From: Paramecium tetraurelia
Lineage: Eukaryota > Ciliophora > Oligohymenophorea > Peniculida > Parameciidae
Assembly (NCBI RefSeq): GCF_000165425.1
Contig: NW_001798992.1
Span: forward strand, 198,694-262,693
Length of the DNA stretch: 64,000 nt
Direction of reading: 5' to 3'
Shown: piece by piece, positions 1 through 64,000 of the stretch
How positions within the stretch are numbered: the stretch's first letter is position 1
How the letters are laid out: each line of letters opens with the position of its first letter
Made by a program: the position numbers and the translations under genes
Notes under the pieces: generated by a model
Database searches by the model: none
What the model was told of the DNA's origin: nothing
Seen by the model: only the letters and a program-made list of their open reading frames with translations

Positions 1-1
1 T

Positions 2-70
2 TTGATATAATGGATGTAAATAAACCTTACATGTCCATTGTGTAAGAGTTCACTTCCATAAATATGCTGA
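2..70 (+). CDS. RING finger protein, C-terminal fragment
   Basis: Only the last 22 codons are inside the window. Read with TAA as Gln they give an ending that includes the motif N-L-T-C-P-L-C-K, followed by eight more residues and a TGA stop at 68-70. A Trp eight residues before the Cys pair, followed by C-P-L-C, is the usual last zinc-ligand pair of a RING-H2 domain (W...CPxC). The product is therefore probably an E3 ubiquitin ligase with a C-terminal RING. The rest of the gene lies left of the window, so membrane segments or partners cannot be judged. The same C-P-L-C ending occurs in the RING-H2 gene at 3680-4606. Confidence 0.7.
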
Positions 71-319
71 TGGAAATCATGAGCTTTATTTGTATATATT
101 TGATTAAAACAGATGATGTTCAAATGTCGTAATGTATTATAACATATTATTAAAAAAATTCTTAAATTCTTAGTCCCTTTTTTAATTAAATTAAATATTT
201 ATTTTTATTCTCTCCCCTCAATTACGAATCATTTCCATTCTTCCGACCCCAATCAAATCTCATATGCATATAAATCTCTTATTTTTATATTATTATTAAA
301 TTTTAAATAAACACTAACT

Positions 320-739
320 TCAATATAAATGATCATCATTAAAATCCTTTCCCTTCAAGACCTTTTATTTTATCTTAATCTTCACTTAATCTGCCTACTT
401 TTCCTAATAAATTTGTCTCGCAAAGTAATATTCAGGAGAATAGTCCCTATCGTAATTGTATTGTGTTTTGTAGTAAATATATTGTTTTAAAAGTTTTTAC
501 TCTTGTTTCTAATGAGATATATAGTCATTATGAGGACATCCCTCTTTATGAACAATGCCTTTCTTAGGATCAGGATCCTTTTAACAGTCACAATCTTTCA
601 ACCCTTTTTGTAAGGCTTCGTTGTAATCATCTAAACTTTTTGGAAAACAATTTTTAAGTTTATCAACGGCAAATTTTTTTTATTTGTCTTTATGATGCTT
701 CTACCTTGCATATTCTTCTCTGTTTACTTCTTTTGCCAT
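320..739 (-). CDS. Small orphan protein, 139 aa
   Basis: A continuous frame of 139 codons runs from ATG at 739 to TGA at 320 with several TAA/TAG codons read as Gln. The protein is charged and rich in Lys and Tyr. It contains a short cysteine cluster (D-C-D-C-Q around residue 52 and G-C-P about 16 residues further on) flanked by acidic and basic residues, which might bind a metal. No signal peptide or membrane segment is visible. I do not recognise a family. Codon pattern and length without TGA support a real gene; function is unknown. Confidence 0.65.
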
Positions 740-1088
740 TTTAATTAATTAAAATTTTATTGATTAAAACTGAAAAATTAAAAATGAATGATCCGTCTCT
801 GTCAGTAATCATCAAATCTAGTAAAAATGATCCATTATAAAATTGCCAAAATCGAGCCAACATACGCCCTCCTTTGATTCTGCTATTGATTTTAATTTGA
901 TTAAATTAAGATGAAAGGTTTACCATCAATAAATGTGTAATAGACAAAATTATTAATCTTAAAGCAAACCAATTAACCTCAAATTATATTTTTTTATATC
1001 TTTGGTTAATCATCTTTTGAGTATAAATTTAAAAATAAAATTATAATTAGACAAAATAATTTAAATACAATCACAAAGAAATATAGAT
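740..1088. other. Intergenic AT-rich stretch
   Basis: About 350 bp between two minus-strand genes. A 38-codon open frame on the plus strand (784-900) ends in a run of Leu/Ile codons and looks accidental. I see no RNA gene, repeat or clear regulatory motif. Confidence 0.5.
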
Positions 1089-1412
1089 TCAATAAATCTC
1101 TTTCAGTAATTGATTATTCTTGGGATTATTTTCTCTATTCTAATTCAAATCTTTTTTTGTGCGTTTATTGACTAAGTATTTTCTGTATTCTTAGTGGATG
1201 TTATTATACAAAGTAGCGTATTTTATATTGAAGGCTGTTTTCTCCTCTTAGGTCATTTAGCTTTTCTTTTCCATTTAATTGAGGAAATCTTTTTCATTAA
1301 CTATTTTTGAAATCAAATCCTCTTAGAGCAATAATTTAAATGCTCTTATCCTTTTGTTTATCACATATTTTTCCTTTTTATTGAACTATGATCTATTCTC
1401 TTCCTTATACAT
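1089..1412 (-). CDS. Small basic orphan protein, 107 aa
   Basis: ATG at 1412, TGA at 1089, no intron needed. The translation is strongly basic and rich in Lys, Asn, Gln and Tyr, with a probable helical stretch in the middle (F-K-L-L-L-Q-E-D-L-I-S-K-I). Open frame continues a little upstream of this ATG without a TGA, so an additional 5' exon cannot be excluded; the next upstream ATG is out of frame and no splice site links it. No recognised domain. Confidence 0.55.
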
Positions 1413-1623
1413 TGTTTTTAGATAAATTATTAATATGAAATAGAAAGCTTGCTGGTGAATTTAAATCCCATTTTTAATTTCTTTATTAAAATGATAATAT
1501 ATAAGAAATAATTAGGCTAATAATTAAATAAATTATTGTTATAAGTACTAGAAGCCAATAATATTTATTTAGTTATAAGAAATGCTTTCAACACAAATCC
1601 ATATGTATCAAAATATACAATTT

Positions 1624-1947
1624 TCATTGTTACTCTAATTATGATGGAAAACTGGATTTATGTTCCAATATAGTCAGTAGATGTTTTAAAGGTTTATTAA
1701 GAGGAGGTATTTTCTTTTTTTGTCCCTCTTGTTGCCTATTCTGATTTTGTTGATGCTGAATTGGGTACCTATCCTCTTGAAATTCTGCTTAGATCAAAAT
1801 GCTTTCACTAAATTTTAACAATTTCCCAAAAAAACTAGATGGACATTTCTAACAAGGATTGCTACTGTTTAATTAAGGTTTATTCTTTTATTTCATAGAA
1901 GACTTTAATTTTTAAATGTTATTTTTATTATATCTAATATAATTCAT
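1624..1947 (-). CDS. Small orphan protein, 107 aa
   Basis: ATG at 1947, TGA at 1624, single exon. It has a C-x2-C pair (N-P-C-Q-K-C-P near residue 35), then a Gln/Asn-rich middle (H-Q-Q-N-Q-N-R-Q-Q-E) and a Leu-rich C-terminal helix. The opposite strand is also open over much of this interval, but its translation is hydrophobic and Phe/Tyr-rich without protein-like character, so I prefer the minus strand. No family recognised. Confidence 0.5.
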
Positions 1948-2120
1948 ATCCTAATTATAATGAAAAAATATTTTAATAATTTGATTTAATTAAAGATTTA
2001 TAGGAGTTATTTTTATTATTCCAATGTGAAAACAGGAGGCTATTCAATCTTAGTCATCATATTTGAATTAAAGGGAGTAAACATTTTAGAATTTAAGTAA
2101 ATCAACATAAATTAGCTTGA

Positions 2121-3189
2121 ATGAATTACATCAAAAATGCGATGAAATTTAGAAAGACAAGCTCATTTAAATCATACAGTATTATTGATAGTTGTGGATA
2201 TAATGCAGGAGAATTAATACTACATAAAAAGAGGTGCATAATAAATGCTATGAAAAATTAACTTAGTTATTTTTATGAATTAATTAATTTAAGAATTAGA
2301 ATGCCGCCATTCAACAGCAATTCCGATTGTTTATAGTTTGCTTTCTAGTTGTTTCTTCGCCTTGACTGCTTTGACTATAAAATTAGTGCCAAATGTGGCT
2401 CCAACTTAGGTGTTGTATGTTAGATCATTGTTCACAATAATGATGCTGAAATGGATTGCCAAGGACAAAATTGATAGTTATCCATAAAAATAGATAAATA
2501 AATTGTAATGGAGAGGATTGTGTGGAGGATTGGGGACAGTGGCTTGGTTTTGTGCAGTTCGTTTGATTTAGTCCTCAGAAGTTATTGTGCTATCGAAGAT
2601 CTCACCATTGTGGACCGCCTTGATAGCTGCATATGTCACAAAGACGGATAAATTAACATTAAAACTTTTAATAATAATTTTATTGTGTATCATCGGAGTG
2701 GCTTTGATAGCCAGACCTCCCTTTTTACTAATGGTTCTAGGTTAGACTGTGGATGCAAATAAAGAATACGATATGCACATGTTAGGAGTGATGTTGGCAT
2801 TGACATCTTCAATCACATAATCAATAGTCTAAGTGATCATCTCTCACTTAGCAAAGTCAGTGCATTAGATTGCAATACTCCAATACTTTTCCTTTTACAC
2901 AATCATATTGCCAATGCTTTTTGAGTTGTATAATTAATCATAGTTGGTATTCCCAACAAGTCAAGAATGGGTGTTTTTATTGATGAATAGTGCGTCTGGA
3001 GGACTGGCTCAGTTTTTCATGAATCGATGTTTTATATTGGGGAAATTGAATAAGATGTCACTTGTGGGACAGTCACAGGTTCTGTTTAGTTATTTTTTCG
3101 ATATCGTGGTGTTGAATGAGAGTATCAACAATTTAAGCATTATTGGGAGTGTTTTAGTTTGTGGGTGTTTGATTAGTGTGATTTTATGA
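2121..3189 (+). CDS. EamA/DMT-family membrane transporter
   Basis: Drug/metabolite-transporter-type multispan protein of about 344 aa. The C-terminal 290 residues hold roughly ten hydrophobic segments, arranged as the two EamA halves typical of SLC35-like carriers. The first half starts around L-L-S-S-C-F-F-A-L-T-A, and the second ends in a final helix just before TGA at 3187-3189. The start at 2121 has an in-frame TGA directly upstream and needs one 34-nt intron (2266-2299, GTT...TAG), which restores frame exactly. If that intron is not used, ATG at 2275 gives a 304-aa protein covering the whole transporter region. The substrate cannot be read from sequence. The next gene starts only 10 bp after the stop. 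Confidence 0.8.
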
Positions 3190-3199
3190 TTGTTAATTA

Positions 3200-3637
3200 A
3201 TGAAATAAATTATTTTGGCAATTCTACTTTTTGGATTATGTGTCCATGCACAGACAGACAGACATACCTTACAGGGAGCATTGAGTTTACTTGAGAAGGC
3301 ATAAACCGATATGTCTGTATATGATTAACAAGAGCCAAGATTATACACTTGGTTTTGTTCATTCAGAGATGGGGTTTAAAGACTATTCCAACCCATCACA
3401 GAGAATAAACTGGCCAGTCAGTATGCTCTGTTTGGATCAGTGCCAGGAGTCATCCTTATGGCTGGAATAATGCCCATGATACTATTAGTCGTTTTTAGTT
3501 ACGGCATGTTCAAATTCATTACTTATGAACCAAAGAAGATGGAGTTCAAATATGCTAAATTGCCAGTCAAGGAAATTCAGAAGTCTTAGAATAAACAACA
3601 ACAATATCCACCATTTTGCGTATTTGGCTTTATATGA
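3200..3637 (+). CDS. Type I membrane protein with signal peptide, 145 aa
   Basis: Single exon, ATG 3200, TGA 3635. Residues 1-18 form a classical signal peptide (K-Q then a hydrophobic core ending V-H-A-Q). A lumenal stretch of about 60 residues with two aromatic/Cys positions follows. Then comes one strong membrane helix (residues about 80-105, G-V-I-L-M-A-G-I-M-P-M-I-L-L-V-V) and a basic cytoplasmic tail ending in poly-Gln and Phe residues. Topology suggests a small secretory-pathway membrane protein. I do not recognise the family. It converges on the RING-H2 gene, whose stop is 43 bp away. Confidence 0.7.
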
Positions 3638-3679
3638 ATGTCTATTCAATATTCTAAATATATTATATATAAGATGTTT

Positions 3680-4606
3680 TCAAATGGCTTTTCTACATAG
3701 TGGGCATGTTGAATTTACATTCATCCAACTCTAGCAGTTTAATATCAAACCAATATACCATTATGCATGATTCGTGGAAATGATGGAACTTGCTGCAAGT
3801 CAGTGTTAAGATATTCTCTCCTAATTCGTATGCACATCTGCAAATAGTACATTCAGGATCGCCTTCAACACAATTGGGTTTGTAACTCTAAATGTTCAAT
3901 CTTTCCATAGCTTCTCTTTTTTACTGTCTTTTAGTGCAACTAAAAATCATTTGTATAAAACTTACTGTGAGACACAATAATATATCAAAAACAAAATCAA
4001 AAATGGTGAAAATAGAATACAAAATATTGCTATGATGTATAAGTCTATGTATTAATAGATTGAGAGTATGAGGATTGTGCACAGGAAATAGTATTAATAA
4101 TATTCACATCCTGTTCTTGATGTTTCTTAAGATAGAAATATTGCTAAGCCGTATAAGAAGAGCAATTAGTATATAATGCCCAATAGACGACTATACCATT
4201 TACCACATAAGACTGACTTTTAGACTTCATATTTGATTTATCTTGTCAAAATGCTTATTTATTTTGAATCCTCAATAAAATGGGCTTAGAATTGTTCTTC
4301 TTAATCTCGTATTTAATCCAACTTCTACGCCAAATTACGTCGGTTTTCCTCTACATTCATGTACACTATCTAATTGAAATACAAGATAGTATTTAATATC
4401 GAATGAAGCACTATCCAAGCTATCCATTTATGCAATGGGTTTTCATAGTAGAATTCAGAAAAGGAAGTGTAATTGCATTGTTGGGTAGGTAAGAGTAAGT
4501 ATGTTCCAAAGCTTATTTTGGTAAAACAATAGAGTAATTGGAGGGAATTGCTAACATTAAAATGATTAGCAGATTTCCTGTACAATTACGTTTCTTGCAT
4601 CTGCAT
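3680..4606 (-). CDS. Multispan membrane RING-H2 E3 ubiquitin ligase
   Basis: Three exons, 290 aa, exon sum checked. Introns are 3940-3965 (26 nt) and 3731-3758 (28 nt). The N-terminal 200 residues carry four or five hydrophobic segments with a charged loop between them. The C-terminal 50 residues are a RING-H2 domain: C-T-I-C, then L-T-C-S-K-F-H-H-F-H-E-S-C, then S-W-M-N, then T-C-P-L-C-R-K. The second intron must be removed to bring the last Cys pair into frame, which strongly supports the splice model. The domain would bind two zinc ions and recruit an E2 on the cytoplasmic face of a membrane. Substrate unknown. Confidence 0.88.
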
Positions 4607-4639
4607 TTATATAATTATTAAAATAATATAAAATTTAAG

Positions 4640-5191
4640 TCATCCTATTATTTTTCTCTAATCTGAAGGATCGATGGTTTCTAAATTTTTGCTGATCTTC
4701 ACTTCCTCATTCAATTGGATCTCATCCCCCGTCTTGGACAGATTATCCAACAACACTAATTTGCTTAGAACTTCAAAGGTCTCCTATCTAAATTTGGGTT
4801 GATCAGCCACTGGATTTCTGTACACATTTAATTGAGAAAGATGATTGAGCAAAGCCAACTATTTGATATCCTCAATAGAATCGAACTGATTATCCATGAT
4901 CGACAAGGCAACCAGATTTGGGTAGATATTCAATTTGGACAATTCCTTCCCACTCAATTGATTGTGATCCAAGCATACTCTGATTATTGATTTCGAGTCG
5001 GGTAAATTGGAGAGACTCTTTAATTTGCACTTATTCAATTGAAGAGACAGAAGACTAAACTTCTCCAATTCAGCCTTGATAGAGTCTGGAATACAATCCA
5101 TCTCAGCATCCTCGATGATTATTTCTTCAGTTGAATCCTTGGCCAAACTCCTAAGAAATTTTAATAATTATCTTTCGGTTTCTTCAAACAT
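4640..5191 (-). CDS. ANP32-like leucine-rich repeat protein, 183 aa
   Basis: Single exon from ATG 5191 to TGA 4640. After an acidic N-terminus come three to four leucine-rich repeats (for example L-S-L-Q-L-N-K-C-K-L-K-S-L and V-A-L-S-I-M-D-N-Q-F). An LRR-cap-like segment follows (L-N-V-Y-R-N-P-V-A-D) and then a short charged tail. Length and layout match the LRR half of acidic leucine-rich nuclear phosphoprotein 32 / U2A'-type proteins, but the long acidic C-terminal tail of ANP32 is missing. Probable role: protein-protein scaffold, possibly nuclear. Identity within the LRR families is uncertain. Confidence 0.7.
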
Positions 5192-5299
5192 ATAATTTAA
5201 TTACATTCTCAGTGATTCAAGACAGCTTTTTATGTTTTTAAAATCATGCTAAAATTAATCAACCTAAAATATAATTATATTATTTTGTAATAATATCTT

Positions 5300-6415
5300 T
5301 CAAAATCTATGGTACTGTGGTGATAAGTAATGCCGAGGAGGATATTGATGCATAGAAGGATGCACAGGATAAGGATACATACTCTATGAATTTGGAGGGG
5401 GACTTCTTTATGCTCTAACATCCTAGACAGGTGATTTCCGATGCTCAAATGATTCAAATTAAGTCTTCTTCTCTGGAATTGTGACACGTAATGGTTCCTT
5501 GATTCTGCTGCCTTAAAAAGAACTGATTTTAGTGCTCTCAGTAACATTAGTGGTAGGCAATTAATGAATGCCAATGAAATCAGGGATTGAAGTGTGTTGA
5601 ACTTGTATTATTGAACTCAGAAACACACTCAACTCAGATCTTTTGATTATTATAAATTAGGTTACGCTCTGTGTTAATCAATTTAGACCTCGCTACTGAC
5701 AGTTGGAAATGCGTTTATGTACTCCCCTATCTTCTTATAGTAAACTTGGTTGTCCTCTTAAAAGGTTGTTGTGAAATAGGGTATGAGTGCTGTTAAACAA
5801 TCTGAACTCTAAAATGTATTCAACATCTATTTCATTGATCTCCATCTATCTTCAATCATCGATAGTAAATGTTTAGCATCTCTCTCTTAATTATTCACAT
5901 TCTTCTTCTGTTTGTGTTAGACTTCATTCTCTAAACCATTGAAGAATTGTTCAACAACATCCTACATCCGTTTCTTAATTTCTCTAATCTTTTTAATTGT
6001 TTTATCTGCATGAACCTCGAAAGTATTCACATGCTTTTTGATATCGTAATATGAGTTGGTGAATTTCTTCACTAAAAAGAATAGAAAACTAATGTTTACA
6101 TTCATTATTGACATGATCGCTTGCTTGATTTAATAAGACCTCCAATGATTCAAATACTGGGTATGTGCCTTCATTGACATGTTCCTTAGAATGAAGATGT
6201 ATGCAAAGAGGACATAATGGTATTATACATTGAGGTGCTCGACACATGTTAGAGATATAATAACCTTTATGGTAGTAGCATTCCACTTAAGGTAGGTTGT
6301 TGGAATCGAAGAAGACTGTTCTGGCTAGATTGTCTGATAGTTTTTCAGGCTGTTGATAGGAATCTTGTCTCCCTTCATTAAATTCGTCATCTACATGTTG
6401 TACTATATTATCCAT
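5300..6415 (-). CDS. B-box zinc finger protein with coiled coil, 353 aa
   Basis: Three exons, sum checked; introns 6072-6099 (28 nt) and 5640-5665 (26 nt, AAG at the 3' end). Near residues 45-85 lies a Cys/His array: V-E-C-Y-Y-H-K-G-Y, C-R-A-P-Q-C, C-P-L-C, H-L-H-S-K-E-H. This matches a B-box (C-x2-H...C...C...C-x2-C...H...H). A long Lys/Glu-rich helical region follows (residues about 110-230), as in TRIM-type proteins. The C-terminus is Pro/Tyr/His-rich (M-Y-P-Y-P-V-H-P-S-M-H-Q-Y). No RING precedes the B-box, so it is more likely a scaffold or regulator than a complete E3. Function inferred from the domain only. Confidence 0.75.
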
Positions 6416-6462
6416 TAAAATAGTTGTTAAAATTAACGAATAAAAGCAAATTAAAAAACAAT

Positions 6463-8013
6463 TCACAGCTCTTCTTTTCTAAAAGTAGAGTGCATTTTCT
6501 TAAATGTCCTTCCTCCTCCAAGCACATCATCAATGAATGTTATGATTTCGGTTGGTTCTATTGAATTCTACACAGCATAAGTTTATCGCTTAGGTTTTAT
6601 AATCACAGCATAAGATTGAGTTTGCTTTGCTTCAAATTTGGATGTCAATTACCTATCATAAGAAAATAAAATACTGTAGAGATCCATAATAGAAGGAAAT
6701 GTTTTCATTTTAATATTTATGAGGGATTTTGGATACCAACTCTAAATCTAATTCATTTTGTATCAACAATAAGAAACATAACCCGTTTCCTTTTACTATA
6801 CATTATTCATAATTTTATCCATTCAATTTCTGAATCTCCTTCACTTAGACTTCCTTCCTTTGTCCATAGGCAAATTATCTAAGGAATTTAACAATATTAT
6901 CTTTCTTGAATTCTGATTCAAACACCTTGAAATCTTGATCATTCTTGGCAACAATCAAACTTGGGAATTCTGTAATCTTGAAAATTGAAGATAATTGTCT
7001 TTCAGATTATCGAATCATTGCAAATTCCAATTTCCCCTTGAATTCTTTTGAAAGAGCCTTGAACAAAGGAGGAGTTGATTTTTTATTGGTAAATAGAATA
7101 ACCTTAGGTTTTGACTTTTCAATATACTCCTAGAAATTGAATCCGCTCAAGATGATGACAAAATCCTCCATCAAATCAACAGCCTCCTTTGCCAACTCAT
7201 TTATTTCCCACTTCCCTTTGTACTTAATAGGTTCAGCAGAGAGACGAGATGCATAAATGGAAACAGAAGGATACCGTTTCACAGAGAATTCATCTTCACA
7301 CAATGCTTCATCATCTTCACAATCAACAGCTGCGACTCTAAAGATGCCAGCATATTTCTCAGCCAATTCAATGATTAGTTTTTTGTGCTTCTATCCTTCC
7401 CCATTGGGCAAATAGAAATATATTACCCAAACCTCTTCTCTTCTGTAAAATCGAGAGAGATTACTCATATCAAGAGTATACACATCTGTATTCTCAAACA
7501 AATTGTCCTTCTTCCTTTGAACTTCCTCCTCTTGATTACCAAATCCACCGCCACCTTGATTTCCAAATCCTGATCCTCCAAAATTAAAATGGAATTACTG
7601 GTGACCCCCACCACCACCACTGCCTCCTCTAAAGAATTGTGAGAACATCTCATCAAATCCACCTCCGAAATTTTGGAATCCTCCTCCACCACCTTATTGT
7701 TATTGTTGTTCATGCTTGTTTACACCCTCTTCACCATATTAATCGTAAATCTTTCTTTTCTCTGAGTCTTTTAAGGTCTCATAGGCATTCACTATTTTTT
7801 AGAATTATTTCTGAGCCTAAACAAAAATAAGAATAATTGATTAACCTTCTCCTCATTTCCCTTATTTTTGTCTGGGTGGTACTTGAGAGACTATTTCTTG
7901 AAAGCCTTCTTGATTTCAGCGTCACTTGCCCCCTTCTTCAATCCTAGCAATTGGTAATAATCTTCTCCAGCCAATACGAGCAACAAGAAAATTGCCAGCA
8001 ACACGACTTTCAT
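6463..8013 (-). CDS. ER J-domain protein with thioredoxin-like domains
   Basis: Three exons, 499 aa, sum checked; introns 7817-7845 (29 nt) and 6653-6674 (22 nt). Residues 1-16 are a signal peptide. Residues 17-85 are a J-domain with the HPD motif at about 46-48 (K-Y-H-P-D-K-N-K-G). A poly-Gln/Gly/Phe-rich linker follows, then two thioredoxin-fold-like regions without a CxxC active site; for example, one has V-A-A-V-D-C-E-D-D...R-Y-P-S-V-S-I-Y. The C-terminus contains Y-A-V-I-I-K-P-K and F-I-D-D-V-L-G-G-G. The layout resembles ER J-proteins such as DNAJC16/ERdj5. It would stimulate lumenal Hsp70 (BiP) ATPase and bind unfolded clients. A C-terminal KDEL-like signal is not seen. Confidence 0.85.
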
Positions 8014-8063
8014 TAACTTTAATTTATTCTAGAATTTTATTTAAATAACAGACAGAATTTAAA

Positions 8064-9838
8064 ATGTCTACTTCCCCTACAGGTGCTCACCGTCATGACA
8101 ATTCTCCATATGTCACCAAAAAATAATTACCACAATATCCCATCCCTCAACAATACCAGCAATCAACCCAGCAACTCAATCAGCCAGATTATTATTAAGA
8201 TGAAAGGTATCGTGAATTTGAGGAGCGTGAGGAACAATACAATTATCAAATCCAAAAAATGAATGATTATATTCAAGTATTTAAATCTAATCATCTTAGC
8301 AATTGTAACATGATTTGGATGTATCCGAACATGCCAAACAAGGCTTTGAATCAGATTACCTTAAGGCAGCCCATGAATTGCAGCTCTACAAGGATCAATT
8401 GAAGAAATTATACACCATCTACCAACAATAAACTGCTCAATTTGAAACTATTAAAAAGAAAACCCAAGAATCTAATCTAAATGCTGAAAAAACATATGAA
8501 AAGCAATTTGAAATTAAAAACGATGTGCAAAATCTCATTTTGGACAGAGATCTCCTTATGAATAAACTAGAACTGGGCGATAAACAATACAATTTTGATG
8601 TCCAAAGCTTGACTCAGTAACTTAATGACAAGAATGCGGAGATCTAAGATCAGAGAAAGAGAATCAACGAATTAACTGAATTGAAAAGAAAAGCTGATGA
8701 AGAAATTGCATCCTTGAGATTTACACTTGATCATCAAACTGCTAGATTGGAAGCTGAATTAAGAGAAAAAGTACTGAAATTAGAAGCATTAGACAAACAA
8801 TTTGCTGAAGCACTCTATCTCAAAGATAATGAACTAGTTGATGCATTCGATAAGATCAGGATCCTAGAACACGAAGTTAGACGTATCTTAGATTTGAATA
8901 GAAGCTATGCCCAAGAGTTGAGTATGTTAGCAAGAGACAATAGATTCAAATAGGAAGAAATAGCCAAAGTCAGAGAAGATGCAGTAAATCTATCATATCA
9001 TTTCTAGAAACCTGCTATGCCATAGTAAATCAGCGTCTAATCAGGTGGTATGGAACCTAGAATGCCACCAGCTTGGGCTGAGAAATTCCATATCAAAATA
9101 GATGCTTGTTTAGATTTATTTGAAAGGAATCACGCTAAATCTTTGAAATAGTTATGCCTTAATCTTTGGAAGGCAAAAATGGAATTAAAAGCAAGAAACA
9201 AATAGAACAAAGCCATGGTTGAAGAAAATTCAAATCTAGGCAAAAGTGTAGTTGTAGGCGGAGGAACTGATATGAGAGTAACCACATATTTTGTAGACTC
9301 TTTTGTTGCTGCCATTACTTTTGCCAGAGATGCTATATCTAATGTAGTTTTTGATGTCTTTGTCAAAAGTGTTAATAAGGCAAATAATAAAAAACTCAAT
9401 TCTTTCGTTCTATTCTTTGAATCTCTTAAAGAAATGTAACAGAAGTCGAGCAAAGGATTGTGGTTGGCCTTAGAAACCTATGCTAAATTGAGAAAAGCTC
9501 TACGTCATTCTGTGCCGATCCTTATTGATGCAAAAGTTCAAAGTGGGTTGCTCTAGAAAGTAGAGTTAGCTATGGGTAAATTACTTAAGCATGACATGGA
9601 TTTCAGAAATAATATTAACAAATGGTTAGAAGGGACCTTAGCCTTTACTGTTTAAAAGAAGGAAGCAGAAGCTTATGACAAAAATAAGGATTATCTGTTC
9701 CTGTTTAGATTATTAACAGTTAAATATAGAATCAAATTCCCACTGTAAGGAAAGACGTTTGAAGTAGATGTAGATATTGAAACCACTTTAGAACACAAGA
9801 TTTGTTATGCCTTAAGAAAAGTGGTTAAATAACAATGA
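8064..9838 (+). CDS. Long coiled-coil protein, 583 aa
   Basis: Two exons separated by a 23-nt intron (8277-8299), sum checked. The N-terminal 60 residues are Pro/Gln/Tyr-rich. Residues about 75-310 are an almost continuous charged coiled coil (Glu, Lys, Leu, Gln heptads). The C-terminal 270 residues form a folded, helical domain that starts around P-P-A-W-A-E-K-F and includes V-V-V-G-G-G-T-D and S-V-P-I-L-I-D-A-K. No catalytic motif or membrane helix is visible. Size and layout fit a structural protein of the cortex, basal body or cilium, but I recognise no named family, so function is open. Confidence 0.75.
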
Positions 9839-10041
9839 TTATTAAATTTAATTATAAACCTACTATCATTTTGATATTTTTATTTGTATTCAATCAAACT
9901 GAGATGTCTGGATAGATGTATAAAATATTATCTCCTAGTGATATAGATCATTATATTAAAATATACATATCAAAACCATATGATATACTATGAAATTATT
10001 CATGAAAATAAAGATTCTCTTATAATTAGATATATATATTT

Positions 10042-12298
10042 TCATTTATTGATACTTAAATAGTGACCAGATTTATTTTTGTAGAAGAGTAAATATGGAG
10101 TCTCTTCATCACTAAAATATAATGGGTTTAATTTTACATCAATTACGAATTTAGATCTTCACTTGATAGTTCATATTTATTAATCTGAGCATCATCAAAG
10201 CAAATCCAAGTTTCTGGTTTAGACATAGATCTTGCATAGCAAGAATAATGACCTGAGTAACTGTTTTTTCCTAAATGAACGATGAATGCGTATAAAATAT
10301 ATTAACTATCCATGGCATCCAGATGTTGTTGTTGGAATACTTCTCTCATGTCAATTAAAAACCTGAGAGGTACCTTGGCCAGGATCTTAGTCATTTATTG
10401 CGATTGAGCATCATATTAAAATCTTGTTAGAATATGATATCATACCTTTAAATGGTCATAAATAAGACAGGGGGTAAATCATTCAATTATATAGATTTTT
10501 TTATGTCATTTGATTTTCGCTAACACTTCTCACACGTAAATTCAATTTTCTCCTCTTCGTAGACCTATGCAATCATGTCCTTCAATTCAGTATATTTATT
10601 TAGATGCAAATCAATTCCCAAAAACTTTTCAATCTGGCCAAATGAAACATCACAATTCGGACATTCAATAACTGATCTATGCGTTCCAAAGAAGATTCTC
10701 TCCAATATCTCCTATTATTCTTTTGGAATGTATTTAAGGAGATCTTCTAAAAAATGATGTGCAAATTCTCCAACATCCTGTTGGTCATTTGAATTGCAAT
10801 ATGGAGCTCTAAGCAATCTCTTTAATTCATAGGGTGAACAAAATCCAGACTATTAAAAATTCAATAACATAAACAATTTTCTTAGGGCATTGTATTGTTT
10901 GGCTTCAGGTATTGAGTTTATTAAAATGAATTACCTAAATCTATCAGTCATGTAAAGAGCTTGCAATATACTATTCATAAAACAAGTGTTGGTAAGGTTC
11001 TCCAATCCCACATAATTGTCATGATTGGGTCTGTCATACAAAGAGTCATCAAAGTTCAAATTTTTCAACTTTTGACAATCCCATACAGGATGATCTATCT
11101 AATTAAATTAATCGAAACTTTTATCTCTAGCAATATGGAGTAATTTAGAAAATGAATCATGGTGAAGTAATTTATTTTAATACTTTTTATGAATAGCATT
11201 CATAAATCCATATATTTTATCGAAAATCGATCTATCATTCTATCTCAAATCAATTACTAGTCTCAATCTGTCGCACATAATCGTAATGTAATCATCAGTT
11301 AATTATTCTTGACGTCTTGACATCCCAATCATATAAACTTATAAGAGATCCAGAATGCTAGTATTCTAATGCAATTGAGGCAATAATAACGGTAGAATGA
11401 CCTCCAAATATATTTCACTTAATATTAGATAACAGCTTTAGTTACTATTCTGCTTCATCTGCTCTTCCAGGATATCTGTAACTTCCTACAAGATTGAGAG
11501 ATTTTCGCTTAAAATACTGTATTTTATAAGTCCCTTAAATATTTTCACCGATTTGTCAGGATTATCAAAGTAATTGATTAAAAAGTAATTTCTATGTTGA
11601 CTAATAATATGACCCAACTTAGTGCTTCCAATTTTTTTGAATAATATATATAGGCAGATTCCCTATTATTCAATAGCTTAATCAAATATAGTGGATATCA
11701 GCATCAACCAATCATGGTCACTATTCTAATTCGCATTGTCTTTGCATTGCTAAATCAGAGAATCAGCTAGTCTTTTCAGCAACTCATCGTCCTTATAATC
11801 TTTATATGCCTTCAAAATTAGTTGCAGCAACTCTGGGTTGTAGGTCATGTCTTTAGGACATAATCTACTCACTAAATCAATCACTATTTCTTTATTCAAT
11901 TACAATTTTTCTTCAATGGTCCCCTATTATCTAAACTTTCTGATTAACCTCTCTGCCACATATCCTAATTGCTTGAGCAAGGGTCGATGTGATTCAACAC
12001 GACAATTTTGTATTACATACTTTGCATACAGTCCAACCATTTCCAAGTTATCCAAAGATTCTGTAATTCTCTTAAAAACCCCCTCATTATAATCCATGCT
12101 ATAGGAGGCCTTGTCTGGAAGAAGACCGCCAAAATTTCGATCCAATGCCTTATCCAATATTTAGAAACCATGTTGTGTTTCTGCATGGATGCTCTTGTAT
12201 AAGTTCTCCAGTTCAAGTGGAGCCAATCTCCTGTCTTGAGACCATATCAAATTCAATTTTTCTTGGAGACTTTTTGCTTAGATAAATTTCTGATCCAT
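10042..12298 (-). CDS. Ubiquitin-specific protease (USP family), 732 aa
   Basis: Three exons, sum checked; introns 10423-10445 (23 nt, ends AAG) and 10112-10146 (35 nt). The first 390 or so residues are helical with no named domain. The peptidase C19 domain then begins with the Cys box: V-G-L-E-N-L-T-N-T-C-F-M-N-S, where Cys is the nucleophile. A Q-Q-D-V-G-E-F motif and a zinc-binding pair of C-x2-C motifs (I-E-C-P-N-C and F-T-C-E-K-C) follow. The His box S-G-H-Y-S-C-Y-A-R-S, W-I-C-F-D-D and the terminal P-Y-L-L-F-Y are all in place. The enzyme should hydrolyse ubiquitin chains or ubiquitin conjugates. The long N-terminal helical region is probably a substrate-binding arm, as in large USPs. 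Confidence 0.93.
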
Positions 12299-12393
12299 AT
12301 ATAATGATTATTAATTAAGTTCATAAATAGAATAATAACGTGTAATTTGTCAACTTCTAATTATATTTGTTTGAAAAATGATAAATATAAATC

Positions 12394-12728
12394 ATGTCAA
12401 CAATATAAAATTCAGACTAATCAACCTAAATAAGAGATAGATATCGCCAAATCTCGAACCTCTTGCTAAACCACCTTAGTAACTATATATTTTTCTATAT
12501 CTAGAGATCCATCATAAGGGTATCTTCAAGCAAAATGCAAATTTTAAAGTCTTGCTAAACAAGAAAACCAAGACCACCTTACTCAACCTTAAGAATGACC
12601 AACAAGCAAAATAGATGACCCTAAAATATTTTTCGAGTTTTGAATTGCTCCAAGACATACTAACATCTAAAATAGATGCAAATTGCTTAGAAGAAATTCG
12701 ATAATTATGTAATTATTTTTCGAATTGA
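12394..12728 (+). CDS. Small basic orphan protein, 102 aa
   Basis: Two exons joined across a 26-nt intron (12479-12504, GTA...TAG); sum checked. An in-frame TGA lies shortly upstream of the ATG, fixing the start. The protein is Lys/Leu/Asn-rich (F-K-V-L-L-N-K-K-T-K-T-T-L-L) and predicted helical, with no signal peptide or membrane segment. It faces the divergent ubiquitin protease gene across a 95-bp shared upstream region. No family recognised. Confidence 0.6.
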
Positions 12729-12819
12729 TCATAACATTTTATTTTTCATATATTCGATAGTAACAAGTCAAATCACTTTATTATATATAAAATTAAAAGT
12801 AAATTATTTCATTTCCAAA

Positions 12820-13210
12820 TACTTAGGGAATAAATGAATTAGGACTTTAATGTTTTAATCTATTTCATTTTGGTTTGAACTAACTTTTTTATTTTGCCTA
12901 ATTGTTATTTGATAAAATAGAATTATAATAAAATTTAAGTTTTTAGAGAATCAAAGAATAGAATATATTTTTATTAGTTATAAAGATCTCAAAAGAAAAT
13001 GATGAAACAATAATAGAATTCTTTAAAGATAAATTAAAAGCAGTTCAGAGAAACTAATTTAGTTCTATTTTGATTATTTAGATCTGATCTAATAAGTTTA
13101 TATAAGATAGAATATAACAAATAAAATTTATCAAGGATGTTTTGATTGAATTATATTACAACTAATAATAAATACCTGAAGCCTTTTATAGAGAATATTT
13201 CAGAAAATGA
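12820..13210 (+). pseudogene. Possible decayed gene fragment
   Basis: An open frame without a usable ATG runs to an in-frame TGA at 13085-13087 and continues in the same frame to TGA at 13208. The two halves read as one helical, charged protein (E-N-D-E-T-I-I-E-F-F-K-D-K-L-K, then F-I-K-D-V-L-I-E-L-Y-Y). No tiny intron of the right phase removes the internal TGA. In AT-rich ciliate DNA open frames of this length can occur by chance, so this is only a candidate relic. The rest of the gap 12729-13350 shows nothing else. Confidence 0.3.
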
Positions 13211-13350
13211 CTTCATTTTATAATAAGAAATTAATAAATTTAATTCTATTCATATGATTTAATTAAAAGTAATATATTTTTTTGATGATCAAATGTATTA
13301 AATAAAGAGAACCTTAATAAATAATGGATCTGATTAATGATTTATTTTAT

Positions 13351-13650
13351 TCATTCTCCTTACTAATTTTATTCTTCTTTATTAGTGCCTTCTTGATGTT
13401 TCTATTATTACTAATTTTACTCTTCTTATTCTTATTCTTGTTCTTCAATCTTTTACTTTTCTTCAGAAGCCAAGCCAATCTTTCATTTTCTGCCTTTTCT
13501 TACACTTATCTTTTTTCTTCAGCCTCTATTTCTTCTTATTTTTTTCGTTCTTCCTCTTCTCTAATTCTCTATTCTTCTTATTCAGCTTAAATTCTGGCTT
13601 ATTCATTTTGTTCTTTCTATCTTTTTCTTCCTCATCCCTTTTTTTCATTT
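13351..13650 (-). pseudogene. Out-of-frame continuation of the upstream gene
   Basis: Downstream of the TGA at 13645 the minus strand keeps encoding a Glu/Lys/Gln-rich coiled coil, but in successive frames: R-D-E-E-E-K-D-R-K-N-K, then a segment with I-R-E-E-E-E-R-K-K-Q, then E-E-K-Q-K-I-E-E-Q-E to a TGA at 13351. Each junction needs the equivalent of one lost base or two gained bases. The last coincides with a direct duplication of the five bases TTGGC. No GT...AG pair explains the shifts. Either the gene has lost its tail by mutation or the sequence has indel errors around homopolymers. Confidence 0.45.
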
Positions 13651-14234
13651 AAGTTTAGAAGGTCGCTCTTTCTGTTGCTTAGGAGGTTAGTACTTAACTT
13701 CTATTTTGGTGGCCCATTTGGTTACATCTCTCTTATTTTCAAGATCATCAATGAATTTTTTGATTCGTTCAACCAATAGAGGAGGTTAAGGAAATAGTTA
13801 TGTATTCTTCTTCGAATAAATGAGAGTCCCTATCAATGAATTAATCAATGTTGTACCTTTATGTCTAATTTCAAAAGATCCAGTTCCAGGCTAAATTCCT
13901 TGATTAAAAGTGCAATAGCTATTTGGAATGGAACTTTCAATTACTAAAATGATAAGATTAAAATTTACATTGTTGGCATTCCAAAAATAATTTGACGTAC
14001 TTTTCCTCATTGTGATGTGTACACCATGCGTGTTCATCACAGTTTTAACAAACTTCAAAGTCAAAGATCAATGCATTTTCAAAAGGAGCTTCTCTAGGTA
14101 ATATAAATGAAACAGAATTTAATCTTAATGATGCCTTAAGCCTTTATTTAATCTATTCTTTTAGTTTGTTATTGAGGATTTTCGGGTTGCTCCTCTTGAT
14201 TTTAAGTTTGCTCTAATTGTTCCTGTTCAGCCAT
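13645..14234 (-). CDS. Cys-rich Rdx/SelW-like protein, tail disrupted
   Basis: ATG 14234 to TGA 13645, 180 aa if introns 14092-14113 (22 nt, ends GAG) and 13944-13968 (25 nt) are removed. After a Gln/Glu-rich N-terminus the protein has V-C-Q-N-C-D-E-H-A-W-C-T-H-H (a C-x2-C site near residue 55). Further on come P-G-T-G-S-F-E-I and L-I-Y-S-K-K, spaced as in thioredoxin-fold Rdx/selenoprotein-W-like proteins; this assignment is tentative. The first intron has a non-standard 3' end, so the splice there is uncertain. Beyond the stop, coil-coding sequence continues in other frames (see the neighbouring entry), suggesting the native protein was about 100 residues longer. Confidence 0.55.
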
Positions 14235-14289
14235 TTTAATTATAAAAAAATATAATCGATAAAAAGAATAAACATAATCAAGGGACAAT

Positions 14290-14848
14290 TCACTTGTTTT
14301 TTGAAATGATTTTGGATAGAGGCACTCTTTATTGTTTGTCAACTAAATGTTACTTTAGGAAACTTAATGATTGTTAAGAATTAAGCTTATGATTCACTTC
14401 TCTGCCCAAGGTCTCTATGGATACTTTTTCATTGAATTTCTTGATTACTAAATGAGGATAGATAAGGAAGCTTACTTTTTTTGGATTTGATTTCAATGGG
14501 GATAGTGGTTGCTTATTAAATTTGTGGCATTTTGATGGATTTAATGACTTTCTCAGATAATTTTTCATTCAAATTCCTTTAGAAGGATTCATCAATTTTA
14601 TTGTTAGTGAAATGTGATTGAGTGCTACTACTTTGCTCAGGAGGTTCGTCTTCAAATAAATTGGTTTGTTTGGCTTTCAATTATATTTCCTTATCCTTTT
14701 TAATTTTCTGCTTAATTTATTCCTTCTATTATTGTTTTTTTTGGTGTGCTTGGGTTTTCTGCTCGGCCACTTACTTTTTCCTCTCGATCTCGGCTTGCTT
14801 GGCTACCTGAAAGGGTACCATCTCAAGTTCTGAATCACTACCAGACAT
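14290..14848 (-). CDS. Basic coiled protein, 176 aa
   Basis: Two exons with a 28-nt intron (14448-14475), sum checked. N-terminus is acidic (S-G-S-D-S-E-L-E), followed by a Lys/Gln/Glu-rich helix (K-Q-A-E-I-E-R-K-K-Q-V-A-E-Q). The C-terminal 50 residues look conserved in character (F-N-E-K-V-S-I-E-T-L-G-R-E-V-N, then S-L-S-F-L-K-Q-H-L). Such small, highly charged helical proteins are often nuclear or nucleolar, but I cannot name a family. Its stop lies about 55 bp from the start of the disrupted gene on the same strand. Confidence 0.65.
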
Positions 14849-14895
14849 TAATAATTAATTATAATAAACAGAATAAATAAATTCATGATAAACAA

Positions 14896-16878
14896 TCATT
14901 ATGTGTTAAGAAGGGTTTAATAGTGTTCAATTTGTTCAGCCCAATACCTTTTGTTTTCTGAAATCTATTCCATAAACTCAGCTAACACTGGTAGAATCTA
15001 TTGAAGAGTATTATAGTAAGGTAATACCTAGATCACATAAATAGAGATACCATGAAATCTATAAATCCGATCTAGCTCTTTGCAACATTGGTCGTTCTTC
15101 TATCACACAACATAGTCACTGGAAGTCCCATATCCTTCTCCCTGTCCCCCTATTGCCAAAACTCTCCCAGCACTCTGAAAGTCCACTTCTCATAATTCTT
15201 CATTGGTTTGAAGGGGTTGCTGATATCTGCTGCATGTAGCAGAGTATCAAAGCAGATACCTTTATCTTTGCTTCCTGGATCAAAGTCATTCGAGGCCAAT
15301 CTTGCCTTCAACTTATTGAAATCTAATAATGAACTCATTCTCAGACATACCTTTGCCATGCATTGCATTATCTGTACTCAAAATCATGCTTATAGACTTT
15401 TCTCTGAAATACTTGAAATCCTATATTGAGAAATTCGAAAACAGTTCAGTTTCTCGTATACATTTGAATAGAGTAGCAGCATGATGTTGTTCAAGCGAGG
15501 ATTTATCATTGTAAGTCATTGCCAATTCATGTCTTGTGTTGTTCAAAAAGATGTTATTCAATCCTGGATGATCGACATCATGGGCAGCTGCAGACAGCAA
15601 TAGTATTGAATAATCTAATTTGGTCAATTTCCCAATTTCTTTGAAATTGCATTTCTCAATAAAGAAATAGACTGTGTGGGTGACATCGAAAGCATGAATT
15701 ACATTGTGGTAGAGATTCTCTTTGTGATAGTTCGATCCCAATTGATCCATACATTTCTTAAAAGAATCTGGAGATATCTTTAGAGTGCTAAACAAATGTT
15801 CCTTCTCAAAATAATAGCACATCAGATGAGTTAAGATGGCACTATCATATCTGTCAAATAAAGAGAAGTAATCATAATCCAAATTGAGGATGTTCTATGC
15901 GAAGTCTTGTCTTAATTATTCAGGCAACTTTGTATCGTTTGAGAAGATAATCTCTATTGAACTTGATTTCTTTGATTCCTAAGACGCCATCAACTATTAA
16001 TTTTGAGGCTGATTCAACCAACCTAGTGCTTCGCTTTTCCTCCCCTCTATTATTGGCTCATAAACAGTATTATTGGAAATATGAGTGATTCCCCAATTTA
16101 ACTACTTGATTATGTCTGAATCTTCAAATTGATCTGCCAGATCACGCATTATTTCGATCACTTTTTCAACCGGTGATCTTACAGTGTATCTTGTGCCCGC
16201 ATTATTGATCTTTTTCACTTGATTATACTATTGTTTGGTTAGTTAAGAGTATTACCTTTCGAAATACTAAAAACAATCTCAAGAATCTGAAGATACCTCT
16301 CAACACTTTACTGATAGTTGTAAATGCGTCGCCCTGTAGATTCAGATCCAAAACTATTAAGACTATGGATGCAACGATTATCAATGCATCAAAAAAGGAC
16401 CAACAATCTGAAAAATATGTCTAAGTTCACAATCAATATAATACAATAAAACCATTTTAAAAGCATCTGATGGATATTTCCAAAACAAATAGAATTAGTA
16501 TGACCAGTTCTATTATCTTAGTCACAAATAATGTCTTATCTATGTCGGGATCCTCCTTAGCATCGTTGGCTATTTTTTCAACAAGACCTTACATGTGAAT
16601 GAGAAATTGATGAAGACCAGTAGAGTGAATATCAAAACTAATGCAATTACTGCCTTATCTATCAAAGGGATTCCCTGATGTTGCTAATCAGTAATTCTTT
16701 CATAGGATGTTCAAATTTACTCATCTGCAATAACGCGATCGTAACCTTCAATATTATATGAAGACCTTCGATCCCCAAAAATATTGGAGATCTCCTTTGA
16801 ACCTCTCGGAACAACTTTAGCAGTAGCTTATCCCAGATTCCTATTAGTATCTTCATTTAAGTTCTATTGTTCAGTCAT
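14896..16878 (-). CDS. Voltage-sensor/cyclic-nucleotide phosphodiesterase fusion
   Basis: Seven exons, 610 aa, sum checked. Introns: 16697-16720, 16570-16592, 16421-16444, 16228-16255, 15323-15350, 15028-15050. Residues about 62-184 form four membrane segments. S2 carries F-V-L-E (F115, E118), matching the charge-transfer centre; S3 carries D140; S4 carries R170, R174, R177 and R183. No S5, pore loop or S6 follows. A linker of about 160 residues leads to a class I PDE catalytic domain. It has Y-H-N-V-I-H-A-F-D-V (357-366), H-D-V-D-H-P-G-L-N-N (400-409) and L-L-H-A-A-D-I-S-N-P, i.e. the metal-binding His/Asp set. The enzyme should hydrolyse cAMP and/or cGMP at a membrane, possibly under direct voltage control, as phosphatase activity is in Ci-VSP. 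Nucleotide preference cannot be told. Confidence 0.9.
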
Positions 16879-17048
16879 TTTAATTATATTTTATAAATTA
16901 ACTTATGTTAACTGATATCATGATGGTTGAATTCACCGAAAGAATCAAATTTACATTCAAATCGGTCCCATTAATTGCCTAAACCCTAATTGAATAACTA
17001 GTAGAGAATAATTCTAACAATGAATATATATATATGCATTTATATTAT

Positions 17049-20000
17049 TCAAAAGTTTTATTTTTATTATTTTTTGGAAAAGTTCCCTTAGATTTCAAAA
17101 TAACCTCTAAAATAATGCATAATAATAAAATATATACCTGATTAGACTTGTTTCAGGATATAGCTAAGTCACATTTTCTATTGGCAACTGTTCAGATCTA
17201 ACTACTATGGATAGATAATTCCCTGGTGTAAGGTGATCTATCTTACGAGATACACACTTATCTAAATTAACATAAAGATTATCATTACAATTCGAATCAT
17301 CCAAAATCATTTAGTCCAATTTGCTAATGTCTTTTTCTTGTTTGATTTGGAATTTCCCCAAATCTATTTAAAGCTCAGACAATTTGACTCCTGCTTAAAA
17401 TATCTGGAGATACTCCTTCTCAGTGTATTTCATCTCCAAAAGATCGTTGACTAACTTACTGTAAAACTTCCTGATGTTAGAATATATGCATAACTTCCAA
17501 CTATTCTATTTTAATTGAATTATCTGCTAATTCTTGTACTTCTACTTCTTCTTATTACTGTAAGCATCCACCAACTCCTAGCCTATCCTTCGAAGCTACT
17601 CCACTGCATCCTCATGTAATTCTCTGTTGTTCTCAATCTCCACATAATAAAATGTGTTGGAGAGGTATTTCCCAAATTTGATCAACTTGTTACACTCTAG
17701 CTCCTGATACTTTTCTCCTAAGAAGTTTAATTGCTATTATGACAACACAATTATTATCTTATTTCTGATGCACACCTCCGATAGAGCCATAGATTCATCC
17801 AACTCCTTCAGACGACTATTGATTAACTTAGTGACCCTCTGCTGTATGTTTGTATCAAAATAGAGATAATTATACAATTCCATAGCCAAATAACGACCCC
17901 TATCACTGACTTGCAATTCTTCATATTGCTATTTAGTAATTAATCCAGTCTATTAGAATGTGGTTTGTTTTGATTCTATTTGATAAGAATCCTTTAATTG
18001 ATTTCTAAAATCCTCAGAATTTCTATTCAATTGCATCACAACATAAATTGTCCCTGCAAAAAATTAATCACAAATAGTAGATACTTATTGATAATTCAGT
18101 TTAGTATTGATTGTTACTGAATCATCACATACAATCAACTCTAATTAATTGACTTAAATATCTTAGCTCTACAAATAACTTCTTAAACTTGATTCCCAAT
18201 CTTTTAAATGCAATACCGTCGACTCCTTCACTCTGTAAACAATTGACTTCCTATCAATCCCCAACTATAACACTTGCCGAATAAATTGCTGAGAAATATG
18301 ATGAATTGAAATCAATTAGATGAACTTCTCCTCTTCGATGACTTTCTTATGTTTGTGTTTATTTCTATTCTGTTATGATGAGATTTCGTGACAAAACTCC
18401 TGCAACTCATTTATGTCACTGATTTCACTACTATCAAGACTATCGTAATTCCTTCTGAAAGATTCCATTGAATTGATTGTTCCATCGTTTTGATATCCTG
18501 ATTAATTTAGTTATTACTAATCATTCATTTAAATTCTGCAAGGCTACTCAATATTTTCCTTGGATGCCCTCGACTTTTGATCACTCGAAAAACTGCTTTG
18601 ATGTTGGCCCTACAAGGCATTTTTCAAAGCTTCTATTGATTTTAAGTCTAAATGAATACTTGAATTAAGTTTGTTTTCACAGTATTTAGAGGTTAAATCT
18701 GGAAGCGCTGATTTGCCTCTCCATTCCTAAGGAAATAATTACGATGAGGCAAAGTCCTTCTCTTTTTGTTATTAAGGCATGATGCCAGACTTACCGTATT
18801 GGGAATATAGCAAGGTAGATTTGCAACTTTGAAACGATTATGATAATTAAGACATCTCCAATTGCTTGTTTTTCATTACTTGATTAAATTTTAACCTTAA
18901 GTCAATAAGATCTTTAATTATTTTGAAAGCCTAAGTGTTGTCTCTTTACTTAGAAAAAAACAAACATTATTTAAATCCTAGACTAAACACATAGTTTTGA
19001 ATTTTAGTGTCAAACCTTCGGTCAATCTCCTTCACTAGGGATAGTATAGAATTGAGTTTATACAATCGAACTGTCCGATTGCACTTTTTCTTCAATATTC
19101 CTTCCAAATCATCAATGAACTTGTCAATATTTTCACATAAATCAAATAATTCCATGTTAAACAATTCCAACTATTGTTAATTCAAAAAATCGCTTATGTT
19201 TTGTTAAGCCTATTGGCAATAGAGTAGATTGGATGAATATATCTTGAATTGAATTTTCCATCCATCATCAACCAATTTAATTAGGATTTTATTTTGTAAT
19301 TAGAATTACTCGACATCATTCTCTGAATAGAAATGAATAAAATCAATATAAGTCATGGCAATTTACTGGAGGGGATCCGCATCATTAAAATACTCTCGAT
19401 TAATCGTTGGTCTCAATTCATGTTTGGGAGTAAAATTAATCGATTGATTATACTCAGTGATCCAGCTCTGAAATAATAGCGTAATTTTTTATTCCTTCCT
19501 CTTAGGGATCCAGGCGACCACAAAGGACTCATACTGTTCCAGATCGAAATCCTTCAGGTATCCAGTTTACTCCTGCAATTGTCGCTATTCCTTAATCAAC
19601 TTGTCTTTCACAAACAAGCAGGTTCCCCTGTATTTGGTATAGAGTTCTTTGTAGTTTTTAGAGTAGAATATAGATGTGTAGGGTTTGTAGGAGACGTGAG
19701 TTCGGCGATCCTTCATCACGTAGATCATTTTGAATTCCTAGTAAGCTATGTATTCTATTTTGAATTGAGCAACACGCAATTATTCCTCATCGTTGCCTAA
19801 GCCATATCGATATTTGGAATACCTGCCAAATATATTTCAGTGGGTTCAAAAATGAGATGGGTGTTGGTGTTTTGAAGTATTCCTGTGAGGATGTTGACGA
19901 AGTTCATCCAGATGAATGTTTCTGTGGACAAGTTGAGCTATTTCTTGTGCAAGATCATGCGATTTGCGTAGGCTCCATTATGGTTATTTTTATGAAACAT
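17049..20000 (-). CDS. Large orphan protein, 964 aa
   Basis: Three exons, sum checked; introns 19797-19822 (26 nt) and 17107-17137 (31 nt). A 33-nt GTA...CAG stretch near 18060 also looks intron-like but is open in frame, and I kept it coding. The N-terminal 260 residues look globular (T-E-T-F-I-W-M-N-F-V-N-I-L, then W-I-P-K-R-K-E-Q-K-I-T-L-L-F). The middle is Gln/Ser-rich and probably disordered. The C-terminal 350 residues are helical with many charged heptads. No signal peptide, membrane helix or catalytic motif is seen. I do not recognise a family; it may be ciliate-specific. Confidence 0.75.
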
Positions 20001-20101
20001 TAATGTAGTAAGTGTGTGTTGAGGTTGATTTGCACAAAAATGTGAACAAATAATTTGGGATGGTTTTATTTAGGTGTTTAATATAATAATTATTATAATA
20101 T

Positions 20102-21139
20102 TCAATCAAATTGAGGACGATCTTCTATTTTACCATCTACAACTAAGGTAATTGAATAAGTTACTCATATCTTCACATTTCATTTCCATTTGCATATCAG
20201 CGACGACTGGCATTTGGAATGGGAAACCAACACGAAATTGTGGGGGTATTTGCAATGCTCCATATTGAATCATCTGATTTAGAGGATGATATTGAAAGTA
20301 GTATGGCTGAGGGAAGTATGTCTGAGGAGGAGGAGGAGGTGGAGGGGGTTATTGTTGTCGCACTGGCATCAATACTTCTCTCATTTGTGGCTGGGTTTTT
20401 ATTCGCTTTGCTGCCTGAGGTTCAAGGGGTTTCCTCCCTCTCTTTTTTGGTTCTCCTTGTTCCACTTGGACTTTGGGCTTGGGACCTCTCTTTTTAGGCA
20501 TCACTGCCTTTGGAGTGTAGGTACTGGAGTCGTTTTAAATTTTATTTTCGTCTCTTGATTTATAATCTTCGTCAATTATTTTTAGAATCACATGAACAAA
20601 GTCATGTCTGTTAAAGCAATTAATGTGATCTGAAGATTTTATGTGCTATGTTTTAGAGATAACAATATTACTTCCAAGTAATCAGCATAAGGTTTACGAC
20701 ACACTCCACAATACCTATGCTTGCGACCTGGTTTCGGAATTTACTAAACTTTACTATATATATTACCAACTTAGTCTTCTTCATAGTGTATTCTTGTATC
20801 TTTCTTTGATGATCCTCCTTGTATTTTTGCATGCTCCTCAAGTAGTCATTCTAATTGAAATAACATACAACCAATTCTTACTCTGTCTACTTCTAAAATG
20901 AAACCAGGCAAGCATTATTGTTCATCTTAATTAAAGACTGGAACGATATTTTGGAAACAGGCCAGCTAAACATTATATTATATATCTGTTACAGCATCGT
21001 TGTACAAGGGACAGAAATCAATGTTAGTTGATTACTTTAACCAACACTTTAAACTTTTCGGATGGAGATTGAACTAATGCTCTGGGCATCTTGGTTGACA
21101 CTTGCGTTTCCCCTATCCTGAAATTTTCTCTCCAGCCAT
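20102..21139 (-). CDS. DBF4-type zinc finger / AT-hook protein, 303 aa
   Basis: Six exons. Introns 21074-21101 (28 nt, starts GTG), 20966-20992, 20744-20766, 20646-20671 and 20143-20164 give an exon sum divisible by three. Mid-protein holds Y-C-G-V-C-R-K-P-Y-A-D-Y, H-I-K-S-S-D-H and F-N-R-H-D-F-V. This is the C-x2-C...H-x5-H pattern of the DBF4 zinc finger, the motif shared by regulatory subunits of Cdc7 kinase. Downstream are two AT-hook-like motifs (R-G-P-K-P and R-G-R-K-P), a Pro8 run and an aromatic/Met-rich tail. A role as the S-phase kinase activator is plausible but rests on the finger alone. Some 5' splice choices were made on protein character. Confidence 0.72.
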
Positions 21140-21289
21140 TTAAATTAATTATATTATATTTGGATACGATTTTTCCCTTTTTTTCTTAATCATTAACCCT
21201 TTGCGTATCATTAATTTGTGTCATTCGATTCAGTTTAGCATCATCTCATATAAGAACTCGCTTTAAATATTTGAATTTTAATAATATTG

Positions 21290-22590
21290 TAATATTTTGA
21301 TCAAGTAAGTACAAATTCAACCATTTCAAAGTCGAAGGCTGTTAAAACTAACTGATCCTTCCAGCAACTAAAACTACATAAATCAAAAATCAATCTGTCC
21401 AATAAAAATAGGAATTTGATCAATGATTTGAAAAGAACATTGAGAAATTCACAATCTTCAAAGCAGATTGGGACTGTCTCATTGTTTTAGATTCAAAAAC
21501 TAGCATGCTGATTAAAATTCTTGATCAATTAGCAGAGGGAGTGAGTTTGGCAGTCGATCTTCATGAAAGGGATACAATTCAGTATTCTTTGATTCATTAA
21601 GAAATTGGGAGTTATTTCTGCCCAGAATTGAATATGACATGTAAATGAGTACTCATGACTCTTATATGAAGTTAAACATAAAGAATACAAAAGGTCAGTA
21701 TGGTTAAAGGAATCCTTTATTGAAAAGAGTAATCTGGTATATGATGAGCACAATAAGTTCTGAAATCAATAATTAACATTAAGAAGTTCGAAGGAGCCTT
21801 CTATATTTCAGAGAGTTTGTTGTAGTTTATTAATTGTAAAATTGGGTATGATTAGAATAATGGATTGTCAAATTCATTGAAAACAATTGTAGCAATATAC
21901 AGATTAAGATACAAAACGATTTACCTATGGAAAAACAGTATTTCAGGAAATTTGAAAGCCAATCAATATGAGAGATCTTATTGATGAATTTATCAAATGA
22001 ACGTACATCAAAGAAGCAAATAATTTTATTCTTTAGTTTTATCCATGGAAAATTATTATAGGAAATAGAATATCTGAATATTCAATAGATTGCACAGAGT
22101 AAGCACATGAGAGTAATTCAATAGAATTACAGAATGATCATGTATTTTAAAAAAATGAATGACCTTATTATCATGAATGTGGATTTAGTTGATAAATATA
22201 ATTTAAGATTTACTAAACTATCATCGTTTAATTTTAAATGCTGAATTTCAAATCAAATAGTAAATACTTACTTGATTGTCATTGATAGGTAATTTTAAAG
22301 CCAAGCAATAGGCAGCAACTTTGAAAACATTAATTTATTTTTATTATTTAAGTTTCACATCTCTAGTGCATTATTAACCCTATTCAATTAAACTTATCAG
22401 CATTAAACAAAGGAACCAATATTTTGGAAATCATTTATTGACTACATTCAAATGATAATAGAATCTGGAGTTTCTCAATCATATGATAAATCAATTCACC
22501 ATAATTACAGATGGCAAGCAAAATCAAATCATAGACAATTTTATCTACCCAAAAGCGAGGTGTTAATGTTTTCAGATAAACTGAATTTAA
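21290..22590 (+). pseudogene. Decayed protein-coding gene
   Basis: Several blocks translate convincingly but in different frames and with in-frame TGAs. Block 21427-21648 includes W-D-C-L-I-V-L-D-S-K-T-S-M-L-I. Block 21781-21984 includes K-K-F-E-G-A-F-Y-I-S-E-S-L-L. Block 21966-22162 includes F-Y-P-W-K-I-I-I-G-N-R with an internal TGA. Weaker pieces lie near 22340-22590. A few junctions can be bridged by putative tiny introns, but not all. No family could be named. I read this as a mutated gene copy rather than a working gene. Confidence 0.5.
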
Positions 22591-22636
22591 TCAAAACTAA
22601 ATAATATATTATGATATAACGATAATTAAATTTAAA

Positions 22637-24183
22637 ATGTATTCCCTTTAGAAATTGGTGCCTAATAATAAAACTCAAATCTAACCTGGAGCATTCTCAA
22701 AACATCAGAACTTAAATAAGAGTGTTGATGGCATACTGCCTGTTAATTAAAAATCAGCATCATAACTTTAAACTCAGATCTCAAATGCTAACAAAAAAGA
22801 ATCGAAGAGATAGTTAAATAAAAAATAAGAACTATTGTAAATACTAGAAAATGCATAACTTAATTAAGGATAAACCAAATCTGTATCACCAAACACAACA
22901 CCACAAAAATAAAAAAGTACCAGAAAATTGAATTTTAATCTTATTACAGAATAAGATGCACACTTTCTTAATTCTAGCAATGCCATGGCCAACATGATTA
23001 TTGAGAATATACTTAATAAAGATGATTATTATGACAAAATTCGTTAAGAAAATCAGGATTTGAAAGAGTTATCCATTTAATTGCAATTAAGTCTGAATGA
23101 ATAGAAAAAGAAGTAATAAATATTGGAGTAAACTAATAAAGATCTCAATCAAAATCTACAACAAGAACGTCAACTCTATCAGAATCAATTAATCAACATA
23201 AATGATCAAATTTAATAGATGAAATCAATGAAATTTACTCTTCAGAATGAACAAAAGAAAACTGAATCCCTAACTAAGCAGTTGTAGGATTAAATTGCAA
23301 TCAACAATGGCTTAAAATCATTTATTTGTGATAATTGTTTAATCTGCATAGAGTTCCTATCCTTTTTTTAGAAAATTGTGGAACACTTCCAACCCTAATT
23401 GATATTTGCTTATGAATCTCTTATCTAGTTATCGAAACATTCAACGGCCTTTATTTTGGATTTCATTTCCAAAACATAAAATCTCAATTTGCCTGCCTTA
23501 AGGAATTGTTTATTACCTGAAGAATTTGATGTGAATGGATTCTTCATGGCTGTTGAATCTCTAAAGTTTAATTAATCCTCAGAATCATCCTTTAGAAATA
23601 AAAGCCATAATGCTTCAAAACATTAGATTTTAACAACAAATAACTCATCCCCTCCTCATGAATCTCCAAAACCATTGAGAAATGTATCATTGCAAGAACA
23701 ATTTAACTAATTTCTTAACACTAGTGACCCTTAAATAGGTAGCCCTTATTTTACTGGTTTAGAAATAACAGATAAATAAGGAATTTTAAATAAAGACATG
23801 AATTAATTGCCTTTACAATTAAATGCAGCTAAGAGAGCCACTTAAGAGACTAGTGAAAATTCATTTTATTTTCAATCATTTAAATAAACCAATGAGGATG
23901 AAACCACTCAGTTGGATTAGCAAGTATTAAGAGATTAAGGCAAATAAACAAAAAGAAATAAGGAGAACTAGCAATCTTATTGTTAATATGTGATTGCAAA
24001 GTATGATTACAAAGCACAAAAAGTAAAGTTATTTAGTGATATTGGTAGGATATAGATTTAAGCTTTAAGAAAGGGGATCAAATCAAATTGTTAAAGAAAA
24101 CAACTAATGGATGGTGGTATGGAGAAGATAAGAATTAACTCAAAGGATACTTTCCTCATAATTTTGTTTAAGCAATAGGATGA
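22637..24183 (+). CDS. Coiled-coil protein with C-terminal SH3 domain, 506 aa
   Basis: Two exons with a 26-nt intron (24023-24048), sum checked. The first 110 residues are Lys/Gln/Ser-rich and probably disordered. Residues about 115-230 are a coiled coil, followed by a short Cys-containing hydrophobic patch and a low-complexity region. The last 60 residues are a complete SH3 domain: K-Y-D-Y-K-A-Q (ALYDY motif), D-L-S-F-K-K-G-D, G-W-W-Y-G and G-Y-F-P-H-N-F-V. The intron splits the domain, and removing it is what makes the SH3 readable. It should bind Pro-rich partners, most likely at the cytoskeleton or membranes; the partner is unknown. Confidence 0.85.
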
Positions 24184-24570
24184 TTGTAATTTAATAATTT
24201 TGATCTTTTTATCTAAAAACATCTTCATTAACAATAATATGCATGTCTTTTTAAATTGATAATTTATTACCATATTTGTTTCTTACTTGCATTAATCTAG
24301 AGTTGTGGTATATAATAGCATATTTTCAGGGTTACATCAAAATAATTATAGACTCAGAGAAGATTTTAGATAAAGATTGAGAATTCTTTCTTTTGTAATC
24401 TAATATTAAATCTAGTGATGCATGCTCGACTGAAATCTTTAGAGGAAAGAACTATTTGAATTTCAATCTCCAAATTAACATTGAGGGTTGCAACTACTTT
24501 CTAACTTTTTACAAAAATCCCTTATTAACATTGCCTAAAACTTATATATAAATAAGTATAATAAATTATA
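24184..24570. other. Intergenic AT-rich stretch
   Basis: About 390 bp between two plus-strand genes. The first 100 bp downstream of the SH3 gene are AT-rich, as expected of a 3' region. I see no coding frame, RNA gene or repeat. Confidence 0.5.
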
Positions 24571-25788
24571 ATGAACAATCTCATTCTATTTGTAATGAGC
24601 TTTGCAATTGTGTATAGCCTTGAATTTCCATCATTCTATCATCGTTCTACAGTATTATTCAATTCAAACATCCAATTTAGGATATTTATATCGAAATTGC
24701 TTAGGCAATTGAAAAGTGTGAAGGAGTAGAGATGGAAATGGTTAGAGATTTTCCTAAATTGTCGATGGTCACTCTAAATAAGAATTAGAATAAACCAAAT
24801 AAAGGCTTTGTACTTTTTGGAGAGCATGCAAGAGAATTAATTTCTCCAGAAACGGGTTTGCATTTTGTTAAGAAACTCTGCAGTCAAAATGAGGAAATGA
24901 AATCAGTCAAGGATAATTATGAATTAAGAATGATGGTCAATGTAAATCCATTATCCAGAGAGAAAGTGGAATCTGGAGATTTTTGTAAAAGAGAGAATGA
25001 GAATGGAGTTGATTTGAATCGTAATTACAAATCTCATTGGACTAAAGTATATTACACTAATTACTCAGGATCATGATCCAGAAATGGTAAGAACTGCCCC
25101 TGGACCATTTGCATTTTCTGAAGCTGAAACCTAAACAGTGAGAGATGAACTCAAGAAATTCTCTCCACACGTCTTCTTCTCCATCCACTCTGGAACCTTG
25201 GCACTTTTTACTCCCTATGCTTATAGCAAAGAATAACGTAAACATCAATTCTAAACTTTAGCAACTGAAAACATTTCCAGTATGATGGAAATTCTTACAG
25301 AAGTTAGAGAGAAACACTGTGAAACTTGTAAAATGGGATCTTGTGGCCATGAAATTGGTTATCTATCTCCCGGGACCTCAATGGATTACGCTTATGATGA
25401 TTTGAAAGTAAATTATTTTTAGTATCAATTTTAGATACCTTATTCATTTACATTTGAAATTTATCATGGAGGTTTAGATGTTAGAACTAAAAAGCATGCC
25501 ACTAAATTTTTAGAAGTCCAAACTTCTCACAACAAACACAGAATCACTGATGAAGAAAAATTAGATTAATTGCTAAGAGATCATTCCTGTTTTGCCACAA
25601 CCTCAACGTAATTCTCTCTTTATTGATATATTAGCAAGGAAATGCCACCTGATGAATGTTTCAAATATTTTAATCCTGAAGAGAAGGATTAATACGACTT
25701 CTATGTTGAAAATTGGACTTAAGCTATAACATTATCATTAAACAGAGTAGCTGAATAAAGACAAGCATAGCAATAATAATAATAATGA
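24571..25788 (+). CDS. Secreted M14 zinc carboxypeptidase, 370 aa
   Basis: Five exons, sum checked; introns 24652-24680, 25047-25068 (ends CAG), 25408-25434 and 25608-25634. Residues 1-16 form a signal peptide. The M14 domain shows F-G-E-H-A-R-E-L (the H-x2-E zinc ligands), N-G-V-D-L-N-R-N-Y (substrate-binding Asn-Arg), F-F-S-I-H-S-G (third zinc His) and S-F-T-F-E-I-Y (catalytic Glu). All key residues are present. The C-terminus ends in poly-Gln. The product is probably a digestive or secretory-granule carboxypeptidase that removes C-terminal residues. Substrate class (A or B) is not obvious from the specificity loop. Confidence 0.92.
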
Positions 25789-26411
25789 TACATTTAAATC
25801 AATTCATATCAATGTTTTTCCCTTTTTATCTCTAATAATGTCAAAATAGATAAAGTAAATCTGAAGTATACTATCTTAGGAAATTGAAAAAATATTATTG
25901 TGTTGTAGTACATTTAGATATACAACTCTCTCAACTTTCTTGAGGCATTTATATGAGCAATATCCATTGATAAAGTCTTAGAATCTTTTGCAATCTATGT
26001 ATTTGAGAATCAAATGAATTTATCTTTATAAAGACTCATAAATCTAAATTTTCTGAATTCTACTAAGTTCAATATATCAAATTATCTTCATATCTAATAT
26101 CCATTCAGTAGTCTATGTTTCATGAATTAGCCGTTAAAATGAAATTATATAATCTAAGTTATTAAAGCAGGAGATCTAATATGCAAATAGTGTATCTAAA
26201 ACAACATGATAAAAATATTCTACTTTGAATGAGATACCTTATCCAAAATTTGATTCCATAAACAATTATTTTTTATTATGCAAAAATGATCATTGTACAT
26301 AAATACATAAAAGATTTCACCAATAACCATCATTAAATTAAAAGTATGATATAAAATAAGAGTGATTTTATATGATATATCTATATATATTACGATATTT
26401 TGATATTCATT
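25789..26411. other. Gene-poor AT-rich gap
   Basis: About 620 bp between converging genes. The minus strand has a 91-codon frame without TGA or ATG (25804-26076) whose translation is moderately protein-like; I could not build a gene from it. Nothing else is visible. Confidence 0.45.
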
Positions 26412-28170
26412 TCACATTTTATGCCATCCTTTAAGATCGTCTTCATCAGAATCAAGCTCTTTCTAGGAATTTAATATTCAGAGAAATACCTTTTTAGAAG
26501 TCTCCTGCTAGTTTTAGATATTTATTTATCTCTACAATATGTCATTCTATATTTCTTCCTGTTATTCAATCTTTTTGTCTCTCCATTCCTTGGGTAATTA
26601 CCAAAACTAAAAAATGAATAAAGCTTAATACTTTCAAAGATTTTTCCTTTCCACTGGTTACTAACATGTGTTTGTCTTCATACCATTAGAGTTTGGTGAT
26701 ATCTGTATTATGAGCCTTAATTACAACTAAGAATGTTATAGCTAAAATGTACATATTGGTGCAGCCTTTTTCGCACTCCAGACGGTTACTGTACCATCTT
26801 TATTTCCTACCAGACATTCTCCTCTGGAAGGTGACCACACGATTTCTCTCATTTGCAATTTGCCTTTCAAACTTGCAGTTTGTTTTGTAAACTTCTCTCT
26901 TCCAGATTTACCAACTTCAAAGATACCAATTTCTCCTTGATCGAATCCAGCTGTGAACAAGTAGTTCTTGACAGGATCGAAAAAGATGCCTCTTATAGGG
27001 GAGAGTGTTTAAGATGCTACTGAGGCAGCCAAAGATGGACCCATGGTTGCAGAGGTGATTTCAAAGACATGAACATAGCCTCCTTTATCTGAAACAAATA
27101 TTCTTCTGTTGTCTTTATCAGCTGCTAAACCAGTCAAGGGATGTTAACTTGGTTAGAGCTCTGCGACTGTGATTTATCTTTAAAAGTCAAGTACTTTGTA
27201 TTTCTTATCTTCTGATACAGAATGAATATGTGAATTTATGGAATCATAAAAAACACCCATCACTCTACCCTAATGTGCCTTGATATCTGCTTGCTAAGGT
27301 TGATAAATGATTGAGGTACTTCATCGTATCTGATAAATTGACTTTCTTGAGGGACTTTGAGCAAATTCAATTTTCCCTCATCCAATCCAACGATTAGAGT
27401 TGACGTCACTGCATCCCAATACAAACATATTGCTTATGATGGATAGGTTTTATTCCACATTCTCTCATACTTGAATTCGTTCTCGTCATTAGTTTTGACC
27501 CAACATTCTAAACATCCAACAGCCAATAGAGTTGGAGGGGCTTCCTTTTCCCAAGGCATTTTCATATTGGTCAAATAAGCATCCACTCTGCTGGCTACAT
27601 TCATATCAGATGATAAGACAAATATGACATCTAGAAAATTGTTAATTGATATTTTTACTCTACGATCTCTCTATATAGAAATCCCTTAATCCGTGAATGA
27701 AACCTGTAATTTCTCCCAACATCTTGGGTGGATTGACCACTTGTTCTTGAGCATGCTTCTCCAACTATAAAAATTGTTTCATCGACTCAGAATTGAAGAC
27801 ATCTGATCGTTTTAATAATTCCTACTCTTATACATATCTTTTTACCTTAATGTAATAATCCAGTCCCACTCTTCGCTTCTCGATATCGACATGTTCCTTC
27901 AACTTAAACAATGTTTTCCCTGGCAATGGAGGCAAATTCGTGAACACCTAGAATGAAACAATAATTATGCATACCTTCTTTAAGTTAGTATTCAGATCGT
28001 CAAATTCGGAGTACCTCTTTTCCAATGACCATTACTATCCATCCCTCTTGGACACCGACAAGATGAATAGAATGACATTACTGTCTATTTTGCTCATTTG
28101 ATACTCCTTCACCTCAGCCTAACATTATTGAATTTATATCAACCTTTAGAGCCACTGCAAATTAATCCAT
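26412..28170 (-). CDS. PX-domain/WD40-repeat protein, 516 aa
   Basis: Nine exons, sum checked. Introns: 28119-28143, 27948-27974, 27822-27845, 27631-27658, 27294-27319, 26727-26752, 26607-26631, 26463-26489. Residues about 5-115 are a PX domain with E-K-R-Y-S-E-F-D-D-L and L-P-P-L-P-G-K, the phosphoinositide-binding signature. The rest is a WD40 propeller, with repeats ending in T-V-T-V-W-S, I-G-I-F-E-V and S-L-K-F-W-Q. A charged coil ends in a D-S-D-E-D-D acidic patch. The PX domain should target the protein to PtdIns3P-rich endosomes, with the propeller as scaffold. Start codon lies 13 bp from the divergent neighbour's ATG. Confidence 0.88.
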
Positions 28171-28183
28171 TAATTAATATATT
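28171..28183. promoter_or_regulatory. Minimal divergent intergenic region
   Basis: Only 13 bp, all A/T (ATTAATTAATATATT-like), separate the ATG codons of the PX-WD40 gene (minus) and the orphan at 28184 (plus). Both 5' UTRs must be extremely short or overlap each other's coding region, and any promoter element must be shared or lie inside a gene. Confidence 0.5.
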
Positions 28184-28855
28184 ATGTATAACAAACATCT
28201 ACTTTCTACCAAGAACCTGGACGGCCCAAAATTAGATACAACTCAAGTTCGTCGTAAAAGCTGCGTTTGTGATCAATGCGGAGAGACTGCACTCAAGGAG
28301 AATCAATTACCTAATCAATTATGCGAAATAGCCTATCACAAGAAGGAAAGATTGGCTGATGTTTTTCTAAGCAAATTGGATGGAGCTCGGAAGTATATGA
28401 GAAATGATCATAAAAAAAAGAATTTCAGAATCTACGCAAGAAATCCCCTATTCATTTTACGATCCAAACCAGACCTCGACGAAAGCATGCACTTACAAAC
28501 TTCACCCACCAAAACCATTTCACCCGAATAGTAAAGAATCAAAACTGAACAACCCCAAATCGTCCATTCTCGCAGTCATAAATATGTCCCTACTTCGAAT
28601 TGCTTCCTCCAAAACATCAAATAATAGGTCTTGCGTCAAGAAAAAACCATCAACAGACTGCTCAAGGATCGCAAAGCCATCCAATCCGTTTAATTCTCCC
28701 CTTGCGAAATTATACCCACTGCCAAGTCTCCTTAGAAAAACAAAAAAATCTACATGAAACAACTCAAACCCCTACCCAAATAAAAACAACTGCAAACCAA
28801 GTTTAATTGTCTCATAAGAGAGTTCTTCAACTCCTCCAAATCAAAACAATACTGA
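28184..28855 (+). CDS. Basic orphan protein with Cys pair, 223 aa
   Basis: Single exon, ATG 28184 to TGA 28853. Near residues 25-32 it has S-C-V-C-D-Q-C-G-E-T, a possible small zinc knuckle with no matching second half in view. The remainder is rich in Lys, Gln, Pro and Ser, with helical stretches (H-K-K-E-R-L-A-D-V-F-L) and a very basic C-terminus. GC content looks a little above the neighbours. No signal peptide or membrane segment. Family not recognised. Confidence 0.7.
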
Positions 28856-28896
28856 TTATTGATTATATAATTTTGTGTTTATAACTTAATAAATCA

Positions 28897-30381
28897 ATGC
28901 AAGAAACCGAGAAATCCGAAAAAGATATGATAGGTTCTCTGCTAGACGGTAACAAATCTCTCATCTAATTAGAGGACGAATCAAAATGTTCAGAATTCAG
29001 ATCTTCCATCACCAAATCCCAACAACATTCTCAATCTCAATCTGTAAAACATTCTCTCTCTATCCATCTAGCCCATCAAAAGCTTTAAAGACCTCAAAGA
29101 AGCCAAAGAAATCCCACTCCTCCTTGATGATGCAGAGTATTATCATCCATATTAAACCAGTTAATAAGAATTTCCTTCCAATGACCCAAACAACTTTTAT
29201 TTTACTGTCTAATCCGCTTTTATTCAACAGCGACAACACTCAATGAGTCATGAGTTCCATCAATACATGGTCCCTCAACCTCCACTCTATTACCCTTGCT
29301 AAGACGGATTCTTCTCCTAAAAGCGAACCAAGAAATTGCAATCCTCCACAGATTCAGAATAAACCATTGTAATTTTCTAATTCTTATTAGAGTCACAACA
29401 ATGCCAAGATCAATATGCATCTCTCAATATCCAATAGTCCTTTATCCAAGGAAACGATTTTTAGAAAGATAAAATATTTAAAGCCTTAGTCGATGATTTG
29501 CCACTCCTCTCTAAACACAAATTTGGGAATTATGTCATTCAAAAAATAATCGAAAACTCCAATCAGAACATCAGAACCCTCATCTTTGAATAGCTACATC
29601 CTTTCATCATAGAGATGTGCTATGATAAATTTGGATGCAGAGTCATCTAAAGATTACTAGAATTCATTTAAAATCACCAAAAAATACAATTAATCTAATC
29701 AATCAAGAGCCAAGTATTGAACCTAATATTTGATCAATGTGGGAATCATGTAATCTAAAAGATCATCGACTTGGCATCTGACGCAGAGTTTATAATTGAC
29801 ATTGTGACAAACAATGTTGATCACATTGTCTCTCATTCCTATGGCTGCCGAATTGCCTAGAAATGTCTAGAAATATTTCCTAATCAAAAATTGCAGCAAC
29901 TCTATGTTTCCCTGATTCCTCTGTGTGAGAGGCTCTCGTTCTGTCAATACGGAAATTATATAGTGCAGCATATGATCAATTAAGGACCGCCAAAAGGATT
30001 GGAAGTCATTGGGAAGTACATCAAAGCAAGAATCGTGGAAGTGAGCTAAGATAAATATGCCAGGTATTTTTGTAGATTGATAATCAAGCATTGTAGCTTA
30101 AAAATACATAACAGTGGCATCTGATGATGATATTGCAAGTATTTGCAAAGTCCTCATTAATGATTGCTATCCTCCAATGTTACTAATTTTAATTAACAAT
30201 TAATTTGGAAATTATGTGATGCAAAATTTCTATTAAAAATGCAATGACAAATAGAAATAATCAATTTAGATCTAAATTAATAAATTTGAGGATCATCAAT
30301 TCACTCAATTTGGTATGTCTCAAATATCTTATTCTAGGTCGACATTTCTTATAATTTTTGGCCAGATGCCATGCTTGTTGA
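28897..30381 (+). CDS. Pumilio/PUF RNA-binding protein, 468 aa
   Basis: Four exons, sum checked; introns 29044-29071, 30064-30088 (ends AAG) and 30313-30337. The N-terminal 170 residues are Gln/Ser-rich and disordered. The C-terminal 300 residues hold seven to eight PUF repeats with recognisable RNA-reading helices: F-G-N-Y-V-I-Q-K, F-G-C-R-V-I-Q-R, C-G-N-H-V-I-Q-K, Y-G-C-R-I-A-Q-K, Y-G-N-Y-I-V-Q-H, K-Y-A-S-I-V-A-Q and F-G-N-Y-V-M-Q-N. The residues at the base-contact positions (N/Y/Q, C/R/Q) are of the kind that read UGUA-type motifs in mRNA 3' regions. Role: translational repression or mRNA decay. Confidence 0.92.
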
Positions 30382-30527
30382 TTGTTTTATCTATATTTTT
30401 AATTATCGTTAATATTTTATGGATATCTGCAGTAGTATAATAAATTATCACTAATTTTTCAATCTGAAAAAAATTTATTCAAATATGAATTACAATAATT
30501 CTAGAATTTATAATAAATAATTTATTT

Positions 30528-32329
30528 ATGTCAATTTATAAATTTTTAGCTTGGACATCTCCAGGGTTATAAAATATTTTAATTGAATAACTAGCCCAGT
30601 TCAATATTTCAGCAAAACGGAGTAGATTACGTAAATCATTTTTAAAAGTCTAGCCATTTATCCAAGCTCAGCTGTGTTTTTTGAAACTTCTATGGACAAC
30701 CTGAACAATATATTGTACAAGCCTACATGCATTACATATCTGAATATTAGAATAAATAAACCTATACAAGCAAGAAACGTTAGGGAATTTATGAGGAATA
30801 TGCAGAAGGTGTAAGTTCATCCTTACATTCCAATGAATGCGCATCTTGAAATTCGACTCAGCATTAAAAGATGCTTGAGGAATCATAGTGATAATTGGAG
30901 GGATGTAATCAAGAATTATCTCTTGAATAATAATAAAACCAGGAAATTGCTGACTGAGAGAAAATAGCTACTATTGGGAAAGGAAGAACAACCATAAGAT
31001 TATATCAGTGAGACATATTCGCCCAAGATTCCACTCTTAATAAATACGTATCTCTATCAGAATTACCTGACCATGTACGTTCAATTGCATCTCGAAAGTT
31101 TGCATAAATTTGGATTCAAGAAATATATAGGGAAAGCAACATTATCTGAAAATATTGCTGATGCTCTGCTACATTATTGTGATATGAGAAAAGGAGTTAC
31201 TGTGTGGGATCCATTTTGTGGTACAGGTACAATTATCTTGACCATGCTCATACGCAAATTTAATAAAAGCATAAGAAAAGGGATGTTTTTGCCTCTTTAT
31301 CAAATGCCCATATTTAAGGATACTTTTGTTGATAATGAATTGAATGAGTTAGACATCAACATTTTGGCCAATGATATCAATGAACAATAGTTGAGAATTT
31401 TCTATAAAAACTTGGATTGGTTTAGCAATTTAAAAAGAATTATACGTCAATAATCACCACAATTAAGAAGTAAATCTTATGAAAATTTGAGCATTGCTTA
31501 ATTAGATTTTGTAAGCATGCACAAAGAATTCATCAAGGGCAAATTGTAAAAGGATGATTTGATTGTCATTACTAATCCTCCTTGGGGTAGGACAGTAAAT
31601 TTGGATAAATTTAATAAAATGATAAAATTCTTAGAAACCAATTGCAATTAGTGTTATTTGTTGATTGCCAGTGATCAATTCTAGTTTTTTGATAAGAGAA
31701 AGTGGGAATTATTGGCAGAGCCTTTAGTTGGGGGACAATGGACTAAAATTATTAGGTTTGACAGAAATAGAGAGATTCCACTTATTACATCATCAGAGAT
31801 AGTTCCTAAAGAGAACAATTAAATCATCTCTTAATCCACAACGACAGATGTGATAGCAAAGGATCTCTCCTATTAGAGAGATATAGAAGAATATGAAAAT
31901 AAAAAAATTGTGGATTTATCAAAACATTTGGGAGCCCTTTCAAAAAAGTTGAATAATTAAGATTATTTGAAACACTTAAACAAGGAGACTCGAACTGTTG
32001 CAGAAAAGCATGCAGTATTTCTTAAGAAATTAAATATTGGAACAAAAACAAAAGTAAGATCAATAATGTTGAGGAGAGCAAATGATTTATATAAGACCAA
32101 AATAAGAAATTTAAATTTACAAATAAACAAAATTAGAGAACAAATTAAAAAGGAGAAAATAGAATTAAAGAAATAAGAAGTTAAAGACAAAGTAATCTTG
32201 GATAAATACTCTTTGAAATAAGAAGACTTAGAGAAGATTCAAAAGGTTTTGGATGAAAAGGCAAAGAAAAAGAGTTTGAAATTATTAAAATAAGAGAAAA
32301 AGAGATCTCAGACAATTCCAAGATGGTGA
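30528..32329 (+). CDS. RNA N2-guanosine methyltransferase (UPF0020/Trm11-like), 592 aa
   Basis: Two exons with a 23-nt intron (30631-30653), sum checked. The central region has the SAM-binding motif T-V-W-D-P-F-C-G-T-G-T-I and, about 120 residues later, the catalytic V-I-T-N-P-P-W-G-R-T. This D/N-P-P-[YW] motif is typical of N2-guanosine methyltransferases acting on tRNA or rRNA. The N-terminal 170 residues occupy the place of the THUMP/ferredoxin-like RNA-binding part, but I cannot confirm the fold. The last 150 residues are an unusually long, Lys-rich helix that probably binds RNA. Whether the target is tRNA (as in Trm11) or rRNA is open. Confidence 0.85.
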
Positions 32330-32350
32330 TATTAATATTTTATGTATATA

Positions 32351-33843
32351 TCAATGGCTTGATGATTAAGGATTACTACGTAATTGTCTAGCCTTGACTG
32401 GATGCTTGGCATGGTAGTCTTCAATTCTTTCCTCAATTTCTTCTCTATATGATCTGATCAATCCTTAAACTGGCCAAGCAGCAGCATCTCCGAGAGCACA
32501 AATAGTGTGTCCTTCAATTTAATATGTTAATTCCTTTCAATAAATAAGATTTAATGTACTTCTAATTAATCAATTTCAGCAAAATCAGCATTTCCAACTT
32601 TCATTCTTTCCAACAAATCAACCAACCATGAAGTACCTTCTCTGCAAGGTGTGCATTGACCACATGATTCATGTTTGTAGAATTTGCTCAATCTTAAGAT
32701 GGCATCGATAATATCAGTAGATTTATCAATGACAATGACAGCAGCAGTTCCCAATCCTGATCTAACATCTCTCAGAGCATCAAAGTCCATAAGCACTGTC
32801 TCACAGGTCTCCTTAGGTAACATAGGGACTGATGATCCTCCAGGAATAATGCATTTAAGATTGTCCCAGCCTCCTCTGACTCCTCCACAATGTCTTTCAA
32901 TCAATTCTTTAAGGGGAATGGACATTTCTTCTTCAACAGTGCAAGGATTGTTAACGTGACCAGAAATACAGAATAATTTAGTGCCTCTATTGTTGGGTCT
33001 GCCAAAAGATGCAAACCAATTAGCCCCTCTTCTAAGAATGGTTGGACAAACTGAGACTGTTTCTACGTTAGTAACAGTAGTTGGACAACCCCACAAACCT
33101 GCATTAGCTGGGAAGGGTGGCTTGAGTCTTGGTTTTCCTGGCTTTCCTTCTAAGGATTCTATCAAACCCTATTAATTTTTATTAATTGATTACTGTTTCT
33201 TCCCCACAAATGTAGGCACCTGCACCACTGTGAACATAAACATCGAAATCATATCCACTTCCGCATGCATTTTTACCCAAAAATCCCTTTTTATAGGCTT
33301 CATCCACTGCTTATTACAAAGCATTGGCTTCTACCCAGAATTCTCCTCTGCAATATATGTATGCTGCTCTGGCTCTCATTGCAAATCCAACACACAAGGC
33401 TCCTTCTACTAATTTATGAGGATCGTGTCTCAAGATTTCTCTGTCTTTGCATGTGCCTGGCTCAGATTCATCTGCATTTATAACCAAGTAAGAAGGTCTT
33501 AATTTGATAATTGCATTAATCAACATACCTTCCATCTGGATTGACTTTTGGCATGAATGAGTATTTCAAACCACTTGGAAATCCAGCACCTCCTCTGCCT
33601 CTAAGACCACTCTTTTTGATTTCATCTATAATCCAATCTTAACCCATAGTCAATATGTCCTTTGTTCTATGCCAGTCACCCTATGATAATGAATATTCTT
33701 ACTCTTTTCAAGGCACCTTGAATATAAGGATCTCCATCGCGATAGACATTAGTAAAGATACGATCTTGATCTTTCAATCCTCCGTGATAGTATCTGGGTT
33801 GAGGGACCCATCTCAGAAATAGCTGAGCTTATCTAATAATCAT
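32351..33843 (-). CDS. NDUFV1: Mitochondrial complex I 51-kDa subunit (NDUFV1/NuoF)
   Basis: Five exons, 462 aa, sum checked; introns 33681-33702, 33498-33528 (ends AAG), 33169-33193 and 32534-32559 (ends AAAG). Motifs in order: the NADH/FMN region [26 protein letters not shown] and [11 protein letters not shown]. The [4Fe-4S] N3 cluster ligands are in [11 protein letters not shown], and the fourth Cys is in H-T-I-C-A-L-G-D. The subunit oxidises NADH with FMN and passes electrons into complex I. The N-terminus (A-Q-L-F-L-R-W-V) fits a short mitochondrial presequence. Codon use shows more C and G than its neighbours, as expected of a highly expressed gene. Confidence 0.96.
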
Positions 33844-33867
33844 TTTAATAATAATAATTATGTTTAA

Positions 33868-34614
33868 TCATTAAATCAAAACTAATTTCCAATAGTTGTT
33901 CTTCCCCTCATTGTCATTTAAGCAAACCTACCTATTATGTGACAGCGATGCTTTTTTATTTAAGAAGGATAAGTATTTAGTAATTTCATTATGTTTCAAT
34001 TCAAATATTGCCCCATCTTTTAAAATGTTATCTTCAAATTCAATAGTCCAACATCTATTTGAACCATACCCACAATAAACTATGCCCTCTTCATCGAGCT
34101 CAGTTGCTAGAAGATATCTTCCTGTCAGAACATGTACCAACTGAATCATTACAAGTCAATTTACATCTATTTTATCCCCAGAACTAATGGGCAACTTGTC
34201 TGCCTCGAGATGCCATTCACAATAGCAACTCACTTCAGGATTAATGTTGGTTAAAGATACTTCATATGCATGGCTTCTTGTATTTGTTAGTCTCGTTATA
34301 ATGATCTTAATACTTAATGGAATGCGACGAAAGTAATTTAGATAAGTAAACATTCAAGATTTAGAGTTTGTTATTCCCACTAATTGCACTTCCCAATATT
34401 AATGTTTGTCTCTACATTACTTAGAGTCCATTACTTGAGTCTCTGGATTCTGATAAAACTAGCTAGCTGTAAAAACCGAGCGATCATATTAAGAGTAAAT
34501 TACGGAGTCCTCCTCAGGAATTACCGTGAAAGTTGCTCTTGGATTGGAACCTCTCGGATTGCTTTAGCATGGCCAATTGATAATGCCATCCCCCTTCTAA
34601 CACACAGATCCCAT
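33868..34614 (-). CDS. MIR-domain protein, 225 aa
   Basis: Four exons, sum checked; introns 34412-34434, 34292-34313 (ends GAG) and 34141-34164 (ends CAG). The clearest region is a MIR repeat: L-V-H-V-L-T-G-R-Y-L-L-A-T, then R-C-W-T-I-E-F-E and N-N-Y-W-K-L-V. It is preceded by S-S-G-D-K-I-D, and an earlier degenerate repeat contains S-V-I-Y-S-Q-Y-D-R-S-V-F. MIR domains occur in protein O-mannosyltransferases, IP3/ryanodine receptors and SDF2. The small size resembles SDF2, but no signal peptide or ER-retention signal is visible. The stop is 24 bp from the ATG of the NDUFV1 gene on the same strand. Confidence 0.72.
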
Positions 34615-34778
34615 TTATTTTAATTAATTCTTATAGTTATGAGCAATTAACATTTCAATTTAAATCAATGTTATAATCATACTCTCCTACCATGTTCAAG
34701 GGATTCTTCCAAAACCTACTGGATGATTATTAGATTTATAAGATGATATAGAACAATAAAAATGTGAATCTTATTCAA

Positions 34779-35931
34779 TCATTTCTTTTTCAACAAAAAA
34801 TTAGATGTTATATCATATGCACCAGGTCCAGGCATATATGTATTTTCAGAGCAACTCTAAGATCTCTTCTCTCTTCCAAACACAATACTCACTTAAGGCT
34901 TCTTAACTTTTATTTCGGTATCATATTCTCCTGGTCCCTAGAATTACTCAAATACTATACGGGTATCTATATCTTATTTTAACTATCTCTTTTAGCTTGT
35001 CCAAATATTATGCTTTTGGTTTCTCTAAACTCCCCTATGGTATATGATTAGGGTCCAGGACCTGCATTTTCAGTCTTTTCCCTATATCTTTAATAGATGG
35101 AGTATTTGGGAGCATTACTAGGTTTGTTGGGTTTATAAGTTCCTGGTCCTGGCAACACCTCTAGTTTCGTATCTTATCTTTATCCTTTGCCTATTGTATA
35201 TCCAACACTTTCTTTGATTGCCTGGACTTCATAATTGGCAGGACCTGGAGATGTGGACTTCTAATAAATCCCCTCTCTCTTGCTAGTTCCAATTTTGAAT
35301 GACTTAACTCTTTCTTATCTGAGTTGCTCGTAGGCATCAGGACCAGGAGTGATCATGGATACGGTTTTTTCTCGACGTGGAATCATTTTAAATCCTCCGT
35401 CGGTTTTTAATAATGAAGGAATCTCGTATTGTCCAGGACCTACATGATTACTATAGATTTTTCCTGATCTGGTCTATTATCCAATGATATAAGAGGTAAC
35501 ATGATTTTTCATTATTAAATGATAATCTCCGGGTCCTGGTGACAATTTTTTTTCGTCCTTGTATCTTTTTTCGCTGCCAATTTTGAATCCTGTTCTGGAG
35601 AGCTGAGAAATTTCAACTTTGTAGGTTCCTGGACCTGGTTTCTGTTATGCTTCCTTGTCTATTTGATAAGCCTTTCCATAAATTAGGGTCTTTCGTTAAG
35701 ATTCGGGCAATTTGACGTCGTATTATCCTGGGCCGGGAATGTTTTTGATGATGGGTATCTCTCTGGAGTTAGTTCCACTCATTGTCCATCTGGGTGCATT
35801 TGCATGTGAAACCTCCATTTTAGGTTCGTAGCTTGCTGGGCCTGGAAGACCTTGATTGGTTGTGGTTGTGTGATCTAAAGAAATATGAAGGAGAAAGAAC
35901 TTCTTTTGGAATTTCTTGATGGGGCCGACAT
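34779..35931 (-). CDS. SHIPPO-repeat (ODF3/CIMAP-like) ciliary protein, 367 aa
   Basis: Three exons, sum checked; introns 35875-35900 (starts GTT) and 34938-34960. The protein is built of about eleven STPGP/SHIPPO-type repeats spaced 25-40 residues apart, e.g. L-P-G-P-A-S-Y, I-P-G-P-G-Q-Y, K-P-G-P-G-T-Y, S-P-G-P-G-D-Y and M-P-G-P-G-A-Y. Such repeats define outer dense fibre 3 / ciliary microtubule-associated proteins. In cilia these bind along microtubule walls, including the inner lumen of doublets. Repeats are spread over the whole length with basic linkers containing K-x-G or I-G-x motifs. The role as an axonemal or cortical microtubule binder is inferred from the repeat family. Confidence 0.9.
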
Positions 35932-36085
35932 AAGCAAATTAAATGCTATTATATTGTCAGATAAATAAATATCTAATTAATTTATTGAGTTGTTAGAAAA
36001 AAGTATAAATGTTAGGAGTTAGAAACTTTTAGTGTTTAAAAACCCAAAAATTTAATATTAATTAATAAATTGCGTTTTACGTAGT

Positions 36086-37714
36086 ATGAGTTCTCCATAA
36101 GAAGGTGATATTAAATTAGTAAAGGCATTGATGTAATTAAGGACTAAGACGCCTTCCGTAGTGGTCTACAGATCTTGGGTAATCTGCTGAAGGAGAACTT
36201 GGATCTCCTGGACACCTTCGCCAAACTCTTTAGGAAGATGTAGTCAATCAATGAATTTTTCGATCTTTATGAAGCGTTACATTATGAACTGAAAATAAGG
36301 TGCGAAGAAACCTTAGTCATCATCGGTTAACTCGACAATCCCTCTCTCCTCGAGAAAAGCAACGAAATACCTAACATCATTACCAATGATCAAAAGCCAT
36401 CAATCCAAGAGTATAAATTAATAGATACGCAAATATATGACTTGGTACTTGACATAAACATGAGTTCATCATGGAAGGTAGTTGTTAATCCACTATTTCA
36501 AGTTGTTGGTGAACAACAATGAGCTCAAAGGTGCTAGAGTTGCAGTTCTTGGTTTATACGACAAAGGTAAAACGCACATTCTAAACCAATTAACAAATCA
36601 AAATCTACCCACAGGATCCAAAATAACAACCAAAGGAGTCAGTTTAAAATAATGCATCGTTGACAAAAACAATTCATTTGTGTTGATAGATACAGCTGGT
36701 AGTTATGCACCTGAAAATCTTAAAAATCTGAAAGAAAAATAATAAATTGAAAATGCAATCCTTGAAATTTCATTCGAACTGACAGACTACTTTATATGTG
36801 TCGTAAATGATTTTACAAGCATTGAAGTTAGATATCTTGATTAGTTAGCTCGTAAATTAAGCACCTCTCTTAAATAATTTAAGGAAATAATTGTAATACA
36901 CAATCTCAAAGATATCACTAATCCAAATCTCATTCAACATGTTTGGTCAGTCCAAATTGAAAAAATATTAGAAGGGAATATCTAGAAATCAACTGTCGAA
37001 GCCATGAATCCCTTTACCAATCAATTGGAAGAAAAGTCTGTTATGTGGTTTAATACTGAAACAAGTAGACACATCTGCATTGTAAATGACAATTCAGATT
37101 TGGGTAAGAGTATTAATCCATGGACTTACAGTCTCCTTAAATATTGGCTTAAACTTGTAGTTGTCCCTCATCAAAGTAAAATATTAAAATATAATGACAT
37201 TGTTGATGTTTGTTAACTGAAAATGAGTAATCTCTTAAAAAAACAAATTAAATTAACTGTTCAAGACACCCATTTACCCAATGAAAAAAGGATCCTCAAA
37301 TAATAAGCAACATCACCCAAATTCAATCTAACCTTAACTACTCCAAAATTGACATCAACACCTATCAACATTGAAAACGAAGAAGCTGAGGAGTATGAGC
37401 CATCAATAGACATTATTCAAGGAACTCAATATATAATACTGATTGATCTGCCTGGGGTTTACCTGGAAGAAGTTGAAATCTATAGATAGAATGTTACGAC
37501 CATAGTTAGAGGGCATAAGAAGATTTCGATGTATACTAATAAATCGACTTATCTTAAATAAGAAAGAAAGTACGGTCCCTTTGATCTAAGATTTAAAATT
37601 CCAGATGAATATGATCCTAAATGGAAATACTATGGCATGAATAATGGAGTTCTTGGGATTATTTATACTCTTGATTCTGAAGAGTCAATTCTACCAAAAA
37701 AGAATTAATTTTGA
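36086..37714 (+). CDS. P-loop GTPase fused to Hsp20/alpha-crystallin domain
   Basis: Three exons, 526 aa, sum checked; introns 36119-36141 and 36478-36502 (both end AAG). Residues 1-120 are helical. Residues about 132-300 look like a GTPase: V-L-G-L-Y-D-K-G-K-T (G1, residues 140-147), V-L-I-D-T-A-G-S-Y (G3, about 186-189) and I-V-I-H-N-L-K-D near 256 in the place of G4. Residues about 429-515 form a small-heat-shock/p23-like beta domain: Y-I-I-L-I-D-L-P-G-V-Y, V-E-I-Y-R-Q-N-V-T-T-I-V-R-G and F-D-L-R-F-K-I-P. A chaperone domain joined to a GTPase is unusual. Function unknown; GTP-controlled client binding is one possibility. Confidence 0.8.
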
Positions 37715-38711
37715 TTTTTCTATTCATATAATTATTAATAATGTATGATCTTCCTATTGTATAGATTGGAAATAGCAAATTGATAAATGTGATTGATTTT
37801 TGACATTTTAAGCATAGTTTCACCATTATATGAAATAAAAATAGACGTTTCTTATTCTAAAAAATTCTAGTTTATTAAAGTGCTATCTTTTTGATTGAGG
37901 TTTTCCAAAATAGTAAATGTAGTTTTCAAATATAATATAAAATACAGTTTACTTAAAAGTTGGATTTTAATATTTTAACCCACTATTATAAATATTGAAT
38001 ATCTTCTTTCTTCCCTATCTCTATCCCTTTTTTTTTGATAAAATCTTCAATTCTATTAATAAACAATTTAATGATCAAAAAGTAAAAGCTGAATTGTAAT
38101 TTTCTATTTTTGATACAAATATAAATCTAAACGGAAGTTATGATTCTGTACAATAGAACTTTATCAAAATTATTAAAAGATGGTATTAGTTACTTCTAAG
38201 ATATTCAAGAAATGTAAAGTATCAGTAATTAGATTTATTCCATTGAAAACTAAATCCAGAAGTATTAAATTATCTTTAGAAAATACTAATTAGTTATAGA
38301 ATAGTAATAACTATTTGAATATGTTGTGATATTTATGCATTTATAATTAGTATTCAGCATTAGAGTATATGTTTAGATTTGAAAATGAAAATATTAAGTT
38401 AAATTGCAAAGATTAATCAAAAGTAAAATTGATCATTTATAATGATCAATAAATTTTCTTCTAAAACATCATAAGAATTATTAAATCTATCATTTACTGC
38501 TGATATTTATTAGATTTAGATAAATAATTACAGATTTAACAATAAAAGCTAAAGTACATAGCATCATATGCTATTTAAGTTTAAAGGAATCAATCAGTTA
38601 TAGAATCCAATCAATGATGGGTATTTCTTTTCAAATGGCATTCAATATTTCGATAAAGTCTGTAAATTTATAATTATTTACATAGATTATTTGATTTATT
38701 TATAAAATAAA
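37715..38711 (+). other. Long gap with protein-like debris
   Basis: About 1 kb of AT-rich DNA before the myosin gene. An open frame near 38040-38235 reads as a plausible helical protein but has no start and ends in TGA. Another frame near 38235-38390 is similar. From about 38441 an open frame joins the myosin frame without a stop, but its codons (runs of Ile, Tyr, Leu, Asn) look like non-coding AT-rich DNA. These may be decayed coding remnants. Confidence 0.35.
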
Positions 38712-41700
38712 ATGTACACCAACACTGCATGGATGCTCGATGGGGCATTTTGTTGGGTTTCGATTGATGAGGAATATTCAAGAGGACACATCTAAAAGTT
38801 GCTCAATTAGAGAAGTGTTGCTAGAGTAAATTTAGCAGACAACAAAACTATAGATGTACCTGTTAATTAGATTTTAAGAGCAAGTAATAGCAAAGCTATA
38901 GATCTAACTGAATTGCCACATATAAGTGAACCAGAAGTCTTATTTAAGATAAAAAACACAATTTATTTAGATAGGCAGATCCTCTTGTAAAGTGTAAATA
39001 CTTCATTAGCAGATTTTGTGCAATATAAAAAATATATTGATGAGAGATTGATTGTGAGTTCCATTCCACCTCACATCTTTTCGACGTTATTTTATGCGTA
39101 TCAAAATTTAGATATAGGCAAAAATTCGCAGATTATTGTAACGGGAAACAAAGGATATGGCAAAACTTCAATTATTAATGATATGATGAATTTTCTGAAT
39201 AAAGACACAATCATGTATTACAACCTAATAAAATCATTTATAACAGACAACAATGGCCATACTCAAGGAGTGATTAATTATAGATTCATTTATAAATAAA
39301 GAAGACTGATTGGACTTCTATTTCAATCATATTATGTCAATTTGGCTGAGTATTAGAATGCTTCATTCTTCACGCAGAAATGGGAGGAATTACAAAATGC
39401 AGAGATTCTTAAATTAATCCAGACTGAAAAAATTGAGAATGCAAAACAATTTTAAAATATGTTTGAAAAGATAATCCTGATAATCAATGGGCTGGTTCAA
39501 TTGAATGACAACATATAAATGATCAGCATATTGGAGTATCCAGGAAGGTCAGATCAATTGTCGGAGTACATCTAAGAAAAGATTGAATAAATATATATCT
39601 AGAGTGTGTTTAAGAATTGTTAGAACTAATTAATCTAAGATCAATTGCATGAATTAAATAAGCAAATTTCATTTGAAGACAATTTATCCGTATTGGAGGA
39701 GCTAGAAACTAAAGTGTAGATACCCTCCAATATCAGTAAGCTGAATAACATAATGACCAAGGATACTTAGATGCTATTCATAAGGGTCATTCAAAACAAA
39801 TAGGATTTAGTGCAATTTAGAATCTTCGACTCAATTAAGTTCTTTAAAAATAGCTATCCCTATCGATTAACATTTAATGACTTTTATTAAAGATACCATC
39901 ATCTTGATGTATTCAATAAAAAGATTTCTCTTTAAAAGCATATCAATAGCAATTAAGACATGAAAGCGTTAGTCACTGAAATATGTAAGCGATTGACATA
40001 GTCAAAGGGATTAGTATTTGGGTAGTCTTAAGTTTACTTCAAAAAGGAAGCCATTGAAAATTTAAATAAGTTGTTATGTAATTACAATTTAAAACTGAGT
40101 GTTTTTGCTAAAATTATTTAAAGAGCATATAGAATTAGATAATTTAGAAAAGTAATATTGGCTTGTGTTAAGAAAATTGCAAAAACCAAATCAATTGAAT
40201 AATAGGTCATATCTGAGAGTGAGTTGGCACAAATAGAGAATGAAATTAGAAAATAGAGCTAATCTTAGGTAAGAGAAGAGAAAGAAGAGGAAATTATAAT
40301 TGAAGTTTCAGACGATGAATCTTATATGCTGCTTGAGAAAACTTAATAAGAAGAATATAAGAAGTTAAAGAAGGAACATATAAAAAAGAAATAGCATAGT
40401 CTAATAAATGGGTAAATCTATGAAGAAGTTTCAGATGTAGCCTATAGTCTATTAACTTAAGAATAATAAATACAGAGGAAGGATAACATTAATAAGAAGA
40501 AGATAGAATAATAATTGAAGGAATTGGAAGTAATATCAAACGAAGCATCTGACCCTGAATCTTTTTAATTATTGACATAGGAATAGAAATTTCAGTACTT
40601 AATTATGAAAAAACAAAATCAAACATAAGTTGCATATAGATTGTTGGATCAAAATCAATAATTGAAAATTAAATAATAAAGAAGACTAAATAAAATAAAA
40701 GATTTTAAATAAAAGTATTATGATTAATTGGAGCCATTCTTAAGTGATTTAGAGGCATTCAAATAATTAACGATTGGATAGTAGAATGAATACAAGAAGA
40801 AAAAATTATAAAATTAAAAGAATGTTGCTTTATCATTATTAAGTGAGCAATAATAACAAAACAGGAGACAATATTTAGTCTAATAAAGGCCAAGACAAAT
40901 TTAGAAAAAAAGATTCTTGATGGAAGATCCTCTATCAGATTAAGAGGCATTTCTTTTGTTGGAGCCAATATAAAAAGAGAAATATAAATAAGAAAAGTTG
41001 AAATTTAAACCATTACTGCTCTTGTAAAGTAAGGCCAGATTTGGTGTTGATGTGGAAGTATCAGATCCTGAATCATTTAAATTACTTGACAACAATAAAG
41101 ACACCTATATTAGATACAAGGAAAAATTAAGATTGTGTAAAGACATATCAGATATCGAGGCATATCTTTCCATAGATGATGTAAATCAGTATCTTCAATT
41201 AAAGAAGGAAGGTCAGAGTGGGATTGCCAAATAAATGGCTAATCCTAAGAAATATGAAGAATTGTATCAATTAAGATTATAAGCCTAATAGAGATTGGAT
41301 GAATTGGGATTGGTTAGATATGATTTATTGGATTCTATTGCTTTTAATCTTTTAAATGAAAAACAATGGAACTAAAGAAGACAACAATTAAATGATTATT
41401 ATCAAAGGAAGAAAAGCATGAATGACATCGGCAACTTTTGTTATGATTTAGACTCTTTGGCTTATAAGGCCTTGACCATTGAGAAGAAAAATGAGAGAAA
41501 GCAGAAGGAAAAGATGTAGATTCTTTTAAAAAACATCATAAACCCAATCTTATTTGAAAACCATTTGCATCCTAATTCTAGTGTGGCATTTAGATTATTG
41601 CAGAATAAGGATGCTGTCTATGGTAGAGTCTCATTAGCATATATCTTATTGAAAGATAAGACTGTTAGAGATTAACAATTGAAGGAACTCCAGGTTTATG

Positions 41701-43939
41701 ATTGGGAAGACGTTAATAGTTTACAATAGAAATAACAATTGCTATAGGAAAAGATTAACGTTTATGAATAGGAGAAGGAGAATTTGAAGAAGGAGGAGTT
41801 TTCGGATTATGAAGCTTACAAATTATTGGATGAGGATTAGTTGTTGGACTATCAAGCAAATGCTTATTCTTTTCTTGATGATGAATAGAAGCAAGTTCAC
41901 AGAAGAATCATCAAGGCTAAATTAATATCGAATTAAATTCATTCAGATTTAGATTCATTCGAAATGCTTAGTGATGACTCAAAAGAGAAGTATAAATAGA
42001 TGAAGATGGGGGATGTTTCTGACTATTGTGCTTTTGAGATGTTGGAAGAGAAGATGGAGTACTGGAAATAAAAATAAAGAAAGAGAGAATTATTAGAATA
42101 AATAGAGACTCAGGGATTCAAAATATATTTTGGGGCAACACCACAAGTGATGATAAAGTGTGAATATGAAAAGTTTGTAAAACAGAAGTTGGCCATTCAA
42201 CAAAAGATTAAGGATGAGGAGATGAGCTTTTTGAAATAACTTTAGCAAGAATAGATAGAGTAATAGAAGAAATCAGAAATTAAAAAGACCTTCATAATAC
42301 AGAGACTGATCCAGAATCCAAAATCGTAACCATATATAATATATGAAAATTGCTAATTGAATAAGAGAATCTTGGACATTAGATCAGCTCCAGACAAGAA
42401 TTTGGGTTTCTTTTTGGACAAGGAATTTATGGCTAGAATGGAGAAGCACAAATTTTATGATTATTGCTAACAAGTATTGAATCACGAAGGTAAATAAGTT
42501 CAAAAAATTATGAAGTGTTAAAGTGAAAATCTGAAACACCCATTGACTAAGCTATAAAATGAAACTACTGCTCTCAATGTGTTTCGTAGTATTACCAAAT
42601 TTGCCCATATGAAAAGATCTCGTCAATCAGCAAAGTAGCATTTAGAGAAAATTTTATGCGCATTGATCGGGAATGACGCATAGATTGAATTACCTCCAGC
42701 TCCAAAGAGTCTGCTCAAAGCCAAAACAATTGATATTGATGCTTTAAAAAAATCAATCTAATTAGAGACTGCAGGGAGAAGATTCAGCAACTAAGAAGAT
42801 TATGAATGCAATCAAGAAAATAGAGAAGAGATACTATTACAGATATTTAAATAAATTGAAGGGAATAAAAAAGAACACTTGCATCATTTATTGAGATTAT
42901 GCATTGTCATCACTCATTGTATTTCATATTATCATCCTATTCCTTATATTTAGTATTTGGTGGACAAAATTGAGAACCCAGAAAATAAATTGTTTAAGGA
43001 CCCTGAGATTTATAAGTACTGTAAGTAATTAATTAAGAATCTTGCTCTCAATACAAATGAACAAGTGTTTAAAAATGAAATAAAAATACCATTATGTCCT
43101 AGGAAGTATCTTCCAAAAGCAGATGAAATCTAATTGATGTTTGAATGTAAATAATCAATAGTGAAATTATTTATTCATAGTGACACTCCTATATGGGTTG
43201 AAGTAGATCATCATTTCAGTGTGAAATCAGTTATTAGAAGTGCATGTAATTATGTAGGATAATAAAACAATTGGAATCACTTTGGATTAATTGTGGTGCA
43301 CTCCAAATTTGACAACATCTACAATACCACTTGGCTCGATGAATCTGCTAATTTCTTTGACATTCTCAATAAACTTGAATTTCAAGAGGAAATTAACAAC
43401 AATGTGTATAAGTTGAATAAAAGATTTGAAATCTATTTGACTATCAAAGAATTTTTTTAATTCAATAAATAAGATTAGGATATCCTTGACCTTGTCTTTT
43501 ATTAAATGGTCTTCGATGTAAAAAGAAACAAGATTCAATTAAAGGCTGAAGACTTGTTAATTTTGTCAGAATTGGAAATGTATATCAGATACGGCGATAA
43601 CATCAATAATTAGAAGTATAATTTATAAGATAAAAATATGGCAAAGTATTGTAACCATTAATACATAGGCTTGAGTATTTAAAAATATTGCGATTAGCTG
43701 ATAGCAATTCAATTCCAGATATAATAATTTGATATAAATAATATGATGTCATTTATTACATTAAAGTAATTCAATTTCTTATTTCACCAAGATAAGAGAT
43801 GTGTAAAATTCAGTCAAATTCTTAGTTATTCTTTCATTTAATGTTTGAAGTTAGTCATATAAACTTAATTAACTTCAAGCATTTATTTAGTTTCTTTGAC
43901 TAAATTCATATTACGAATTTAGATAATAATAATTTATGA
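38712..43939 (+). CDS. Divergent myosin with repeat module, MyTH4 and FERM tail
   Basis: About 1,734 aa with one 23-nt intron (43803-43825); sum checked. N-terminal signatures are of a myosin head: L-T-E-L-P-H-I-S-E-P-E-V-L, I-P-P-H-I-F-S-T-L-F-Y-A-Y, and a P-loop G-N-K-G-Y-G-K-T (residues 145-152). The converter-like Y-P-Y-R-L-T-F-N-D-F-Y follows. The head is only about 450 residues, against roughly 700-750 normally. Switch I lacks the S-S-R motif, and switch II reads I-L-E-Y-P-G-R. One IQ-like motif follows near 466. Residues about 530-1125 hold 10-14 copies of an acidic module S-D-x-E-[AS]-[FY]-x-L-L. MyTH4 (about 1380-1420) and FERM (about 1485 to the end) regions close the protein. Motor activity is doubtful. 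Confidence 0.82.
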
Positions 43940-43991
43940 GAATTATGGATTATTTAAGAAATTAGTTCATAAATAGTTGCTTGCTTTCTAA

Positions 43992-44011
43992 ATATATATA
44001 TATATATATAA
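43992..44011. repeat. AT dinucleotide repeat
   Basis: Ten AT units in the 83-bp gap between the converging myosin and membrane-protein genes. It probably lies in overlapping 3' untranslated regions. No function is implied. Confidence 0.9.
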
Positions 44012-44022
44012 AGATAGAATAA

Positions 44023-44726
44023 TCATGATGATGGTTTTGTCTGTAACTGTAAGATCTTCTCAAATTAGGATTAGATTTTCTGTTTTTCCTTGACTTACAT
44101 GATTTATTTTCCAGATTTCAGATTATTTTAAGTTTATCCAGAATTTTCATAGGTTGGCTTGTTGCCAAAATTTTGTAAATCGGAAATGGTGAAATCGGTG
44201 TACTGCTTATTTCTAACTTTATCTTCTGTTTTTTTGAATTCCATATTGATGATATCAAATATTTGTTCTGTTTCTTCTTATTCATAATCCCACCAACCAT
44301 CTAGCCAGCCCTTCGATTCTAATTCAGGATAGACGTATCCATATTTTCTTTTCATTTCTACCATTCTTCTTGGTATGGCAACGTTATGAATATACCAAAG
44401 TAAGACTAAGGCAAATCCCATTGGATAGATGAAAGCAAAAGTGAATTTTTTAGGAGTCATTCTAGGAGACCAGAGAATGGAATTTTTATATTTTTCCAGC
44501 TATTCAATTTAATCTGCAACAGCCAACTCATATGGTATTTTGTAGGGATTGGTCATTGAATTTCCTCCTTTTATTCTAAGCTTAGGATTCTTATTCATAA
44601 CGTGCAACACAATTGCTTTTCTAGTCTAGATTTACATTGAACAATTACTTCGACAGGCAAATTAGCCTGATAATCATAAATAGTCGGTGTTTTGATGAGT
44701 ACCTTTTTAGGATTTAATTTAAACAT
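44023..44726 (-). CDS. Single-pass membrane protein, 226 aa
   Basis: Two exons with a 23-nt intron (44626-44648), sum checked. After a basic start (F-K-L-N-P-K-K-V-L-I-K-T-P) there is one clear membrane helix about 110-130 (F-I-Y-P-M-G-F-A-L-V-L-L-W-Y-I). A Trp/Tyr/Glu-rich stretch follows (G-W-L-D-G-W-W-D-Y-E), then a long polar C-terminal region. No signal peptide. The layout resembles accessory subunits of ciliate respiratory complexes or small inner-membrane proteins, but I cannot name it. A second intron within the last 40 residues cannot be excluded. Confidence 0.7.
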
Positions 44727-46089
44727 AATTATTAATTAAATAAAATACAATAGATAATGTAAAAAGAAAGAGAGATAATTGATAAAACATTTTGCTGAAG
44801 CTAAGTATTTTGATACCAATGATGAGAAATTGATAAAGGAGTAAGCAAAGAAAAGAGGGAGATGAAAAAATCTAATAGGATTGAATAGTTTTATATAGAG
44901 AATTGGGAAAATAACTCTATTTGGAAATTAACAATCGTTTGTTAGATTATTTCACAAAGTGTTAGAGCAGTATTAGTAAATGAGATTAATATCATTAATG
45001 AAAAGAACTGAGATTAAGAAAATAATAGAATGATTACTTCAGTTGATTTATGATAATAATAAAATATGAATAAATATACTAATATAGTATTAGGTGAAAC
45101 AGATCAAAAGTTTAGTTGGAATGTTAATGCATGAAATTTCTTTAAAAAATTAATAATTGAAGTGCAGGGCTTGAATATTTGGAGTGATAAATTATAATAT
45201 GAAAAAACTTAATTATAAATCAATTCAATAAAATGTCAATTAGTTAATTGCTACATATATAGCTTCAAGGTGATTGGATATTAAGAATTTAAGAACTCTC
45301 TATTTTATATTCCCTAAAAAGGTTCCTGATATTTATAACCATCAAATTCTAAATACCGTAAGAACATGAAATTTTCTTGTGGTTGCATATTCAGTGATGT
45401 GGATATAGGATTTGAAACTTTCTATATGTTACTAAGAAGAATTGAATTATCAAGACAAATTGTACAAGAGAGAATTAGATTGAATTACAAATTTGGATGA
45501 TCAACATAAATGGTGAGAAAGAAAAATAAAATAGTCTGAGATCATGAAATTCTACATTAGGCTCTTAAAGATGGAACAATTCGAAAGTAGTTTGGATTCG
45601 ATGAAGAAGAGACCAAGAAATAAAAAAAAAATAAAAAAAAATAGAATAATCCAGGAAAACTAGAAAATCTAGTAAAAATTCAAAATCTTCCCCTACTGTG
45701 ACTTTGGCTGAACCTAAAATGACTATTATTTGATAATTTAGATGGTAGGATTTTCAACATAATGAAAATGATGAAAATTAAGCTTCCACTGTAGCTATTT
45801 GATAATCAAAGAGGGATCAAGCCGCATAGTATTTTTAGGAATATATGAGATGATAATTAAGGAGCTGGATTCAAATATAACTGTTTGGCTTAGACTACTA
45901 ATAGGAAAAGTGTTGTTAAATTTGTGGATGATGCCTAATATTAGTCTAATGAGCAGGAGAAGAAATAATGTGATTCTTTATTTATATATATGATCATATA
46001 ATAATGAGAGGGCTATGCTTAGTTTTAGTTTATAATGCGAACATTTTGAAATAAATTAAAAAAGATTTTAATTTTTTCTTGAAACAATT
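44727..46089 (+). pseudogene. Gene-poor stretch with decayed coding pieces
   Basis: About 1.36 kb without a readable gene. Protein-like pieces appear in changing frames and are cut by TGA. One near 44780-44864 contains H-F-A-E-A-K-Y-F-D-T-N-D-E-K. One near 44860-45005 starts with ATG and reads S-N-R-I-E-Q-F-Y-I-E-N-W-E-N. One near 45535-45640 contains H-Q-A-L-K-D-G-T-I-R-K-Q-F-G-F-D-E-E-E. One near 45780-45993 is hydrophobic. No set of tiny introns joins them. I interpret the region as the remains of one or two genes. Confidence 0.4.
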
Positions 46090-46998
46090 ATGGTAAAAAC
46101 TATGTCGATGTCAATTTTAGGCAAGAGGACCAAAGAAACACATGAAAAGAATCACAGCACCCAAAAGTTGGATGCTTTCAAAATTAGGAGGAAATTGGAC
46201 CACAAGACCATCATAAGGACCTCATAAATTAAGAGAATCAATTCCACTTTCTGTCATATTGCAACATAAATTGAAATATGCCTTGTATGCTAGAGAATCT
46301 ACCATGATACTCGCTGATAAGGACGGCAACATTAAGGTTGATGGAAAAGTGAGAACTGATAGTGGATATCCAGTCGGATTATAGGGTATCTACTTTTCAT
46401 ATCATCCTTATAGATGTCATCACAATTGATAAAACAAGAGAAAGTTATAGAGTTTTATATGATGTTCAAGGCAAATTCATCTTAAAATCCATCAAACCAG
46501 AAGAAGCTAAATTCAAGCTTGTTAAAGTCACCTAAAAGAAGGTTGGTCCAAACAATGTCCCATACATTGTCACCAATGATGCCAGAACCATCAGATATCC
46601 AAATCCAGATATTCATGTTAATGACACTCTTAAAATCGATTTAGAATCAGGAAAGGTTGTTGAATTCCTCAAAGAAGAACCAGGTATTTCAAAATTACTA
46701 TTCATTTTAGGAAACTTATGTTACATCATTGGAGGTAACAATATTGGAAGAGTTGGACTCATTCAACACAGAGAAAGACATCTTGGATCATTTGATATTG
46801 TCCATGTTAAAGTAATCATTCATTTCAACATATCACTAGGATTCTAACGGAAAACACTTCTCCACCAGAATCAATAATATCTTCACTATTGGTAAAGGCA
46901 AAAAGTCATTGATCTCCCTCCCAGACGATAATGGTTTGTATTTGACTGCACTTGAAAAAAAATAAGCCAAAGATCACTAGGAAGTTGGAAAGGAATGA
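46090..46998 (+). CDS. RPS4: 40S ribosomal protein eS4 (RPS4), 265 aa
   Basis: Five exons, sum checked; introns 46093-46120, 46386-46413, 46684-46710 and 46812-46839 (27-28 nt each, all GTA...TAG). The first intron begins directly after the ATG. The protein matches eS4 along its length: [43 protein letters not shown] and H-R-E-R-H-equivalent [11 protein letters not shown]. Length equals that of other eukaryotes (about 260). A structural subunit of the small ribosomal subunit; one of the highest-confidence calls here and a good test of the splice model. Confidence 0.97.
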
Positions 46999-47249
46999 TG
47001 ATTCATTAAAACATATCAGTATAGTACAAAATTATCTATCTAATCATTTATCCTTAGTTTTCTATTCTCTTCATTAATATTATTAGACTGTCTATCTGTC
47101 CATATTTTTAAATGAAAAATAGAGAAATAGATTAAGGGTTTTCAACTTGATCTTTATACAATTAATTAATATATATTAAATCATTTCTTAGATCTTATCC
47201 AAAGTGTTGTTCCTAACACTATAAATATTGAAACTTCAGAAAATAAGAA

Positions 47250-47423
47250 ATGACAGTAAGTTTCGATGAATCTAATTATTATAATTAGTTAATACTGCTC
47301 TTGGTAGCATAAGTAAAAAAAGAAACAAAGAAGGCAAAATTAACTCATGAGTACAACGAACATGATCCACTTCTAATTTATGATTCTTTTAAATGTCTCA
47401 TTTCCATTACTATAATATTTTGA
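47250..47423 (+). CDS. Small possible ORF, 57 aa
   Basis: ATG to TGA in one frame, overlapping nothing. The translation contains V-K-K-E-T-K-K-A-K-L-T-H-E-Y-N-E-H-D-P and a hydrophobic C-terminus. A 33-nt GTA...TAG stretch directly after codon 2 could be an intron without changing frame. It lies in the 3' region of the converging RBR ligase. It could be a short gene or chance. Confidence 0.35.
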
Positions 47424-47434
47424 GCATTCTAAGT

Positions 47435-48151
47435 TCAGTTTTGATATTTGGTATAGTTCATTTATACCCAAATAGAGGAATAATAGGCTGCCATTAAATA
47501 AAATGAGTCTAAATATTGTTATTGTAATAATTACTTCACAAATATTAGTACTACAGTCATAAAACTTTCAAGTAATCTTAGTGAATAAACAATATTTAAT
47601 AACATAAAGATTAATAAGGAGATCTTCATCATAATGTTTGCAGAGCACATCAATTTGTTGTGTTCTTTGTAATTTTGCGAACATATCCAACAAAACTCAT
47701 ATTAACATTTACATGTCATATGATTACATCCCCCATTTTTAAAAATTCTTCTTTGGCATTTCGGACAATCCTTTATAGTGATAAAATTCAAAAATATGCT
47801 TCTTAAATTCCAATTCTCATCTTTTAACTTGAATTGATATCCGCATTCACACTCAAATTACTAGCAATTATTCTTTATTATTCCACCATATTAGCAATCA
47901 TTTCGAGGACATATTCTTATATCCTAAGTAGTTTTAATGTATTTCTCAAGCATGAGATCATTTAATCCCTCCATGTTTTGCATCAATCCTTATACTGAGT
48001 GTTTGCTTTGGCAAGAACCGGGACAATGAATTTCCTCAATCACTTCATAATACTTTGCATCAATTGATTTAAGCATACAGCATTAACAGATTTGACAACT
48101 GCATTGCAATTCCAAAAGTTCTGTCGTATCACAACAAATAGAGCATTCCAT
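47435..48151 (-). CDS. RBR-type E3 ubiquitin ligase, 238 aa
   Basis: Single exon, ATG 48151 to TGA 47435. The RING1 part starts at the N-terminus (M-E-C-S-I-C-C-D-T-T...C-S-C-Q-I-C-Q-C-C). The in-between-RING part has C-P-R-N-D-C and F-E-C-E-C-G-Y-Q-F. RING2 reads D-C-P-K-C-Q-R-R-I, G-G-C-N-H-M-T-C, then F-C-W-I-C. The Cys in G-G-C-N-H is at the position of the catalytic Cys that carries ubiquitin as a thioester. Two hydrophobic segments follow (residues about 185-230), so the ligase is probably membrane-anchored. The compact size, with no N-terminal extension, is typical of ciliate RBR proteins. The C-terminus may continue through an unrecognised intron. Confidence 0.9.
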
Positions 48152-48496
48152 TTTATTCAGAATAAAACAGAATATATAAAATATAAATTTTTTGAACTCT
48201 TATAATTCAATTAAAAAACTCTAGCATTCTACCATTATAGGATAATAACATATCTAATTAATTAACATCTTACTGTTATAATTTATCGCCTATTAAAATC
48301 TCAAAAATTATCTACAATTTTATAGTTTAAAAATTATCATAAGACAAAGAAGAATTTTGATCAATTGTGCAATTTTAAAGACCCTATAATTAAACAAAAA
48401 TAAACTGAAAAATCTGATATTATAATAATAATAGATAATAAAGATTTTTAATTTAGCGCATAACACATTCCATTTGTTCAATAATTAAATAAAAGA
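48152..48496. other. Intergenic AT-rich stretch
   Basis: About 345 bp of very AT-rich DNA between the divergent RBR ligase and the giant NTPase gene. I see no coding frame or RNA gene. Confidence 0.5.
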
Positions 48497-51400
48497 ATGA
48501 AATAATTCTCTAAAATGTTAAAGCCTCATGATTTAATTAATCTTTAGAATATAGATTCAAATTTTCAGAAATACTAATTAGTTAGAAATTGTTTTAGATT
48601 GAACATTAATAAGAGTCATTTTGATTAACTACAATAAATCTTAGGATAAACATAGGAATTATTGAATTCTTCTGACTTAGGATTAAAGAATCATCTTCGA
48701 GGAGGAGGCTGTTTAGTTTGCAAGTGCTAAAATACAAATATTAAATATTAATATCCTTCTCATTCCCATTCGTAATATATTACTTAGGTGAATGAACCTA
48801 AAAAGATTTTGGAAGTTAAAGAAATCAAAAAGAAATTAATCGAACATTTCAATTAGAATTCCTAGTTCAAATAATTCATATCAGCGGTAACAAATTGTGA
48901 TGATGATTGTGTCATTTTTACATATTAAACAATATCGATTTATCTTGAAATGTTGTAGAAACAGGAATTTCTCAAAATAGAAAAAAATCAACTCTTTCCA
49001 ATTTATGAATCTATTTAATAAATATCTTAGGATACAGAATGGAAAAAAATAATGTTTTAATTTTATTTCGACTTGTTACAATAAGCAAATGAATTTGGAA
49101 CAAAATCTAATGATCAAATATATGGGCTACTAAGTGACTTCAGTAAATAGGAATAATACACTTAAAACTAATGGGATTAATTAAAAAAGCAAAAAGACAA
49201 GTTTAGCTCTTATGAAACTTTTTATTTTTATTAAGCATACCTGAATAAATTAATCTAGCCTAATAATTTTGGAATTTCGTTGGATACTTTTGCTAATGAT
49301 TTTATTAATAATTAAGATTAAAAGAAATAGATAAATAGCTATCAACTTTTGATAGCAGCATAACTTAATTTGATGTATATATTTAATTTAACAAAATAAA
49401 ATTAGTAGTTAAACAACTTTATAAAAACAGTTTATGAAGTAAAATAGATAATTACAAAAGATGATGAATACTTTGTCAATTCGATCATAAAATAATAAGA
49501 CAAAGGTTATGAAGAAATTTAGATTTGGTTATCATATCACTTTCTCATTCTAGAACATACTTCCATCCTTAATAAGAGTATTTAAGACCATATTACACAA
49601 TTTTTTGAGATTTTGAAAATATATAAAGATAAGGATTTTTTGGAGTAATTGAATTGTATGAAAAATAGATTGGATTAAAAAAATAATTAATTATAAGTAA
49701 TTAATCCACTTGTAAATATAGTTAATGATGGTTTTAAATAGTAATTGAATTATAAAGATTAATTGGATATTGTACGCGAAAAAAAAAAAGACCAAAAATA
49801 CTAGTAGAAATAATATTATATAACTCCTTAAATTAATATCACAACATCTACATCTAAATTAGAGTCAACTTTTGATGAAGAAGTAATAAAAAATCTGTTT
49901 GAAGCATAGGAAGAAGATATATATTGGTTGTTTGGGAAATTTAAGTCTGGTAAAACAGATTTAACAAAGAAAATAATAGACTATTTATGGAAAAATTCTG
50001 ATTAGATCCCAATTTATTTCGATTTAACTGATATAGAATAAAATAAAGAGAAACCAGCTGAATTTTTAAAAACATCTCTAAAATCTGAACCATTTAACCT
50101 TACAGATTAGTAGATTTAAGATTGTTTAAACGCAAATGAAAAATTCGTCATCTTTTTAGATTATTTCGATTAAATGAGCTTAGGGTTTAGAAATAGTAAT
50201 ATCATTAACATGCTTGGCTATAAAGATAAGAAGATAAATTAAAAATTGGTTATAATTACTAGAGAATAGGTGTAAGACCTGCCATCATATCAGCCCTTAA
50301 TTTAAAGAATGATTCGAATTGAATTAAAAGAATTTGATGAAGGGTAAAAGAGAAAATATATTTAATATATCATGAATAAGGAAATTTAAAGCAATTAGAT
50401 TAACATTAATGTTTAGTAAATGATTAGTATCAATTTTAATGATGTCTAAATTTTAATCCAGGAAGACCATGTTAGACAGATTAAGATGTAATTAACTCAG
50501 GAGAATTAATAATCCATTTAAAAAATGGTGCAAAATATGTTATAATTAAACTCTATGATGAAGGACTTATTTGTATCTTGTTTTTCCTTTCATTATCAGT
50601 TCAAATTGCTGCTTAAATTAATTACTTAAAAGAACTCTGAAAAATCTCCTTAAAGATTCTAAGAATATAATAAATCCAAAAATTTAGTTGCTCAGTATCA
50701 AGAATAACAGAAAAAATAATTTAAATAACTATTAGATAGTAATAGTAATTCCTCATCCGACACAAATTCACCCTCTTCCAAAAATGAAGAACCAATTGGG
50801 ATTAATAAAATTTTAGATTCTATACTGACAAAAAGCAATCAGAAATATAGACCTTAATAAGAAGACATTTAAAAAAAATAGATTTTAAATCCTTAACTTA
50901 CAAAATTTGAATATTTTAATTCTCTTGTTGACTAATATATCTAAGATTCTTTTGAAGCAAGGGAATGTATTTGTTCAACTTATAAAATAACTAAAAAAAA
51001 AGTAAGAGAGTTTTAATCTAATCTGGCATTACTAATTTAATAAAAAGGAAATAACGATTAAGAGTCTTAAAACGAATTAATAAAAATATTTTGTCTATTA
51101 AAGTCAGATGGAGAAAAGGAAATATTCATCGACGAAAAATTCAAAGATTTTTTTATTGCAAATTTCGTATTAAGTAAAATTAATCAATTTACAATTGATA
51201 AGTCAATAGAGGAACTTGGTCAATTTAATAATTTGAATTTATGCCAAAACGCTTATGCTGAAGCAGTAGCTTTACTTTCAGATTAACTCTTATTAATATC
51301 TGAAATTAAGAATGTTCTTATTTAATTAATCAAATTATCAAAAAATTAAACTAAATACATAAGATGTTCATCTAATAGTATGTATCTTTTATCAATTCTT

Positions 51401-54400
51401 AAACTAAATTTAGAAGGAGAAGATTTAAGTTAAATCCAAATATCTGAAATACCTATATCAGGATTGAGCTTTTATTATGCAAATTTATGTAATTCACATT
51501 GGGAAAATGTTGATTTAAGTTATTGCAATTTCAATTCAGCAAACTTAACAGGTGCAAAATTGGAAAGTATAAAAGGAATTCTTTAAACACAAACAGACAG
51601 ATAGATTTAGATAAAGTAAAAGGAAGAGAGTAAAATCATCGGAGTTTTAGATCAGAAAAAAAATATATAGTCAAAAGAAAGTCAACATAAGAAAAATTAA
51701 TTAGATTCATTTGATTATCATAGCATTTAAGCAAATGAATCGCAAGTTGAAAATTCATCCAAAAAAAATCATTCAATCTAAAATGATTTATATTCAAACA
51801 TTTCTATTAAAGAAGATAATACGAATAAAATTATATATCAAAAATGCTTTAAGTAACATTGTAGCTCATTTTGTTTTTTAGCATTAAAAGATTAGGTAGT
51901 CTGTGCATTATCAAAGGATAGGATTAAATATAAGATAAATTTTTTGTTTTATAAAAAATAAAATGAGATCGAACCTATAGAAATAGAACACTAATTTGAT
52001 AAAATTACTAAAATGGCTACTTATAAAAATGATTAAATTTTAGTTTTATTAATTAATAACAATAAAATCCTTTTGATTTGGCTTAAGAGAAATTAAGATC
52101 ATTCATACAAACTAGATATTGAAAATAAAACAGAAATCAATGCTGATAATTTTACCATATCAAATTGCAAAATGTTTTTGGCGGCACACAACTGCAATGA
52201 AGTGAAAATCTATGATTAGAAATTGATTGAGGTTTATAAATTTTCATCCGTAAATGATTGGTGGAGATAAATATAATATAAGAGCAAACAAGTCATATTT
52301 GAAAAACCTTAACCAATCAATATTTTTGATTCATAAGTTGAAAATGCTCAATATTCTCCTGATGGATAAAACGTCGTTATATAATTCAAAAGCAAAACAG
52401 AATTTTATAGCATCAAAAATGATGCAGCCGTTTTAGAAATGGAGAAGGTGAATAATTTGATTTTCTCAAAAAATTATTTTGCTACAAGTTCTAATTAAGG
52501 TATTAAAATATATAGCTTTCCAGAATGTGAACTTCTCGATTGGCTACCTTTCAAAGCAAAATTATTAATATTCTCTTATAAATAAGAATAGAAATTGGCA
52601 ATTATAAGTGATTGCAATTTTATTCTTGATTTGAAAGATTTAGAATAAACCTCTCCAAAAATAATTAGGAATTTCAATTAATAAATTTAAGATTCCCCAC
52701 TTATAATTGCTGTTTCAACAAATAAGACATATAAGACAATGGCATAAAATGGATTAATTCATTTTATTGACGATTAGTTTTAAAATGAAAAAAAATAATA
52801 GTATTAAGATGAAACGATTTTATCAATGGGCTTTTTTAAAGATAATATTCATTTAGCTGTTAGAAGCAAAAAGAACAATTAACATATCTTTAGAATGATT
52901 AATTTTAGCACTTAAAAAACCACTTTAGAATGGAAAGAAGATAATTAAACTGAAGATACAGAGTTTTCTAATTAATTCTAATATTTACTGATTGAATAAA
53001 GAATATATGTAATTTCTAATCAAAATAATCGATTAGTCTTTTAAGATGTGACTCAATGGTGTTTAGATTAACGATAAAATGAGAATAATGAGAGAGACAA
53101 ACCTCCAATTATATTAGAACTAACTCATTAAAATAATGAAATATTGTTGGATAAGAGTTAAAAATAAACAATGAATATGGCTTAATTAAATTCAGATATG
53201 CCTGATGAATAATTTTTCTGTTTTAACTTTTCAATTTCTTAAGACCAAACTTATATTGCAGCATGTTTTTCTTAAAAAAAAAATTAATTTAAAAAAAATG
53301 GTTCTACTATCATTATTTGGAAATATATTGATAAATCACCACATGACTATAAATTTGAATTTGACTTTTCTCATGATGCGGGGGTAAATTTATATTTCTT
53401 GGAATACGAAAATCTATTACTTTTGATTTTCAAGTTCAATGAATAATAATGTATTCAACTCGTTTCTATCCAAAATAAAAATAAAACTAGTCTTTGTCTC
53501 AAAACGTCTGACTAACCTATCTAATCTATAGCATTTTCTTCATAGCAACAATAATTTTTTGCTATCCATTCAAATAAGAGCTTTTCTCTTTATGAAATAA
53601 TAAACGAGTAAATAGAATTGAAATATTATTTTAAAGAAACTGAGATACCAATTTATTTTAGTTAAACTGGAACTCATGTAATTTACGCTTTTTAGTAAAG
53701 TATTATTATAAGAAATGTTGATGGTATTCTTGAAAGAATCAAAAATTTCTATTTAAATGGAATAAAATAGCAGATTGATTAAAATGAGGGTATTTGTTTT
53801 TCAGATAATATCACTTATTTGAATCATGAAAATTAAATGATTTATTAATATTCTCAAGATCAATGTCAAAAAATCTCTTTGGGTCATTCATTTATCTCTA
53901 TTAATTGTTCATAATTTTCTTAGGATGAGAACATTTTAATAATTATCTCTGCAAAAGAAAGAGATAAATAATTCTTAAGAATTCTTTTTAAGACTGAAAA
54001 TAACTATAGTTAATAACAAAAAGAATCTGATTTTGATTAAGTTGTTTATTCCTGTAAATTTCTAACAATTAGTTCGTTTATACTTATCTTAAAAGATATC
54101 CTGATTTATGAAATTTCTGATTTTGCAACCAGTGTCAAATAATTAATAAGTTTGCCTAATTTTTTTTACGAGCCATAATAATCGATAGAAACTATAAATG
54201 TTCATCCAAACAGAAAGGATTTTCTCGCAATCACTAAAAGTGGTTAAATATAAATTTATAAGTTGACTCAGGATAAAGAATATAAGTATAAGTTATATAA
54301 AACACTCCCAAGAAATTTATAAGCTAAAGATTGTGTTATATCTAAATTAAATGCTAGCGATTCCATCATAGAACAATTGAAATATTTAGGAGCAATATAT

Positions 54401-54424
54401 GATGAGAAAGATAATTGTAATTGA
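48497..54424 (+). CDS. Giant intronless STAND/NACHT-like NTPase with WD40-like repeats
   Basis: One open frame of about 1,975 codons with no TGA and no need for introns. In-frame ATG codons at 48497 and 48515 are both possible starts. Residues 1-460 are helical, with an early G-G-G-C-L-V-C-K-C patch. The NTPase core has Walker A (G-K-F-K-S-G-K-T, about 480-487), Walker B (F-V-I-F-L-D-Y-F-D, about 550-558) and a NACHT-like E-L-K-E-F-D-E-G-Q-K-R-K-Y-I. A pentapeptide-like strip follows near 990 (Y-A-N-L-C-N-S...V-D-L-S-Y-C-N-F...A-N-L-T-G-A-K-L). About 850 C-terminal residues have beta-propeller character. This is the layout of STAND/NLR-type signalling ATPases. Gln/Asn/Lys content is higher than in neighbouring genes. 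The ligand and pathway cannot be inferred. Confidence 0.82.
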
Positions 54425-55355
54425 TTAAAAATTCAAAATTAAACATTTTTTTTCTTAAATTCAAATAACATTAAAAAAAAAGATACCATTGAAAAAATAC
54501 AAAATACTCTAGACCGACCAAAATTAATCTACTATTTTTGGGTTAATATTGTTTACCTTTCAAATATATTTTTTACATTAATTACTATCTGAAACTATAA
54601 ATAGTTGTATACTACTATTGACATTAATTATTATCATTTATAAGATTAAAAATTAATATTCATATACCTCGCGATTCTAATTCTAAATTAATATTTTAAA
54701 TATTTTTGGAGAAAAAAAAAGGTATTTCTAGAATTGGAATGTAAAATAGATAAAATAAAATTCATCCTTTTAAAATTCAAACTTAATATCTTTAAAAAAT
54801 CACATATAGGATATGATTAACAAGATTATAGTATGAAGATAAATATTAGCAAAATTATTAAAAAATTATTCAAATATTTTTAACTTGATTTTAATAACCC
54901 ATTTTAAAACAAAAAAAGGCAAACATTTCATAACTTCTTAGAGTTGAATGTACTTTGTTACCTTGGAACTACCCCTTTTGAATCAATCTTTTTCGTATAT
55001 ATAATATTTTATAACTATAAATGTTTTATAATCAAAAATTTTATCAAGTTTAATAATAATTTATAAAAATTCCACATCTAATTCTATATATAATATTGAA
55101 TTGAATATTAATTTGGGATTATACAGGAATCGAGGTCTTTTTATAAACATTGAGAGTGAATCAAAAATGGATTATCTTTCACTTAGAAAATCAAGGAATT
55201 ATTTTTCAATTTTTCCTTTTATTACAAATAATCTAAAAGGGAGATCATTTATTTTTTATCATTACAAAGTAGGTAGAGAATTCTCTAAAAAGCAAATTTA
55301 CTGAGGAATTTACTTTATACAATAATACTCTAATTATTAAAAATAATATTTATTA
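54425..55355. other. Gene-poor AT-rich gap
   Basis: About 930 bp of very AT-rich sequence with homopolymer runs. A plus-strand open frame ending at a TGA near 55304 has an ATG only inside it and a Phe/Ser/Lys-rich translation. I do not consider it a gene. Nothing else recognised. Confidence 0.45.
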
Positions 55356-57369
55356 ATGATCGTATTGATGATTTCATTGATGCAATATGCATTAGCATAT
55401 GAACTTGATGTAAATACATTCTCAAATTATCTGGATGTCTAAAATAGGCATTTGCATTTAGAATGGTTATTAAATATGGACAAAAAATATATCAATTCTA
55501 CATCATCATACAGATTTTAAGTTGTGGGTCGTTCAATTAATAAAGTATGAAATTTGATGTATCATAGATAACATTGGATATCTATAAGTTAAATATTTAT
55601 TCAACCTATCTTTAAAATGGACTGTCACTTTCACACACAATAGACAACCCATATGAGGACTCTGATCAAGGATCGCGACTGAATATTCAATTAGATAAGA
55701 CATATTACAAAGGATAATATATAGAATTATCTATAAAATACTCTATCGATTCAAAATCTAGATCGATTAGTTTTATGACAAAAGAGTAAACCTCAACAAA
55801 AAGTAACATCAACTACAATAATTATAGCAATGCCCTACATATTTTCATAATGTGAAGATGCAAATTGCAGAGCTTTGGCTCCTTTGTAAGACACTCCTAC
55901 AGTCAAATAGACTTACACTGCAACTGTGATATTTAAAGATACAGAAGCAGCAGATGTATTTATGTCAGCGGATGAAAGCAAAGAAGAATTCCAAGTGCTT
56001 TATAGACCCAAAGATTAAGCTGGTTTCACATGGAAATATAAATATTTTATTCAAAAAGTTCCAATACCTAGTTATCTGATTGCAATAGTTGCAGGTAATA
56101 TCAAGAAAGTGCCTACAAGTACTGGAGGTAGAACATTTTTAGTTAGTGAGCCTGATAAAACAGAGGCATACACTGCTGAACTTAAAGATATGGAATAATT
56201 CATGTAGGCCATAGAACAATATATTGGTCCATACACTTGGGGAACCTACACTTTAGTAATATAGCCTGCTTCCTTTCCTATTGGAGGAATGGAAAATCCT
56301 CTTTTAACCTTTGCTAACCCTACAATTATGACAGGTACTGGGAGCGGATTAGATGTAACTATTCATGAAATGGCTCATTCATGGTTTGGTAACACCATAA
56401 CATGTGTTAATTGGGCTAATATGTGGATAAATGAGGGATTTACAGTGTTCCTTGAAAGGAAAGCATCCTTATTCCATTATCAGATTCCTGATGAAATCAA
56501 ATTAAATGCCATAATTGGAAATACATCCATGTACTAGGACATGCTTGGCTTTGGGCTTGATAGTAACTTCTCATCACTTCATCCTGATACTACCGGACTT
56601 AATCCAGACGATTCATTCAGCAAAATCCCTTATGAAAAAGGATACTAGTTTCTAGCTTATTTGGAATCCATAGTTGGAGAAGCTGATTTTAAATAGATGC
56701 TTAGAGCATATTTGGTTTAATACAAATATTAATCGATTGATCAACAGGAATTCCAAAACTTTTTACTGAGATACTTATATGAGAAATAAGTAGATGATTT
56801 TTCAACTAAGAGATACAAAATCTTAGAAAATTGGAACAAATGGGTTTATTCTCCAGGATTGCCTCCTGTGATTCTAGATTTTTCAACTCCAAAATTAGCT
56901 GAGGCTTATGATTACACTACTGCTTACATCACTGCTGATGGCTAATAGCCTACTAAATGGTAAAATTATTTTACTTTCTTGCATTCCTAAAAATAAGTTT
57001 TCTTAGAAGATCTCTTTAAATAAGCTTAGAATAATTTATTGAAAATAAATGTTATCAATTAAATGGATAAGGATTTAAAATTAACAGAAGAGAAAGACTT
57101 TGAGTTGAAATTTAGATGGTTCAGAGCAATTTTGACAGCAGGTGACAAAACTAGATTTACTTAAATTTCAGACTTTTTAGGATCTGTTGGAAGAGGCAAG
57201 ATGGTCTATCCAGTCTATAGAGCTTTAAATTAATTGGATCAGTATTTATTATCATTATCTTAGTGATTTTGCTGTAAAAACATTCAAAAATCATGAAGCA
57301 TTCTATCATCCGATTGCAAAAAATAATATAAAGAATATCCTTGGATTGAAAGAGAACATTATTTAATGA
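55356..57369 (+). CDS. Secreted M1 aminopeptidase (LTA4 hydrolase-like), 647 aa
   Basis: Four exons, sum checked; introns 55545-55567, 55803-55827 and 57242-57263. A signal peptide occupies residues 1-16. Motifs in order: M-P-Y-I-F-S-Q-C-E-D-A and D-T-P-T-V-K; the substrate-anchoring P-I-G-G-M-E-N-P; and the zinc site H-E-M-A-H-S-W-F-G-N with the third ligand in W-I-N-E-G-F. A helical C-terminal domain ends in A-F-Y-H-P-I, as in leukotriene-A4-hydrolase/aminopeptidase-B-type members. All catalytic residues are present. It should remove N-terminal residues from peptides in a secretory or food-vacuole compartment. Epoxide hydrolase activity cannot be assumed. Confidence 0.92.
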
Positions 57370-57801
57370 ATATATATATGAGGTCTATCAATATTTACAG
57401 TATGTTTATTATATCTAAAAATATCTTAAGCTTTGAATTTTTAGTAGATTGAATTATCATTTATAAATTAATTCTCTACATTTTGTTGTAATTAGATAAT
57501 AATAATCTACAAATTATATTTTCTAAAGATTATTAATTCATTAAGTTAGATTTCCATCATATTAAAATATATACAAAAATTTCCAAAGAGATGAGACATT
57601 TGAGATTAAAATATCTATCGAAATTAAAGTTCAAATTGATATCAATTTTATTCCTAAGCTAATTTTCTTAAATTAAAAAGGATTTTTGTCATTTATAGAT
57701 ACGAAATATAACATGCCTATGATTGCAGAATTACAAATAAATATTTTAGATCCTTATAAAGTATTTATTAATATCTTAAAAAAAGAATAAATAAATTAAT
57801 T
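57370..57801. other. Intergenic AT-rich stretch
   Basis: About 430 bp between two plus-strand genes, very AT-rich. A short open frame of about 40 codons starting at an ATG near 57595 is not convincing. No other feature seen. Confidence 0.5.
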
Positions 57802-60033
57802 ATGAAAAGACATAGCATAGGAAAAAAATTTCGCAAAATTAAAGCCTTGAAGAAGGCTGATCCTCATGCAATTATTCCTGAAGCTCCAGAATAATTATAA
57901 CAATATATTAAAGAACTTACTTCAAAAGGATTAAAGATCAATAAAGTTTAATACGCTATGTTTTAAACAAAAAATGGGTTGCGTTATCCTGGTTTAATTG
58001 GTATTTGCTAATTTAGATTTAGCGACGGAGCCCATAAAGTCAAAGGATACTCTGGTCTCTCTACCAAAAGAATTATTATTAACCACTCGACATGCATTTG
58101 AATCTCCATTAAAGCAAGTTTTTATGGAATTCCCACAGCTTTTTAGCCCTAAATTCCTCCCTTAATGGGAAGATTACCAATTTCTAGCATTTTTACTCTA
58201 TGAATATTAGAAAGGTCCTGAGTCAAAATGGCATTTACTCATTTCCAATTTACCCAGAGATATTGATTATGCAGTGTTTTGGAGACCAGAAGATTAAGCA
58301 TTTTTAGAAGATAAATATTTAGTCAAGTTGGCCAAAAAATAACGTTAAGATTTTATGGTTGCCTTTAAAACACTTAAATTCATTACAGATAAATATCGAA
58401 ACCTATTTAAGCCAGGGATAGTAACAGAAGAAAATGCAATCTGGCTTTATACACATATTATTTCAAGATCATTTGGAGGCCAAGGATTAAAATATGTCAC
58501 TATGGTTCCATTTTGTGAATTGTTTAATCATGAACAAGTTGATGTTTGTTATGACTTTTCGTACAAGGACAGGTCTTCAAATTACGATGATGTATTCATG
58601 TCTAAGAAAATAGTTAAAGGATAAGAGGATGTTGATGTTGATGATCTGTCTCTTTCCTCTTCTGATCATTCTTAGGGTTCAGAAGATGATATAAGTGATT
58701 CTGAATTTGTGATGGATGATTATGATGAATATACAGAATTTGATTTCGATTCATTTAAGGAATTTTCTTATAGAAATTTTCTTGAAAATCAAAGGAAGAT
58801 GTCTGATATAAAACCATTACCAAATGAAGAACAAGAGGAATTCTACAAAAGAGTTTAAAATCAATAATTGTTATTGAATAAATTGAGGAAAGAGTTTCAC
58901 ATTAAGTTAAATATCTAAAGAGATGTTTTTCAATTAGCAATTGATTGTAAATCATTTTTATTCAAAAACATTGATTTTGGAGATAATTATTCAATATTCT
59001 TTTTAGGATAAGTATTCAACGTGTTGGACACTACCATCTCAGATTATTTTGAAGATGAAAAATCCTCAGCCAAAGCGAGAGAAGATATCAAGAAAGTCTA
59101 AATAACTTGCACTGTTTACAAGGATTATTTATATGGATTTTTAAATAATGTAATGAAAAAGCCAATCTAGCAGAAAATCAATATGTTTGCTCAAAAAATT
59201 GGCAGGAAAATAATAAGAGGGTTTGAAACTATTGAACAAGTATTATCTCAACCCGTTGATCGTAAATCAGAATATTATAAATCTGATTGGGAAATAGATA
59301 ACTTTGAAAATTTTCATATGCGAACCAGAGATCCATTCGAAAAAGGAGCTTAAGTATACTTCTGTTATAGTCGCTTGTCAAATAGATAAATGCTCTTGAA
59401 ATATGGAATGGCTTTGGAATACAATAAATACGATAGTACATTTTTGAGAGTTGAATATATAAAGTATCTTAAAAACAAGGAAGCTATTTGGATGGTTCAT
59501 AGATTTAAACTCAATAAATTCAAAAGGTTTAAATTAAAATATACCGTTCCCCCTTATGACTTAATAGTATTTTGCAAATTCGTTAATTGGTATTTTATAA
59601 TTTTTAATGATATATAGGACTCTATATGTAAACTCAACTGATACTCTTTTTAAAATTAAAGACTTTAACTTAGAAAGAAAGGCATTATCTTTAGCTCTAC
59701 AAATTTTAGTAGAAGAGAATGCAAGTTTCAAAGAAACAATTGAAGAATTAGAGAAATAACTATTTGACGAAAGCGTAGGATATCACGAATATTTTGCAAT
59801 AGTTTATAGATTGGAAAGGCTTAGAATATATCGCCACAATATTAAGTAATTTAATGTATTATTGAAGTTTAATCAAAATATGTATAGTTGTTCTTGATAG
59901 AATCATGAATGGTGTTCCATTTTAAGAAGCTATTAAAAAAACAGAGTACGATAACGACCTTTACGATACAAATCGTCATATACTACAGATGTATTTTGAT
60001 TAAATGAAATCATTGGTGTAATTATCAAAATGA
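57802..60033 (+). CDS. SETD3/Rubisco-LSMT-like SET methyltransferase with insertion
   Basis: Four exons, about 714 aa; introns 57992-58016, 59590-59617 and a third ending at 59900 (34 nt from 59867, or 19 nt from 59882; both keep frame). SET signatures: a split substrate-entry region W-L-Y-T-H-I-I-S-R-S-F, V-P-F-C-E-L-F-N-H (the N-H SAM contact), then V-Y-F-C-Y-S-R-L-S-N-R-Q-M-L-L-K-Y-G-M. Between the N-H motif and the Y-G motif lies an insertion of some 270 residues, where related enzymes have about 60. It includes a Ser/Asp-rich acidic stretch near 58625-58760. The C-terminal helical domain fits the Rubs-subst-bind region. Likely a protein His or Lys methyltransferase; target unknown. Confidence 0.82.
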
Positions 60034-60682
60034 ACTAAATTTGTTGTTGAAGTATTATAAATGTGTTTTAAATAAATTATAAAGATTACTAGTGACATAA
60101 TGATTTTAAATTTAAATAAGAAGTAAAGTTTGGAGAATAACTAGAGACTTAACATATGAGCTTTTAGGTAAATTAAAACTTATTTTTATCCTAAACCCAA
60201 CAAAAAATTTGGATTTGAACTTAAGTCTTAATTTTAATATATTGTTTTATTGATATTTATAAATATACATAAATTATAAGATACAATTTTTACTACATAC
60301 TGATATCAATAATTATTTTCTCATATATTTATAAAAGAAAATATAAATTAAAATTATGTTGAAACGCAATATTTTGTCTGTAAAGATATCAGAGACAATT
60401 AAATTTTTATAATGTTTGCATAAATATTGATTTTATTTTATGAGGCGTTTACCGATTTTTATTTATTTTGATTTCTATTTGAATTAATCTTTATTGTTGT
60501 CACCAATCTCCTACACTTTATATTTTTCTCTAAATTTTGAAAGCGAAAACTACTTATAATCAATTAATACCTGAAAATGATAGATAAAATTACATAATTG
60601 AAGATTATTATGAAGCATTTAGACTCCATATACCTGAAAAATTTGATAACTAATTTAATATAAAAATTAATATTGTTGTAAC
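60034..60682. other. Gene-poor AT-rich gap between converging genes
   Basis: About 650 bp, extremely AT-rich, presumably 3' regions of the SET gene and the B-box/WD40 gene. No coding frame or repeat recognised. Confidence 0.5.
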
Positions 60683-62932
60683 TCAAATTTCTTTATATTT
60701 TCTGATTTTTAATTCACTGCTATGACTATCATATGTTACTAAGTAAGTCCCATCATTTGATATACTTCCAAATAATCCACAACAATCACACATATTTTCA
60801 AATTCTTATATTGTTTGAAATTCTCCATTTTCTTTATGTTTAATGATATTTACATAACATCCATTCTTATTTAGTAGGACTAATTTGTCTTTAATATATT
60901 TTTAAGGGAATAACTCACTACAATTTGCACCTGATTTAATACTTACGTCTTGTTTGCTTTTTATAAATTATTTGCTTGATTAATCATATTCATAAATATG
61001 CATTATATTCAAGGATTCAGGTTAGAATGTAAATTTAGTATTTGATATAAAACATAAACTAAATCCATACCTTTCAACCTGTATTTTTTAGATTGTACTC
61101 CATTATTTATTGTTATTTTGTTATATGATTAATAACAATTTATCTGTTCCACATGATATTAATTAATTTTATGACAAATTCAATGCTAAACATCTGACCT
61201 TTTCAGTATGATCCGACAATGTCTATCTGCACTTCCACTATTAATTTTCTTAAATCCAAAATTTGATTGTCTTATCTGTACTACCAGAAATTATACAATC
61301 CTCTTAGTTATTTGTGATTAAACAATTAATTTTATCAGTATGACCTTCTAATTTTTATAAAACTTTCCATTACTTCTTATTATCCATACTCCATATTATA
61401 ATGAACTTATCATCACTGCAAGAAATAAATTAAGAACTATTCTACATAAAAAATAAAGAGTTAATCTAATCCTTATGCTCTTTAAATTATTAGATCTCTT
61501 TCGCTATTCCAGAATTAAAATCATATACTTTGATATTTCCACTACTTTAACCCACAATCATCATAGATAGTTCTTTATTAAATATTATTGATCTGCATTT
61601 AGTATTTTCTTTCAATTAAGAAATCAGTTCATAAGTAAATGATTTTTTAGTTTATGGTAGAGCTACTTACTCATTACAATTAACCTAAAGACTGACAACT
61701 GCTTATGTTATTGATAATTAATATTGAATTTGTGTTTCAGCATCAACCTTATTGATCTGATTTTTAACATCTTGAATAACTGGCTTTGAAACCAATTAAG
61801 AAAAACTAGAATTAATTAGATTCTAGAACTACATCATTTGTGAACTAATCAATTATTCAATAGCTGATTCTTTGGATTAAAATTCTTTTTCTAAGGTTTA
61901 ATTAAAAATAACGATTCTATTTTATTGACTAAGCAGATTCGCAATTCTTATGAGTTCTTCTTTGCTTAATTGATACCAAGCTTTTTAAATTAATTAATGA
62001 TGCTATTCAAGTTCATCATTTCCTTGTGAGGCTTTTTCTTAAATAGATTATATTAATTGGTCAAATTATTAAATCATAACGTCTTTTGATTCCTTCAATT
62101 AATGAATTACTTATTATTGTTTTTTTTAAGTATTACTTATATATATATTAAAAAGAGCCAAGACTTATTCATTATAACTTTTCCAAAGTTCTTGCATTTA
62201 ATCTAAATCAGTATATTGAATAACATATTCAGGAACACATTTTAAGCAAGCCACTCTACTTGGAATGCTCTTTTATGATTATAAATCAACAAAAGCTATC
62301 TAAAGTTAATGTTTTTCACAAATCCAATTAGCAGTTTATTCTTGATTGTAATTTGTCAATAGCCCAAAATCAAAAAATTGGTTTATGATCTCATTCTGTT
62401 CAAAACCTTCAATCCTTTAGATTAATTGATCAAACTTTGATTTACATATGCTTGCAAATAAGTTCCCTATTTGGGTAATAAATGATTATTATAATTCTCT
62501 ATAATTCACTTATTATTTTATGATTGTACTTTTATCTTGGTTGATAAGTTCTATTTGATCAAACTAAATATCATTTATCATCTTCTGAAATTATTAAGAG
62601 GATTATTCAATAAATTGAATTTCTGAATCAATATTTTGGTTGATTTTGTCAATTAAAACATTGATGTTTTTGCAAAGAGTTAAAAGCTGTTCCTTTAGAT
62701 CATTTAATATGCCAATGTTCTACAAATTAATGGATTCTCCTTATTACAAAACTGCAGACTTTGTTTCCTCAAACTATTTTTTTGCATCATCTATCAAAAT
62801 TAAACTCTTTTATTAATCGACTACACATTTATGACAAAGTTTCAGTGCTTTTTATTAAGATTCTGATTTTGTTAAAAATACCGCAACTTCCTTGTGATCT
62901 AAACATTACGCAAAATCATGTAATTTTTGCAT
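60683..62932 (-). CDS. B-box/coiled-coil/WD40 protein, 749 aa
   Basis: Single intronless frame from ATG 62932 to TGA 60683. The N-terminus has a B-box-like array (C-L-D-H-K-E-V...L-C-H-K-C-V-V-D). A long coiled coil with Asn/Gln-rich heptads follows over residues about 40-350. The C-terminal 350 residues form a WD40 propeller, with repeats such as G-H-T-D-K-I-N-C...I-I-S-G-S-T-D-K-T-I-K-F-W and S-D-H-T-E-K-V-R-C...C-G-T-D-K-L-L. The architecture resembles TRIM-like proteins in which WD40 replaces the usual substrate-binding domain; a RING is missing, so ligase activity is not implied. Probably cytosolic. The family seems expanded in ciliates. Confidence 0.85.
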
Positions 62933-63547
62933 TATTAAAAATATTTATGGGTTTTATATCAAGCAAACAAGAGTTGGATCAAGTATTAATTGAAAATGAA
63001 TTCAAGAGTAAATTCCAATAAATTGTAAATTTGTCGATATTGGGTTCACAAAGTAATCAAAATTGTTTATGGTAATTTTTTAATAAGTCTATCAAAATGT
63101 CAATTAAATTATACTTATTTCGAAATATGATTAAGTAAATTCAAGAGAAATATAATTTATTTATAAAAGACAAAAACTAAATAATATATTTATTTTCATC
63201 ATCTATATATCTTAATCTACTACATTTAGGAATAGCTAAACACTTTTAAAAAATATACTTTTTAATTTGAATTTTCAAAAGGTTTACTTATACTTTCATA
63301 ACTTTTAAGGCCTTGAAAAAACTATGAGGTAAATTTTAAATTGTATTACTTACCCTGAGAGTTGATATGAACTATTATTAAATATTTAACTTTAACAATA
63401 AAAAAGACCAAACTCTAAAGAGTAATAGGTAATTTATTGTGTAAAATTATACTTTATTACTATTTAAACATTTATAAATAATAAAATTGTATTTTTTTTT
63501 TTACATTTTTCCAATAAAAGGTTTTAAAAAAATAGATTATTAATTAT
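62933..63547. other. Gene-poor AT-rich gap
   Basis: About 615 bp between two minus-strand genes, with A/T homopolymers and no protein-like frame. I see nothing to annotate. Confidence 0.5.
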
Positions 63548-64000
63548 TCAATTGGTTGATATATAATTTAATTAACTTGTGCTCATATCCTCTCTAATAC
63601 CTTTAAAAGTCTCATAGAATCTGTCAGCCAGATAGTGTAAGACATCATTCTTCAGATCGACTGAAGGTTCACTAGAAAAGAACCCACAGCCAACACACCT
63701 TTTAAGGTGGAGTAACCATCATATAAATAGTCTGTTCGCTCGGGTCTTTCATGCTGAAAATTCACATCCAAATGTTGATAACTTCACAACCCATCTTCTG
63801 CATACCTAACGTACATAAACCTTGGAAAGTTATTAATTATTGCAATCACATCATAACTCTTACCATAATGTGGTTTCTACATAGAGAGGTGAAGAATAGA
63901 GCGAACTATTTCACAGTAAAGATATACAGCAGGCTCTACCGTACAGAGGCCTATGCGGCCTTTACAAATTACCTACTATAACCATGACTGATTTTGGCTA
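63548..64000 (-). CDS. Partial gene at window edge, function unknown
   Basis: The 3' part of a minus-strand gene; TGA at 63548, 5' end beyond the window. Removing a 23-nt intron ending in TTTTCTAG and a 24-nt one (GTATGC...GAAG) gives a frame with Y-D-V-I-A-I-I-N-N-F-P-R-F-M-Y-V. It continues with R-P-E-R-T-D-Y-L-Y-D-G-Y-S-T-L-K and E-P-S-V-D-L-K-N-D-V-L-H-Y-L-A-D. A further exon boundary near 63880 is unresolved. Base composition is clearly richer in G and C than the 10 kb to its left, which supports coding. No family recognised. Confidence 0.55.

Follow-up and report, generated by a model that had tools for sequence, protein, structure and literature searches.

Does the locus at positions 16878 to 14896 of the window (the whole stretch of 64,000 nucleotides that was analysed) encode one protein in which a voltage sensor without a pore is joined to a cyclic-nucleotide phosphodiesterase (PDE), and what would such a protein do? 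The host genome (69.07 Mb, 231 contigs) uses genetic code 6 and has introns of about 20-30 nt. Read in this ciliate code on the minus strand, from an ATG at 16878 to a TGA stop ending at 14896, the gene has seven exons, a spliced coding sequence of 1.83 kb and a single product of 610 aa, called VSD-PDE here (VSD, voltage-sensor domain). Features are given in the order of transcription, with residues numbered along the protein.

14896 to 16878, minus strand: whole VSD-PDE gene, ATG to TGA, seven exons, 610 aa, table 6.
16697 to 16720, minus strand: intron 1, 24 nt, GTA..AAG; position and phase as in L031 and L023.
16597 to 16665, minus strand: S1, residues 64-86.
16570 to 16592, minus strand: intron 2, 23 nt; placed by reading frame and paralogues.
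16460 to 16531, minus strand: S2, residues 101-124, with F115-x-x-E118; F and E invariant in 6/6 fusions.
16421 to 16444, minus strand: intron 3, 24 nt, between S2 and S3; position and phase common to both subfamilies.
16340 to 16405, minus strand: S3, residues 135-156, with D140; D invariant in 6/6.
16256 to 16315, minus strand: S4, residues 165-184, with K167, R170, R174, R177, R183 and K184; end of exon 4.
16228 to 16255, minus strand: intron 4, 28 nt; placed by reading frame and paralogues.
15880 to 16224, minus strand: linker, residues 186-300 (186-262 conserved, 263-300 a variable hinge).
14962 to 15711, minus strand: class I PDE catalytic core, residues 357-589, PDEase_I 269 bits; introns 5 and 6 lie inside.
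15323 to 15350, minus strand: intron 5, 28 nt; placed by reading frame and paralogues.
15028 to 15050, minus strand: intron 6, 23 nt; placed by reading frame and paralogues.

The introns (23-28 nt, n=6) are defined by the reading frame and by comparison with paralogues. Five of the six have the form GTA..TAG; intron 1 is the exception. All six, together with the start and the stop, had been proposed in a sequence-only reading of this DNA and were reproduced when the gene was re-read. The spliced reading contains no in-frame TGA between the VSD and PDE halves. A purpose-written simple gene finder split the gene and missed introns 1 and 2 in its first setting; in its second, all six introns were found but the upstream gene was fused on. 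An intron-like GTA..TAG stretch of 30 nt (16296-16267) lies in frame inside the S4 exon. Alternative splicing within S4 was considered and rejected: the stretch is probably due to chance, because it is missing from all five paralogues. Elsewhere in the window, the plus strand encodes a 1969-aa single open frame with a pentapeptide-repeat match and NPHP3_N below threshold (48515-54421) and a protein like Peptidase M1 / leukotriene-A4 hydrolase (55779-57263); the minus strand encodes a WD40-repeat protein in a single open frame of 749 aa (60686-62932).

Residues 69-194 match Pfam Ion_trans with 42.7 bits (cut-off 25; 42.7-45.4 bits according to the stretch submitted). The match covers profile positions 8-121 of 241; since it ends at 121, the pore half is absent. 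S1-S3 are strongly hydrophobic and the fourth segment, S4, is charged. No S5-pore-S6 follows S4, and no 19-residue window past S3 exceeds a hydropathy of 1.4. The pore-less sensor described from the letters alone is thus upheld by both the profile and the hydropathy. The S1-S4 half of Ion_trans is matched by all six members of the family presented below. With PKD_channel, the full-length protein reaches 21.5, short of the 22.4 cut-off, and its N-terminal half by itself reaches 22.9.

The F-V-L-E of S2 and the Asp of S3 noted earlier are found as F115-V-L-E118 and D140. In known voltage sensors, S2 F-x-x-E and the S3 Asp form the charge-transfer centre. The four arginines attributed to S4 (R170, R174, R177, R183, accompanied by K167 and K184) hold for this gene but not for subfamily 2, where R170 is replaced by Gln; R122 of S2 is not kept there either. 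Five S4 charges are common to the six fusions (K167, R174, R177, R183, K184), and the residues invariant in all six include, among others, E108, F115, E118, D134, W136 and D140. Spacing in S4 is irregular, not strictly every third residue: K167, R170, R174, R177, then R183. By arithmetic at 100 degrees per residue, K167 (0), R170 (300), R174 (340) and R177 (280) share one helix face; R183, at 160 degrees, lies off it. A basic stretch follows S4 in both subfamilies.

Against the PDB, a VSD-linker profile finds T-type calcium channels best (E 8e-17), then other calcium and sodium channels. Further matches are 3wkv (4.5e-8; entitled 'Ion channel', which we take to be an Hv1 chimera) and 4g7v (voltage-sensor containing phosphatase, 4.7e-7); TPTE2 (9c49, E 5e-4) and Hv1 (5oqk, E 1e-3) are weaker. 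To judge from these matches, the VSD is channel-like in sequence and without a pore in architecture. The linker alone gives no significant PDB match (best E 0.25); it may resemble the linker of human PDE8. Outside PDE genes, the nearest VSD matches in this genome are on C165 (E 1.9e-5) and C53 (E 1e-4). Each has two VSD matches one to two kilobases apart, and they look like multi-repeat channels.

PDEase_I covers residues 357-589 over its full profile (1-238 of 238) with 269 bits (cut-off 24.8); the HMM search that had been suggested as a check therefore returns the complete class I domain expected of it. The motifs YHNVIHAFD (357-365), HDVDHPG (400-406), HAADISNPFKP (506-516) and SQIGFID (559-565) are present, so that HNxxHA, HDxxHPG, the distal Asp and the Gln are all in the catalytic domain; in PDEs, this Asp serves the metal site and this Gln is invariant. 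The closest PDB structures to the catalytic part are those of PDE4 (E about 1e-54). In the alignment to PDE4A, NPFKP faces NPTKP, SQIGFID and SQVGFID coincide at their Gln, and both proteins have a Tyr eight residues past the Asn. Residues around the Gln pocket bear on nucleotide choice, as in the cAMP-selective PDE4. On the few residues that face PDE4A, cAMP is weakly favoured as the substrate. A Pfam scan of the protein gives no phosphatase family and no Guanylate_cyc domain.

A PDEase_I profile search of the genome gave at least 69 exon-level matches, which manual merging reduced to 42 loci, this gene among them. The number is close to the at least 40 PF00233 entries given for P. tetraurelia in the part of PMC9608856 consulted. 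The 41 other loci were fetched and about 4 kb upstream of each catalytic match was read; the catalytic profile matches 42/42 predicted proteins. VSD and linker are fused to the PDE at six of the 42 loci (strong profile matches; the VSD and linker profiles were built from five of these six). Subfamily 1: this gene, L031, L023. Subfamily 2: L025, L027, L022. Among the other 36 PDE proteins, whose models are rough at their starts, the VSD profile finds nothing at E up to 0.5, and 6.9 bits is the best linker score. A six-frame genome search with residues 1-343 recovers, among PDE loci, only the same six (E up to 0.1). Chance is excluded, since six separate genomic loci show the same arrangement. 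Identity between the subfamilies is 27% in S1-S3, 52% in S4 and 40% in the PDE. Five of the six genes are intact (one stop, at the end). In L027 (G000:C138:112692-113395), two single-base insertions relative to L025 break the frame of the PDE exon; its sequence points to either a young pseudogene or assembly errors. The cyclic-nucleotide repertoire of this genome is very large, with at least 42 class I PDE loci and 105 exon-level Guanylate_cyc matches.

In a midpoint-rooted tree of the catalytic domains, in which the two VSD subfamilies have long branches and the L027 row comes from a faulty model, the six fusions group together as a single clade (support 99/98), recovered in 98% of 200 bootstraps. 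Its sister clade comprises six PDEs (L018, L021, L024, L034, L038, L039), none with a VSD profile match. Five of these have three to five N-terminal hydrophobic segments; the L018 model has none. The five may be counterparts of the multi-TM PDEs of apicomplexans. It is argued that the fusion arose once, ahead of the split into subfamilies, because VSD, linker and one intron position are common to both, which is independent of the tree.

All three subfamily-1 genes have their six introns at identical positions and phases, with lengths that differ (20 to 30 nt). In subfamily 2, positions agree in L025 and L022; the last two are shifted in L027 by its extra bases. When the five intact proteins are aligned, both subfamilies have the S2-S3 intron at column 132, phase 0, and the other five positions differ between them. 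Exon 5 of this gene holds the linker and most of the PDE together; in subfamily 2, a single exon holds S3, S4 and most of the linker. As the exons bridge the joint differently in the two subfamilies, it does not depend on one intron call. Between L031 and L023, dN/dS is 0.045 for the VSD, 0.034 for the linker, 0.04 for the PDE and 0 for S4. Comparisons of this gene with either give dN of about 0.09, alike in VSD and PDE, with dS saturated in most regions. Across S4 (residues 163-184), dN is 0 in all three subfamily-1 pairs, at a synonymous divergence of 1.2 or more. Purifying selection is thereby indicated on the VSD half as well as on the PDE half. The single fused protein first read from this stretch is now backed by the gene model, Pfam, four more intact paralogues and a broken one, and selection.

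Voltage-sensing phosphatases (Ci-VSP, TPTE2) also combine a pore-less S1-S4 sensor with a cytosolic enzyme. Their linker is short, basic and lipid-binding; their stretch after S4 is basic, as in both VSD-PDE subfamilies, and their solved sensors are among the profile matches (4g7v, 9c49). Their enzyme is a phosphoinositide phosphatase (PTEN-like) domain; that of VSD-PDE is a cyclic-nucleotide PDE instead. In its predicted domains, VSD-PDE thus resembles a voltage-sensing phosphatase in plan, yet it would be a class I PDE with a VSD and not such a phosphatase. Hv1 likewise has a pore-less VSD, but no enzyme. Choanoflagellate rhodopsin phosphodiesterases are also membrane sensors fused to a PDE, with a light-sensing rhodopsin in place of the S1-S4 voltage sensor (part of PMC8774190). 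Apicomplexan PDEs, also from alveolates, have membrane helices before a class I PDE; six transmembrane motifs are reported, and 'voltage' and 'ion channel' are absent from the main text as available (PMC10865986).

On the synthetic side, ciliates and Plasmodium have channel-linked adenylyl cyclases and Phytophthora has VSD-cyclases (PPTG_13136), as given in part of PMC4588038; synthesis is the opposite reaction to that of VSD-PDE. Three cyclase loci of the same genome were fetched. Nothing longer than 200 aa was predicted from L042; L044 gave a cyclase-like prediction of 735 aa, and L043 (1823-4570; G000:C229) a VSD-cyclase of 881 aa, in which Ion_trans matches S1-S4 only (32.6 bits, profile 10-110 of 241) and Guanylate_cyc scores 41.3 bits. 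Its S4 carries RVVRLVRLIRIVK. Unlike VSD-PDE, this cyclase has two extra hydrophobic stretches before the enzyme domain (305-319 and 433-453, picked by eye, 113 residues apart). TPVGYI (368-373), between them, is faintly like a K+ filter; a normal pore loop is far shorter than this region. A swap of the VSD between cyclase and PDE was rejected: BLASTP of the two VSDs shows no similarity (best E 28).

The preferred reading, of moderate confidence, is that VSD-PDE is a pore-less voltage sensor placed directly upstream of a cytosolic class I PDE that depolarisation switches on. Depolarisation would move S4 outward, as in voltage-sensing phosphatases; this movement, passed through the conserved basic linker, would turn the PDE on, and cAMP (favoured) or cGMP near the membrane would fall. 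Voltage control, its polarity, the substrate and the ciliary role are what we infer from these features. The polarity is modelled on the voltage-sensing phosphatases, which are turned on by depolarisation. A chain from membrane potential through PDE and second-messenger loss to ciliary beating is plausible on the domains predicted. In Paramecium, hyperpolarisation raises cAMP, an effect attributed to adenylyl cyclases that are joined to a K+ channel domain, according to parts of PMC4588038 and PMC8964087; a PDE activated by depolarisation would be the natural opposite. More tentatively, with the odds somewhat against it, ciliates may have a push-pull pair: VSD-cyclases making cyclic nucleotide and VSD-PDEs destroying it, each gated directly by membrane potential. 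A cAMP-PDE turned on at depolarisation would aid ciliary reversal, and a role there seems more likely than one in the control of beat frequency.

It is rather unlikely that the VSD is a relict membrane anchor or a ciliary targeting module on a constitutive, voltage-insensitive PDE. Membrane anchoring is common in this PDE branch, as five of the six sisters have hydrophobic N-terminal segments, none with a VSD match. An anchor, however, needs neither the conservation of S4, which is the most conserved stretch (dN 0 in subfamily 1; 52% against 27% for S1-S3 between subfamilies), nor F115, E118 and D140 invariant in 6/6, and these disfavour it.

A working sensor of opposite sign (hyperpolarisation turning the PDE on, or depolarisation turning it off), or one acting on cGMP, is improbable to a slightly greater degree. 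HCN-type sensors open on hyperpolarisation and would be the precedent for the sign; the activation of voltage-sensing phosphatases by depolarisation points the other way. For the nucleotide, the Gln-pocket residues match those of the cAMP-selective PDE4, against a title cited in PMC8964087 (seen in part) according to which Ca2+ currents trigger cGMP formation in Paramecium.

That the VSD itself conducts ions like Hv1, the PDE being a passenger or regulated by local current, is very improbable. The selectivity residue of Hv1 is an aspartate in the middle of S1. Hv1-type chains are among the profile matches (5oqk, E 1e-3; 3wkv), but VSD-PDE has no match to this aspartate: after D66, at the start of S1, the next acidic residue is D90, and D66 faces Thr in subfamily 2. 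A wrong joining of two neighbouring genes can practically be dismissed, even with splicing that rests on reading frame and paralogue comparison, as the fusion recurs at six loci, the linker shares an exon with most of the PDE in subfamily 1 and, in subfamily 2, with S3 and S4, intron positions are conserved and no TGA stands in frame between the halves.

Among the matches listed (open-licence papers, titles and abstract starts), no VSD-PDE or voltage-gated PDE was found. Figure 1 of a 2023 review (PMC10651576, seen in part) is captioned as the topology of all VSD proteins reported until then. The review's section on VSD proteins lists voltage-gated channels, CatSper, TPC, diCNGK, sNHE, Ci-VSP, Hv1 and an adenylyl cyclase that has a VSD and a K+ pore, but no PDE, and 'phosphodiesterase' is absent from its main text as available. 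Likewise, 'voltage-sens' is absent from the available text of PMC9608856 on PF00233 proteins. The view that no enzyme of this type has been characterised therefore holds for the open-licence papers among the matches listed and for that section of the review. The fusion is real and is conserved in this genome, and it has apparently not been described so far. In collections not meant for ciliates, the VSD-linker alignment gave 93 pattern matches in viral contigs and 94 in bacterial and archaeal contigs, none confirmed in either; the VSD-linker protein had no match in phage records. The macronuclear chromosomes of Euplotes are gene-sized, and for this reason PDEase_I and Ion_trans found adjacent there may represent this fusion, taken for a pair of neighbours. 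Such adjacency, always present among four subgroups according to part of PMC8670190, is the sole lead to this fusion outside the present genome.

Enzymes or transporters known to have a voltage sensor of their own are few (PMC10651576, seen in part, lists them), and VSD-PDE would extend a known kind, the enzymes gated by a voltage sensor. If the push-pull pair is true, voltage would be written into a second messenger without an intervening ion current. The idea of a voltage-gated PDE is directly testable, because Paramecium is amenable to RNAi and voltage clamp. A voltage-gated PDE, if true, would be a natural, electrically switched PDE of use as a tool, the degrading counterpart of the channel-linked cyclases, and a molecular handle on the coupling between electrical events and cyclic nucleotides in ciliates such as Paramecium.
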